From NCBI GenBank assembly GCA_013043825.1, contig JABDNM010000109.1, positions 1-47,280 of the forward strand: a DNA stretch of 47,280 nt, read 5' to 3'. The notes under the pieces were generated by a model. That model was not told the DNA's origin. It saw only the letters and a program-made list of their open reading frames with translations, and made no database searches. Origin of the DNA: Flavobacteriaceae bacterium (lineage in GTDB: Bacteria > Bacteroidota > Bacteroidia > Flavobacteriales > Flavobacteriaceae). Positions 1 to 47,280 of the stretch are shown one piece after another; within the stretch, counting starts at the first letter, position 1, and each line of letters begins with the position of its first letter. The translations under genes and the position numbers were made by a program.

Positions 1-473
1 TCGACGCGGTGGTAACCAGCGGTGCTTTTGACTCCAGTCATACTATCGAGGCTACGGCCATGGGAATAGGAGATTACCTCTTCCAGCTGGACGACGGTCC
101 CTTCCAGAGTGAGGGCAGCTTCACGGGTGTGGAGCCTGGCAATCACCTGGTGACCATCAAGGATGCCAATGGATGTGGTAGTGTTAGCATCGAACTAGGG
201 GTGATCGATTACCCCCGTGTGGTAACGCCCAACCAGGACGGATTCCACGATACCTGGAACATCACAGGAATTGCCAATGGAGACCCTTCCGCAAAAATTT
301 ATATATTTGACAAGTTCGGAAAGTTGTTGAAGCAATTAAGCCCGCTAGGACCTGGCTGGGATGGAACCTATAATGGTAATCCACTTCCGTCCAGTGATTA
401 CTGGTTTAGAGTGGAATACAAAGAGAACGATACCCAAAAAGAGTTTACAGGGCATTTTACCCTAAAACGTTAA
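1..473 (+). CDS. C-terminal part of a T9SS-secreted (type B sorting domain) surface protein, 5' truncated
   Basis: The reading frame is open from the window edge, so the true start lies upstream; the first in-frame GTG at 9 is not taken as the start. The last ~85 residues show the gliding-associated CHU_C / type B sorting pattern: VVTPNQDGFHDTWNI, then IYIFDKFGKLLKQL, GWDGTYNGNPLPSSDYWF and a final FTGHFTLKR. This domain directs export through the type IX secretion system to the cell surface in Bacteroidota. Residues before it are Gly/Asp-rich, as in adhesin repeats. The stop lies 9 bases before a PorP/SprF gene, the usual partner of type B substrates, so the two are probably co-transcribed. 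What the protein binds cannot be read from this fragment. Confidence 0.9.
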   Translation, partial: DAVVTSGAFDSSHTIEATAMGIGDYLFQLDDGPFQSEGSFTGVEPGNHLVTIKDANGCGSVSIELGVIDYPRVVTPNQDGFHDTWNITGIANGDPSAKIYIFDKFGKLLKQLSPLGPGWDGTYNGNPLPSSDYWFRVEYKENDTQKEFTGHFTLKR

Positions 474-482
474 GCAGCTACT

Positions 483-1514
483 ATGAAGATTAACAAGACC
501 TACTTAAGCTTAGTTTTAATTTGTTCCTTCTTTTTTGCGCAAGCACAAGATGGAATCCCCACTTATAGCGATTACTTTTCAGATAATATGTATTTGCTCC
601 ATCCTGCGATGGCCGGAGCCGCTAATTATAACAAACTTAGACTTAGCGCACGCCAGCAGTGGTTTGATCAAGACGAAGCACCCAATTTACAGACTTTAAG
701 TTTCAATGCGCGCGTTGGAGAACGATCCGGACTTGGAGCTATTATATTCAACGATAAGAATGGATACCATTCCCAGGTGGGGGGATATATAACCTACGCC
801 CATCACATACGATTTTCCAGAAGCAACGTTGATTTGAACCAAGTGTCGTTTGGCCTTAGCGCCGGGCTGATACAATCACGTCTGGATGAAACCCGATTCG
901 ACCCTAATGACTTCGATCCGGTGATCGCCGGGATCATCCAAAGTAGTTCGTATTTCAACATCGACGCAGGAGTCTCTTACAATTTCCTGAACTTTTCAGC
1001 TCACTTAACAGCGAAAAATCTCATCTTCCAGAACAGAAACCTTTTTACCCAGGATCTGGAGCCGAACAATCAACGCACTTATCTGTTCTCTTCGGCTTAC
1101 TATGCACCTACCGCATACGGGAAGTGGGCCTTCGAGCCAGGATTCCTGTTTCAATGGAAAGAACGTACCGGAGAGCAGGCGATCGATGTAAATTTCAAAG
1201 CCTACAGAGAATTGGAATTTGGACGAGTCTGGGGAGGTCTTTCCTATAGAAGAAGCTTCGATGGTGCCGAATACCTGGATGGAAACGAGATAAAGAACCA
1301 GAAATTACAGTACTTCACCCCAGTGCTTGGAGTGAATTTCAATAAGTTCATGTTTGCGTATACCTATACCTATCAGTCCGGGAGCGTTCGCTTTGAGAAT
1401 GGTGGCTTCCACCAGATCACCTTGGGATATAACTTCCTGGAGGGAAAGATCGTTCGTTGGTCTCAGGATATGCGTTACAATGGAATGTTAAGACCAAATA
1501 CAAAAGGTCGATAA
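483..1514 (+). CDS. PorP/SprF family type IX secretion membrane protein
   Basis: 343-residue protein with a cleavable signal peptide (hydrophobic stretch ending in FFAQAQ, about residue 21) and an outer-membrane beta-barrel pattern rich in alternating aromatic strands. Family hallmarks are YSDYFSDNMYLLHPAMAGA near the N-terminus, followed by LSARQQWF and a C-terminal strand HQITLGYNF. SprF/PorP-like proteins sit in the outer membrane and are needed to attach or export specific T9SS type B substrates; one usually lies just downstream of its substrate gene, as here. A strong intrinsic terminator follows the stop. Length and motifs fit the family well; the specific substrate is inferred only from adjacency. 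Confidence 0.93.
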   Translation: MKINKTYLSLVLICSFFFAQAQDGIPTYSDYFSDNMYLLHPAMAGAANYNKLRLSARQQWFDQDEAPNLQTLSFNARVGERSGLGAIIFNDKNGYHSQVGGYITYAHHIRFSRSNVDLNQVSFGLSAGLIQSRLDETRFDPNDFDPVIAGIIQSSSYFNIDAGVSYNFLNFSAHLTAKNLIFQNRNLFTQDLEPNNQRTYLFSSAYYAPTAYGKWAFEPGFLFQWKERTGEQAIDVNFKAYRELEFGRVWGGLSYRRSFDGAEYLDGNEIKNQKLQYFTPVLGVNFNKFMFAYTYTYQSGSVRFENGGFHQITLGYNFLEGKIVRWSQDMRYNGMLRPNTKGR

Positions 1515-1537
1515 CAGATCGATTCAGTAAAAAACTA

Positions 1538-1568
1538 AGAAAGCCCCGTATCACGGGGCTTTTTTTAG
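1538..1568 (+). terminator. Intrinsic terminator after the PorP/SprF gene, probably bidirectional
   Basis: Perfect 8-bp inverted repeat AGCCCCGT (1542-1549) / ACGGGGCT (1553-1560) with a 3-base loop, followed by six T on the plus strand and preceded by an A-rich run that acts as the T-tract on the minus strand. The TAA stop of the convergent vWFA gene (1565-1567) lies inside the T-tract, so one hairpin serves both genes. Confidence 0.92.
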
Positions 1569-2716
1569 TTCCAGGTATATTCCTTCTTTTCAGCTTGTCG
1601 CTTCAGCGCTTCAATCATAGCACTTTCCAGGCCATTGGCGTTCTCCTTTTTTTGTTTGGCGATATATGCTCTTCGTTGCTCATTCAGTTTTGCAATTTCT
1701 TGCTGAATGCGAACGCGTTCCTCTTTTTGTTGTTTTACATAGGCCTTGATCTCCGACTTCGATTTGCCCTTTAAATTGTCGGGCAGGTCTTCGTCCTTTA
1801 GCTTGTCATAACTAAACCCCTCCTCTTCTTCTGCATCTACCAGGTCCCAAGAGCTATTTTTATAAAGGTGAGAACTTTTCGAGACCGTTCGGCTTACAGC
1901 ATTTTCTTTACTGAATCCTGCGGCATTAGTATCCTGAGCAGCCTGTACTTCGTATTTTTTTCTGCCTCTGGTTCCATAAGGAACATACGTACCATTGAGT
2001 TGAATATTTAACTGAAGGATCAAGTCATCGAATGGAGATGCGATATGAACTGTCTTTTGATCATGATTGATCGCCATATAATCTCCATACGCAATTCGGG
2101 CACCATCCTGCCATTTCGAACTAATGCCATGTCGGTAATCACCACAGAAAATAGTGTTAACCACCACATCTTTTTCCTTGGCATTATTTCCTGCATCTCG
2201 GTAATCTACATTCCCTTGCGTAAATGGTTCGTTCCCGGCGATAAAGATCATTTTTAGGTCGTCTGCATCATTTCCCCAGTCCAATTCATTGAGGGAAGTC
2301 TGGATTACTGTTCCGCAATATTCGCTTCCTCCATTGGTTGTGAGGGAAAAAAGTTCTTTGGATACATCGTCCAGATCGCTGGTGAATGGTAAGATCTTTC
2401 GAACATAGCCATTTCGTGAACTTAGATTATCATTACCGTACTCATACAAGGCGATCTCCAAATTAGGTCGCTGGTTTCGGCATTTGGCGTAAGAGAGCTC
2501 ATTAACGATCTCCCAAAGCTGTGCTTTGGCCTGATCGATCAAACCATCCATACTGTTTGAAGTGTCCAGAAGCAGGGCCACCTTAATATAAGGTTTGGAT
2601 GGATAATTCGACTCTTTCACATCGTTGTGAAAAGCCAATTCATTTTTTACGTTGTCATTACATGCCGTTAAGGTGGCAAACGAAAACAACAAGGCAATAG
2701 TTTGTAGGGTTTTCAT
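1565..2716 (-). CDS. von Willebrand factor A domain lipoprotein
   Basis: 383 residues. A lipoprotein signal ends in LTAC with Cys19 as the likely lipidated residue. A vWA domain follows from about residue 44 to 220: KVALLLDTSNSMDGLI contains the metal-ion-dependent adhesion site motif DxSxS (Asp51, Ser53, Ser55), and the downstream TTNGGSEYCG and IFIAGNEPF segments fit the other metal-site loops. The last ~110 residues are highly charged and predicted helical (KGKSKSEIKAYVKQQKEERV). vWA domains mediate metal-dependent protein-protein contacts; this one is probably periplasmic or surface anchored. It is a single gene convergent with the porP operon; the ligand is unknown. Confidence 0.85.
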   Translation of the reverse strand: MKTLQTIALLFSFATLTACNDNVKNELAFHNDVKESNYPSKPYIKVALLLDTSNSMDGLIDQAKAQLWEIVNELSYAKCRNQRPNLEIALYEYGNDNLSSRNGYVRKILPFTSDLDDVSKELFSLTTNGGSEYCGTVIQTSLNELDWGNDADDLKMIFIAGNEPFTQGNVDYRDAGNNAKEKDVVVNTIFCGDYRHGISSKWQDGARIAYGDYMAINHDQKTVHIASPFDDLILQLNIQLNGTYVPYGTRGRKKYEVQAAQDTNAAGFSKENAVSRTVSKSSHLYKNSSWDLVDAEEEEGFSYDKLKDEDLPDNLKGKSKSEIKAYVKQQKEERVRIQQEIAKLNEQRRAYIAKQKKENANGLESAMIEALKRQAEKKEYTWN

Positions 2717-2874
2717 AATAAATTCATTTAATTTGGAAGTAAACCTACGCGGAAGAAAACTGAAATAAAATAAACTTTGAGGGAACTGACTCTTTCATTG
2801 AGGGAACACAACCAGGGTGTTAGTGAAAGGTATTTTTCAGGTACTTTTCTGAAGCGAATTGGTTTGGCGTCATT

Positions 2875-2904
2875 TTTGGAACAACCATAAAGTACGTAAG
2901 TTTA
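2875..2904 (+). promoter_or_regulatory. Candidate Bacteroidota promoter for the kinase-LytTR operon
   Basis: TTTG at 2875-2878, 18-base spacer, then TAAGTTTA at 2897-2904, which matches TAnnTTTG except for the last base. The start codon is only 8 bases downstream, so the transcript would be nearly leaderless. Spacing and -33 box fit; the short leader lowers confidence. Confidence 0.4.
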
Positions 2905-2912
2905 CATTCTAA

Positions 2913-5123
2913 ATGAAGGTGAGACAACATATAATCATATCGATTCTTTTCATTTTCCTCTCGCAAGTGGGCCTGAATGCACAGACCAAACGAGCCGAGG
3001 CTTCTGAATTCATACTGAAAGGCCAGGTTTTGAATGCGGAAGATAACAGTCCCATACCATTGGTGAACGTTGAGATCACGGGGAAAGGATATGCAACCAC
3101 AAATAGGGCGGGCGAATTTCAGATCTCTGCCAAGGTGGGAGATGAACTAGTGATTCGCAGTGACGATTTTAAGACCATTTATCACATAGTCAAGGACCAA
3201 CAAAGGATCACGGTACGCGTTGAGAAGGCTTTGGAAGTGGAGGCGGTCATGTCGAAACGCTCGCGAAATGATGCGATCGATTACTTTAAAGTGTATATCG
3301 ATTCAGCCAAAATTGCTTTGAAAAGTGATGCTAAGAAAAGTATCGACTATGTGAACAAAGCCCTTGAGACCGTTACCGGAAAGCGAACCAATGAATTTCA
3401 AAACGCGGTTGCTTTTGAAACCCTGGGAGATATCAACCTGTATTGGCAATTACCGGACCTGGCGATCACCAATTACAAGGAAAGTATTCGATCCAGGCCT
3501 TTGGCAGCGACCCGGATAAAATTGGCCAAGGCCTTTATGATGAATAATAATTACCAGGAGAGTATTGGTGAATACAATAAGTTGCTTCAGCTAAACCTTT
3601 CCAATTACCAACGTGTGGAGGTTTTTGAGGGTTTGGGCGACAATTACAAGGCCACCAAGGATGCGATCAAAAGTGTATTCAATTATCAGAAGGCCCTGGA
3701 CTTAGCCAATCAACATAAGATCACGCCCAAGGTAACCGATTTGAATTCGAAAATAGGCGAGGCCTACGCTCAAAGTGGGGCCATCGAAGAGGCCCAGGAA
3801 TATTTTGGAAATTCATTGTTGCTTTCAGAAGGAGAAAATAAGAAACGAGCTGTTCAGGAAAAAGATAAAGTAGCAGATTTTTACAATCAGAAGCAAGATT
3901 TCGCCAAGGAGATCGAACTTCGCCAGGAGGCACTGAACGAATTGGAATCCATGGATGATGAGGAAGGGTTGCCCGAAAATAATTCGGGAGTTGGCCTGCT
4001 TTCCCCCCAGCGGCAAAATTACAAGATCGCGAACGCCTATGTTGCCCAGGATAAATACGAAGAAGCAATCCCGTTCCTGGAAAGGAGTATTAGTGAGGCC
4101 GATGCAAAGGAGGATTTGGTGGTTCAAAAAGATGCCACCCGAAAACTTTCCGAGATCTACCGCGATATTGGGGATTTCGACAAGGCTGCCGAGGGTTACC
4201 AGCGTTATGTAGAAGTAGTCGATGAGCTGTACGTAAAAAAGGAACAAGAACTCTCTCAAGCCACTCGTTTCAGTAAGGAGATCGCCCTTAAGCAAAACCG
4301 TATCTCCAGTTTGGAAAGTGAGCGAGCGATCAACGAAAGTCGATATAAACTCGCATTCGAAAATCAAGAACTCATTCAGAAGAACAACCTGGTTCAAAAA
4401 TGGATCATAGGATCGCTAATCGCCCTGGCTCTATTGCTATTATACACCGCTTACAGCCAGCGAAAAAATGCCAGGCAGCAGCAGTATGCCAACAATCTGC
4501 TTGCCTTGAAATCGCTTCGCACCCAGATGAATCCGCATTTTATCTTCAATGCCCTGAATTCAGTAAACAGTTTTATTGCGAGCAATGATGAGCGGGCCGC
4601 AAATAAGTATTTGAGCGAGTTCTCCCAATTGATGCGTTCGGTATTGGAGAATAGCGACGAGGACTTCATACCCCTGTCCAAGGAGATCGAATTGCTTCGC
4701 CTATATGTGAAGCTGGAACATTTCAGGTTCCGGGATAAATTCGATTACAAGGTAACAGTAGACGAAGCGCTGAATGTGGATGATTTCGTGATACCACCCA
4801 TGCTATTACAGCCCTACGTGGAGAATGCGGTATGGCATGGACTTCGCTACAAAGAAAAGAAGGGACTTTTGGAAATCGATTTTGCCCAGCGCGATTCAGA
4901 AACAGTTGTGATCACCATAACCGATGATGGAATTGGCCGGAAAAAATCCAAAGAATTTAAAACCGATCATCAAAAGAAACAAAAGTCGAAGGGAATGGGC
5001 AATATCAAACGACGAATTGCCATACTAAATGATATGTACAAGGATAAGGTGGATGTGACCGTAGAAGACTTGAACGACCAGGAAGAGGGAACACAGGTCC
5101 GCCTAATTTTAAAGAAAGATTAA
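2913..5123 (+). CDS. CarboxypepD-TPR sensor histidine kinase (LytS-type kinase domain)
   Basis: 736-residue membrane kinase. In order: signal peptide (to about residue 24, LNAQ); a CarboxypepD_reg-like beta-sandwich (about 32-105, FILKGQVLNAEDNSPIPLVN); TPR repeats (about 130-440); a coiled-coil linker; one transmembrane helix (about 497-515); and a His_kinase/PF06580 core. The phosphoacceptor is His542 in LRTQMNPHFIFNALNSV, the N-box is PYVENAVWHGL and the G-box is DDGIGRKKS. The TPR part is therefore probably periplasmic and senses an envelope signal. The cognate LytTR regulator starts one base after the stop, so translation is tightly linked. A carboxypeptidase-regulatory domain in a kinase sensor is less common than TPRs alone. 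The signal is unknown. Confidence 0.92.
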   Translation: MKVRQHIIISILFIFLSQVGLNAQTKRAEASEFILKGQVLNAEDNSPIPLVNVEITGKGYATTNRAGEFQISAKVGDELVIRSDDFKTIYHIVKDQQRITVRVEKALEVEAVMSKRSRNDAIDYFKVYIDSAKIALKSDAKKSIDYVNKALETVTGKRTNEFQNAVAFETLGDINLYWQLPDLAITNYKESIRSRPLAATRIKLAKAFMMNNNYQESIGEYNKLLQLNLSNYQRVEVFEGLGDNYKATKDAIKSVFNYQKALDLANQHKITPKVTDLNSKIGEAYAQSGAIEEAQEYFGNSLLLSEGENKKRAVQEKDKVADFYNQKQDFAKEIELRQEALNELESMDDEEGLPENNSGVGLLSPQRQNYKIANAYVAQDKYEEAIPFLERSISEADAKEDLVVQKDATRKLSEIYRDIGDFDKAAEGYQRYVEVVDELYVKKEQELSQATRFSKEIALKQNRISSLESERAINESRYKLAFENQELIQKNNLVQKWIIGSLIALALLLLYTAYSQRKNARQQQYANNLLALKSLRTQMNPHFIFNALNSVNSFIASNDERAANKYLSEFSQLMRSVLENSDEDFIPLSKEIELLRLYVKLEHFRFRDKFDYKVTVDEALNVDDFVIPPMLLQPYVENAVWHGLRYKEKKGLLEIDFAQRDSETVVITITDDGIGRKKSKEFKTDHQKKQKSKGMGNIKRRIAILNDMYKDKVDVTVEDLNDQEEGTQVRLILKKD

Positions 5124-5124
5124 A

Positions 5125-5856
5125 ATGAACTTAAAAGCAATCATCGTAGAAGACGAGGAGACAAGCCGTGAGATCCTCAGGAATTATATTGCAAAGTATT
5201 GTCCCAAAGTCGAAGTTTTAGGAGAAGCTGCCAATGTGGACGAGGCATTGGTGCTTATTCGCAACAACGAGTTGGACCTGGTGTTTTTGGATGTAGAAAT
5301 GCCGTACGGAAATGCTTTCGATCTTTTGGATAAAGTAGGTGATCGAACTTTCGAGACGGTATTCGTCACCGCCTATGACCACTATGCAATCGATGCACTG
5401 AATGCACACGCCTCCTACTATCTTTTGAAGCCCATATCCATCGATAAGTTAATAGAGGCTGTAGATTATGTGAAGGAGATCAAAGAAAAGGAGGACAGCC
5501 TTCAGAATACCATATTAAAACCTAAACAAGCCACGATTTCCGGGAAGATCACTATTCCCTTACAAAATGGATTTGAAGTACTTGAGATCGAAGATATTTT
5601 GTATTGTCAGGCCGACGATAACTATACACAGATATTTTTGCTGAATAAGAAGAAACTGGTGAGTAAGACGTTGAAATATTTTGAGGAAACCCTCGCAGAT
5701 AATGGTTTTGCCCGGGTTCATAAATCGTACTTGGTAAATGTAAACGCCATAAGCGAGTACCGAAAAGGTAAAGGCGGCAGCGTGGTATTGAATAATGGGA
5801 AGGAGATCATGGTAAGTCCGGCGCGTAAAAAAGCATTACTTTCTCACTTCAGTTAA
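5125..5856 (+). CDS. LytTR family response regulator
   Basis: 243 residues: an N-terminal receiver domain (about 4-120) with acidic pocket EDEE and phosphoacceptor Asp56 in LVFLDVEMP, conserved TAYD and the KPI Lys switch region (LKPISIDKL). A LytTR DNA-binding domain follows (about 140-240: IEDILYCQADDNYTQIFL, FARVHKSYLVNVNAI). LytTR regulators bind direct-repeat sites and activate a few target operons. It follows the kinase gene by one base, so it is the cognate partner. Target genes cannot be told from the window. Confidence 0.95.
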   Translation: MNLKAIIVEDEETSREILRNYIAKYCPKVEVLGEAANVDEALVLIRNNELDLVFLDVEMPYGNAFDLLDKVGDRTFETVFVTAYDHYAIDALNAHASYYLLKPISIDKLIEAVDYVKEIKEKEDSLQNTILKPKQATISGKITIPLQNGFEVLEIEDILYCQADDNYTQIFLLNKKKLVSKTLKYFEETLADNGFARVHKSYLVNVNAISEYRKGKGGSVVLNNGKEIMVSPARKKALLSHFS

Positions 5857-5868
5857 AACCATCAGGCA

Positions 5869-6381
5869 ATGATCATTAAGGCCGTGAACGGCATCCATCC
5901 CGAAATTCCAGAAGATTGTTTTATCGCAGACAACGCGACCCTGGTTGGAGACGTGGTCCTGGGAAGCCAGTGCAGTGTTTGGTTCAATGCTGTGATCCGT
6001 GGTGATGTGCACTACATCAAAATTGGGAATAAAGTAAATATCCAGGATGGGGCTGTGATCCATGCTACCTATCGAACTTCGCCCACCAATATTGGGAACA
6101 ATGTGTCTATTGGGCACAACGCGATTGTCCATGGTTGCACCGTGAAAGACAATGTATTAATTGGCATGGGCAGTATAGTGATGGACGATTGTATAATTGA
6201 AAGCAACAGCATTATTGCGGCAGGAGCGGTGGTAACAAAAAATACCCATGTAGAGAGCGGGAGTATCTATGCCGGGATACCAGCCAGAAAAGTGAAGGAT
6301 ATTAGCCGGGAGTTACTGGAAGGAGAAATCCATCGAATCGCTGAAAACTACATTAAATATGCCTCCTGGTTCCGGGAGTAA
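5869..6381 (+). CDS. Gamma-carbonic-anhydrase-like left-handed beta-helix protein
   Basis: 170 residues, full length for the YrdA/PaaY/gamma-CA family. Hexapeptide-repeat pattern runs through residues ~20-130 (VGDVVLGSQCSVWFNAVIRGD). The zinc-ligand histidines are present: His65 in GAVIHATY, then His83 and His88 in SIGHNAIVHGC, and the conserved RGD at 44-46. Members bind a metal and some act as carbonic anhydrases or hydrolases; actual activity is often unproven. The gene lies 12 bases after the LytTR gene and is probably transcribed with it, which may be coincidental packing. It ends 2 bases from the convergent murI stop with no clear terminator between them. Confidence 0.88.
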   Translation: MIIKAVNGIHPEIPEDCFIADNATLVGDVVLGSQCSVWFNAVIRGDVHYIKIGNKVNIQDGAVIHATYRTSPTNIGNNVSIGHNAIVHGCTVKDNVLIGMGSIVMDDCIIESNSIIAAGAVVTKNTHVESGSIYAGIPARKVKDISRELLEGEIHRIAENYIKYASWFRE

Positions 6382-6383
6382 AA

Positions 6384-7175
6384 TTAGAATTCCCTTACCT
6401 CTATTGAGATCGACTCATTAAATTCTTGCAATAACTTTTGCAGGGTCGAGGCACTTGTATTGGTGTAAAATTGGTGAGTAGCCGAAATGTCTTCAAGGTT
6501 CAATAGTTCATTTTTTTCCAGTACTGCTTTGGTTTGCCGGGCAACCGCGGCGCCGGAGTCTATGATCTTAATTTCCTTGGGGAGTAGTTCTTGCATCAAT
6601 GGGATTAAATAAGGGTAATGACTGCAGCCTAATACTATATGGTCCACCTTTGCGTCTAACATAGGCTGCAAGTAGTTCTGAAGTAGCTCTCTTAATTCAC
6701 TGCTGTCTAAATCGCCTTGCTCAATAAGTGGCACCAGGCCTTTTCCTATTACTTCGGTGATTCGAATTCCATTCGCGAATAGTTCTGAAGTCTTGTGGAA
6801 CAAGTCACTACTTAAGGTTCCTTTAGTAGCCAGGATCCCAATGCTCCTGGTATGTGTTTGTAAGGCTGCGGGTTTGATGGCCGGTTCTATTCCAATAAAC
6901 GGAATATCATAGGTGGCGCGTAATTCGGAGATGGCATTGGTAGTCGCCGTGTTACAGGCAACAACTATGAGTTTGCACCCTGCATCGAGCAGGAGTTCTG
7001 TATTTTTTTTACTCAGTTGAATAATCTCTTCCCTCTTTCGTTCCCCGTAGGGTGCATTCCTACTATCGGCCAGGTACATGGTTCGCTCGTAGGGCAGCAG
7101 TCGATGGATCTCCTTCCAGATGGAAGTCCCGCCAACACCCGAATCGAAAATACCTATGGGAGCCAATCTATTCAT
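6384..7175 (-). CDS. murI: Glutamate racemase
   Basis: 263 residues from ATG at 7175; the longer frame would need a TTG at 7196 lying inside the preceding terminator, so the ATG is preferred. Converts L-glutamate to D-glutamate for peptidoglycan, in the cytoplasm. Family landmarks: IGIFDSGVGG at the N-terminus, DSRNAPYG, first catalytic Cys74 in VVACNTATTNA, and second catalytic Cys184 in LGCSHYPYL. It lies at the end of the envelope-biogenesis gene run on the minus strand, but a terminator separates it from the ompH genes, so it may have its own promoter or depend on readthrough. Confidence 0.95.
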   Translation of the reverse strand: MNRLAPIGIFDSGVGGTSIWKEIHRLLPYERTMYLADSRNAPYGERKREEIIQLSKKNTELLLDAGCKLIVVACNTATTNAISELRATYDIPFIGIEPAIKPAALQTHTRSIGILATKGTLSSDLFHKTSELFANGIRITEVIGKGLVPLIEQGDLDSSELRELLQNYLQPMLDAKVDHIVLGCSHYPYLIPLMQELLPKEIKIIDSGAAVARQTKAVLEKNELLNLEDISATHQFYTNTSASTLQKLLQEFNESISIEVREF

Positions 7176-7192
7176 GAATGGATTAAAGATAT

Positions 7193-7227
7193 ACAAAAAG
7201 ACCCCATGGAATGTATCCCATGGGGTC
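7193..7227 (-). terminator. Terminator of the bamA-ompH operon
   Basis: Perfect 9-bp inverted repeat ACCCCATGG (7201-7209) / CCATGGGGT (7218-7226) with an 8-base loop. On the minus strand it is followed by CTTTTTGT. It sits 22 bases past the ompH stop and just before murI. Confidence 0.8.
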
Positions 7228-7248
7228 GTTACTATTTTTCAAGATGAA

Positions 7249-7755
7249 TTAAATTCCTAATTCCTTCTTTACACTAGAAAGGAGGTCGGTACCATCGGCG
7301 AGGATCACACCGTTTCCGGTTGCCGAATCCAAAACATACTGAAACCCTTGGGTTCTTGCCACTTTTTGGATGGCGGTTCTGGCTTTTTCAAGGATAGGTT
7401 GTAATAGGTCTACTTCCTTCTTTTGAAGATCCTGTAGAGCTTGGTTTCTGTAATCACCAATGTTCTTTTGCATTCCTTGCACCTCTTCAACGCGTTTCAA
7501 GTTCTCTTCCTCGGTCTTGCTGGCGGCTTCCCCATCGTATTGCTTTACTTTGGTTTCCCACTCCTTCATCATGGACTTGATCTCAGCATCGTATGTTTTT
7601 TGTAGTTTTTCCAATTGACTCTGAGCTGCTTTCATCTCCGGCATTGCTTCCACGAGTGCCTGTGTATCGATGTGGGCCACTTTGGATTGTGCGTTTAAAC
7701 TAGTAGCTCCAATAAAAAGTAAGGCTGCTACAAAAAGTAATTTTAAATTTTTCAT
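7249..7755 (-). CDS. OmpH/Skp family periplasmic chaperone (second copy)
   Basis: 168 residues with a signal peptide ending about residue 22 (ATSLNAQ). The mature protein matches OmpH/Skp: KVAHIDTQALVEAMPEM, a long charged coiled-coil hairpin (about 45-110, rich in KK/EE and Q), then VARTQGFQYVLDSATGNGVILADGTDL. Skp forms a jellyfish-shaped trimer that holds unfolded outer-membrane proteins for the BAM complex. It is the last gene before the terminator, 41 bases after a longer paralogue. The size fits E. coli Skp, so this is the more canonical of the two. Confidence 0.92.
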   Translation of the reverse strand: MKNLKLLFVAALLFIGATSLNAQSKVAHIDTQALVEAMPEMKAAQSQLEKLQKTYDAEIKSMMKEWETKVKQYDGEAASKTEEENLKRVEEVQGMQKNIGDYRNQALQDLQKKEVDLLQPILEKARTAIQKVARTQGFQYVLDSATGNGVILADGTDLLSSVKKELGI

Positions 7756-7796
7756 TTTTTGCTGTATTAAATTTAAGTGTTAGATTAAGTTATCAT

Positions 7797-8642
7797 TTAG
7801 TTGCCTTCTCCGTCTCCGTCGCCTTCACCGTCGGTAGGGGGGCCTCCCGTACCTTGTCGTGCTTTAAGGATAGAGTCTTTTCGGCGCTGTCGTTCATCTA
7901 ATAGTCGTTGTCGCTTTTCTTCAAATTGAGCCTTTTGCGCTGCACGAACCGAGTCACGAACTCGTCGACGTTCCTCCATGATCCGGGCGCGTTCATTCTT
8001 TTTGGCTTCTGCGGCCGACTCGCGTTCGGAAACCGCTTCTTCTTCCTCTTCTGAAAGTGCTTCACGGCTTTCAATCTCTCGCTTCTCCCTTCTATTCTTA
8101 GCCTCTTCCCGTTTTGCTGAACGGTTGATACTTCGTAAGACTTGTTCGCTTATATCATTTCTCTTGGCTGCGAATAACATCACTACATCGGCAGATTTGT
8201 CGAAAATAAAATCATACTTTTTTCCTTCAGCAATTTCCTGAACAATATTGAACACCTGGTCCTGAATGGGTTGAACCAACTGTCTTCTTTGGATATCCAG
8301 GTCGCCATTAGGGCCAAAACGATCTTGCTGGTATTTTAGCATTTCATCTTCCAGGATCTTGATCTCCTCTTCACGCTCCTCGATCAATTCTTTGGTAAGT
8401 AACACCCGTTCGTTACTCAAGTTGAGCTTCATTTGTTCAATTTCGTCATTCTTCTTTTCGATGTCCTTTTTCCATCGCTGCACCTTACCCTCCAATTGTG
8501 TAGAGGCTTCCTGATACTCCGGGACACTTTCTAAAATGTACTCCATATCGATATACCCAATACGAGCCCCTCTTTGAGCCTCGGCGCTAAGTGAAAAGCA
8601 CACAAGAGCGAAAGCGAGAAGAATGAATTTAAATGTTTTCAT
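7797..8642 (-). CDS. OmpH/Skp family chaperone with extended charged C-terminal tail (first copy)
   Basis: 281 residues. A signal peptide ends around residue 22 (LSAEAQ). The Skp core follows: RIGYIDMEYILESVPEY, a long coiled coil to ~140, then KYDFIFDKSADVVMLFA. Unlike the shorter paralogue, about 110 extra residues follow; they are extremely charged (REEAKNRREKREIESREAL, repeated RRR/EEE) and end in a Gly/Asp/Glu-rich tail (DGEGDGDGEGN). The tail is likely a long helix followed by a disordered end. The gene lies directly after bamA, consistent with chaperoning outer-membrane proteins. What the tail adds is unknown. Confidence 0.9.
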   Translation of the reverse strand: MKTFKFILLAFALVCFSLSAEAQRGARIGYIDMEYILESVPEYQEASTQLEGKVQRWKKDIEKKNDEIEQMKLNLSNERVLLTKELIEEREEEIKILEDEMLKYQQDRFGPNGDLDIQRRQLVQPIQDQVFNIVQEIAEGKKYDFIFDKSADVVMLFAAKRNDISEQVLRSINRSAKREEAKNRREKREIESREALSEEEEEAVSERESAAEAKKNERARIMEERRRVRDSVRAAQKAQFEEKRQRLLDERQRRKDSILKARQGTGGPPTDGEGDGDGEGN

Positions 8643-8679
8643 AATGCTGGTTGTTACTTAGAAAATATCGTGCCAAAAA

Positions 8680-11274
8680 TTAAAATTGCTGTCCAATGAT
8701 GAAATGTGTTTCCCATCCATTTCGAACCGTTCCGTTTAAAATTGGGTCAAACCCATATCCGAAATCAATCCCCAAAAGTCCGAAAGCAGGCATAAATATA
8801 CGAATTCCTGCCCCAGCAGACCTACTAAGGGTGAAAGGATTATAGTTTCTAAACCCGTCGTAAGCACCCCCTCCTTCAGCAAAGGCCAATACATAAATCG
8901 AAGCCAATTGCTTCAAGGTAACAGGGTATCTTAATTCTAACGAAAATTTATTGTAAATGGTATTTCCATCGTTGTTAGAAAGTGATTGGTTAGGATACCC
9001 TCTCAACTGAATCACTTCCCTGCCATCCAGGCTAAAGGAACCCAGTCCGTCTCCTCCTACAAAAAATCGTTCAAAGGGAGGAACACCGCGATCTGAATTG
9101 TAAGCGCCCAGGAATCCAAACTCCGCTTTGGAGCGTAGTACCAGATCACCTTTGATGGTAGTAAACCAGGTGCCGTCAAATTTAATCTTATAATACTCCA
9201 ACCATTTGAAACGTTCCTGATCGATCTCGGCGACTCGATCATTTGTGTCTACATCGGTAGGGTTGGTTTGCAGGAAATCCACCAAATCTTCACGTTCTTC
9301 TCTCAAGGCCTTAAAATCGGCTCCTCCAAAAGCGGAATAGGGCGGGGTGAGCTTGGCCGAAACACTAAATTGAGAACCAAATCTTGGATAGATCGGGTTA
9401 GCTGAAGTACTGTTCCTGCTCAGCCCAACGGTGTACGCCAGGTTATTCGAGAATCCATCTCCAAATGTAAAGAGACCGGTATTGTAATTCTTGAGGTTGT
9501 AGTGTTGAAAGCTAATGGCTTGTGAAAGTTGGAAATAATCATCCGGCCACTTCAATCGCTTTGCAAGCCCTACCGATCCTCCGGTAATTAGGAACCTTCT
9601 ATCGTTGTCTCGTTCCCTCGTATTAAAATTGAACAAATACTGAATGGTATGCGAGAAGGAGGTGCTTAATTGAACAGGCTTTTTTCCACCCAACCAGGGT
9701 TCGGTGAGTGAGAGGCTATAGGTTTGATAGAAGCTACTGGCCTGTGCTCTTAGTGAGAGTTTTTGGCCATCTCCCATGGGGAGCGGTTTATAGGCCTCTC
9801 CATTGAAAATATTCCGAAGGGAAAAGTTATTGAACGAAAGTCCCAGGGTACCTACAAATCCACCGCCACCATAACCACCTTGCAGCTCGATCTGGCTCGA
9901 TCCTTTTTCTACTACCGAGTATTCTAGATCCACCAAACCGTTATTCTGGTCTACATTCTTGAAATTGGGTGAGAGTTGCTCCGCATCGAAGAAGCCAAGC
10001 TGTCCCAATTCCCGGATGGTTCTTACCACATTTCGTTTACTGTACTTCTGGCCAGGTCGCGTACGCAATTCCCGATAGATCACGTGATCATTCGTTTTAT
10101 CGTTCCCTATTACAGTTACGTGATCGAAATAAAACTCGTTGCGCTCGAGGATCCGAATTTCAAAATCGATGGTGTCTTGTCGAATAGCCACTTCCACAGG
10201 ATTTATGTCCACTGCGAGGTAACCATTGTTCTGGTAAAGGTTGGTAAGGTCCAGTGCATCGGGATCGCTGTTGTCCTGTATGCGTTCCTTCAGCAAGGTT
10301 CCGTTATAGACTTCCCCCTTTTGTATTCCCACATACTGTCGAAGAAAATTATCGGTATAAACACTGTTACCAATAAATCGTACATCCCCGAAATAATACT
10401 TTTTCCCTTCCTCAACTTCCAGGTTCAAAGCAATGTTCTTCTCGTCGATGATCTGCAGTGTATCACTAATCACACGGGCATCCCTGTAACCGTTCTCTTT
10501 GTACTTTTCAACCAAACGTGCTTTGTCTTCTTCAAAGCCCGATTCGGTGTATTTTGATCGTTTATAGAAGCGAATAGGATTCTTCTTCTTCACGTTTTTC
10601 ATGAAACCGCGAAGCTTCTTGTCGGAAAGATCTTTGTTCCCATCAAACCGAATGGATTTTACCTTGACCCGTTCTCCACGGTCCACGACGATCTTCATAT
10701 TTTTTCCCAATTCGTTTCCGAGGGAATCAACAAAAGGTGTCATGCTGAAGACTACCTGCGTGTTGAAGAAGCCCAACTCTTTGAATCTGTTTCGAATGTT
10801 GTTTTTGGTGGTAGTCACCAGGTTCTTGGTGATCTTGGTTCCCTTCTTCAGGTTATTGTCCTTTATGATCTCCTTCCTTTTGCCTTTTCGTACCCCGTCA
10901 ATGGTAATTTCGTTCAGTTTGGGAAGCTCAACGATGTACAATTCGAGGTCTACCTTGTCACCTTCGATGTTTGTCACGTAGAAGGCAATATCGCTAAACA
11001 GGTTTTGTTCCCAGAGTTTCTTGGTGACCGAGCTTAACTTTTCACCCGGTATATAGATTCGATCACCCACCTTTAGTCCGGTGAAGGCAATCACAGTTTT
11101 TTCGTTGAAGCTTTGCTCACCTGTAACGGTGATACTGTTGATCTCGTATTTGGTCCCGGAGTCTAATTCTTTTTGTTGTGCAGCAGCATTACTTATCCAG
11201 AGTATTGTTAAGAAGAATACCAAGTAAAGGGTGCGGTAAAAGTAAGTAGAGGTATTATGGGTTAAGTTGTTCAC
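8680..11274 (-). CDS. bamA: BamA outer membrane protein assembly factor
   Basis: 864 residues from GTG at 11274; no ATG exists near the N-terminus, and a TTG at 11286 is the other option. After the signal segment (LVFFLTILWISNAAAQQ) come POTRA domains (about 45-470; INSITVTGEQSFNEKTVIAF, VEEGKKYYFGDVRFIGN, VTVIGNDKTNDHVIYRELR) and a 16-strand barrel with the Omp85 features GGDGLGSFSLDGREVIQLRG and a C-terminal GWETHFIIGQQF ending in Phe. It is the central subunit of the BAM machine that inserts beta-barrel proteins. It overlaps the end of uppS by 20 bases, and the two ompH chaperone genes follow. Confidence 0.95.
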   Translation of the reverse strand: MNNLTHNTSTYFYRTLYLVFFLTILWISNAAAQQKELDSGTKYEINSITVTGEQSFNEKTVIAFTGLKVGDRIYIPGEKLSSVTKKLWEQNLFSDIAFYVTNIEGDKVDLELYIVELPKLNEITIDGVRKGKRKEIIKDNNLKKGTKITKNLVTTTKNNIRNRFKELGFFNTQVVFSMTPFVDSLGNELGKNMKIVVDRGERVKVKSIRFDGNKDLSDKKLRGFMKNVKKKNPIRFYKRSKYTESGFEEDKARLVEKYKENGYRDARVISDTLQIIDEKNIALNLEVEEGKKYYFGDVRFIGNSVYTDNFLRQYVGIQKGEVYNGTLLKERIQDNSDPDALDLTNLYQNNGYLAVDINPVEVAIRQDTIDFEIRILERNEFYFDHVTVIGNDKTNDHVIYRELRTRPGQKYSKRNVVRTIRELGQLGFFDAEQLSPNFKNVDQNNGLVDLEYSVVEKGSSQIELQGGYGGGGFVGTLGLSFNNFSLRNIFNGEAYKPLPMGDGQKLSLRAQASSFYQTYSLSLTEPWLGGKKPVQLSTSFSHTIQYLFNFNTRERDNDRRFLITGGSVGLAKRLKWPDDYFQLSQAISFQHYNLKNYNTGLFTFGDGFSNNLAYTVGLSRNSTSANPIYPRFGSQFSVSAKLTPPYSAFGGADFKALREEREDLVDFLQTNPTDVDTNDRVAEIDQERFKWLEYYKIKFDGTWFTTIKGDLVLRSKAEFGFLGAYNSDRGVPPFERFFVGGDGLGSFSLDGREVIQLRGYPNQSLSNNDGNTIYNKFSLELRYPVTLKQLASIYVLAFAEGGGAYDGFRNYNPFTLSRSAGAGIRIFMPAFGLLGIDFGYGFDPILNGTVRNGWETHFIIGQQF

Positions 11275-11998
11275 TCGTCTTTCCAAATCTTCGTTCTCTG
11301 TTTTGATAATTTAAGATGGCTTCGTAAAGGTTTTCCTTTCGATAGTCCGGCCAAAGTGTTTCGGTAAAATACAATTCGGCATATGCAATTTGCCATAGTA
11401 AAAAGTTACTAATTCGCAATTCCCCGCTGGTGCGAATCAACAAATCTACATCGGGTAAATCATGCGTGTAAAGATGATTATTAATAACCGATTCATCAAT
11501 ATTTGACGGCGAAATTAGGTTATTTTTAACTTTAAGGCTAATCTCTTTAATAGTTTTTGTGATTTCCTCTCTGGAGCCATAGCTCAGAGCCAGCGTGAGG
11601 GTCATTCGCGAGTTGGTTTTGGTCTTATTCATGACGTCCATCAATTCGCTGTGAGCCTTCTTTGGCAGGGAGTTCAGGTTCCCAATGGCATTTAGCCGAA
11701 TGTGATTATCGGTGAGTGTTTTAATTTCCTTTTTGAGGGAGGAAACAAGCAGCTTCATAAGTGTATCGACCTCCAATTTGGGCCGGTTCCAATTTTCAGT
11801 AGAAAAAGCATATAAGGTGAGATATGGAATGGGTAGTTCCGCACAAGCTTCTACAACTTCCCGTACCGCGGTAGTACCTTTCTCATGACCCATAGTACGA
11901 AACAGACCTTTTTGCTTGGCCCATCTTCCATTACCGTCCATAATGATGGCCAGGTGATTGGGAAGTCTGCCTTTGTCTATTTGATCCTCGAGAGTCAT
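11255..11998 (-). CDS. uppS: Isoprenyl transferase (undecaprenyl diphosphate synthase)
   Basis: 247 residues, normal length. Cis-prenyltransferase signature HLAIIMDGNGRWAKQKG with catalytic Asp21, then GHEKG, YAFSTENWNRP, and C-terminal DLLIRTSGELRISNFLLWQIAYAELYF (written here in part as DLLIRTSGELRISNF). The enzyme adds isopentenyl units to farnesyl diphosphate to make the C55 lipid carrier for peptidoglycan and surface glycans, at the cytoplasmic membrane. It starts 1 base after the porG stop and overlaps bamA, so it belongs to one translationally linked operon. Confidence 0.96.
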   Translation of the reverse strand: MTLEDQIDKGRLPNHLAIIMDGNGRWAKQKGLFRTMGHEKGTTAVREVVEACAELPIPYLTLYAFSTENWNRPKLEVDTLMKLLVSSLKKEIKTLTDNHIRLNAIGNLNSLPKKAHSELMDVMNKTKTNSRMTLTLALSYGSREEITKTIKEISLKVKNNLISPSNIDESVINNHLYTHDLPDVDLLIRTSGELRISNFLLWQIAYAELYFTETLWPDYRKENLYEAILNYQNRERRFGKTSEQLNP

Positions 11999-11999
11999 T

Positions 12000-12695
12000 T
12001 TAAAAATTACAGTAACAGGGTTGCCTTCCGAAGGTAACCGTGATCGTCACCCCACTGTAAACGTACCAGTCGTCACTATTTACATTCCCAAATTTAAGGC
12101 TTTCATTGTTCTCAAAGCCAGTATCCGGGTTACTTCCGTCCAAATTATCTGTGAAAGTATAACGTGCACCCACCTCAAAACCAAGCACAAAGCGAGTTCC
12201 AATGGTGGTCTTCAGACCTACTACCATGGGAATAGCGATAGATCCGGCGTCTTCATATTTTACAATGAGGTTGTTGTCCGGGCGCTTGAATTTTGCATCG
12301 TATAAAAAATAAGTGAGACCTGTATACAAATAAGGAGTGGTTTGGGGTTGCCCACTGTACATATTGAATTCCCAGAAGGTATATTCCAATCCTACCGAGA
12401 TCTCCTTGATGGTATTTTCAAACTCATATCCTCGAATCTTTCTTCGAATATCACCTGAATCAAAATCATTTCCCAGAATCCGGGCTACCAGTACCGACCC
12501 ACGGAAGGAATGCCTTGAACTTCGATTCCATTTGAAAATCCCTCCAAAGGCAAGGTTTTTAGGAGCGATATAGTTCGTCCGGCCAATGTCCCCAATATAA
12601 TTGGCACCACCCACAATTCCACCTATTTCATAGGTTTGAGCCTGTGTAAATTGGAAGGCAAGTAGTATAAAAATGACCGATGTGAAATACTTCAT
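12000..12695 (-). CDS. porG: PorG / DUF6089 family outer-membrane T9SS component
   Basis: 231 residues. A signal peptide ends at FTQAQ (about 20). The mature protein begins YEIGGIVGGANYIGDIGRTNYI, has alternating beta-barrel strands with WNRSSRHSFRGSV and SVGLEYTFWEFN, and ends in a Cys-containing tail (GRQPCYCNF). PorG is an outer-membrane protein that associates with the PorK/N ring of the type IX secretion system. It sits immediately upstream of uppS-bamA, the usual Bacteroidota order. The assignment rests on motifs plus this context. Confidence 0.85.
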   Translation of the reverse strand: MKYFTSVIFILLAFQFTQAQTYEIGGIVGGANYIGDIGRTNYIAPKNLAFGGIFKWNRSSRHSFRGSVLVARILGNDFDSGDIRRKIRGYEFENTIKEISVGLEYTFWEFNMYSGQPQTTPYLYTGLTYFLYDAKFKRPDNNLIVKYEDAGSIAIPMVVGLKTTIGTRFVLGFEVGARYTFTDNLDGSNPDTGFENNESLKFGNVNSDDWYVYSGVTITVTFGRQPCYCNF

Positions 12696-12793
12696 ATTTC
12701 CTGAAAGTTTGCAAATATACTAATTAACTTTGCTCTACCATGGGATATGCAAAATAGTCTAGTTGATTAACAGGAATTGCGGGCTTTTATTGC

Positions 12794-13678
12794 CTAATTG
12801 CGCTTGTCCTCACCCCACAATAATTTTTCCCGCAGGGTTTTGACGAAAGTGTCGTCATTAAGCTGCACCAATTTGATGGTGAACGGTGATTTTTTGATGG
12901 TAATCACAGTTTCATTCGGAAGTGTGGCAATTCGCGAATCCAGAGAGACCAGATAATTATCTTCACGGCCGGAAACCCGCAACTGGATCACACAATCGTC
13001 CTGAATAACCAAAGGTCGTGCGTTGAGGTTATGAGGAGCAATGGGGGTAATAACCAGGCTGGTCGTGCTGGGATCGATCAGTGGGCCTCCACAACTCAGG
13101 GAATAGCCTGTCGAGCCGGTAGGGGTAGCCACGATAAGTCCATCACTCCAGTAGGACGTTAAAAACTCGTCGTTCACCAGGGTATCCACTTTGATCATCG
13201 AAGTGGTGTTCTTTCGGTTTACGGCGATCTCATTGAGTGCAAAATTGAGCGGTTCCAGATCTTTATTGGGTGGATCTGTTTGTATGGAAAGCAAACTTCG
13301 TTCAGAAATCAAATAGTCACCATCCAGAATCTCCTGAATACTTTGAGTTACATTTTCCTTCTGAATGGTAGCCAAAAAGCCCAGTCGACCGCTGTTAATA
13401 CCAACAATGGGAATTCCAAGATCACGGACGAAGGTAACCGATTTGAGTATGGTGCCGTCGCCTCCAATGCTAAAAAAGAGGTCGTAAGAAGCGTCTAATT
13501 CGCTGAAAGTAGGGACCTTAGAGAAGTCGGTGGATATGCCTTTATGTTTTTGGAGCATCTCGACAAATTGAGATTCAATGAATACCTCCGCATCGCTTCC
13601 CTGAAGCGCGTCCAGAATGATCTGAATGTACTTCTCGGAATGTTCATGGTAGAACTGACCGTAAATACCAATTTTCAT
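12794..13678 (-). CDS. nadK: NAD kinase
   Basis: 294 residues, normal length. Phosphorylates NAD to NADP in the cytosol. Motif GGDGTIL (72-78, with catalytic Asp74) follows LFFSI; the downstream NxE motif ALNEIAVNR, the Gly-rich TPTGSTGYSLSCGGPLI and PIAPHNLNARPLV complete the ATP/NAD-kinase signature. Three bases separate it from the upstream CBS gene, so they are co-transcribed. About 98 bases then separate it from porG, so a secondary promoter there is possible. Confidence 0.97.
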   Translation of the reverse strand: MKIGIYGQFYHEHSEKYIQIILDALQGSDAEVFIESQFVEMLQKHKGISTDFSKVPTFSELDASYDLFFSIGGDGTILKSVTFVRDLGIPIVGINSGRLGFLATIQKENVTQSIQEILDGDYLISERSLLSIQTDPPNKDLEPLNFALNEIAVNRKNTTSMIKVDTLVNDEFLTSYWSDGLIVATPTGSTGYSLSCGGPLIDPSTTSLVITPIAPHNLNARPLVIQDDCVIQLRVSGREDNYLVSLDSRIATLPNETVITIKKSPFTIKLVQLNDDTFVKTLREKLLWGEDKRN

Positions 13679-13681
13679 AGT

Positions 13682-14338
13682 TTAGATATTAAGGTATTTG
13701 TCCAGGTAGTCTGAACGCTCTTTAAGGTCGCGGAGCATCTTATCTTCTTCGTGCTCGGAAACAACGTTATAGCCGTATCTTCGGAAGGTTTGCACAATAG
13801 GATTCATGCCCGTATGTCCTATTTTAACGGTGGCCTGTGTGAGATCGTTTTCGATCTTGGAGATAAACACCCCCAGGATTTTGCCGTCGTTGGTCTCAAC
13901 AATTTGACAGATCTCACTGAAGGAATAGTCTGAACTTCCCTTTTCAACCACAATGATGCCGCCGGCTTCATTTAGGAAAGGTGTATCATTGAATAGATCC
14001 ATAATATCGCCCAGTTCGTAATAACCCAAATAGTTGTTATTGGCATCCAGAACCGGCATGATATTACTGGCATGCATGGCAAAAGCCTCCAGGATATCCA
14101 GCCAGTTGCTTTGTTTTCTCACATGCAGATCTTCAAGTGCATATTGATAATCACTAAGCAACTTATCCCCTTCAAAGCAATGGGCATCCGTTTCAGAAAT
14201 GCAACCTATATAAATCCCCTCCTTAGACACAGGAACATGGGAGTAGGTGAGTTGATTAAAGGCGGTTTGAACCTCCTTAATACTGGCATTCAGCTCGAAA
14301 GGCGTGATGTCGTTTATGATGTAGGATTCGGTGTTCAA
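13682..14338 (-). CDS. Tandem CBS domain protein
   Basis: 218 residues. Two CBS motifs occupy residues ~1-125: FELNASIKEVQTAFNQLTYSHVPV with GIYIGCIS, then MHASNIMPVLDANNNYLGYYE. An ACT-like C-terminal part follows (GIIVVEKGSSDYSFSEICQI and EENDLTQATVKI-type strands). CBS pairs bind adenosyl ligands and tune neighbouring functions. The start is a TTG at 14338: an in-frame TAA lies two codons upstream and no ATG occurs in the first 50 codons. It leads the nadK gene by 3 bases and diverges from pdxJ, a common Bacteroidota arrangement. The ligand is unknown. Confidence 0.83.
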   Translation of the reverse strand: MNTESYIINDITPFELNASIKEVQTAFNQLTYSHVPVSKEGIYIGCISETDAHCFEGDKLLSDYQYALEDLHVRKQSNWLDILEAFAMHASNIMPVLDANNNYLGYYELGDIMDLFNDTPFLNEAGGIIVVEKGSSDYSFSEICQIVETNDGKILGVFISKIENDLTQATVKIGHTGMNPIVQTFRRYGYNVVSEHEEDKMLRDLKERSDYLDKYLNI

Positions 14339-14378
14339 CGATTAACTATTTTGTGCAAATTACTTAAAATTAAGACGC

Positions 14379-14406
14379 AAATACGAACTACAACTTCGTA
14401 TTTTTG
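14379..14406. promoter_or_regulatory. Dyad overlapping the pdxJ -7 box in the divergent promoter region
   Basis: Perfect 9-bp inverted repeat AAATACGAA (14379-14387) / TTCGTATTT (14395-14403) with a 7-base spacer. The plus-strand arm runs into TATTTTTG (14399-14406), a full TAnnTTTG -7 box, 20 bases before the pdxJ start. The minus-strand arm gives TATTTGC facing the CBS gene. No clean -33 TTTG was found for either, so this may be a pair of overlapping promoters, an operator, or both. Confidence 0.45.
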
Positions 14407-14425
14407 CATTTCTTAAAGAGCGATT

Positions 14426-15139
14426 ATGACCAAGTTGAGTGTGAATATCAATAAAATTGCCACTTTGCGCAATGCCCGCGGAGGGAATATGCCCAATCTG
14501 CTTCAGGCCGCAAAAGATATTCAACACTTTGGTGCACAAGGAATTACGGTTCATCCCAGGCCAGATGAGCGACATATTCGTTACCAGGATGCATATGATC
14601 TGAAGTCGGAAGTACATACCGAATACAATATCGAAGGAAATCCAATTCCTAAGTTCGTGGAAATGGTGCTTCAAATAAAGCCCACTCAGGTAACCCTGGT
14701 CCCTGATGCTGTGGATGCGATCACCTCGAATGCGGGATGGGATACCATTCAGCATAAAGATAAGCTCAAAGAAATCATTGCCACCTTTAAGGAAGCAGGC
14801 ATTAGAACGTCCATCTTCGTGGACCCGGAATTGACAATGATCGAGGGCGCCGCACAAACAGGAACCGATCGTATAGAATTGTATACCGAATCATTCGCCC
14901 ATGGGTTTGGTCTGGGAAATAAAGATGCAGTGAAGCCGTATACCGAATGTGCCCACCTGGCCAATGAAGTGGGGCTGGGCATCAACGCCGGACATGACTT
15001 GTCACTTCAAAATATAAAATTTTTCAAAGAGCAGGTTCCACATTTACTGGAAGTCTCAATAGGTCATGCGCTTATATGCGAATCCCTGTACGAAGGACTG
15101 GAATCGGTCATCGCTCAATACCTCCAAAAACTTGCTTGA
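14426..15139 (+). CDS. pdxJ: Pyridoxine 5'-phosphate synthase
   Basis: 237 residues, typical length. Condenses 3-amino-2-oxopropyl phosphate with deoxyxylulose 5-phosphate to form pyridoxine 5'-phosphate in the DXP-dependent vitamin B6 pathway. Family landmarks: LSVNINKIATLRNARGG, GITVHPRPDERHIRYQD, VTLVPD, IRTSIFVDPE, IELYTE, and the C-terminal GINAGHDLSLQNI and EVSIGHALI. Divergent from the CBS-nadK operon. An alpha/beta hydrolase gene begins 1 base after the stop. Confidence 0.97.
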   Translation: MTKLSVNINKIATLRNARGGNMPNLLQAAKDIQHFGAQGITVHPRPDERHIRYQDAYDLKSEVHTEYNIEGNPIPKFVEMVLQIKPTQVTLVPDAVDAITSNAGWDTIQHKDKLKEIIATFKEAGIRTSIFVDPELTMIEGAAQTGTDRIELYTESFAHGFGLGNKDAVKPYTECAHLANEVGLGINAGHDLSLQNIKFFKEQVPHLLEVSIGHALICESLYEGLESVIAQYLQKLA

Positions 15140-15140
15140 T

Positions 15141-15905
15141 ATGATCTTGTATTCCAATATCATTGGTGAGGGTACGCCATTTGTGATCTTGCATGGTTTC
15201 CTGGGAATGGGAGACAACTGGAAGACCTTGGGCAAGCAATTTACTGAATTGGGTTACCAGGTCCACCTGGTCGATCAACGAAATCATGGTCGGAGTTTTC
15301 ACCACGATGATTTCAGTTATTCAATAATGGCCGAAGATCTATTACATTATTGCGAGACGCATGAATTGAAAGAAATAGTTTTATTGGGTCATTCCATGGG
15401 CGGAAAAACAGCGATGGAGTTTGCCACACGTTTTCGAGAGCAGGTATCCAAACTTATTGTGGCCGATATCGCACCCAAACCGTATCCATCACACCACCAA
15501 GAAATCTTAAAGGCACTTCGCACCCTTGATTTTGACAGGATAAAATCCAGGGGTGATGCCAATGAGGCTCTTTCGCGATATATAAAGGAAGATGGAGTAA
15601 GAATGTTCCTTTTGAAAAATCTTTATCGGGCAGGGCATGAGCGCTATGCTCTTCGGATGAACCTGGACGTACTCACGCAGAAAATTGAGGAAATAGGGAA
15701 AGGGCTTCCGGAGGACCAGCGTTACGATGGACCAACTTTATTCATACATGGTGGGAATTCTGGATACCTGGAGCCTGACGATGATGTTCTAATTAAGAAA
15801 CACTTTCCCCTCGCACAGATCCGCGAAATTCCCGGCGTGGGTCATTGGCTTCATGCCGAGGATCCATTACGATTTTACGAAATTGTTCACGCTTTTATTT
15901 CCTGA
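15141..15905 (+). CDS. Alpha/beta-fold hydrolase (YbfF-like esterase)
   Basis: 254 residues from ATG at 15141, which follows the pdxJ stop by one base; a longer frame begins inside pdxJ and is not needed. Motifs: oxyanion-hole HGFLGMGDNW (18-27), VDQRNHGRS, the nucleophile elbow LLGHSMGGK with Ser85, a cap region, and the catalytic His in GVGHWLHAEDP (about 235). The arrangement matches small acyl-CoA/ester hydrolases of the YbfF type. The substrate is not known. It is translationally coupled to pdxJ and probably shares its promoter. Confidence 0.88.
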   Translation: MILYSNIIGEGTPFVILHGFLGMGDNWKTLGKQFTELGYQVHLVDQRNHGRSFHHDDFSYSIMAEDLLHYCETHELKEIVLLGHSMGGKTAMEFATRFREQVSKLIVADIAPKPYPSHHQEILKALRTLDFDRIKSRGDANEALSRYIKEDGVRMFLLKNLYRAGHERYALRMNLDVLTQKIEEIGKGLPEDQRYDGPTLFIHGGNSGYLEPDDDVLIKKHFPLAQIREIPGVGHWLHAEDPLRFYEIVHAFIS

Positions 15906-16017
15906 AACCCAATTAATTTGGCTAAAAATTGCGAATCTGACAAAGTTTAACCACAATTGCTCAAGGCTTGTTGGTTGGAAATTCCTATATTGGCGAACAA
16001 AATCAACAACAACTTTC

Positions 16018-18825
16018 ATGAAAACTATTCTTACCCTTTTTGGATTGTGTTCTTGCTTGATGCTGAATGCACAAACCACCTTTACCGGAACAATTGTAGA
16101 TGAATCCCTGGAGCCGGTATCGGGAGCGAACATTGTGGTAGAGGCAGTTTCAGCAGGTGCGGTTTCCGACTTTGACGGAAACTTCAGCCTTACTGTAGAC
16201 ATTGCCCCACCCTTTGAAGTCCAGGTGAGCAGCGTAGGTTATCAAACTTTCGTGCAACAAGTCACTGAAAACAACCAGGTCTTAACGATCACCCTCATTG
16301 AAGGAAGTGCGCTGGACGAGGTGGTGATCTCGGCTTCCCGAACCCCGGAACGAATTTTCGAATCCCCGGTTACGGTGGAGCGAATGGGCGTTAGAGAATT
16401 TAGAAATACCGCTTCCGCCGATTTTTACGATGGTTTGGAAAATCTAAAAGGTGTTGATATCAATACCAACAGTTTGACCTTTAAATCGATCAATACGCGT
16501 GGTTTTGCCACTTTTGCGAATACACGCTTTATGCAATTGGTTGATGGAATGGACAATGCCGCACCGGCTCTTAATTTCCCCTTGGGTAACCTATTGGGGA
16601 TGACCGAGACCGACGTGCTAAGTGTTGAAATCCTTCCTGGAGCAGCATCTGCGCTCTACGGTGCGAACGCTTTTAACGGGATCCTTTTTATGAGGTCTAA
16701 AAGTCCTTTCGATCATGAAGGAATTAGTGTTTATATGAAACGCGGCATAACTTCTCAGGAAGCTGCCGGTGATAATGATTATACCGATTTCGGAATTAGG
16801 GCCGCTCACAAGTTCAGTGAGCATTTTGCTGCCAAAGTGAATTTTGGTCTTTTAACGGGTACCGATTGGGCTGCAAATAGCCAAGTCGATAAGTTGAACC
16901 GTGGGATCGATCGATCTGCCATCGATTATGATGGAGTGAATGTGTATGGTGATGAGGTTAGTACCGACATCCGGGATGTTGCCGAGATTTTAGTAGGCAT
17001 GGGTATATTGCCAGCCGGTGCCGAAGCATTGGTTCCTTCGGTGGATGTAAGTAGAACCGGATACCTGGAAAGCACTTTAACCGATTATGAAGCGGAGAGT
17101 GTTAAAGCCGACTGGGGCCTTTATTTCAGACCCTGGGCCAATGATATGGAGATCTCTTATGTAGGAAAGGTGGGAACCGGTTCTACGATTTACCAGGGTG
17201 CAAACCGATACGGGATCGATAACTTTTTCCTGCAACAACATAAACTGGAGGTTAGAAACGATAATTTCTTTGTTCGAGGTTATATCACCGAGGACAATGC
17301 GGGGGATTCATACGACATGGTATTCACCGGTATCAACATAAACCGAGCATGGAAGGATGACAACACATGGTTTGGACAATATGTAGGAGCCTTTGTGCAG
17401 GGATCACTTGCCGGATTGTTACCGGAGCAAGCGCATGTCCTGGCCCGCCAAACAGCCGAAACCGGTAGGTTTGAGCCGGGGACCGAAGAATTCAACCGTG
17501 CTTATGAGGCAAGTATTAATGATCCGGATCTCTCTACGGGATCCAAGTTCCAGGATAATTCCAAGATCTATCACTCCGATGTGAATTATAACTTCAGCCA
17601 CCTGTTGGATTTTGCAGAGATCCAGGTGGGAGGGTCATACAGGAATTATGAACTAAATTCTTCAGGAACCATTTATACGGATGATGATGGTCCTATTAAT
17701 TACTCGGAAGTAGGAATATACACTCAACTTCAGAAACGATTTTTAGAGGAGGAGCGTCTGAAGTTAACCGCTTCTATTCGCTATGACAAATCGGAATTAT
17801 TTGATGGGTTCTTTTCTCCAAGGGTATCCTTAGGCTACACCGCGGGTGCTAATAAGAACCACAATATTCGAGCTTCATTCCAAACCGGTTTCAGAAACCC
17901 AACCACCCAGGACCTCTACATAGGTCTTGACGTAGGACGTGCTGTCCTCGTTGGAGGGGCACCAGATAATCCCGCCCGTGACGTTAGACCTTATGACCTG
18001 AGTGCTACCGGGCAGGCATTATTAGGGATGAGCACTATTAACTTTGATGGAACGGGAGCTTACGAAAATTCATTCTTCTTATCTTCTGTACTGAAGTTCG
18101 CTGAGACTGGCGATGTTGCCGATCTTGAGATCGCAAATTCAAATTTGGCTCAACCGGAACAGGTTACCTCTTATGAATTAGGATATCGAGGAAAATTAGG
18201 TCCGGTGATCGTCGACCTGAGTGGATATTACAACCAGTACCAGGACTTCCTGGCCAATGAAACAGTGGTTTCTCCGTTTTATGGAGACGTTCAGTTAAGC
18301 CAGACCATTCCTGGAACAACTACCCCATTGGCGGTAGCTGCCATTGCCAATGGCGACCGGCAGGTCTTCCAAACCTATACCAACTCCGATGCAGACGTGA
18401 ACTCCTATGGTGGGTCTATTGGTGTGAACACTAGGATCTTCGGAAATTTTGATCTAGGTGGAAACTATACTTACGCTTATCTTGATTTTGATACAGCCGC
18501 TAATCCAGATTTCAGAACCAGCTTCAATACACCGGAACATAAGGTGAAAGCAACTTTTGGAAATACTGAATTGTTCAAGAACTTTGGATTTAATGTAGCC
18601 TGGAGATGGAGTGATAATTATTTCTGGGAAGCCTCTTTTGGAGACGGAGCCGTTCCGGCCTTCCACGTTGTGGATGCACAGTTGAACTATCGAGCTCCTA
18701 AGTTCCTCAAGTCTTCGTTCAAAGTTGGCGCTACAAATATAACAGGAGAAGAATACTTTACGGCCTTTGGTACCGGAATGATCGGTTCCATGTATTATGT
18801 ATCATGGACTATCAATAACTTATAA
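16018..18825 (+). CDS. TonB-dependent outer membrane receptor with CarboxypepD_reg domain
   Basis: 935 residues from ATG at 16018. The frame is open upstream to 15853, but MKTILTLFGLCSCLMLNAQ is a clear signal peptide. Then a CarboxypepD_reg-like domain (about 20-98, FTGTIVDESLEPVSGANIVV), a TonB-box-like DEVVISA, a plug domain (about 110-240, with VEILPGAASALYGANAFNG and INTRGF), and a long beta-barrel. It imports a ligand across the outer membrane with TonB/ExbBD energy. A GDSL-type lipoprotein follows after 23 bases, probably in the same operon. No SusD gene is present, which argues against a standard polysaccharide locus. The ligand is unknown. Confidence 0.93.
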   Translation: MKTILTLFGLCSCLMLNAQTTFTGTIVDESLEPVSGANIVVEAVSAGAVSDFDGNFSLTVDIAPPFEVQVSSVGYQTFVQQVTENNQVLTITLIEGSALDEVVISASRTPERIFESPVTVERMGVREFRNTASADFYDGLENLKGVDINTNSLTFKSINTRGFATFANTRFMQLVDGMDNAAPALNFPLGNLLGMTETDVLSVEILPGAASALYGANAFNGILFMRSKSPFDHEGISVYMKRGITSQEAAGDNDYTDFGIRAAHKFSEHFAAKVNFGLLTGTDWAANSQVDKLNRGIDRSAIDYDGVNVYGDEVSTDIRDVAEILVGMGILPAGAEALVPSVDVSRTGYLESTLTDYEAESVKADWGLYFRPWANDMEISYVGKVGTGSTIYQGANRYGIDNFFLQQHKLEVRNDNFFVRGYITEDNAGDSYDMVFTGININRAWKDDNTWFGQYVGAFVQGSLAGLLPEQAHVLARQTAETGRFEPGTEEFNRAYEASINDPDLSTGSKFQDNSKIYHSDVNYNFSHLLDFAEIQVGGSYRNYELNSSGTIYTDDDGPINYSEVGIYTQLQKRFLEEERLKLTASIRYDKSELFDGFFSPRVSLGYTAGANKNHNIRASFQTGFRNPTTQDLYIGLDVGRAVLVGGAPDNPARDVRPYDLSATGQALLGMSTINFDGTGAYENSFFLSSVLKFAETGDVADLEIANSNLAQPEQVTSYELGYRGKLGPVIVDLSGYYNQYQDFLANETVVSPFYGDVQLSQTIPGTTTPLAVAAIANGDRQVFQTYTNSDADVNSYGGSIGVNTRIFGNFDLGGNYTYAYLDFDTAANPDFRTSFNTPEHKVKATFGNTELFKNFGFNVAWRWSDNYFWEASFGDGAVPAFHVVDAQLNYRAPKFLKSSFKVGATNITGEEYFTAFGTGMIGSMYYVSWTINNL

Positions 18826-18848
18826 TATCAACCAAACAAGAAATTAAA

Positions 18849-20336
18849 ATGAAAACAAAATATATATGGTTATTCGCATTATCCATGGCACTTATTGGTT
18901 GTGAAGCCGATAATAATAATATGAACATGGAAGAACCTGCTGTGGAACTCACGGCTGGATCTGCAGATTTTTCTAAATACGTTGCGGTAGGGGCTTCCTT
19001 CACCGCCGGATTTACAGATGGCGCGCTTTTTATCGCAAGTCAGGAGAATTCGTTCCCCAATATCCTCGCCCAGCAATTTGCTGAATTGGGAGGAGGAACT
19101 ATGACTCAGCCATTGATGAACGACAACATTGGTGGTCTTCTCCTTGGGGGTGTTCAGATACAAAACCCCCGGCTTTATTTCGATGGTTCGGGACCCGCTT
19201 TCCTGGATGCCATGCCAACCACCGAAGTCTCCAATGTATTGGGAGGTCCTTTCACCAATATGGGAGTTCCTGGGGCAAAAAGTTTTCACCTTTTAGCCAA
19301 CGGCTATGGCAATGTGGGTGGAGTTCCTACAGGACAAGCCAATCCCTATTTTGCGAGGATGGCCTCCAGTCCTAATGCTTCCATACTTGAAGATGCATTG
19401 GCTCAAGGGGCAAGCTTCTTTACTCTTTCCGAGATGGGTGGAAACGATGTTTTAGGCTTTGCTACCTCCGGAGGATCCGGGGTAGACCAAACGGGAAATT
19501 TTGATCCAACCACCTATGGGCCTAATGATATTACCGATCCTTTGGTCTTTGCAAATACATTAAGTATCGTGGTGGATGCCCTTACGGCGAATGGCGCTCA
19601 AGGTGTCATTACTTCGGTGCCTTATGTAACCAGCTTGCCTTATTTTACTACGGTACCATACAATCCCGTACCGCTGGATGATGCAACCGCGGCATTACTA
19701 AATGGCGCCTATGCGCCGTACAACGGAGGATTATTGCAAGCCGAAGGAGCAGGTCTTATTTCTGCCGAAGAAAGGGAAGCTCGTACTATCGTTTTTGCAG
19801 CCGGCAAAAACCCGGTTGTTATTGAAGACGAAGATTTAACAGACCTAAGCGGTCTTGGACTTCCCAATTATCGTCAGACCACTCCTGCAGACCTTCCTGT
19901 TCTTCCCAGTGCTTCCTTCATTGGAACTTTGGTGAACAACGATCCGTTGTTGATCAATGGATTGTCTGTTCCACTTACCGACCAGTGGGTATTAACCGTT
20001 ACTGAAACCGACGCCGTGATCGCGGCAACCGATGCATACAATGTAACTATTGAAGGAATTGCTGCATCGAAGAGCCTCGCATTTTTAGATCTGAAGGCGA
20101 TTCTTCAGCAGGCTTCTACGACCGGAATTATTTTCGATGATTTCACGATGGATACCGGCCTGGTATTTGGTGGTTTAGTAAGTCTTGATGGTGTTCACCT
20201 TACAGCTCGAGGCTATGCCTTGATGGCAAACAAATTCCTGGAGGCCATAGACGCTACCTATGGGTCTAACTTCCATGAAGCGGGAAAAGTGGCCAAGGCT
20301 AACGATTTCATTGTATCATATCCCCCTGTTTTATAA
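18849..20336 (+). CDS. SGNH/GDSL-type lipoprotein hydrolase
   Basis: 495 residues. A lipoprotein signal ends ALIGC with Cys18. SGNH-hydrolase blocks are visible: block I VAVGASFTAGF with Ser50 (GAS instead of GDS), block II near NMGVPGAKSFHLL, block III MGGNDVLGF with Asn199, and block V DGVHLTARGY with Asp447 and His450. The domain is larger than usual (about 450 residues), with an insertion in the middle. All four catalytic positions are present, so it is probably an active esterase or lipase on the cell surface or in the periplasm. It forms a pair with the upstream TonB receptor, suggesting hydrolysis of an esterified ligand before or after import. A terminator follows. Confidence 0.88.
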   Translation: MKTKYIWLFALSMALIGCEADNNNMNMEEPAVELTAGSADFSKYVAVGASFTAGFTDGALFIASQENSFPNILAQQFAELGGGTMTQPLMNDNIGGLLLGGVQIQNPRLYFDGSGPAFLDAMPTTEVSNVLGGPFTNMGVPGAKSFHLLANGYGNVGGVPTGQANPYFARMASSPNASILEDALAQGASFFTLSEMGGNDVLGFATSGGSGVDQTGNFDPTTYGPNDITDPLVFANTLSIVVDALTANGAQGVITSVPYVTSLPYFTTVPYNPVPLDDATAALLNGAYAPYNGGLLQAEGAGLISAEEREARTIVFAAGKNPVVIEDEDLTDLSGLGLPNYRQTTPADLPVLPSASFIGTLVNNDPLLINGLSVPLTDQWVLTVTETDAVIAATDAYNVTIEGIAASKSLAFLDLKAILQQASTTGIIFDDFTMDTGLVFGGLVSLDGVHLTARGYALMANKFLEAIDATYGSNFHEAGKVAKANDFIVSYPPVL

Positions 20337-20355
20337 TGACCGATCAAATTCATAA

Positions 20356-20385
20356 GAAGGCCGCTCTCGAGCGGTCTTTTTTTTA
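20356..20385 (+). terminator. Terminator of the receptor-GDSL operon
   Basis: CCGCT (20361-20365) / AGCGG (20370-20374), extended outward by G-T, G-C and A-T pairs, followed by eight T (20377-20384). It lies 20 bases past the GDSL stop and shows that the holin-like gene must start downstream at 20408. Confidence 0.88.
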
Positions 20386-20407
20386 TCTTTATGCAAAGTT
20401 CAAACCT

Positions 20408-20752
20408 ATGAAAACTATTCTTCGAATCCTCTTATCGGCTGCCGCCGTACTTATTTTAGCTTACATACTTCCTGGTGTAGGGGTAGAGAGTTATTGGTCT
20501 GCTATTATCGTGGCGGTCGTACTGGCTTTGCTCAAGGTCCTGGTCAAGCCTATCTTGGTAATCCTTACCTTACCTATCACCATCGTAACCCTGGGCTTGT
20601 TCCTGTTGGTAATCAATGCCGTGATCATCCTTATGGCCGATTATTTCATCGATGGCTTTGCGGTGAAGAATATTTGGTGGGCGCTACTTTTCAGCCTGCT
20701 CTTATCTTTTCTTCAGTCTATTTTCCATTCCCTCCTGGATAAAGAAAATTGA
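20408..20752 (+). CDS. Small PF04020-type (phage holin 4 / YvlD-like) membrane protein
   Basis: 114 residues from ATG at 20408. A frame reaching back to 20336 crosses the terminator and is rejected. Four hydrophobic segments (about 4-22, 28-48, 55-75 and 84-107) carry the family features ILPGVGVESYWSAIIVA and LKVLVKPILVILTLPITIVT, then a FIDGFAVKNIWWALLFSLLLS-like end (cut here). Such proteins are widespread inner-membrane proteins of unknown function; the holin name is historical and no lysis genes are near. It stands alone between two terminator/promoter boundaries. Confidence 0.85.
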   Translation: MKTILRILLSAAAVLILAYILPGVGVESYWSAIIVAVVLALLKVLVKPILVILTLPITIVTLGLFLLVINAVIILMADYFIDGFAVKNIWWALLFSLLLSFLQSIFHSLLDKEN

Positions 20753-20777
20753 TGCTTAAAAGGCACTTGCACAAAGC

Positions 20778-20808
20778 TTGTTAGCTTGGTTTTAATGTCG
20801 TATTTTTG
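20778..20808 (+). promoter_or_regulatory. Candidate promoter of tig
   Basis: TTG at 20778-20780, 20-base spacer, TATTTTTG at 20801-20808 (full TAnnTTTG match). It lies 33 bases upstream of the trigger factor start and after the holin-like gene's stop. Confidence 0.6.
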
Positions 20809-20841
20809 CCTCCCTTAAAATAGAGGTAAAATTTTCAAAGG

Positions 20842-22161
20842 ATGAACATTACTAAAAAAGACATAGATAACCTGAATGCGGTGCTAACTGTTGAAATATC
20901 CAAGGACGATTATTCGGAGAAAGTGGAGAATATTCTCAACAATTACCGGAAATCGGCTAATATCCCAGGATTCCGAAAAGGCCATGTACCCATGGGTATG
21001 GTGAAGAAACAATACGGTAAGGCCGTATTGGTGGAAGAAGTGAACAAACTGCTTCAGGAAAAATTGCACAAATACCTTTCCGATGAAAAGTTGGATGTTT
21101 TGGGGAATCCACTTCCGAAGAACGAATCGGAGATCGATTGGGATTCTGGAGACTTCGCCTTTGAATTTGAACTGGGGTTAGCTCCTCAATTCGATGTGGA
21201 TGTGAAGAAAAAAGCCGTTACCTCTTACAAGGTGGTAGCCGATGACAAGATGATCACCAATCAGGTGAAATCCATTCGGAAACAATATGGCAAGTTGATC
21301 TCCAAAAATGAAGTAGCTAAGGAAGACGAAATCACGGGAACGTTTACTTCCGAAGAAAAAGGAATCGAGCATAAAACCACCTTCTCCACCGATGCGATCA
21401 AAGGAAAGAAACAGCTTTCCAGCCTACTGGGAGCCAAAGTGGGAGACACTGTAGTGCTGAAAACTAAAGGAATGTTTCCGGATGACCACGATCATCAAAA
21501 ATACCTGGGAGTTTCTCACGATGATGCCCATGGCTTGGATATTGAGGTTCAGCTTAAAATTGAAGAGGTAAATGCTCGTGAAATGGCCGAGTTGAACCAG
21601 GAATTGTTCGACAAGCTATTTGGGGAGGGCATTGTTACTTCCGAAGCGCAACTAAAAGAAAAGATCAAGGAGGACGCCGAGCGGCAATTTGAACAGCAAA
21701 GCGACCAGAAATTGTTAAATGATGTGGTCGAGAGTTTGATTGAAAACACCAAATTCGACCTTCCTTCCGAATTTTTACAAAAATGGATCCAGGTTTCCGG
21801 AGAAAAAGCCCTTAGCGAGGAGGAGGCTAAAGCCGAATTCGAACGCAGTGAAAAGGGTCTTCGTTACCAATTGATCGAAGCCCGGTTAAGAGCCGAGCAT
21901 AACTTACAGGTGACCTTTGATGAATTGAAGGAATACACCAGCAATATGATCAAAGCACAAATGGCACAATTTGGCCAGATGAACCCTTCCAACGAAGAAG
22001 TAGAAGGGATTGTAGCTCGTATTTTAGGCAATGAGGAGGAAGTTAGACGCATCAGCGAACAGCTGAACACAAACAAACTGCTCCAGTTCTTTAAGGAAAA
22101 TGCGAAACTCAAGACAAAGGAGATTAGTTACGAAAAGTTCATCAAGGAAGCTTACGCCTAA
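20842..22161 (+). CDS. tig: Trigger factor, ribosome-associated chaperone
   Basis: 439 residues. The N-terminal ribosome-binding domain carries the signature IPGFRKGHVP (GFRKG at 43-47). A degenerate PPIase-like middle part follows (about 150-240; EDEITGTFTSEEKG, AKVGDTVVLKTKG), then a long helical C-terminal chaperone domain. It binds nascent chains at the ribosome exit. The middle domain lacks the typical FKBP aromatic pocket, which is usual in Bacteroidota trigger factors. It is followed by a terminator and then clpP-clpX, the classical tig-clpP-clpX order. Confidence 0.95.
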   Translation: MNITKKDIDNLNAVLTVEISKDDYSEKVENILNNYRKSANIPGFRKGHVPMGMVKKQYGKAVLVEEVNKLLQEKLHKYLSDEKLDVLGNPLPKNESEIDWDSGDFAFEFELGLAPQFDVDVKKKAVTSYKVVADDKMITNQVKSIRKQYGKLISKNEVAKEDEITGTFTSEEKGIEHKTTFSTDAIKGKKQLSSLLGAKVGDTVVLKTKGMFPDDHDHQKYLGVSHDDAHGLDIEVQLKIEEVNAREMAELNQELFDKLFGEGIVTSEAQLKEKIKEDAERQFEQQSDQKLLNDVVESLIENTKFDLPSEFLQKWIQVSGEKALSEEEAKAEFERSEKGLRYQLIEARLRAEHNLQVTFDELKEYTSNMIKAQMAQFGQMNPSNEEVEGIVARILGNEEEVRRISEQLNTNKLLQFFKENAKLKTKEISYEKFIKEAYA

Positions 22162-22188
22162 TTCCACAATAAAAATAGTTATCTTTAG

Positions 22189-22225
22189 GGCGTTGAATAA
22201 ACAGTTTCAACGCCTTGTTTTTTTA
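22189..22225 (+). terminator. Terminator between tig and clpP
   Basis: Perfect 9-bp inverted repeat GGCGTTGAA (22189-22197) / TTCAACGCC (22206-22214), 8-base loop, followed by TTGTTTTTTT. It would uncouple most tig transcription from clpPX. Confidence 0.9.
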
Positions 22226-22247
22226 AAGAAAATAGTTTGAAAAATAT

Positions 22248-22922
22248 ATGAATTACGGACAAGAATTTAAAAACTTTGCTATCAAGGATCAGGGGATCAG
22301 CAGTACCTACTACGACCAATTGGTGAGTAGTATGTATCCTGTGGGACTTACACCCAATATTATTGAGGAACGACAGATGAATGCTGTTGCGATGGATGTA
22401 TTTTCCCGATTGATGATGGATCGTATCATTTTTTTGGGTACAGGAATCAATGATCAGGTGGCCAATATTGTTCAGGCGCAATTACTGTTCCTCGAGAGCA
22501 CCGATGCTGCCAAAGACATTCAAATATATATCAACTCGCCCGGCGGTAGTGTTTATGCCGGCTTAGGGATCTACGATACCATGCAGTTCATCAAACCGGA
22601 TGTGGCCACCATCTGTACGGGTATGGCTGCTTCAATGGCAGCTGTGCTGCTTTGTGCCGGACACAAAGGGAAACGAAGCGGATTAACTCATTCGCGGGTC
22701 ATGATACACCAGCCCATGGGAGGAGCCCAGGGACAGGCGAGCGATATCGAGATCACCGCCAAGGAGATCATCACGCTCAAAGAAGAACTTTACAGGATCA
22801 TTGCGAAGCATAGCGGACAAACCTACGAGAAAGTCTATGACGACAGTGATCGTGATTATTGGATGAAGGCAGATAAGGCCCTGGAATATGGAATGATCGA
22901 TGAGATCCTTTCCAGGGGATAA
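22248..22922 (+). CDS. clpP: ATP-dependent Clp protease proteolytic subunit
   Basis: 224 residues. Serine peptidase forming the double-heptamer chamber. The catalytic triad is visible: Ser129 in CTGMAASMAAVLL, His154 in RVMIHQPMGG, and Asp203 in DRDYWM. The oxyanion-loop INSPGGSVYAGLGIYD is present. The N-terminal ~30 residues are a likely processed propeptide. clpX starts 10 bases after the stop, so both are made together. Confidence 0.97.
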   Translation: MNYGQEFKNFAIKDQGISSTYYDQLVSSMYPVGLTPNIIEERQMNAVAMDVFSRLMMDRIIFLGTGINDQVANIVQAQLLFLESTDAAKDIQIYINSPGGSVYAGLGIYDTMQFIKPDVATICTGMAASMAAVLLCAGHKGKRSGLTHSRVMIHQPMGGAQGQASDIEITAKEIITLKEELYRIIAKHSGQTYEKVYDDSDRDYWMKADKALEYGMIDEILSRG

Positions 22923-22932
22923 TAGATAGGTT

Positions 22933-24165
22933 ATGGCAAAGGAAGAATTAGAATGCTCATTTTGCGGACGTAAAAAAGCCGAAACCAACCTGTTGATTGC
23001 AGGCTTGGATGCGCATATCTGTGATCGATGTATCGAACAGGCGCACGGTATTGTGGTGGAGGAAGCTCTGCATTCTACGAACACCGAATTGACCAAAGAA
23101 ATGATGCTCAAGAAGCCAAAAGCCATCAAAGAGTTTTTGGACGACTATATCATTGGTCAGGAACATACCAAGAAAGTAATGTCTGTTGCTGTGTACAATC
23201 ACTATAAGCGATTGCTTCAACCGAAAAGCGATGACGATATCGAAATTCAGAAGAGTAATATCATCATTGTTGGAGAAACCGGCACAGGAAAAACCTTAAT
23301 GGCCAAGACTATTTCCCGAATGCTGAACGTTCCACTTGCCATTGTGGATGCCACAGTGCTTACCGAAGCAGGTTATGTAGGAGAAGATGTCGAAAGTATA
23401 TTGACACGATTATTACAGGCTGCCGACTATAACGTGGAAAAGGCACAAAATGGTATCGTTTTCATCGATGAGATCGATAAGATCGCACGTAAAAGCGATA
23501 ATCCATCCATCACGCGTGATGTAAGTGGAGAAGGAGTTCAACAAGCATTATTGAAGTTATTGGAAGGTACCTTTGTGAATGTACCGCCCAAGGGAGGAAG
23601 AAAACATCCCGACCAGAAGTTCATTGAGGTGAATACCGAAAACATCCTGTTTATCGCAGGGGGAGCTTTTGACGGTATTGAACGGCATATTGCAAAGCGG
23701 CTCAATATGCAGGCCGTTGGATTCAGTGCCTCCAAGAGTGAGGATTCGCTGGAGAGAGACAATATTCTGAGATATATCATTCCGAAGGACCTGAAAGACT
23801 ATGGATTGATTCCTGAGATCATTGGTCGTCTGCCGGTGCTTGCTTATATGAACCCATTGGACAAAGGAACTCTGCGTGCCATCCTAACGGAACCAAAAAA
23901 TGCGATCATCAAACAGTATAAAAAACTGTTCGCGATGGATGATATCGATTTTGTGATCACAGAGGAGGCATTGGATTTTATCGTAACCCAGGCAATCGAA
24001 TATAAACTAGGTGCCCGGGGGCTAAGGTCCCTTTGTGAAGCCGTACTCACCGATGCCATGTACGAGCTACCGGGAACAGAAGACCGCAAATTACATGTTA
24101 CACAAGAGTACGCAGCCGAGAAGTTGAATAAATCGACGATCAAGAAATTGAAGGCGGTCTCTTAA
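22933..24165 (+). CDS. clpX: ATP-dependent Clp protease ATP-binding subunit ClpX
   Basis: 410 residues. An N-terminal zinc-binding domain has Cys8, Cys11, Cys30 and Cys33 ([18 protein letters not shown]). The AAA+ core has Walker A GETGTGKT (114-121) and Walker B VFIDEID (Asp179/Glu180). Also visible are GYVGEDVES (pore-loop GYVG) and the RKH-type loop. The C-terminal [13 protein letters not shown] is sensor 2. Unfolds tagged substrates and feeds ClpP. It directly follows clpP and ends in a strong terminator. Confidence 0.97.
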
Positions 24166-24186
24166 TTAGCATGATAAGTACTAATG

Positions 24187-24225
24187 AAAAAGCCTCGGAA
24201 GTCTGAAGACTCCGAGGCTTTTTTA
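24187..24225 (+). terminator. Terminator of clpP-clpX
   Basis: Long hairpin: AGCCTCGGA (24191-24199) pairs with TCCGAGGCT (24211-24219); an inner AGTCT/AGACT stem extends it. Flanked by an A-run before and T6 after, so it can act in both directions and may also serve the minus-strand small lipoprotein gene. Confidence 0.92.
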
Positions 24226-24253
24226 CTGGCTTAACTTAAATTTAAACGTGGTA

Positions 24254-24451
24254 TTACGGTGTCGCAATAACTGTTTTACTTTTCTTATTAGCGATTTTTT
24301 GTTGCATCAATTCCTTTTTACACTTCAAAGTATAACCTGCCATTTTTGCCTTGTTATCCTCCAAATTTTGAGGTGCTGCACAAGAGGTCAAAGCCGCAGA
24401 AGCTACCAGGAGTACTATTAAAGTTACGATGATGTATTTGAATGTTTTCAT
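24254..24451 (-). CDS. Small lipoprotein of unknown function
   Basis: 65 residues from ATG at 24451; a TTG at 24508 in the same frame is less likely because MKTFKYIIVTLIVLLVASAA is a ready signal sequence. Lipobox LTSC, so Cys23 is the probable lipidated residue. The short mature part (AAPQNLEDNKAKMAGYTLKC) has a second Cys and many Lys, with no domain I recognise. It stands alone between the clpX terminator and the methyltransferase gene, in an otherwise low-information stretch. Function unknown. Confidence 0.72.
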   Translation of the reverse strand: MKTFKYIIVTLIVLLVASAALTSCAAPQNLEDNKAKMAGYTLKCKKELMQQKIANKKSKTVIATP

Positions 24452-24634
24452 TTCAGCCCCAATTGTAAATTGTTTGGTAAACCTACACAGTAAGAAAAGT
24501 ACTACCAAAAAAATTAGTTGAACTCGTAGGAAAATTCGTTAAAACGCATGGAATTTCGAAACTCTCGATAAAGTGTTGAAAATCCTCGACTTACAACGGT
24601 TTACTGGTCGAAAAAATCTGCTTTTTATCGAGTG

Positions 24635-25453
24635 TTATTTTTTCTGAAGGACATAATAGTATTCGTTCAGCACTTCATTTTCATCAAGATCATCGGGAAA
24701 TAATTGGAGTTTTTTACCCAAGCTCAGACCGTTTTCAAATCGAAGGAGTTGAAAATTTTCCAAGTTTGAATAGAAATCATGCGATAGGGTAGTAAAGGGG
24801 TTTTCGCTCGATTTTAAAACCTCCGAAAAGTAGTGTGTTAATCGATCGAAGACAGGTGTTTGTTTCAGTCGATCTTCAAAGGAAACACACATGAGGTAGT
24901 CACCGGGATCCAGCATCGAAGCACAGTTTGAAATTACGGCATCGATCTCTTTCTTCGATAAGAAAAAGAAGACTCCTTCAATGAGGATCACCTTAAAGCA
25001 GTTGCCGTAGTGTGCTATCGATGTTCTAAGTACATCTTGATCCTTGGTAATATCTGCAACCAAATGTTGAACCGGCCTCGTTGGGAGCAAGCCATTCTCT
25101 TCAAACTCCTGTATCTTTCTGGATTTATACTGAACGATCTCTTCGAAGTCAACTTCCAATGTACGCATGTGAGGGCTCAAACTATATGGATACATGCTGA
25201 AACCCGCCCCGAAGTTGACCAAAAGCAGCAATTCCTGTGCTTCACACAGTTGTTCCAATTCATCGTAAAAAAAGCGATTTCGCATGCAATGCTGCATGTC
25301 GTCGTGGGGAGACACCTTTTTCGCAAATTCCAGATTCCACTTTTCCAGGCCGGGCCTCAACCATAACCTGGCGAACGGATCTTTGCTCTCTTCTTCATAC
25401 TTTGCTCGATAATACGCAATCATGAAGGCAGTATCGTGGACAAAGAGTTCCAT
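24635..25453 (-). CDS. Class I SAM-dependent methyltransferase, leucine carboxyl methyltransferase (LCM/PPM1) family
   Basis: 272 residues. Family features: SAM-binding LLVNFGAGFSMYPYSL (about 78-92) followed by the acidic strand end LEVDFEEIVQYKSRK (Glu100/Asp102, Lys110), then HLVADITKD (Asp134) and the LCM motif LIEGVFFFLSKKEID (about 157-171). Members O-methylate carboxyl groups of proteins or small molecules. Its ATG overlaps the TAA of the GH3 gene by one base (TAATG), so the two are translationally coupled and probably act on the same chemistry. The substrate is unknown. Confidence 0.83.
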   Translation of the reverse strand: MELFVHDTAFMIAYYRAKYEEESKDPFARLWLRPGLEKWNLEFAKKVSPHDDMQHCMRNRFFYDELEQLCEAQELLLLVNFGAGFSMYPYSLSPHMRTLEVDFEEIVQYKSRKIQEFEENGLLPTRPVQHLVADITKDQDVLRTSIAHYGNCFKVILIEGVFFFLSKKEIDAVISNCASMLDPGDYLMCVSFEDRLKQTPVFDRLTHYFSEVLKSSENPFTTLSHDFYSNLENFQLLRFENGLSLGKKLQLFPDDLDENEVLNEYYYVLQKK

Positions 25454-26967
25454 TATTTATTTAGAACTAGCAATTCTTCCAGGTATTCGCGGGTATTGGA
25501 AAGTCGTGGTACTTTGTGCTGGCCGCCCAACTTATCCTTTTCTTTCAGCCAGTCGTAGAATAATTTTTGCCTTCCTACATGAACGGTAGGCGGTTTCAAG
25601 GTAGTGTCGTTAAATCTTTTAGCCTCATAGTCGCTGTTCACTTCCTGGAGCGATTGGTCCAGCAAAGTCGAGAATCGTTTGAAATCTTCTGGGGGGGTTT
25701 TGAACTCAATGATCCATTCATGAGCACCCTTTTCACGTCCATTCATAAAAATGGGGGCGGCCGTATAATCGACGATCTCAGCCTGGGTGAGCTTGGCAGT
25801 TTTCTTGAGAGCCTTTTCAGCATTTTCGATGATGAGCTCTTCACCAAAGGCATTGATATGATGCTTGGTGCGACCACTAACTTTGATCCTGTAGGGATCT
25901 ACGGAAGTAAATCGAACAGTATCTCCTACAGAGTATCGCCATAATCCTGCATTGGTAGTGATCACGATCGCGTAGTTATTATCGGCCTCAACCTCGGCCA
26001 GGGGGATTATTTTTTCGGAAGAGGTACCATAACTATCCATAGGAATGAACTCGTAGAAAATTCCGTAGTCTAACATCAATAACAACTCCTTGTTTGCATT
26101 CCGATCCTGAATTGCGAAAAATCCTTCCGAAGCATTGTAGATCTCATAATACCGGAAATCCTCTTTTGGAAGGATCCTGTTATACTGTTCTATATACGGA
26201 TCGAAGCTAACACCGCCATGGAAATACACTTCCAGGTTTGGCCAGATTTCTAACAAATGCTCCTTCCCTGTTGTCTCCAGGACGTTGTTCAGCAATACAA
26301 GCATCCAGGAAGGAACCCCGGCAAGACTTGTTACGTTCTCCCTAATGGTTTCATCAACGATCGCCTGCATTTTAGATTCCCAGTCAGCCATAAGCGAAAC
26401 TTCACTGCTTGGTGTGCTACTGAATTCCGCCCAGAAAGGCATATTGTCTATAAGGATGGCAGATAGATCTCCAAAGGCAGTACCATTTTCTTTGTACAGC
26501 TCTTTGCTGCCCCCAAGACGAAGGCTCTTTCCTAGGAAGAGTTCAGCATCGGGATTGTTGTTGAGGTACATACACAACAAATCCTTGCTGGCGGCATAGT
26601 GGCAATCTTCCAGTGATTCCTCACTCACAGGGATGAATTTACTTTTTGCATTGGTCGTGCCACTGGATTTTGCGAACCACCTGATGGGCCTTGGCCAAAA
26701 AATATTGCTCTCCCCACGACGAGATCGTTCAATGTCTCCGGCAATGGTCTCGTAGTTGGTCACCGGAACTCGCTCTGCAAATTCCCGATAACTCTTTATA
26801 GAATCGAAATCATACTTCTTTCCAATCTCTGTATTTTTCGCCTGGGAGAGTAATTGCTGAAGTAATTCTTCCTGAACTTCTATAGGATATTTCAGGAAGA
26901 GATCGATTTGATGAAACCTCTTTTTAAGGAACCAGGAAGCGATCGAATTTACTAAAGGAATTGGCAT
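25453..26967 (-). CDS. GH3-family acyl-acid amido synthetase-like protein
   Basis: 504 residues, full length for GH3. Adenylation motif FAKSSGTTNAKSKFIPVS (SSGTT at 101-105), then YYEIYNASEGFFAIQD, the IVITTNAGLWRYSVGDTVRF motif (20 residues) and the hinge VSGRTKHHINAFGEELI. Plant GH3 enzymes adenylate acyl acids such as jasmonate or auxin and join them to amino acids. Bacterial members are common in Bacteroidota but their substrates are mostly unknown. First gene of a two-gene minus-strand operon with an LCM-type methyltransferase; divergent from the DUF2797 gene. Confidence 0.92.
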   Translation of the reverse strand: MPIPLVNSIASWFLKKRFHQIDLFLKYPIEVQEELLQQLLSQAKNTEIGKKYDFDSIKSYREFAERVPVTNYETIAGDIERSRRGESNIFWPRPIRWFAKSSGTTNAKSKFIPVSEESLEDCHYAASKDLLCMYLNNNPDAELFLGKSLRLGGSKELYKENGTAFGDLSAILIDNMPFWAEFSSTPSSEVSLMADWESKMQAIVDETIRENVTSLAGVPSWMLVLLNNVLETTGKEHLLEIWPNLEVYFHGGVSFDPYIEQYNRILPKEDFRYYEIYNASEGFFAIQDRNANKELLLMLDYGIFYEFIPMDSYGTSSEKIIPLAEVEADNNYAIVITTNAGLWRYSVGDTVRFTSVDPYRIKVSGRTKHHINAFGEELIIENAEKALKKTAKLTQAEIVDYTAAPIFMNGREKGAHEWIIEFKTPPEDFKRFSTLLDQSLQEVNSDYEAKRFNDTTLKPPTVHVGRQKLFYDWLKEKDKLGGQHKVPRLSNTREYLEELLVLNK

Positions 26968-27012
26968 AATTTTGACCTATCTTTATATCGTAAAAATAGG
27001 AATAAAATTTTT

Positions 27013-27807
27013 ATGATTTACGAAGGAGTTCTTACCAAAATGCAGACTGAAAACGGCAGCCCCATCCAGTATTATTTGGTATTTGAAAACGATTTTCTGA
27101 ATGTAAATCAATTGCTGGATAAGGAAATACAAATCGATTTCAAAGGGTACCAATGTCTCAATTGTGGTTTGTCTAAAAAGATATTTCGCCAGGGGTTTTG
27201 CTACGATTGTTTTTATGAAATTCCACAGGCAGCAGACTGGATCATGCGCCCCGAATTGAGCAAGGCGCACCTCGACCAGGAAGACCGGGATCTGGCCTAC
27301 GAAAAACAAGTGCAGCTCCAGCCCCATATCGTATACCTGGCGAACAGCAGCAATGTAAAAGTTGGCGTTACCAGGAAAACCCAGGTGCCTACCCGATGGA
27401 TCGATCAAGGGGCCCACGAGGCCATCGAGATCGTGGAAGTACCCAATCGATACTTGGCGGGGATCACGGAAGTTGCACTCAAGGAACATGTAAGTGATAA
27501 GACCAACTGGAGATCAATGCTCAAGAACGATTTGAAAGACGAAGACCTGGTGGAATGGCGGAATAAACTAAAGGACTTTATTCCCGATGAGGCAATGGAG
27601 TATTTTATGGAGAATAATTCAGAAACCAACCTAGAATTTCCAGTCTTACAATACCCTGCCAAACCTAAAAGCCTGAACCTGGAAAAAACACCCACCTACA
27701 CGGGAAAATTGAAGGGTATTAAAGGGCAATATCTTTTGTTCGAAGACGAGACGGTCTTCAACGTACGAAGTAGTGAAGGTTACCTGGTTCGAATTGCGAT
27801 CAACTAA
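27013..27807 (+). CDS. DUF2797 protein with a four-cysteine zinc knuckle
   Basis: 264 residues. CxxC pairs at Cys48/Cys51 and Cys63/Cys66 (CLNCGLSKKIFRQGFCYDCF) suggest a structural zinc site. The core QPHIVYLANSSNVKVGVTR and PTRWIDQGA resemble the DUF2797 family, whose central part recalls GIY-YIG-like folds. Function is uncharacterised. It has its own short divergent promoter region with GH3 and ends 13 bases from the convergent AsmA-like gene without an obvious terminator. The family name is fairly certain; the zinc role is inferred from spacing. Confidence 0.83.
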   Translation: MIYEGVLTKMQTENGSPIQYYLVFENDFLNVNQLLDKEIQIDFKGYQCLNCGLSKKIFRQGFCYDCFYEIPQAADWIMRPELSKAHLDQEDRDLAYEKQVQLQPHIVYLANSSNVKVGVTRKTQVPTRWIDQGAHEAIEIVEVPNRYLAGITEVALKEHVSDKTNWRSMLKNDLKDEDLVEWRNKLKDFIPDEAMEYFMENNSETNLEFPVLQYPAKPKSLNLEKTPTYTGKLKGIKGQYLLFEDETVFNVRSSEGYLVRIAIN

Positions 27808-27820
27808 TGCCGTTGCTTCA

Positions 27821-30454
27821 TTAATTATTCACCGAATCTTTCTTCTTTTTATTTCCGAAGATATTTCCAATGATATTCTTAACCACCTTTGTAGTTTGCT
27901 CCTGGGTGTCGTTTCCACCCTTTGTTTGTGTTCCAATACTGTCTTTGGTTTTCTTATTCCCCCCAATCATATTCTCAAGGATATCGATTCCCTTGGTGGT
28001 TAATTCTTCCTTCTGTCGTTGAATCAGTTTTTGGGTCAACGTATTCACAGCTGCCTGCATATTAAGGTCGATCTGCGGCTGGGTCATACTACCTTTCAGT
28101 GAAATGGGTACCTGTACCGTCATTTGGTTCGCTTCTTTAGGATCCAGTTTAGCCAATAGGCTATTGACCTCCCCACCCAGATACCTGGCCGGAACATCCA
28201 TATTGAGATCGTAGCTAATACTTTTGTCCAATCCGTGGCTGCCTCCGGCTCGAACCGTGATTCCTTTAACGTCAAATTCGAAAGGTTGTACAGTGATCTT
28301 ACCATCCTTAAAATCTAATGCTGTGGAAACATCCCTCAAACTTAATTTTTCTAAATTCAGAAACTGAACCTGCTCTCCCAACCTGGAAAGCAACGGTGTT
28401 CGCTGAGGATTGACCTGCGCTGTAAGGACTTGCGCAATAGCGTTTCCAGCTAATGATTGTAAATTGGGTGTCAGGTCGTTATTGAGTGTTCCCGAAAGGT
28501 TGAGCGTCGTGTTGAGATCACCATCCAAAGCCTGGGCAATAGGGGCCAGGTATTTTAATAACGAAAGTTTTCCAAACGATTCATTGATGTCTATTTTTTG
28601 CAGATCCAGATTCATATTGAATGTTGGGGTGGTTTCGCTTGTGTTCACATTTCCTGCCAGGGCAATGTCACCTCCTAACGCTTTTGAACGCACATTCTTA
28701 AGCGTTGCGGTTTCATCGGCTATGGTTACTGTACCTGTGGTGTTATCCAGTACAACATTATCATAGATCACCTTTTTTGCATCGAAATCCAGGGTAGCAT
28801 CCATAAAATCCGGAATTCGAATCCCATCCCCGGCAACCTGAGAGCTTTCTGCCGCGTTTCTTTCTTTCTCGGTAACCTCATCGGAAGCCATAAAATCGTT
28901 GACGTTGAATGTATTTGAATGAACGTTGAAACGGCCCTTCAGGTCCTGCTTGGCCATGATCCAGGGAATTAGGTTTTGTATATTTCCCGTAGCGTCAATA
29001 TCGGTCTGGCCCGTGGTTGCGATCATTTTATTGAGGGTGATATTTCCTGGCGTCATTTTTACAGCGGCCTCTTGAATGTAGATCTTATCCTTAAAGGCCG
29101 GATCGTTGTATTCGAAATTCTTTAAACTGGCGGTTCCCGTAGTCTTAATATTTTGGTATTGCTCTGTTTCTACCGAGCGCATATCGAAATTGGTAGTGAC
29201 ATTTGCGTTAAACACGCCACTAAGATCCTGGTCTAACTCGATGGGTAAAACCTGCTCGATCTTTGCGAGGTCAAGCGTGCCATTTATCGCCATATTCACC
29301 AAGGCATTCCCTGTTAAATTGCGAATACTACCGTTGGCCTTAAAGATCTCGTCATCGATTCGAAATGTTAGGCCTCCAATGGTCAAGTAGGTATCTTCAG
29401 CGATACCTGTATCATTCTTCAATCTGGCATCGATGGATATATTGCGTACCGCTTTGGGCAAATCGGGATATTTGAAAGAGGCATTGTTGCTGTTCACTTT
29501 AATATCCATGGTTGGGATATGTGTGTCATTAATCACTCCTTTCAAGATACCATCCACTGTAAAATCTCCGCTGGTACTTACCCCATCCAGGTTCTTCACA
29601 TATACCTTCGGAATGACTGCGAGAAAATTCCTGAAGTCGGAAGAAGGAGTGCGAAAGGATAGATCCATTTCGGTGTCATTCTCATTAACTTGAACAAACC
29701 CCTGAAAAGTCAGTGGGAGTTCATTCACTTTGGCTTCGTTCTCTTTAAAGGTGTATTTCTGATTTTCAAGATCCAACTGCAACACAGCATCCAGGGAGAT
29801 CGAATTATCCTCCATGTATTCCACCTCACCAATTTGAAGTGAAACAAGGGCGTTGGTGGTAGTTTGAAGTTCGGTCAAGTCCAGGGACAGGTCCCCATTT
29901 CCTTCATGATTTACCTCTTGGAGGCGAAGAAAGGTTCCAGAGGCCTTATCCAGGTAATTGATTCGAGAATTATTGATCTCATAATGATCCAGGGCGAAAG
30001 TGAATCCGTTCTCAGTGGCGCTGTTATCTTCTTGTTCTGTACCGGGATCATCATCTTTGGCAATGTCGTAGTTGGCTCTTCCCAGGGAGTCAATCTTGAT
30101 ATTTACATATGCCTCGTCCAGTTGGAGGGCGTCGATCTTTATTGGTTCATCGTTTGATTTGAACAATTGGGTCAATCCCAGATCCAGCTTTAATTGTCTC
30201 CCGGTCGCCAAGGTATCGCCATCGAAGGGAGCTTTGTTGATCACGGAATAGTAATTGATCACGACCGCAGCATCGGGAAAGCTACTGAACAGGCTAAGGT
30301 CCATTTCTTCCCAGCTAACAGTCGCGTTGAGATTATCGTTGAGGTTTTTCTTCAGCAATTCTTCCAGGGAACCTTTGAAGAGAAATGGCGCAAGCAGTAA
30401 GAATACGAGCAGGAGTAAAAACAGAACACCGGTTATTTTGAGAATTTTTTTCAT
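27821..30454 (-). CDS. AsmA-like inner-membrane-anchored periplasmic protein
   Basis: 877 residues. One N-terminal membrane helix (ILKITGVLFLLLLVFLLLAP, about 4-23) is followed by the AsmA start pattern LEELLKKNLNDNLNATVSWE. Repeated beta-rich segments follow, of the type seen in AsmA/TamB/YhdP proteins (LKNVRSKALGGDIALAGNVN, FNMNLDLQKIDINESFGKLS). The C-terminal ~80 residues are Lys/Gln-rich. These proteins form long grooves that carry lipids between the membranes or affect outer-membrane assembly. The gene lies 11 bases after the yhhQ gene on the same strand. Confidence 0.87.
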   Translation of the reverse strand: MKKILKITGVLFLLLLVFLLLAPFLFKGSLEELLKKNLNDNLNATVSWEEMDLSLFSSFPDAAVVINYYSVINKAPFDGDTLATGRQLKLDLGLTQLFKSNDEPIKIDALQLDEAYVNIKIDSLGRANYDIAKDDDPGTEQEDNSATENGFTFALDHYEINNSRINYLDKASGTFLRLQEVNHEGNGDLSLDLTELQTTTNALVSLQIGEVEYMEDNSISLDAVLQLDLENQKYTFKENEAKVNELPLTFQGFVQVNENDTEMDLSFRTPSSDFRNFLAVIPKVYVKNLDGVSTSGDFTVDGILKGVINDTHIPTMDIKVNSNNASFKYPDLPKAVRNISIDARLKNDTGIAEDTYLTIGGLTFRIDDEIFKANGSIRNLTGNALVNMAINGTLDLAKIEQVLPIELDQDLSGVFNANVTTNFDMRSVETEQYQNIKTTGTASLKNFEYNDPAFKDKIYIQEAAVKMTPGNITLNKMIATTGQTDIDATGNIQNLIPWIMAKQDLKGRFNVHSNTFNVNDFMASDEVTEKERNAAESSQVAGDGIRIPDFMDATLDFDAKKVIYDNVVLDNTTGTVTIADETATLKNVRSKALGGDIALAGNVNTSETTPTFNMNLDLQKIDINESFGKLSLLKYLAPIAQALDGDLNTTLNLSGTLNNDLTPNLQSLAGNAIAQVLTAQVNPQRTPLLSRLGEQVQFLNLEKLSLRDVSTALDFKDGKITVQPFEFDVKGITVRAGGSHGLDKSISYDLNMDVPARYLGGEVNSLLAKLDPKEANQMTVQVPISLKGSMTQPQIDLNMQAAVNTLTQKLIQRQKEELTTKGIDILENMIGGNKKTKDSIGTQTKGGNDTQEQTTKVVKNIIGNIFGNKKKKDSVNN

Positions 30455-30465
30455 GGGGTTGACTT

Positions 30466-31185
30466 TTAGGCTTGAGGAGTTATGGGCTGCAGCATACCAA
30501 TTTCTTCGGTTCCTTTTAATCCGAACTTTCTGCGTAAAACATAAACTGCCGCATACAGCAATGGGGTATCGAGGGCTGCCACCAATACTTTAAATAAAAA
30601 TCCACTTAGCAAAAGACCACCGAATAGCGCCCAATCGATCTTTCCGAAGCTACACAGAAGGAATAGCACGGTAAAGGTGTCTACAAATTGGGAGGAAAAG
30701 GTGGAGAAATTGTTTCTTAGCCACAGGTGTTTGCCTTTGGTGATGCGTTTCCAGAAATGGAAGATATGTATGTCGATATATTGAGCAAGTAGATAGGCCA
30801 TCATAGAAGCAAACACAGCCACTGCGGTAGCACCAAACACCTTGGTGAACAGGACATTGTCAACCGGGCTCCATTCGGTAGCCTGTACATGATTTGCTGC
30901 GTATACGATAAAGAGCGAGAAGAAGGATGCGAAAATTCCTGCGGTGACCACCTGGTTTGCTTTTTTCTTCCCATAAACCTCGCTAATCACATCGGTTATC
31001 AAGAATGTGAGGGGGTAGGGAAGTATGCCCACTGAGATCTCGAAGGTATAAATTCCGAAGAAATCCCAAACAAAGAATTTCTGAAAGATCAAGTTGGAAA
31101 CCACCAGCGAACAAATGAAGAGGGCGGCTAGGATTAGGTAGATGCGATCGGCTAGAATACGGTTATGAGTCGATACGTTGGTCAC
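30466..31185 (-). CDS. Queuosine precursor transporter (VUT/YhhQ family)
   Basis: 239 residues with about six transmembrane helices. Family motifs: FGIYTFEISVGILPYPLTFL, FLITDVISEVYGKKKAN, the central WLRNNFSTFSSQFVDTFTV with charged and polar residues within the membrane, and C-terminal DTPLLYAAVYVLR. YhhQ imports queuosine precursors for tRNA modification. The start is GTG at 31185: the frame has an in-frame TAG shortly upstream and no ATG. Runs into the AsmA-like gene. Confidence 0.9.
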   Translation of the reverse strand: MTNVSTHNRILADRIYLILAALFICSLVVSNLIFQKFFVWDFFGIYTFEISVGILPYPLTFLITDVISEVYGKKKANQVVTAGIFASFFSLFIVYAANHVQATEWSPVDNVLFTKVFGATAVAVFASMMAYLLAQYIDIHIFHFWKRITKGKHLWLRNNFSTFSSQFVDTFTVLFLLCSFGKIDWALFGGLLLSGFLFKVLVAALDTPLLYAAVYVLRRKFGLKGTEEIGMLQPITPQA

Positions 31186-31276
31186 GAATAAAGGCTATTC
31201 AAACAAAGTTAATGGTCAATCTTTTTCTTTTCCTTAATTTCGTCTTAAATGTTAAAATCCCAGCTTCATTAAACCC

Positions 31277-32395
31277 TTGCAAAACATATACCTTTCTCTG
31301 GGAAGCAATTTGGGCAATCGTTTTGAGCACCTGCAATCGGCAGTGAATTTAATCTTCGATGAGGTGGGTCATATTACGAAGATCTCGACTGTTTATGAGT
31401 CTCCCGCTATGGGTTTTGAGGGGAATGATTTTTTGAATTGTGCTCTTTGTGTTCAATCCAGGGTGAGCCCATCCAGGATCATGAAATTATTGCTCGATAT
31501 CGAGCGTCGCCTTGGACGTGATCGAAAGAAGGTTACTACTTACGAATCCAGAGCTATCGATATTGACATTTTGTTTATTGATGACACCAGGATCGATTTA
31601 AAGAAACTTATAGTCCCGCATCCCGAGATTGAGAACCGGCGTTTCGTGATACAACCCATGGCCGAGATCAATGCGCAGTTCATACATCCTGTATCGAATA
31701 AGAATATGATCAAATTATTGGCAGAAACTTCAGATAAATCACCATTAAAGAAGCTTTCCAAATGGCTGCGAAACCCACGTACAGATTATGATCTGTCCAA
31801 ATTCAATTATATAGCGATCGAGGGAAATATCGGGGCTGGTAAAACCAGTCTCGCTTCCGAGATCGCAGGTGAATTTAACGCAAAATTGATCCTGGAGCGC
31901 TTCAGTGACAATCCTTTTCTACCAAAATTTTATAAAAACCCAAAGCGATATGCTTTTCCCCTGGAGATGTCGTTTCTGGCCGACCGATATCAACAATTAC
32001 TAGATGACATCGCACAATTCGACCTATTCAAGGACTGTGTCGTCGCCGATTACGATGCGAATAAGTCATTGATATTTGCAAAGATCACCTTGACAGACGA
32101 GGAGTATAATTTGTATAAGAAACTGTTCCACTTAATGCACAAAGAATTGGCCCGCCCAGATCTGTACGTATACCTGTACCAGAATACAGAACGACTCCTT
32201 GAGAATATACGAAACCGTGGACGGGACTATGAACAAGAGATCGAAGTTTCCTATTTGAAACAGATCAACAATGGTTACCTGGAATACGTGAAGACCCAGC
32301 CAAAGGAAAAGGTGAAGATCATCGATATTTCGGAACGAAATTTTGTGGAAAAACGCCCGGATTACTTATCTATCTTGAAGGAGATACTGGAATAG
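31277..32395 (+). CDS. folK: Fused HPPK (FolK) and deoxynucleoside kinase
   Basis: 372 residues, two enzymes. Residues ~1-165 are 6-hydroxymethyl-7,8-dihydropterin pyrophosphokinase of folate synthesis: IYLSLGSNLGNRFEHLQ, VYESPAMGF, RRLGRDRKKVTTYESRAIDID and LIVPHPEIENRRFV. Residues ~178-372 are a deoxynucleoside kinase: P-loop GNIGAGKT (183-190), ERFSDNPFLPKFY, LADRY, VADYDANKSL and the LID-type RNRGRDYEQEI. The first usable start is TTG at 31277; no ATG occurs between the in-frame TAA at 31253 and the conserved motif. Such fusions are known in Flavobacteriia. It ends convergent with the TrmH-type gene. Confidence 0.92.
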   Translation: MQNIYLSLGSNLGNRFEHLQSAVNLIFDEVGHITKISTVYESPAMGFEGNDFLNCALCVQSRVSPSRIMKLLLDIERRLGRDRKKVTTYESRAIDIDILFIDDTRIDLKKLIVPHPEIENRRFVIQPMAEINAQFIHPVSNKNMIKLLAETSDKSPLKKLSKWLRNPRTDYDLSKFNYIAIEGNIGAGKTSLASEIAGEFNAKLILERFSDNPFLPKFYKNPKRYAFPLEMSFLADRYQQLLDDIAQFDLFKDCVVADYDANKSLIFAKITLTDEEYNLYKKLFHLMHKELARPDLYVYLYQNTERLLENIRNRGRDYEQEIEVSYLKQINNGYLEYVKTQPKEKVKIIDISERNFVEKRPDYLSILKEILE

Positions 32396-32416
32396 CTAGA
32401 AGGCTAGAAATGAGGC

Positions 32417-32956
32417 TTAGCTAGATTTCATTTTGCTGAACAGATCCCAAAGCACAACTCCTACACTTACCGAAATATTGAATGAGTGTTTGGTTCCAAA
32501 TTGTGGAATCTCGATCACGGTATTGCTACTTGAAACCACATCCTGTTGCACCCCTTTCACTTCATTTCCAAAAACCAAGGCGTAGGTAAGCGTTGTATCC
32601 ACTTCGAATTCATCAAGCATTTGTGCGTTCTCCGCCTGCTCTACAGAAACAACAAATACGCCTGAGTTTTTTAATTCCTGAACAAGCTCAAGAGTGTCCT
32701 TTCGATATTCCCACTCCACACTCTCGGTAGCACCCAGGGCTGTTTTCTGAATATCCTTGTGGGGGGGAGTCGCCGTGATCCCACACAAGTAAATCTTGTT
32801 CACCATGAGGGCTTCTGCAGTTCGAAATACCGAACCTACATTGTTAAGGCTACGCACATTGTCCAGTACAATTATTACGTTGGACTTAGACTTCTTTTGA
32901 TATTCGGAAGGAGACGGTCTTCCCAATTCGCTATTCTTAAGCTTTCGATGCTTCAT
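32417..32956 (-). CDS. TrmH-family (SpoU) RNA 2'-O-methyltransferase
   Basis: 179 residues from ATG at 32956 (MKHRKLKNSELGRPSPSEY); an in-frame upstream start at 33091 would run into the mutS promoter region and lacks homology. SPOUT motif 1 IIVLDNVRSLNNVGSVFRTAEA, shown here as LDNVRSLNNVGSVFRTAEA, motif 2 YALVFGNEVKGV, and motif 3 VIEIPQFGTKHSFNISVSVG are all present. It transfers methyl from SAM to a ribose in tRNA or rRNA. The N-terminal RNA-binding extension is short, so it is a minimal family member and the exact target is open. Divergent from mutS. Confidence 0.9.
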   Translation of the reverse strand: MKHRKLKNSELGRPSPSEYQKKSKSNVIIVLDNVRSLNNVGSVFRTAEALMVNKIYLCGITATPPHKDIQKTALGATESVEWEYRKDTLELVQELKNSGVFVVSVEQAENAQMLDEFEVDTTLTYALVFGNEVKGVQQDVVSSSNTVIEIPQFGTKHSFNISVSVGVVLWDLFSKMKSS

Positions 32957-33105
32957 ACGTGGTAAAAAGTTCAAAGGTAAATGCTCTCGTTCCAATTTAC
33001 CAATTATGCTCCAAATTGTTGATAAATCGCAATAAATTGGGGTGGCAGTAAGTTTTAAAGCCAAAACGAATTCTGTATTTTTATGGGTCATTATCGTGAC
33101 GACCC

Positions 33106-35742
33106 ATGGCCAAGAAGATCACTCCTTTAATGCAGCAGTACAACACCATCAAGGCGAAATATCCCGATGCGTTGTTGTTATTTCGGGTGGGCGATTTTTA
33201 CGAAACTTTTGGCGAGGACGCAATTCGCGCGGCCGCCATACTCAATATCACACTTACGGCTCGAAATAACGGTGGGGACATGACCGAACTGGCTGGATTT
33301 CCACATCATTCCCTGAACACCTATTTGCCTAAATTAGTACTTGCCGGCTGCCGGGTGGCCATTTGTGATCAACTGGAGGATCCCAAGAAAACCAAGAAGA
33401 TCGTAAAGCGCGGCGTTACCGAATTGGTAACGCCCGGGGTCTCATTCAGCGATGATATTCTTGAGCGTACATCCAATAATTTCTTAGCGGCGGTTCATTT
33501 CGGTACTGTCGAGCGAGGCGCTGAGACCGCTCAACTAGGGGTGGCGTTTCTCGACGTATCTACCGGGGAGTTCCTTACCTCCCAGGGGAGTGTGGAATAC
33601 ATCGATAAATTACTGCAAAACTTCATACCCAGTGAGGTACTATTCAGTAAAAAAAATAGAAAGCAATTCAGCGCGTATTTTGGAGAGCGCTTCCATGAAT
33701 TCTATCTTGAGGACTGGATCTTTCAGCAAGATTATGCCTGGGAATCCTTGAACAAACAGTTCGGAACAAAGAATTTAAAAGGTTTTGGCGTAGATCATTT
33801 GAAGTTAGGGGTGATTGCCGCGGGTGCTGCGCTGCACTATTTGGGCGAGACCCAGCACCATGAATTACAGCACATCGCCAGGCTTACACGGATTGCCCAG
33901 GAGGATCATGTTTGGATGGACCGCTTTACAATTCGCAATCTGGAGTTGTATCATTCCCATCAGGAAAATGCCGTTACTTTGCTCGATGTGATCGATAAGA
34001 CCATCTCACCCATGGGAGGCCGTAAATTGAAACGCTGGATGGCACTTCCACTTAAGAACCCGGAACAAATCGTTCACAGACATGAGGTAGTAAGTTACCT
34101 GCTGGACAACACAGAAGTACTTACGTCTTACCGACAGCATTTGAAGCACATGGGGGATCTGGAACGTTTGATATCCAAAACGGCGACAGGGAGGATAAGC
34201 CCACGGGAGGTAATTCATTTAAAAAACACACTGGAAGCTGTAGTTCCTCTGAAGGCAACCGCTGTAGAGTCTAAAAACGAATCGTTAAAGATACTGGGGG
34301 AGCAGTTGAACGATTGCGGCCCGTTACGCGATAAGATCAAGGCTACCCTGAACGAAGATGCCCCGGTTCATGTTTTGAAAGGAGGAAGTATTGCGAGCGA
34401 TGTTTCCAGCGAATTGGATGAGTTAAGGGAGATCGCCCATGGGAGCAAAGCGTATCTTGACAATATGTTAAAGCGGGAGAGTGAAAGGACCGGAATTAGC
34501 TCCCTGAAGATAGCTTCGAACAATGTATTTGGGTATTATATCGAAGTGAGAAATACCCACAAGGAGAAGGTGCCCGAAGAATGGATTCGTAAGCAAACCC
34601 TTGTGAATGCCGAAAGATATATTACTGAAGAACTCAAGGAATACGAAACCAAGATCCTGGGTGCTGAAGAAAAGATCCTTGTGCTGGAACAAAGTCTTTT
34701 TTCGGAATTGGTTGAATGGATGACTCAGTTCATAGGGGCGGTCCAGCAAACAGCTTCTTTAATCGCCCAGTTGGACTGCCTATGTTCTTTTGCTGTACAA
34801 GCCATGGAGCACAATTACAGCCGTCCCCTGATAGATGAAAGTTACGATCTGGACATCAAAGAAGGTAGGCATCCGGTTATCGAGCAACAATTACCGCCCG
34901 ATAATCCATTCATTGCGAATGATGTCTTCCTGGATCGAGACAACCAGCAGATCATCATGATTACCGGGCCCAACATGAGTGGGAAAAGTGCTATCCTGCG
35001 TCAGACAGCCTTGATCGTGCTGCTTGCCCAAATGGGAAGTTTTGTTCCTGCCAAGGCAGTTCGGATGGGCTGCGTGGATAAGATATTTACCCGGGTTGGA
35101 GCCAGTGACAATATTTCCATGGGGGAATCCACTTTCATGGTTGAAATGAACGAAACTGCCAGTATTTTAAACAACATTTCGGAACGCTCCCTGGTTTTGT
35201 TGGATGAGATTGGGAGGGGCACGAGTACCTACGACGGGATTTCCATTGCCTGGGCTATCAGTGAATACCTGCACGAACATCCCTCTCGGGCAAAAACCTT
35301 GTCTGCAACCCATTATCATGAGCTCAATGAAATGACTGAAACCTTCGATCGCATCAAGAATTACAACGTATCTGTGAAAGAGATGAAGAATAAGGTATTG
35401 TTCCTTCGGAAGTTGGTTCCGGGCGGATCTCACCACAGTTTCGGGATCCATGTTGCAAAAATGGCTGGAATGCCATCCGCAGTGCTTAGTCGGGCCAACA
35501 AGATCCTTAAGCGCTTGGAGAAAAGTCATTCTTCCGAAGAGCTTTCGGATAAGATGCGGCAATTGTCTCAGGAGGAATTGCAGCTCAGTTTTTTTAAGTT
35601 GGACGATCCGCTGTTGGAGGAGATTCGGGATGAGATCTTACAGACCGACATCGATACGCTCACTCCGGTGGAAGCCTTGATGAAGTTGAATGAGATCAAG
35701 CGAATGTTACAACGAAGTGGTTCGATGAAATTCAAGAAATAG
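33106..35742 (+). CDS. mutS: DNA mismatch repair protein MutS
   Basis: 878 residues. Mismatch-reading motif FYE at 31-33 in [16 protein letters not shown]. Then connector, lever and clamp domains, and an ATPase with Walker A GPNMSGKS (621-628), [18 protein letters not shown] signature, Walker [17 protein letters not shown] and ATHYHEL. Binds mismatches and starts repair with MutL. The C-terminal ~80 residues include the helix-turn-helix dimer region and a tail. The tRNA operon follows; its promoter lies just past the stop. Confidence 0.97.
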
Positions 35743-35766
35743 GTCGATTTTTTTGCTTAAAAAGCC

Positions 35767-35796
35767 TTTGACATTGGCGTAAATATTTTAAATTTG
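35767..35796 (+). promoter_or_regulatory. Strong promoter of the tRNA-Gly/Leu operon
   Basis: TTTG at 35767-35770, 18-base spacer, TAAATTTG at 35789-35796: exact match to the Bacteroidota -33/-7 consensus. It is the best promoter match found in the window and lies 58 bases upstream of the first tRNA-like copy. A short hairpin GCCTAC/GTAGGC (35802-35821) covers the presumed start of the transcript. Confidence 0.78.
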
Positions 35797-35854
35797 CGCC
35801 TGCCTACTGGTTACCGTAGGCCATTTAGATCTTCTCAGGAAGTTCTTTATGAAT

Positions 35855-35939
35855 GCGAAAATAGCTCAGTTGGTACCCGCCCGTACCGGACGGTACGTTC
35901 GTGCGGGGAGCGCCATCCGCCGCGGCGGATGGAGGTCGC
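35855..35939 (+). pseudogene. Truncated tRNA-Gly-like copy 1, with D-region insert and replaced anticodon arm
   Basis: Begins GCGAAAATAGCTCAG like the intact tRNA-Gly, runs to TTGGTA, then carries a 32-base insert (35876-35907), then GAGCG and a palindrome CATCCGCCGCGGCGGATG in place of the anticodon arm, then GAGGTCGC. The T arm and 3' acceptor strand are missing; the copy ends in a 19-base AT-rich spacer (35940-35958). It cannot fold into a functional tRNA. It is transcribed, if at all, as part of the precursor of the downstream tRNAs. Confidence 0.85.
35876..35907. repeat. 32-bp palindromic insert within tRNA-like copy 1
   Basis: Exactly the extra 32 bases that make copy 1 longer than copy 2 (periods 104 and 72). 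It folds as outer CCCGC/GCGGG with inner CGTACCG/CGGTACG around a GA loop. GC content is high relative to its surroundings. It resembles a small REP-like palindromic element. Confidence 0.75.
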
Positions 35940-35958
35940 TAACAAAAATTGCAATAAT

Positions 35959-36011
35959 GCGAAAATAGCTCAGTTGGTAGAGCGTCATCCGCCGTGGCGG
36001 ATGGAGGTCGC
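35959..36011 (+). pseudogene. Truncated tRNA-Gly-like copy 2 with replaced anticodon arm
   Basis: Identical to the intact tRNA-Gly over the acceptor 5' strand and D arm (GCGAAAATAGCTCAGTTGG through GAGCG). Then the 17-base anticodon arm is replaced by TCATCCGCCGTGGCGGATGG, a near-perfect hairpin, followed by AGGTCGC. The T arm and 3' acceptor strand are absent. The same 19-base spacer as after copy 1 (36012-36030) leads to the intact gene. Confidence 0.87.
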
Positions 36012-36030
36012 TAACAAAAATTGCAATAAT

Positions 36031-36103
36031 GCGAAAATAGCTCAGTTGGTAGAGCGCCACCTTGCCAAGGTGGAGGTCGCGGGTTCGAATCCCGTTTTTC
36101 GCT
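36031..36103 (+). tRNA. tRNA-Gly (anticodon GCC)
   Basis: 73 bases. Acceptor GCGAAAA/TTTTCGC, D arm GCTC-AGTTGGTA-GAGC, anticodon arm CCACC-TTGCCAA-GGTGG with GCC at 36064-36066, variable AGGTC, T arm GCGGG-TTCGAAT-CCCGT, discriminator T. CCA is not encoded. It is the only complete member of three tandem copies. Confidence 0.97.
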
Positions 36104-36114
36104 CAAGTTTGCTA

Positions 36115-36199
36115 GCTGAAGTGGTGGAATTGGTAGACACGTTGGACTTAAAATCCAATGGCCATTATGGCCGTGCGGGTTCAAGTCCCGCCTTCAGTA
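36115..36199 (+). tRNA. tRNA-Leu (anticodon TAA)
   Basis: 85 bases. Acceptor GCTGAAG/CTTCAGT, anticodon arm TTGGA-CTTAAAA-TCCAA with TAA at 36149-36151, a long variable arm GGCCATTATGGCC typical of class II tRNA, T arm GCGGG-TTCAAGT-CCCGC, discriminator A. CCA not encoded. Separated by 11 bases from tRNA-Gly and followed by a terminator. Confidence 0.96.
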
Positions 36200-36210
36200 C
36201 AGATGCATAA

Positions 36211-36240
36211 GAAGCCGGATCCAGTGATTCGGCTTTTTTG
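36211..36240 (+). terminator. Terminator of the tRNA operon
   Basis: AAGCCG (36213-36218) pairs with CGGCTT (36230-36235), followed by a T-run. It lies 13 bases past tRNA-Leu. Confidence 0.82.
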
Positions 36241-36276
36241 TTTGACGAAACCAAGCAAACTGGTTTGTGATGGTTG

Positions 36277-36369
36277 AGGAAAACAAAAAAGCAATCCGAC
36301 CTTTGTCGGATGAGGCTTTTATTCTCAAGATGTTGAAGCGGGACTCGCGAGGGTAGTGAGCAATTCCCG
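36277..36369. repeat. 93-bp direct repeat, copy A, containing a bidirectional terminator hairpin
   Basis: Matches copy B (36382-36474) with 5 mismatches in 93 bases; period 105. The first part folds as AAAAGC-ATCCGAC-CTTT-GTCGGAT-GCTTTT (36287-36320), a symmetric terminator that could stop the minus-strand gene at 36517. The second part has a weak CGGGA/TCCCG stem. No gene in this stretch. Confidence 0.8.
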
Positions 36370-36381
36370 TTCTTGCTATTC

Positions 36382-36474
36382 AGGAAAACAAAAAAGCAAT
36401 CCGACCTTTGTTGGATGAGGCTTTTATTCTCAAGCTGTTGAAGCGGGACTAGCGAGGGTAGTGAGTAATTCTCG
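36382..36474. repeat. 93-bp direct repeat, copy B
   Basis: Same layout as copy A. The terminator stem at 36392-36425 has one G-T pair (GTTGGAT) where A is perfect. It lies closest to the end of the minus-strand membrane-protein gene and is its most likely terminator. Confidence 0.8.
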
Positions 36475-36516
36475 CAAACAACCCTCCCAAGATTTATTTA
36501 TGCTTCTATCTTCCAA

Positions 36517-37035
36517 CTAAAGCTCATCACTGAAGATCTTATTGATCTCTTCGTCCATTTCATCCTTCAAATTTTCGGAGGCCGATTGTTTTCGGCTTAG
36601 TAAAATGGAAATATAGATGAGGAAGAAAAGTATGGGTAAGATGACCGGAAGTGAGTACCAGAAGTCGAATTCGTCTATGTACTGAATATTGTGGTTGATG
36701 ACTCCTGAGAGTTGGAACAGGAACATGGTAAATGGAACCAAGATGGCATATTTCCACCAGTTTCGCGACGTTAAAAACCAGACTCCTGTGAGCAGTACAA
36801 AAGTAAGTTTCGTGAACAAGGTATAGATATAACTTTGGACCGTGCTAAAACCACCCGATTTGATTGTTCCGAAGAAAGTCTTCCACTCCGAACCTTCCGC
36901 CGGGGCCAATCGATAGAGATAAAACAAAAAGGGTGTTGCTATTAAGATTAAAATGAGCAACACCCCAATAAAGACAGATTTTCGGTTATCCGTTTGGCGG
37001 GATCTCAATTTTGTCTTTGTCGATTTGTTGTTCAT
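36517..37035 (-). CDS. Hypothetical four-helix membrane protein
   Basis: 172 residues from ATG at 37035 (a GTG one codon earlier is possible). After a basic N-terminus (NNKSTKTKLRSRQTDNRKS) come four hydrophobic helices at about 23-41, 70-90, 95-112 and 125-147, and a charged, acidic tail (KDEMDEEINKIFSDEL). I recognise no family. The 5' end overlaps a tiny lipoprotein gene by 50 bases in another frame, so the pair is probably translated from one transcript. Function unknown. Confidence 0.7.
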   Translation of the reverse strand: MNNKSTKTKLRSRQTDNRKSVFIGVLLILILIATPFLFYLYRLAPAEGSEWKTFFGTIKSGGFSTVQSYIYTLFTKLTFVLLTGVWFLTSRNWWKYAILVPFTMFLFQLSGVINHNIQYIDEFDFWYSLPVILPILFFLIYISILLSRKQSASENLKDEMDEEINKIFSDEL

Positions 37036-37114
37036 CACTTGTTAGGGCTTCTGGAGTACAACTGGTAGATAATACCAGGCCTCCAATTGCTAAAATAAAG
37101 AATAATTTTCTCAT
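36986..37114 (-). CDS. Tiny lipoprotein overlapping the membrane-protein gene
   Basis: 42 residues, too short for usual gene callers. ATG at 37114 gives MRKLFFILAIGGLVLSTSC, a clear lipoprotein signal with lipobox STSC (Cys19), then a 23-residue mature part TPEALTSDEQQIDKDKIEIP ending in PNG. Stop TAA at 36986-36988. The next gene begins inside it at 37035 in a different frame. Short lipoproteins with a CTPEAL mature start look familiar from other Flavobacteriaceae, but I know no function. The signal quality and operon layout support it. Confidence 0.65.
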   Translation of the reverse strand: MRKLFFILAIGGLVLSTSCTPEALTSDEQQIDKDKIEIPPNG

Positions 37115-37209
37115 GGGGATTACGATTTAATTGTTTATAATCCCATAAAATTATTGAGAACTTTGTTAATTTCTAATAGTCGAAAATCAGTATTTTGTTT
37201 GTACCTTTG

Positions 37210-37635
37210 TTAGTTATTTTTATCGATGAATAGCAAATATAATCGATTAACTGCAATATTCCCAATCGGAAAGTAGAAAGCGAAAAACATGGCCATGGCT
37301 AAAGCGAATACGTGCGGTCCGAACCATACTTCAATAAAATTACCCGGATAGATATAGGAAGTTTGGAGGGCGTATCCGCCAAATTCCAGAAGCCCCATTG
37401 CGATGAGGCCGTAGGCGTACTGTGTAAAGAACGAATAGGGCCGCAGAAGGATAGAGACTGGAACCATGTAGATCACGTAGGTAGTGATAACCTGCCACCA
37501 GTACATAAATCGGGCGATCTCCAATTCGGTGCCAATCCAATTCATTCCCAATCCCCAAAGAAAATATACGAGCACGTACAACAAGAGTTGAATTTTCGGA
37601 ATTTCTTTGAAAGCATCGACGATTTTTTTGATCAT
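37210..37635 (-). CDS. Hypothetical four-helix membrane protein
   Basis: 141 residues. Hydrophobic segments at about 15-35, 48-66, 72-92 and 105-133, rich in Trp, Tyr and Phe (YVLVYFLWGLGMNWIGTELE, GPHVFALAMAMFFAFYFPIG). No catalytic motif and no family recognised. It starts with ATG at 37635 and lies 95 bases upstream of the tiny lipoprotein gene on the same strand, so it may be part of the same transcription unit. Confidence 0.7.
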   Translation of the reverse strand: MIKKIVDAFKEIPKIQLLLYVLVYFLWGLGMNWIGTELEIARFMYWWQVITTYVIYMVPVSILLRPYSFFTQYAYGLIAMGLLEFGGYALQTSYIYPGNFIEVWFGPHVFALAMAMFFAFYFPIGNIAVNRLYLLFIDKNN

Positions 37636-38108
37636 AGGTTGAAGTTTATATCAAAATTAGGACTATAATTTGAATTCAACCACACCCATCTTACCGTATT
37701 TGAAGTACGGTTAAACCGCATGATCAAAATAACAGGAATTTATAACTTGACCTCAACTAAGGATTACAACAAAAATCGATCGTTAGAACGCATTATAACA
37801 AACCTTTTCCCCTATGGAATATTCCAATGCAATCGTTGAAAATACAGCACGAACTGTCCGCAGTGTACAACTGGCATTCAAGTATCAAATTGCGCCGGTC
37901 TGTGGTCATTTTCCATTCATTGAACATTCCTGCAATTTTCGAATCCAGAACTTAACAGAGTGTACTTTTATAGCATAAGTTGCCCCAAAAAACTTTCCAG
38001 TAGTTCGGAAATTTGATTCTTACCATAGACTAACCCAGTAATTTAAAACAACAACTATCCCATTGATGGGATGCTAATTTTTATATATAAACCTAAAATG
38101 AATCTATT
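37636..38108. other. Intergenic region, no gene seen
   Basis: 473 AT-rich bases between divergent genes. The only structure seen is an inverted repeat TACCGTA/TACGGT (37692-37711) close to the minus-strand gene's start, possibly an operator. The final 30 bases before the repeat lipoprotein are very A/T rich (TTTATATATAAA), consistent with a promoter, but no clean -33/-7 pair was found. Confidence 0.5.
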
Positions 38109-38510
38109 ATGAAAAACTTCAAACCAGTAATTATCGCATTAATCGCTGCCTTTTTTTTTATGGCATGCCAGACAGAAGACTTCGCCGATCTAACAGGCGA
38201 TGAGACCAACCTGATCTACCAGGACGAAACCACTGAACGTGCAAGCTCAGACCAACAAGAGCCAAGGCCAACACGTACCGACGGGGATGATGACATGCCG
38301 GAAGGTAAAGGAGGAACCGACGGCGACGATGACATGCCGGAAGGAAAAGGTGGAACCGATGGAGACGATGACATGCCGGAAGGTAAAGGCGGAACCGATG
38401 GAGACGATGACATGCCAGAAGGTAAAGGAGGAACCGATGGAGACGATGATATGCCGGAAGGTAAAGGAGGAACCGATGGAGACGATGATATGCCCGATCA
38501 AGGAAATTAA
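38109..38510 (+). CDS. Acidic lipoprotein with 13-residue tandem repeats
   Basis: 133 residues. A lipoprotein signal ends FFMAC (Cys20). A 38-residue acidic linker follows, then five exact or near-exact copies of GDDDMPEGKGGTD and a partial sixth (GDDDMPDQGN). The DNA repeat is 39 bp (38283-38507) with only synonymous differences, so the protein repeat is under selection or recently expanded. Asp-rich loops could bind calcium; no known domain. A terminator-like hairpin follows, then a sensor kinase gene. It is probably displayed at the surface. Function unknown. Confidence 0.82.
   Translation: MKNFKPVIIALIAAFFFMACQTEDFADLTGDETNLIYQDETTERASSDQQEPRPTRTDGDDDMPEGKGGTDGDDDMPEGKGGTDGDDDMPEGKGGTDGDDDMPEGKGGTDGDDDMPEGKGGTDGDDDMPDQGN
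38283..38507 (+). repeat. 39-bp in-frame tandem repeat
   Basis: Five full units (38283, 38322, 38361, 38400, 38439) and a 30-base partial unit at 38478, all in frame. Differences among units fall at third codon positions. Repeat number could vary by slippage or recombination. Confidence 0.92.
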
Positions 38511-38550
38511 AATCCAGAGGCCAGATTGTTGCAGCTATTGAAAGACCAAC

Positions 38551-38595
38551 AGGGCGCTTTTGTCTTATCAAATCGAGACAGAAGCGTTCTTGTTT
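38551..38595 (+). terminator. Terminator-like hairpin after the repeat lipoprotein
   Basis: Stem of about 14-15 pairs: CGCTTTTGTCT (38555-38565) with AGACAGAAGCG (38576-38586), extended by G-T and A-T pairs, 10-base loop, then TTGTTT. It separates the lipoprotein gene from the kinase gene. Confidence 0.6.
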
Positions 38596-38626
38596 AGGCT
38601 GTAGCGATAAATAAATAATATATTTG
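38593..38626 (+). promoter_or_regulatory. Candidate promoter of the TPR kinase-LuxR operon
   Basis: TATATTTG (38619-38626) is a full TAnnTTTG match, 26 bases before the start codon. The -33 box is weak (TTTA at 38593-38596, 22-base spacer) and overlaps the end of the upstream hairpin. Confidence 0.5.
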
Positions 38627-38652
38627 AACGCCGAACCTTAACAGGCAACCAC

Positions 38653-40710
38653 ATGCCAGTGCAAGTACATCATTTTCCCCCCAGGATCTACCTTTACTCG
38701 TTTCTCTTATCGCTTTTGTTGATAGGATGCGCCAATCCTCGTTCACCGGAAACTTTGGATACTAACCCGGAATTGGATAGCCTGTCCGGTAGATTGGAAA
38801 TGATTGTTAAATCTTCATTGGCTGATTCAGAAAAAAGGAATGAGATCAATGCCATTTTGGATCAGGCTCAAAAGTTCCCGATCGATACGCTGCGACGCAA
38901 TCTATTTTTGGATCTGGGGGATGCATTCGAAAAGATAGGGGATTTAGAAACCTTTCGCGAACTAAATTCGAACACCTATTCACTAAGTGCTAAAATGAAA
39001 GACAGCATGGGGATGGCACTTTCAAGATATATGTTGGGCAGGCATTATTTTTCTGAAGATAAAATAGACAGTGCTTACCGAGCTCATTATCAAAGCGAAC
39101 AACTATTCGCATCCATCGGTGAATTCGATTATGCCGGTAAGGCACGTTTATCGATGGCGATCATTCAAAAGAACGAAAAGGATTATATAGGAGGGGAAGA
39201 CAGTTCGATCAAAGCGATGGACTATTTTTCTCGTACAGGGAATCTAAGGTGGCTCGCTTCATCGAACACCAATTTAGGGCTTATCTCAGACTTGGTGGGA
39301 CATCACGATCGGGCCATTGAATATCATCTAAAAGCATTAGAACAAAGAAAAGCATTGAAAAACAAGGAGGAGTTGATCGCTAGTTCCTATAACAATCTTG
39401 GTCTTGCCCATGCTAATAAAAAGGAATATAGCAGGGCCATCGAATATTATCAACAAGGACTAGCCTATGACAGCCTCTTTCAAAAACGTTCCAAAACTTA
39501 TACACGGCTAATGGATAACCTGGCGTATGCCCGTTTTCTTTCGGGGGAACGTGATGGTCTTGAAAAGGCCCTTTTGCGACCTTTGCGACTACGTGATAGT
39601 TTGAATGATAACCTGGGAGCGGTGATGAGCTATATTCATTTGGCCGAATATCACAAGGAAATGGATTCGATTCAACTTGCGCGTTCGTATGCTCAGACTG
39701 CCTTAGAGAAAGCCATTCCTATCGATTATCATCGCGGAATCCTGGAATCGTTGATGTTACTGGCCGATACTTCAGAAGAAGATAAGGCATTGGACTACAC
39801 CAGAAGATATATTGAATTGAGCGATAGCTTAACAGCCAGAGAGCGTGCTTTCCAGGAACAATTTACGCGGGTGCGTTATGAAACCGATGAGATCGCAGAA
39901 GAGAAAGAGCAGGTTACAAGGACCAATAGGCAATTGATCATTCTCTCTCTCGCCTTGGCCGTTTTCTCTTTGATCGTTTACATCCTCATAAGACAAAAAG
40001 CGACCCGGAAGGAATTGGAATTTGTGGAGTCTCAACACAAAACCAATGAGGAGATCTACCAACTAATGTTATCCCAGCGGGCGAAATTTGAAGAAGGCAA
40101 GCATCTGGAGAAGGTGCGAATTTCGGAAGAATTACATGACGGGGTATTGGGGCGGTTGTTCGGAGTACGGCTCAGTCTTGATAGCTACAACAACAAAATT
40201 GACGAGAAGTCGGTTGATACCCGTGCGAAGTACATAGATGAACTTAAAAACATCGAAGGTGACATCCGAAAAATTTCACATGATTTGAATGCCGAAATGC
40301 TTCAACCCGACATGCTTTTTGTGGATGTAGTTGAAAATCTGATACATAGCGTTTCCACCATTAATGAAGAAAAGGTGTTTGAAACAGAATTTTTTAATGA
40401 TTTTGATGTAAATTGGGAGAAGGTTCCCAATACGGTGAAGGTACATCTGTACCGTATTATTCAGGAATCATTACAAAACATACGAAAACACGCCTCCGCA
40501 AAAACTGTTGGTATTTCGTTCAAGAAGGAACAGGACAGGATTTCCTTACAAATTAAAGACGATGGCGTTGGGATGAATGTTTTGAAGACCAAAAAAGGGA
40601 TTGGATTGAAAAATATAAGGTCCCGTGTAAAAAAAATTGATGGGGAGTTCGAGCTATTGAGTACTCCGGGAGAAGGAACTACAATTACTGTAAGTTATCC
40701 TGAATTATGA
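38653..40710 (+). CDS. TPR-containing sensor histidine kinase (NarL/DegS-type)
   Basis: 685 residues. The N-terminus has a hydrophobic segment ending LLLIGC (Cys26), which reads as a lipobox, unusual for a kinase with a second membrane helix. TPR repeats fill about 60-390 (GLAHANKKEYSRAIEYYQQG). A transmembrane helix lies at about 428-446, then a coiled coil and a HisKA_3-like segment ISEELHDGVLGRLFG with phosphoacceptor His495. The HATPase part has HLYRIIQESLQNIRKHA, DDGVGM and KGIGLKNIRSR. It senses a periplasmic signal through the TPRs. The LuxR-type regulator follows after 51 bases and is the partner. Confidence 0.92.
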   Translation: MPVQVHHFPPRIYLYSFLLSLLLIGCANPRSPETLDTNPELDSLSGRLEMIVKSSLADSEKRNEINAILDQAQKFPIDTLRRNLFLDLGDAFEKIGDLETFRELNSNTYSLSAKMKDSMGMALSRYMLGRHYFSEDKIDSAYRAHYQSEQLFASIGEFDYAGKARLSMAIIQKNEKDYIGGEDSSIKAMDYFSRTGNLRWLASSNTNLGLISDLVGHHDRAIEYHLKALEQRKALKNKEELIASSYNNLGLAHANKKEYSRAIEYYQQGLAYDSLFQKRSKTYTRLMDNLAYARFLSGERDGLEKALLRPLRLRDSLNDNLGAVMSYIHLAEYHKEMDSIQLARSYAQTALEKAIPIDYHRGILESLMLLADTSEEDKALDYTRRYIELSDSLTARERAFQEQFTRVRYETDEIAEEKEQVTRTNRQLIILSLALAVFSLIVYILIRQKATRKELEFVESQHKTNEEIYQLMLSQRAKFEEGKHLEKVRISEELHDGVLGRLFGVRLSLDSYNNKIDEKSVDTRAKYIDELKNIEGDIRKISHDLNAEMLQPDMLFVDVVENLIHSVSTINEEKVFETEFFNDFDVNWEKVPNTVKVHLYRIIQESLQNIRKHASAKTVGISFKKEQDRISLQIKDDGVGMNVLKTKKGIGLKNIRSRVKKIDGEFELLSTPGEGTTITVSYPEL

Positions 40711-40761
40711 TATATTTACTCTATCATTCATTCAAGAGTTCCATTAATTAATAGAAAATAG

Positions 40762-41472
40762 ATGAATAATCATCAAAGTCAATCTGTTGAAGTAATAGGG
40801 ATGAAAACCAAGCTAAAGATACTTATGGTGGACGATCATCCTTTCATCATTGAAGGGTACAAAAATACCTTGGAAGAGAATTTCGAGGCGGTTTATGAAT
40901 TTGATATTGACGTTGCTACCAATTGCGACGAGGCTTCGCATTTTATAATGAAGAATGCCTCGAAAGAACCCTACGATCTTGCGATGGTAGATATTAGTCT
41001 TCCACCTTCAAGTGACGGACAACTCACTTCGGGCGAAGATGTGGTATTGCTCATAAAGGAACATGATGAAGACACTAAGGTGATCATTCTTACCATGCAC
41101 ACGCAAAATAATCGTATACATAATATTCTGTCCATGGTAAACCCGGACGGGTTTCTTATCAAGAGCGACCTCACCTCCAGCGAGTTAGTGCGAGCTTTTG
41201 AGGATGTACTCGCTGGGCGCACCTATTTCAGTCATACGGTGAACGACCATTTCCGTAAGGTCTTATCCAATGATTTTTCTCTGGATCAAAAGAATTTGCA
41301 AATACTGTATCACCTGGGGCGTGGAGTACAAACCAAGAATCTTGGGGAGTATATCAACTTATCCCTCAGTGCAATAGAAAAGCGGAAGAACCACATCAAG
41401 GAGCTTTTCGGCTTAAAATCTTCCAATGACCAGGCGCTCATTGAGGAAGCCAGGAATCGCGGTTTTATTTAG
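40762..41472 (+). CDS. LuxR/NarL-type response regulator
   Basis: 236 residues from the first ATG, or 223 from the ATG at 40801 (MKTKLKILMVDDHPFIIEGY), where receiver homology begins. Receiver: DDHPF acidic pocket, phosphoacceptor Asp77 in LAMVDISLPPS (numbered from the first ATG), VIILTMHTQ and the Lys in FLIKSDLTS. The C-terminal ~65 residues hold a helix-turn-helix of LuxR type (LGRGVQTKNLGEYINLSLSA, EKRKNHIKELFGLKSSNDQA), somewhat divergent. It binds DNA once phosphorylated. Targets are not proven; the nearby dyads at 41949-42002 are candidates. Confidence 0.9.
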   Translation: MNNHQSQSVEVIGMKTKLKILMVDDHPFIIEGYKNTLEENFEAVYEFDIDVATNCDEASHFIMKNASKEPYDLAMVDISLPPSSDGQLTSGEDVVLLIKEHDEDTKVIILTMHTQNNRIHNILSMVNPDGFLIKSDLTSSELVRAFEDVLAGRTYFSHTVNDHFRKVLSNDFSLDQKNLQILYHLGRGVQTKNLGEYINLSLSAIEKRKNHIKELFGLKSSNDQALIEEARNRGFI

Positions 41473-41723
41473 TGTTCTTCAAGAGGTTAGACGTTGCCAA
41501 TCTTCTTAATTACGGTTTCACCACACCTCTTTTGATTTTATTCCTCCGAAACAAACAAATAGTTTTAGATATTTTTGACCCGTTAAGAAGTCGTGCATTT
41601 TCATATCGATACTGATGCATGATAATTAAAGGGACTTAAAATGGTCTTGCAATTGGAACAAAGATTTGGGAGATACCAGGCAAGATCATTTCCTTTTAAT
41701 TAACACTTTAATAATACGATGCC

Positions 41724-41752
41724 AAAAGTTCCTCTTCGGGGGAACTTTTTTT
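41724..41752 (+). terminator. Terminator in the intergenic region
   Basis: AAAGTTCC (41725-41732) / GGAACTTT (41741-41748), 8-base loop, with a T-run after it. It lies 252 bases past the response-regulator stop, so it ends either a long 3' UTR or a separate short RNA from 41570. Confidence 0.85.
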
Positions 41753-41948
41753 ATGCGTTATAATCAAATAAATGCCTTTAGATTTTTGGATATTTTTTTG
41801 ATGAAATTGACTACGAATAATAGTTAAGAAACAGTTCTTTTTGGCAATAAAATATTTGTGTAAAAATGCCGTTTGTGGACTTTTTAGATCGTTTATCGAT
41901 GATTCCTGCATTATTTAAATGGCGATTTTTACTTCAAATATGCGATTT

Positions 41949-42002
41949 AATAGTATGCTATTAGTAGGAAAAAACGCCTATTCTTGTCAATAGCATGCTA
42001 TA
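41949..42002. promoter_or_regulatory. Pair of dyad motifs, candidate operators of the giant surface gene
   Basis: ATAGTATGCTAT at 41950-41961 and the perfect palindrome ATAGCATGCTAT at 41990-42001, 40 bases apart centre to centre (about four helical turns). Both lie on the same face of the DNA, 55-106 bases upstream of the predicted -33 box. The binding protein is unknown. Confidence 0.5.
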
Positions 42003-42055
42003 TAACGATAAAAAAGGTATTTAAACGAAAATAGGCGGCTGTGATACATATCAAT

Positions 42056-42085
42056 TTTGGCACTTCGTTTTTTAACTTAATTTTA
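42056..42085 (+). promoter_or_regulatory. Candidate promoter of the giant surface protein gene
   Basis: TTTG at 42056-42059, 18-base spacer, TAATTTTA at 42078-42085 (last base differs from TAnnTTTG). It would give a leader of about 150 bases that contains the hairpin at 42167. Confidence 0.5.
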
Positions 42086-42166
42086 CCACGACCCTAAATC
42101 AACCAAATTTAATTGATGGACTTAATAGTTCCAGACCTACTTTATTTCGACAATATTATTACACCT

Positions 42167-42203
42167 AAGCACCCAACCTGGGTAATTCCGGTTGCAGGTG
42201 CTT
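42167..42203 (+). promoter_or_regulatory. Leader hairpin upstream of the giant surface gene
   Basis: AAGCACC-CAACC (42167-42178), 11-base loop, GGTTG (42190-42194), CA bulge, GGTGCTT (42197-42203). A 12-pair stem in the 5' leader, 43 bases before the start codon. Downstream bases (CTCTGTTT) are only partly T-rich, so attenuator, stability hairpin or terminator of a short RNA are all possible. Confidence 0.55.
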
Positions 42204-42245
42204 CTCTGTTTAAAATAAATTCTATTAATCAATAGGAATAGACTT

Positions 42246-45200
42246 ATGAAAATTTTTACTCTACCCACAACTAATATGAATCGGTTCTTTTTGACAATCT
42301 TACTTGGAACCGGTCTCGTGTATCAATCCTTTGCTCAATATGCGAAGGATGGTAATCTAACGATCAATGCGGCCAATACACAAGTGAACACTTATAGTGG
42401 AGTAACCTCAGATATAACTGCAGGTGCGACCATTATCCTTGTGAATAGCATTGCAGGTGACCTTGGAGGATTAACTGCGGGAGACCTCGTTCTAGTCTAT
42501 CAAGCTCAAGGTGCGACGATCAATACAACAAATGACGTCACCTATGGAGTTATCACAAGTTTAAATGGTGCCGGAACCTATGAGTATGCCTATGTTGCTG
42601 GCGTAGCTGGTAACCAGATCACTCTGGATTGTCCCTTGGTCAATGGCTACCTCACTTCCGGTTTTACACAAGTTGTAAAGGTACCTCAATATGATACGCT
42701 TACTATCAATGGAGGAGGCTCTATTGTACCCAGTGCATGGCAAGACAGTGGCGCCTATCGAATTGGAGGTATCGTGGCGATTAATGCCGTGACCGTGGTT
42801 AATAATGGTTCGGTAGATGTTTCCAGTCTTGGTTTTAGAGGAGGAGTTCGAGAGAACGATACCTCAGGTGCAGGTGCTACTATCTATGGAGATTATGTAA
42901 CAAATTCAACGTTCCTTAGTGCTGAAAAAGGCGAAAGTATTGTTGGTTTCGGACCCGAATATGATGTCCTCGGTGGCAGATACGGACGAGGCGCACCAGC
43001 CAATGGTGGTGGAGGCGGAAATGCACACAATGCCGGAGGTGGTGGAGGTGCCAATGGAAACAATGGCAATGCATGGTTTCGTGGAGCCGGGATTATGTGT
43101 TCTACTTGCACCGGATCGGCAGCCTGGAATTTGGATCCGGACTATATAGCCAATGGAAATAGTTTAACCAACTCTTCAGGAGGAGGTCGAGGTGGATATA
43201 CGTACGCTTCTAGCAATCAAAATGCACTTTCCACAGCCCCTAGTAATTCAGCCTGGGGTGGTGACCAAAGAGACCCCGTTGGTGGTCTTGGTGGGAGACC
43301 GCTTACTGCCAACGCTGCTCAAACCATATTCTTCGGAGGTGGAGGTGGAGCCGGTGACGGAAATAATTCGGCCAATAATGATGGTGGATATGGCGGAGGA
43401 ATTATTTTAATTGATGCAGGAACCATTTCTGGATCGGGTACTTTTCTTGCCAACGGTCAAGCGGCCCCAAACACGGTACCGGCGCACAATGATGCTCCGG
43501 GTGGTGGTGGAGCCGGAGGAACGATTGTACTTGAATCACCCAGTATAAGCAATTCATTAACCCTTTCAGCATCAGGTGGAAAAGGGGGAGATCAATTATT
43601 AACTGATAACGAAAGTGAAGGCCCTGGAGGGGGAGGAAGCGGTGGTTATATTGCTATTACAGCTGGAACACCAATTACCCTTATTAATGGCGGGGCAAAT
43701 GGAATAACTTCAAGTGGTGCGGTAACCGAATTTCCAGCAAACGGATCGACCATTGGAGCTGCAGGTCAATCAGTTTCATTTACGGGAGATATTGTACTTT
43801 CATGTATTGTCGCAAACAATAATGATTTTAGTGGATCGCCTATTGATGGTGGAACTGGTGGTATGACGGCTTCGGTATTCCCAAATGACCGACTTAACGG
43901 AACGGCCTTTAATAACGCCAATGTCAATGTTAGCATAACAAACAATGATGGTTTAACCGGATTGACAGTAAATTCGACCGGTGTATTTACAGTACCTGCA
44001 GGAACTACAGCCGGCACATATAATATCGTGTATCAAATATGTGAAGTTTTGGTTCCTACAAATTGTGACACTGCAATTGCAGTCATTGTGGTAACGGATC
44101 CTCCGTGTGCTATCACAGCAATAAGTACTTCAAACCTTTCGGCTTGTAATGATAACGGAACCCCGTCAAACAGTGCAGATGACTTTTTCACGGCCGATGT
44201 TACGGTGACATTTACCAATGCTCCTAGTACAGGAACCTTGGATCTTAGCGGCGATGGAACTGCTTCTGTTTCGGCAGTAGGCTTGATATCTCCACATACT
44301 TTTACGGGAGTTACTATGAGTGCCGATGGCGGAGCGATCAACCTCACGGCGACCTTCTCGGCAGATACGGCTTGTACGTTCAATGAAAACAACGCCGGAA
44401 CTGCTCCTGCTTCATGTAGTGTTCCACCGGTTTGTAGCCTAGATACTATTAGCACTTCCGCTTTTTCCCCATGTAATGATAATGGAACACCATTGAATAG
44501 TGCGGATGACTTCTTCACTGCCGATGTAACGGTGACCTTTACCAATGCTCCTGTTACAGGAACCTTGGACCTTACCGGTGATGGAACTGCCTCTGTTTCA
44601 GCAATTGGATTAACATCTCCACATACTTTCACATCGATCCAGTTCGCTGCCGATGGTGGAGCGATCGATTTAACAGCTACTTTTTCCGATGACACTGCCT
44701 GTACCTTTAATGAACCAAATGCAGGACTGGCTCTTACGCCTTGTAGTACAGGAACTGGAGATACCGACGGAGATGGTGTACCGGACGCCTCTGATATATG
44801 TCCTGGTAATGACGATAATGCCGATGCAGATGGAGATCTAATCCCCGACGGATGTGATAATGACGATGACAATGATGGAATTCCAGATTATCAGGATGAC
44901 CCGTGTACTTCGGCATTTACTTTTAACCAAACATCCGAGGGATGGTTCACGACCAACAATAATTCAGGTGTCCCAGATTCCAACCCGGCCAGTCATTCAA
45001 ACGACGCCGCTACGGCAAATGTGGGTTGTACAATTAACATTTATGGCCCGGCCAATATGAATATCGCCGGATTAAGTGCGACCGGGACTAATTACCTTGT
45101 GGATGCAGATGATACAGGCGGAAACATGTGGGTAAGAAGTCCGAATTTTGGAGGACTTAATCTATCGAATGCATTGGGTGGAAACTTCAGTTACGATGCA

Positions 45201-47280
45201 TATAATTATCGCGTTGGCTATACAGGCAACCCAAGTTGGGGCAACGTTGCTACACCAACAACAATGCAAATTGAAGGAACAGATGGAACTATTGTCCAAG
45301 CAACGGCACCTATAAATTATACCAACTGGGAGAATGGGATTTGGAATGCTTTCTCAGTACCATTAACTAACGGTAATTGGATAGTTATAGCCGGTACAGG
45401 AAACCTTTCTACAGTTCTTACTTCAATTCAAAATATTAGAATTCGTACTGAATTTATCAACGGAGGTAACACCGGAAACTGTGCCGATGTAGAATATTAC
45501 GCCGTTGACAACATTGTATTCGCCGGGCCAGGTGTATGTAGTAACGATACAGACGGTGATGGAATACCAAACGGATTAGATCTTGATGCTGACAATGACG
45601 GCATTTATGACGTTGTTGAGGCAGGCCTGGGTGGTTTCGACACCAATGGAGATGGACTAATAGATAGTAATGACGCTGGATTTGTCGACACCAATAACGA
45701 TGGAATAGACGATAGAATTGGTGTGTTCGTACTACCGGATTCAGATGGAGATGGTACTCCAGATTACCTGGATGCTGATAGCGACAACGATGGATGTAAT
45801 GACGCAGATGAAGCCTATGGTGCATTAGGTACCGATGCCGATGGTAATGGATATTATGGTACAGGAAATCCTCCAGCAACAAATGGCGATGGAACCGTGA
45901 CGGCTGCTCCTTACAACCCAGGAAGTGTAAGTGATACAACAACGGCCGGAACTGACACTGATAGTGATGGTATTGCAAATTTCTGTGACCCCGACGATGA
46001 TAATGATGGAAATCCGGACGCGACAGATACTAATCCTTTGTCACCAACCGCTACCGATGACAATGGAACTGCTGTGATCCTTCAGCCGGTTACTATCCAG
46101 ATAATAAACAATGACGACTATTTCGCTAATGGAGACCCTAGTTCAACGGGGACAATCACGATAACCAACACAGGAACTGGAACAGCAATGGGAACTATCT
46201 CGTTCGACCCAATTACTGGTGAAATGACTTACACTCCACTAGCTTCGGAAGGAAATACAACAGTTACTGTTGTGTACGAAGTATGTAACGACATTGCTCC
46301 GGCAGGACCGGGAGCCGAAGATGTTTGTACACAAGCAACTGTTTTCATCATGGTTATAGGTGATACTGATGGAGATGGACTCACCGATGATATTGACCCG
46401 GACCCTAACAATCCTTGTGATCCTGCTCAGTCTCCTGGATATACAGGTTATGATTCTTCAAATCCAATCTGGCAGGCTGCCGATTGTGACGGTGACGGTG
46501 TCACTAATGGAGTAGAAGCCAATACAGATGGCACCGATCCCTATGATCCTTGTGACTATAACGGCGCAAGTCAGGTGATCGCCAATGTCTCCGCTGCTTG
46601 GAACAATTTAGATTGTGACGGCGATGGAGTAACCAACGGGGATGAAATATTGGAAGGTACAGATCCTCAGGATCCTTGTGACTTCGGAATTGTTAACCAG
46701 GGAACACCCACTTCAGCATGGAACCTGATGGATTGTGACGGAGATGGTGTAAGCAATGGTCAGGAACAAATTGATGGAACCGATCCTCTCGATCCATGTG
46801 ATTATGATTCAGCAAATCAAGGTACGCCAACGGCGGCCTGGGAGGCACTGGATTGTGATGGTGATGGTGTGACAAACGGACAAGAAATTATAGACGGAAC
46901 CGACCCTGTAGATCCATGTGATTACGATCCTACAAACCAAGTGATAGCAAATGTTACTCCAGCCTGGGAAGCCCTTGACTGTGATGGTGACGGAGTATCT
47001 AATGGTCAGGAAGTGATCGATGGTACGGACCCACTGGATCCTTGTGATCTTGTAGCGGCCAACCAGGATACTACCCCAACCACGGCATGGAACGACCTTG
47101 ACTGTGATGGTGACGGTGTAACCAATGGTGATGAGATCATCGATGGAACCGACCCAACCGATCCTTGTGACTTTATGTTATCGAGTCAGTCTCAACCAAC
47201 CACCCCAGCGTGGGAGGCACTGGACTGTGATGGTGACGGAGTTTCCAACGGACAGGAAATTATAGATGGAACCGACCCAC
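42246..47280 (+). CDS. Giant secreted surface protein with thrombospondin-3-like repeats, 3' truncated
   Basis: Open for 1678 codons with no stop in the window. A signal peptide follows [20 protein letters not shown] (a second possible Met at 42276). Residues ~30-500 are beta-rich and Gly-rich ([20 protein letters not shown]). Two 109-residue domains starting at Cys pairs follow (44106-44759). Next come calcium-binding type DxDxDG repeats ([27 protein letters not shown]), a jelly-roll-like lectin or adhesion stretch (about 44900-45530), more DxDGDG repeats, and from 46482 seven units of 40-43 residues ([19 protein letters not shown]). Calcium-stabilised adhesins of this type are exported by T9SS; the expected C-terminal sorting domain lies outside the window. 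Confidence 0.9.
44106..44759 (+). repeat. Two tandem 109-residue domain copies in the giant protein
   Basis: Units start at 44106 and 44433 (period 327 bases). Both contain ACNDNGTP or [42 protein letters not shown] and DTACTFNE, with about 80% identical residues. In-frame duplication of one extracellular domain with conserved Cys. Confidence 0.85.
46482..47280 (+). repeat. Seven-unit calcium-loop repeat, 120-129 bp each
   Basis: The D-C-D-G-D-G core recurs at 46482, 46611, 46731, 46851, 46977, 47100 and 47223 (spacings 129, 120, 120, 126, 123, 123). Each unit: W[11 protein letters not shown]/S-N-G-x-E, DGTDPxDPCD, then a variable 10-13 residues. The last unit is cut by the window edge, so the true number is higher. 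Confidence 0.92.

Follow-up and report, generated by a model that had tools for sequence, protein, structure and literature searches.

What accounts for tandem, broken copies of a tRNA gene standing in front of the intact gene? The question is raised by a tRNA-Gly gene of a Flavobacteriaceae bacterium (GenBank assembly GCA_013043825.1, contig JABDNM010000109.1), which lies in a 47,280-nt stretch of DNA that we analyzed as a whole (the window). We propose that the array is probably a compact version, with no nuclease gene, of a group of tRNA-gene elements in which homing is combined with rebuilding of the tRNA. The group, which is linked to GIY-YIG genes, is apparently undescribed: a limited literature search, covering parts of the papers that it returned, found no description of this layout of fragment, palindrome, and GIY-YIG gene.

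RESULTS

Two broken 5' units precede the intact tRNA-Gly gene

The original prediction placed two 5' tRNA-Gly fragments ahead of the intact gene, and both are present, beginning at positions 35855 and 35959. The parts of the locus are as follows.

35767 to 35796, + strand: promoter-like motif, TTTG-N18-TAAATTTG (regular-expression match in the window and 12/12 relatives)
35855 to 35875, + strand: copy 1, tRNA-Gly nt 1 to 21, the acceptor 5' strand and part of the D arm (exact 21-nt match)
35876 to 35907, + strand: palindrome 1, 32 nt, CCCGCCCGTACCGGACGGTACGTTCGTGCGGG, in the D loop after GGTA of copy 1 (from sequence; close copies in the genus)
35908 to 35913, + strand: copy 1 resumed, tRNA-Gly nt 22 to 27, GAGCGC (from sequence)
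35914 to 35931, + strand: palindrome 2, CATCCGCCGCGGCGGATG, replacing the anticodon arm of copy 1 (from sequence)
35932 to 35939, + strand: end of the tRNA-like part of copy 1, GAGGTCGC, tRNA nt 43 to 50 (from sequence)
35940 to 35958, + strand: 19-nt spacer after copy 1, TAACAAAAATTGCAATAAT (from sequence)
35959 to 35984, + strand: copy 2, tRNA-Gly nt 1 to 26 (exact 26-nt match)
35986 to 36003, + strand: palindrome of copy 2, CATCCGCCGTGGCGGATG, replacing the anticodon arm (from sequence)
36004 to 36011, + strand: end of copy 2, GAGGTCGC, tRNA nt 43 to 50 (from sequence)
36012 to 36030, + strand: 19-nt spacer after copy 2, identical to the first (from sequence)
36031 to 36104, + strand: intact tRNA-Gly(GCC) (ARAGORN; Rfam RF00005, 75.9 bits)
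36115 to 36200, + strand: tRNA-Leu(TAA), the next gene of the pair (ARAGORN; Rfam)

Copy 1 extends in all from 35855 to 35939 and copy 2 from 35959 to 36011. As predicted, neither copy has the remainder of the T arm or the 3' acceptor strand, the tRNA-like part of each stopping at nt 50, and the 19-base spacer that follows each of them is the same. The accompanying claim of an exact match through the D arm is correct for copy 2, over 26 nt, but not for copy 1, which matches over 21 nt before the 32-nt palindrome splits its D arm; copy 2 has no such D-loop palindrome. To the earlier description we add that a palindrome of the form CATCCGCCG(C/T)GGCGGATG replaces the anticodon arm in both copies. 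A tandem repeat caller reported the array as a 72-bp repeat with 2.1 copies and 96% matches, a copy number taken from one draft assembly (257 contigs, 2.59 Mb, 82.5% complete), and the two units of 72 nt are identical except at 2 positions. With up to one mismatch allowed, TCCGCCGYGGCGGA matches the window four times (at two sites, on both strands) where 0.01 matches are expected, so a chance origin of this repeat is excluded.

The single promoter ahead of the array, also part of the prediction, corresponds to one promoter-like motif, which lies upstream of tRNA-Gly in all 12 relatives examined and resembles what we take to be the -33/-7 type of Bacteroidota. The gene upstream of the array is mutS (Pfam MutS domains I to V). 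Two other repeats were noted in the window. A 105-bp direct repeat (1.9 copies, 95% matches) lies behind tRNA-Leu at 36277 to 36471, and the open reading frame (ORF) at 38109 to 38510 contains a 39-bp coding repeat at 38277 to 38494 (5.6 copies) that translates into GTDGDDDMPEGKG repeats.

The locus is filled in some relatives and empty in others

Comparison of the mutS-tRNA-Gly locus across related strains had been put forward as a check on the prediction. With mutS directly upstream of tRNA-Gly, the site is filled in the window genome (G000) and in G006, G113, and G015 and empty in G009, G019, and G021. G006, of the same genus, and G113, of another, each have one unit before tRNA-Gly with ATCCGCC..GGCGGAT in the anticodon arm, the G006 unit bearing a longer D-loop palindrome in addition; the tRNA-Gly fragment of G015 carries TCCCGATAGCTATCGGGA. 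Within the 250 to 300 nt inspected upstream, an intact tRNA-Gly alone was found in G001, G002, G003, G007, G008, and G020 as well as in the three empty genomes above. A family-wide search, with a pattern that misses forms such as those of G006 and G015, matched 13 of 199 genomes; ordinary tandem tRNA genes with a T arm made up 10 of these matches, and fragment units were present in the other three (G000, G113, and G120; in G120 the unit lies at a tRNA-Trp-like gene and has TCACGCCACGGCGTGA). The feature is thus sporadic within the family. Loss can also produce a sporadic presence.

Comparison of window positions 33106 to 37038 with L010, L011, L012, L013, L014, and L015 showed the tRNA-Gly/tRNA-Leu pair to be inverted in relatives between mutS and the gene at 36517 to 37038; a relative of the latter gene lies upstream of tRNA-Gly in G001, G002, G003, G008, and G020, with mutS downstream in G002 and G020. 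The pair in G001 (L010, about 3137 to 4010) is accompanied by a GIY-YIG gene and by three 3' pieces of tRNA-Leu that carry TCCCGATAGCTATCGGGA in the T loop; the pair is therefore hit on the 3' side too.

Partial copies follow an orientation rule and break at recurrent points

Exact pieces of at least 14 nt of each tRNA were sought within 1.5 kb of that tRNA. In the window genome, 6 of 18 tRNA loci had such pieces, and all 9 pieces were on the strand of the tRNA, the four 5' pieces upstream of it and the five 3' pieces downstream. The same orientation rule held in G003, where the raw result of 12 pieces at 10/30 loci became 10 pieces at 8 loci (four 5' pieces upstream, six 3' pieces downstream) after correction for two loci that represent one tRNA-Gly scored twice against a neighboring tRNA at a contig end. 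When tRNAs were instead compared with other loci as a control, pieces were found in 3/306 and 19/866 pairs.

The breaks gather at a few positions. The break is at nt 22 in 15 of the 29 five-prime pieces, and three-prime pieces start mostly at nt 48 to 49 or 58 to 63. Of 56 pieces, 37 have a perfect stem of at least 6 no more than 50 nt from the break, compared with 499 of 3,561 control 50-mers, in a count that enters the pieces of tandem arrays repeatedly and includes many loci fetched for having pieces; no such stem was found at the remaining 19 breaks. Across nine genomes of the genus, the palindrome seed CCCGCCCGTACCG had 15 hits: 10 in tRNA 5' fragments, 4 in palindromes elsewhere, and 1 outside any palindrome. 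By sequence, the 10 fragments derive from tRNA-Gly, -Ala, -Arg, -His, and -Met (the intact copy of one is lost at a contig end), and in 9 of them the seed directly follows GG(N)TA of the D loop. The window array thus carries a palindrome at a recurrent break point, the D loop, as do tRNA-Ala, -Arg, -His, and -Met fragments. All exact matches to the strict palindrome TCCGCC..GGCGGA in the window genome, at three sites, fall within tRNA fragments. We considered and rejected the idea that this is a tRNA-only repeat; the looser form ATCCGCC-N0-10-GGCGGAT also occurs in hairpins of the genus away from tRNAs and is therefore no marker on its own.

Short GIY-YIG genes are associated with partial tRNA genes

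The window genome has seven matches to the GIY-YIG profile PF01541, five of them in short ORFs, and for four of these five, a tRNA with a partial copy nearby is no more than about 730 bp away. None of the seven is on the contig of the array (C139). The array shares with the group a same-strand partial copy with the 5' part upstream and has no GIY-YIG gene in or beside it, which makes it a nuclease-less relative and not a full member; since it contains no nuclease gene, its link to the nucleases is drawn from palindrome, break point, and layout. Among the loci inspected, no GIY-YIG gene was located inside a broken tRNA-Gly.

We counted short GIY-YIG genes in 21 genomes, examining 37 of 40 matches (three weak partial ones were excluded, and a few windows were cut by contig ends). 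A tRNA lay within 1.5 kb at 16 of the 37 loci and was absent from that range at 21. Twelve of the 16 had a piece of that tRNA, on the same strand in 11 cases and on the opposite strand only in one (L223). GIY-YIG matches in long ORFs, of which 19 of 44 served as controls, had a tRNA in reach in 0/19 cases. A profile of four tRNA-linked nucleases matched 66 of 395 genomes of the order at an E value of 1e-12 or better; 30 loci among the matches listed included 27 with a tRNA within 800 bp and 25 with a piece of it, in a sample that leans toward this result, the profile having been built from tRNA-linked proteins and the window genome's own locus, one of them, being included.

Residues Y5, Y16, G18, R26, H30, and E62, which we take to be the GIY-YIG active-site set, are invariant in an alignment of four tRNA-linked nucleases, and it is at the sister loci only that a domain above the PF01541 cutoff with these residues is found. 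The only solved relatives found were the UPF0213 structures PDB 1YWL (E value, 2e-6) and 1ZG2 (6e-6), and an NCBIfam search with four nucleases gave no match. A role as a defense system was considered and set aside; PADLOC matched PDC-S14 weakly (E values, 2e-4 and 1e-3) for one of three nucleases and gave nothing for the other two.

At many sister loci, a short GIY-YIG ORF lies beside the broken and intact tRNA copies or between them, and the part that is broken is present again in the adjacent intact copy. Two mirror forms were distinguished. In the upstream form (L185, L195, L202, L213, and L219), a broken 5' part is followed by a palindrome, the nuclease gene, and the intact tRNA. The downstream form (L182, L194, L198, L201, and L010) consists of the intact tRNA, a terminator-like hairpin, the nuclease gene, a palindrome, a tRNA 3' part, and a copy of the hairpin, one of these parts being absent from some loci. 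Whole downstream nuclease units also occur in tandem, at L341 (929 to 3824, G196; 364 bp, 7.9 copies) and at L343 (739 to 2641, G321, a one-contig genome; 365 bp, 5.2 copies). Compact units accompany nuclease genes as well: the tRNA-Pro gene of G527 is preceded by five visible compact 5' units, one with Ns, beside a nuclease gene, and multiunit compact arrays stand beside nuclease genes on contigs L102 (Shapirobacteria), L104 (Bacteroidia), and L148 (Bacteroidetes).

We built a tree from 39 tRNA-linked nucleases; 19 of its 36 inner branches are weakly supported. The label for position upstream or downstream of the intact tRNA requires 4 changes on this tree, compared with 12.3 in shuffles, none of 500 of which went as low, and a single clade (SH-aLRT, 96) unites all 10 tRNA-Met rows with one tRNA-Gln row. 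Such clustering of labels is the expectation for target-specific homing nucleases; old insertions inherited with the gene, or shared descent, can also give it.

The tRNA-Ala locus occurs in compact and nuclease-bearing forms

The closest match to copy 1 of the window is the tRNA-Ala locus of the same genome, which reads tRNA nt 1 to 22, palindrome CCCGCCCGTACCGAACGCTACGTTCGGGCGGG, GAGCGC, nuclease ORF, and intact tRNA-Ala. The D-loop point is the same, the palindrome is nearly identical, and the nuclease gene lies inside. G003 has a compact unit without a nuclease at its tRNA-Ala, and the tRNA-Ala locus of the window genome shares the fragment and palindrome of G003 but has the nuclease and other surroundings. 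The 700 nt upstream of tRNA-Ala in G003 align with G002 (78% over 692 nt) and G004 (73% over 699 nt) and, in shorter stretches, with G007 and G008, and in all four of these genomes the intact tRNA-Ala gene stands alone (the comparison covers the 8 of 13 tRNA-Ala loci that fitted the search pattern, to which G004 was added). This case provides our best evidence that compact and nuclease-bearing forms belong together. Filled and empty alleles in relatives, the sign of a homing element for which we looked, occur both at tRNA-Ala and at the tRNA-Gly beside mutS.

Closely spaced 5' tRNA fragments occur in many phyla

Partial tRNA arrays of this kind had been described as rarely reported in bacteria. 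That may hold for print, where our limited literature search found none, but not for genomes, where they are common: a scan for two D arms too close to each other for an intact tRNA to lie between them gave at least 115 loci (named genome contigs). The titles among the matches listed include Bacteroidales, Chitinophagaceae, Patescibacteria-type lineages, Fibrobacterota, Spirochaetota, Hydrogenedentota, Acidobacteriota, Pseudomonadota, and many Clostridia. A T-loop motif is retained in 9 of the 126 units of the at least 115 loci listed, and therefore not all are fragments of the kind seen in the window. A GIY-YIG ORF (E value up to 1e-3) was present in the fetched DNA of 8 of the at least 115 loci, namely, L057 and L132 (Acidobacteriota), L076 (Patescibacteria), L102, L104, L148, L137 (unclassified), and L150 (Omnitrophota); seven of these ORFs are no farther than roughly 150 bp from the array or from its intact tRNA, and that of L076 is about 700 bp away. 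Arrays with nuclease genes were thus seen in Bacteroidota, Patescibacteria-type lineages, Acidobacteriota, and Omnitrophota.

The acceptor strand is common to the unit and the next tRNA in 33 of 44 units with a perfect stem of at least 6 and in 21 of the other 76, six of the 126 units from these loci having been dropped for Ns. By stem and acceptor sharing there are at least two classes, and a single origin of all short-spaced 5' fragments was rejected. Clostridia contigs (L063, L088, L090, L094, L097, L101, L105, L110, L113, L160 to L163, and L169) have tRNA-Phe-like 5' fragments at a spacing of about 56 nt, with no palindrome and with an acceptor strand often unlike that of the next tRNA; this class is possibly a separate phenomenon, and we do not assign it to the group.

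DISCUSSION

A proposed course of breakage and rebuilding

In the reading that we favor, the nuclease would cut the tRNA gene at the D arm or the T arm, depending on the type of element, and repair would copy the element into the cut gene. The tRNA segment carried by the element would then restore a working tRNA, which would make insertion into an essential gene survivable, and tandem multiplication of units could follow. No nuclease gene is present in the window, where two tandem 5' units would be left, their transcript forming a leader of the tRNA that RNase P would presumably remove. The layout, the positions, the association with nuclease genes, and the filled and empty sites were observed directly; cutting, copying, and immunity are inferences. 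A point against homing is that the presumed cut site is still present in an intact tRNA gene, whose immunity the proposal leaves unexplained.

A broader version of this proposal, which we advance tentatively and regard as somewhat doubtful, is that these are natural "home-and-rescue" selfish elements of several phyla. A GIY-YIG nuclease would cut an essential tRNA gene, the element would be copied in, the old copy would be left dead and marked by a palindrome, and the element's own segment would rebuild the gene, with nuclease lineages specialized for particular tRNAs and compact nuclease-less arrays left behind. If so, tRNA genes, whose breakage a cell cannot afford, would harbor widespread selfish DNA that survives by repairing its own damage. 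Odd tRNA fragments in annotations would then have an explanation, many small GIY-YIG genes would have a role that they have so far lacked, and engineered home-and-rescue drives would have a natural counterpart.

Alternative explanations

The main rival is that the fragments are neutral relics, in which tandem tRNA duplications arising by slippage or unequal crossing-over lost their 3' ends, self-moving REP- or MITE-like palindromes settled in them, and the GIY-YIG genes are passengers. The near identity of the two 72-nt units is what fresh tandem duplications would leave, 4 of the 15 seed hits are palindromes outside tRNAs, and the nuclease-unit arrays of L341 and L343 show that tandem multiplication works here. 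We nonetheless consider this explanation unlikely because random decay predicts neither the gathering of breaks at nt 22 (15 of 29), nor the placement of 10 of 15 palindrome seed hits within tRNA fragments, nor the tie of short GIY-YIG genes, and not of long-ORF controls, to partial tRNAs. Relics of recombination were among three ideas offered with the original prediction and fit best of the three; the idea does not account for the palindromes, for the rule of orientation, or for the nuclease genes found at sister loci.

The other two ideas, stable tRNA-half-like RNAs and decoys, fall under a functional-RNA explanation, to which a structured leader controlling the folding or processing of tRNA-Gly may be added; we regard it as improbable. 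A promoter-like motif is kept in front of the array, and the place of the hairpin is constant while its sequence changes in Bacteroidota tRNA-Gly units (L075, L084, L085, L100, L107, L112, L114, and L144). The region folds better than shuffled sequences (z = -6.4), although low free energy is expected of palindromes anyway. With one unit in front, the cloverleaf has a predicted probability of 9e-4 if the unit is the palindrome-bearing copy 2 and of 3e-7 if it is a native 5' piece. With two units, as in the window, the palindromes give 3e-4 and native arms 8e-4, compared with 0.5 for the tRNA alone, so that nothing is gained. The idea that the palindromes act as insulators that shield the intact tRNA fold was set aside after this mixed outcome between one and two units, to which we gave no weight in either direction. 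The array is also missing from the same mutS-tRNA-Gly site in G009, G019, and G021, and the proposed decoy and tRNA-half functions are thus unsupported. We propose no product of their own for the window units, and nothing in the analysis supports one.

Misassembly of repeated tRNA sequence in a draft metagenome is very improbable and, for the layout, largely refuted: the draft has 257 contigs, the G006 contig ends right behind the intact tRNA, and some arrays elsewhere contain Ns, but G006 and G113, which are independent genomes, carry this kind of unit at that gene too, the tRNA-piece layout recurs in single-contig assemblies of 4.8 and 4.5 Mb (G321 and G179), and the window copies differ, with the D-loop palindrome in one copy only.

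Comparison with known systems

Free-standing GIY-YIG homing endonuclease genes occur in T4-like phages. Like them, the elements proposed here have a small GIY-YIG gene beside its presumed target, and the nuclease lineages follow the target gene. Unlike them, the target is a tRNA gene, a piece of it is repeated, the dead copy bears a palindrome as its mark, and cutting is presumed. REP/REPIN sequences, MITE-like repeats, and Rickettsia palindromic elements are short palindromes repeated in a genome; the palindromes described here are likewise short and repeated within a genome but have two-thirds of their seed hits (10/15) in tRNA fragments and a GIY-YIG gene as neighbor. The UPF0213 proteins of known structure (1YWL and 1ZG2) are relatives by sequence that are named hypothetical, with no tie to tRNA genes in the search result, and the accessible part of PMC1564403 mentions tRNA three times, in no case with regard to genes beside tRNAs.

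Two systems reside in bacterial tRNA genes themselves. Group I introns with homing endonucleases occur there, according to the portion of PMC3984707 available to us, and, as here, mobile-type DNA in a tRNA gene comes with a means to keep the tRNA working. The difference is that the tRNA would here be restored by a duplicated segment and not by splicing; an Rfam scan of the window returned two tRNA hits only, with no intron family at threshold and no intron core. For tRNA-targeting integrative elements, the portion of PMC9897764 available gives integration as one origin of partial tRNA genes, and in both cases the element supplies the missing part of the tRNA and leaves an orphan fragment. In the window, 19-nt spacers alone separate the parts, with no integrase and cargo between them as in a tRNA-integrating island. 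As far as that portion allows comparison, the elements described here differ in having units of about 70 to 370 bp, 5' and 3' forms, a tandem arrangement, and a palindrome at the break, and their compact units leave no room for an integrase.
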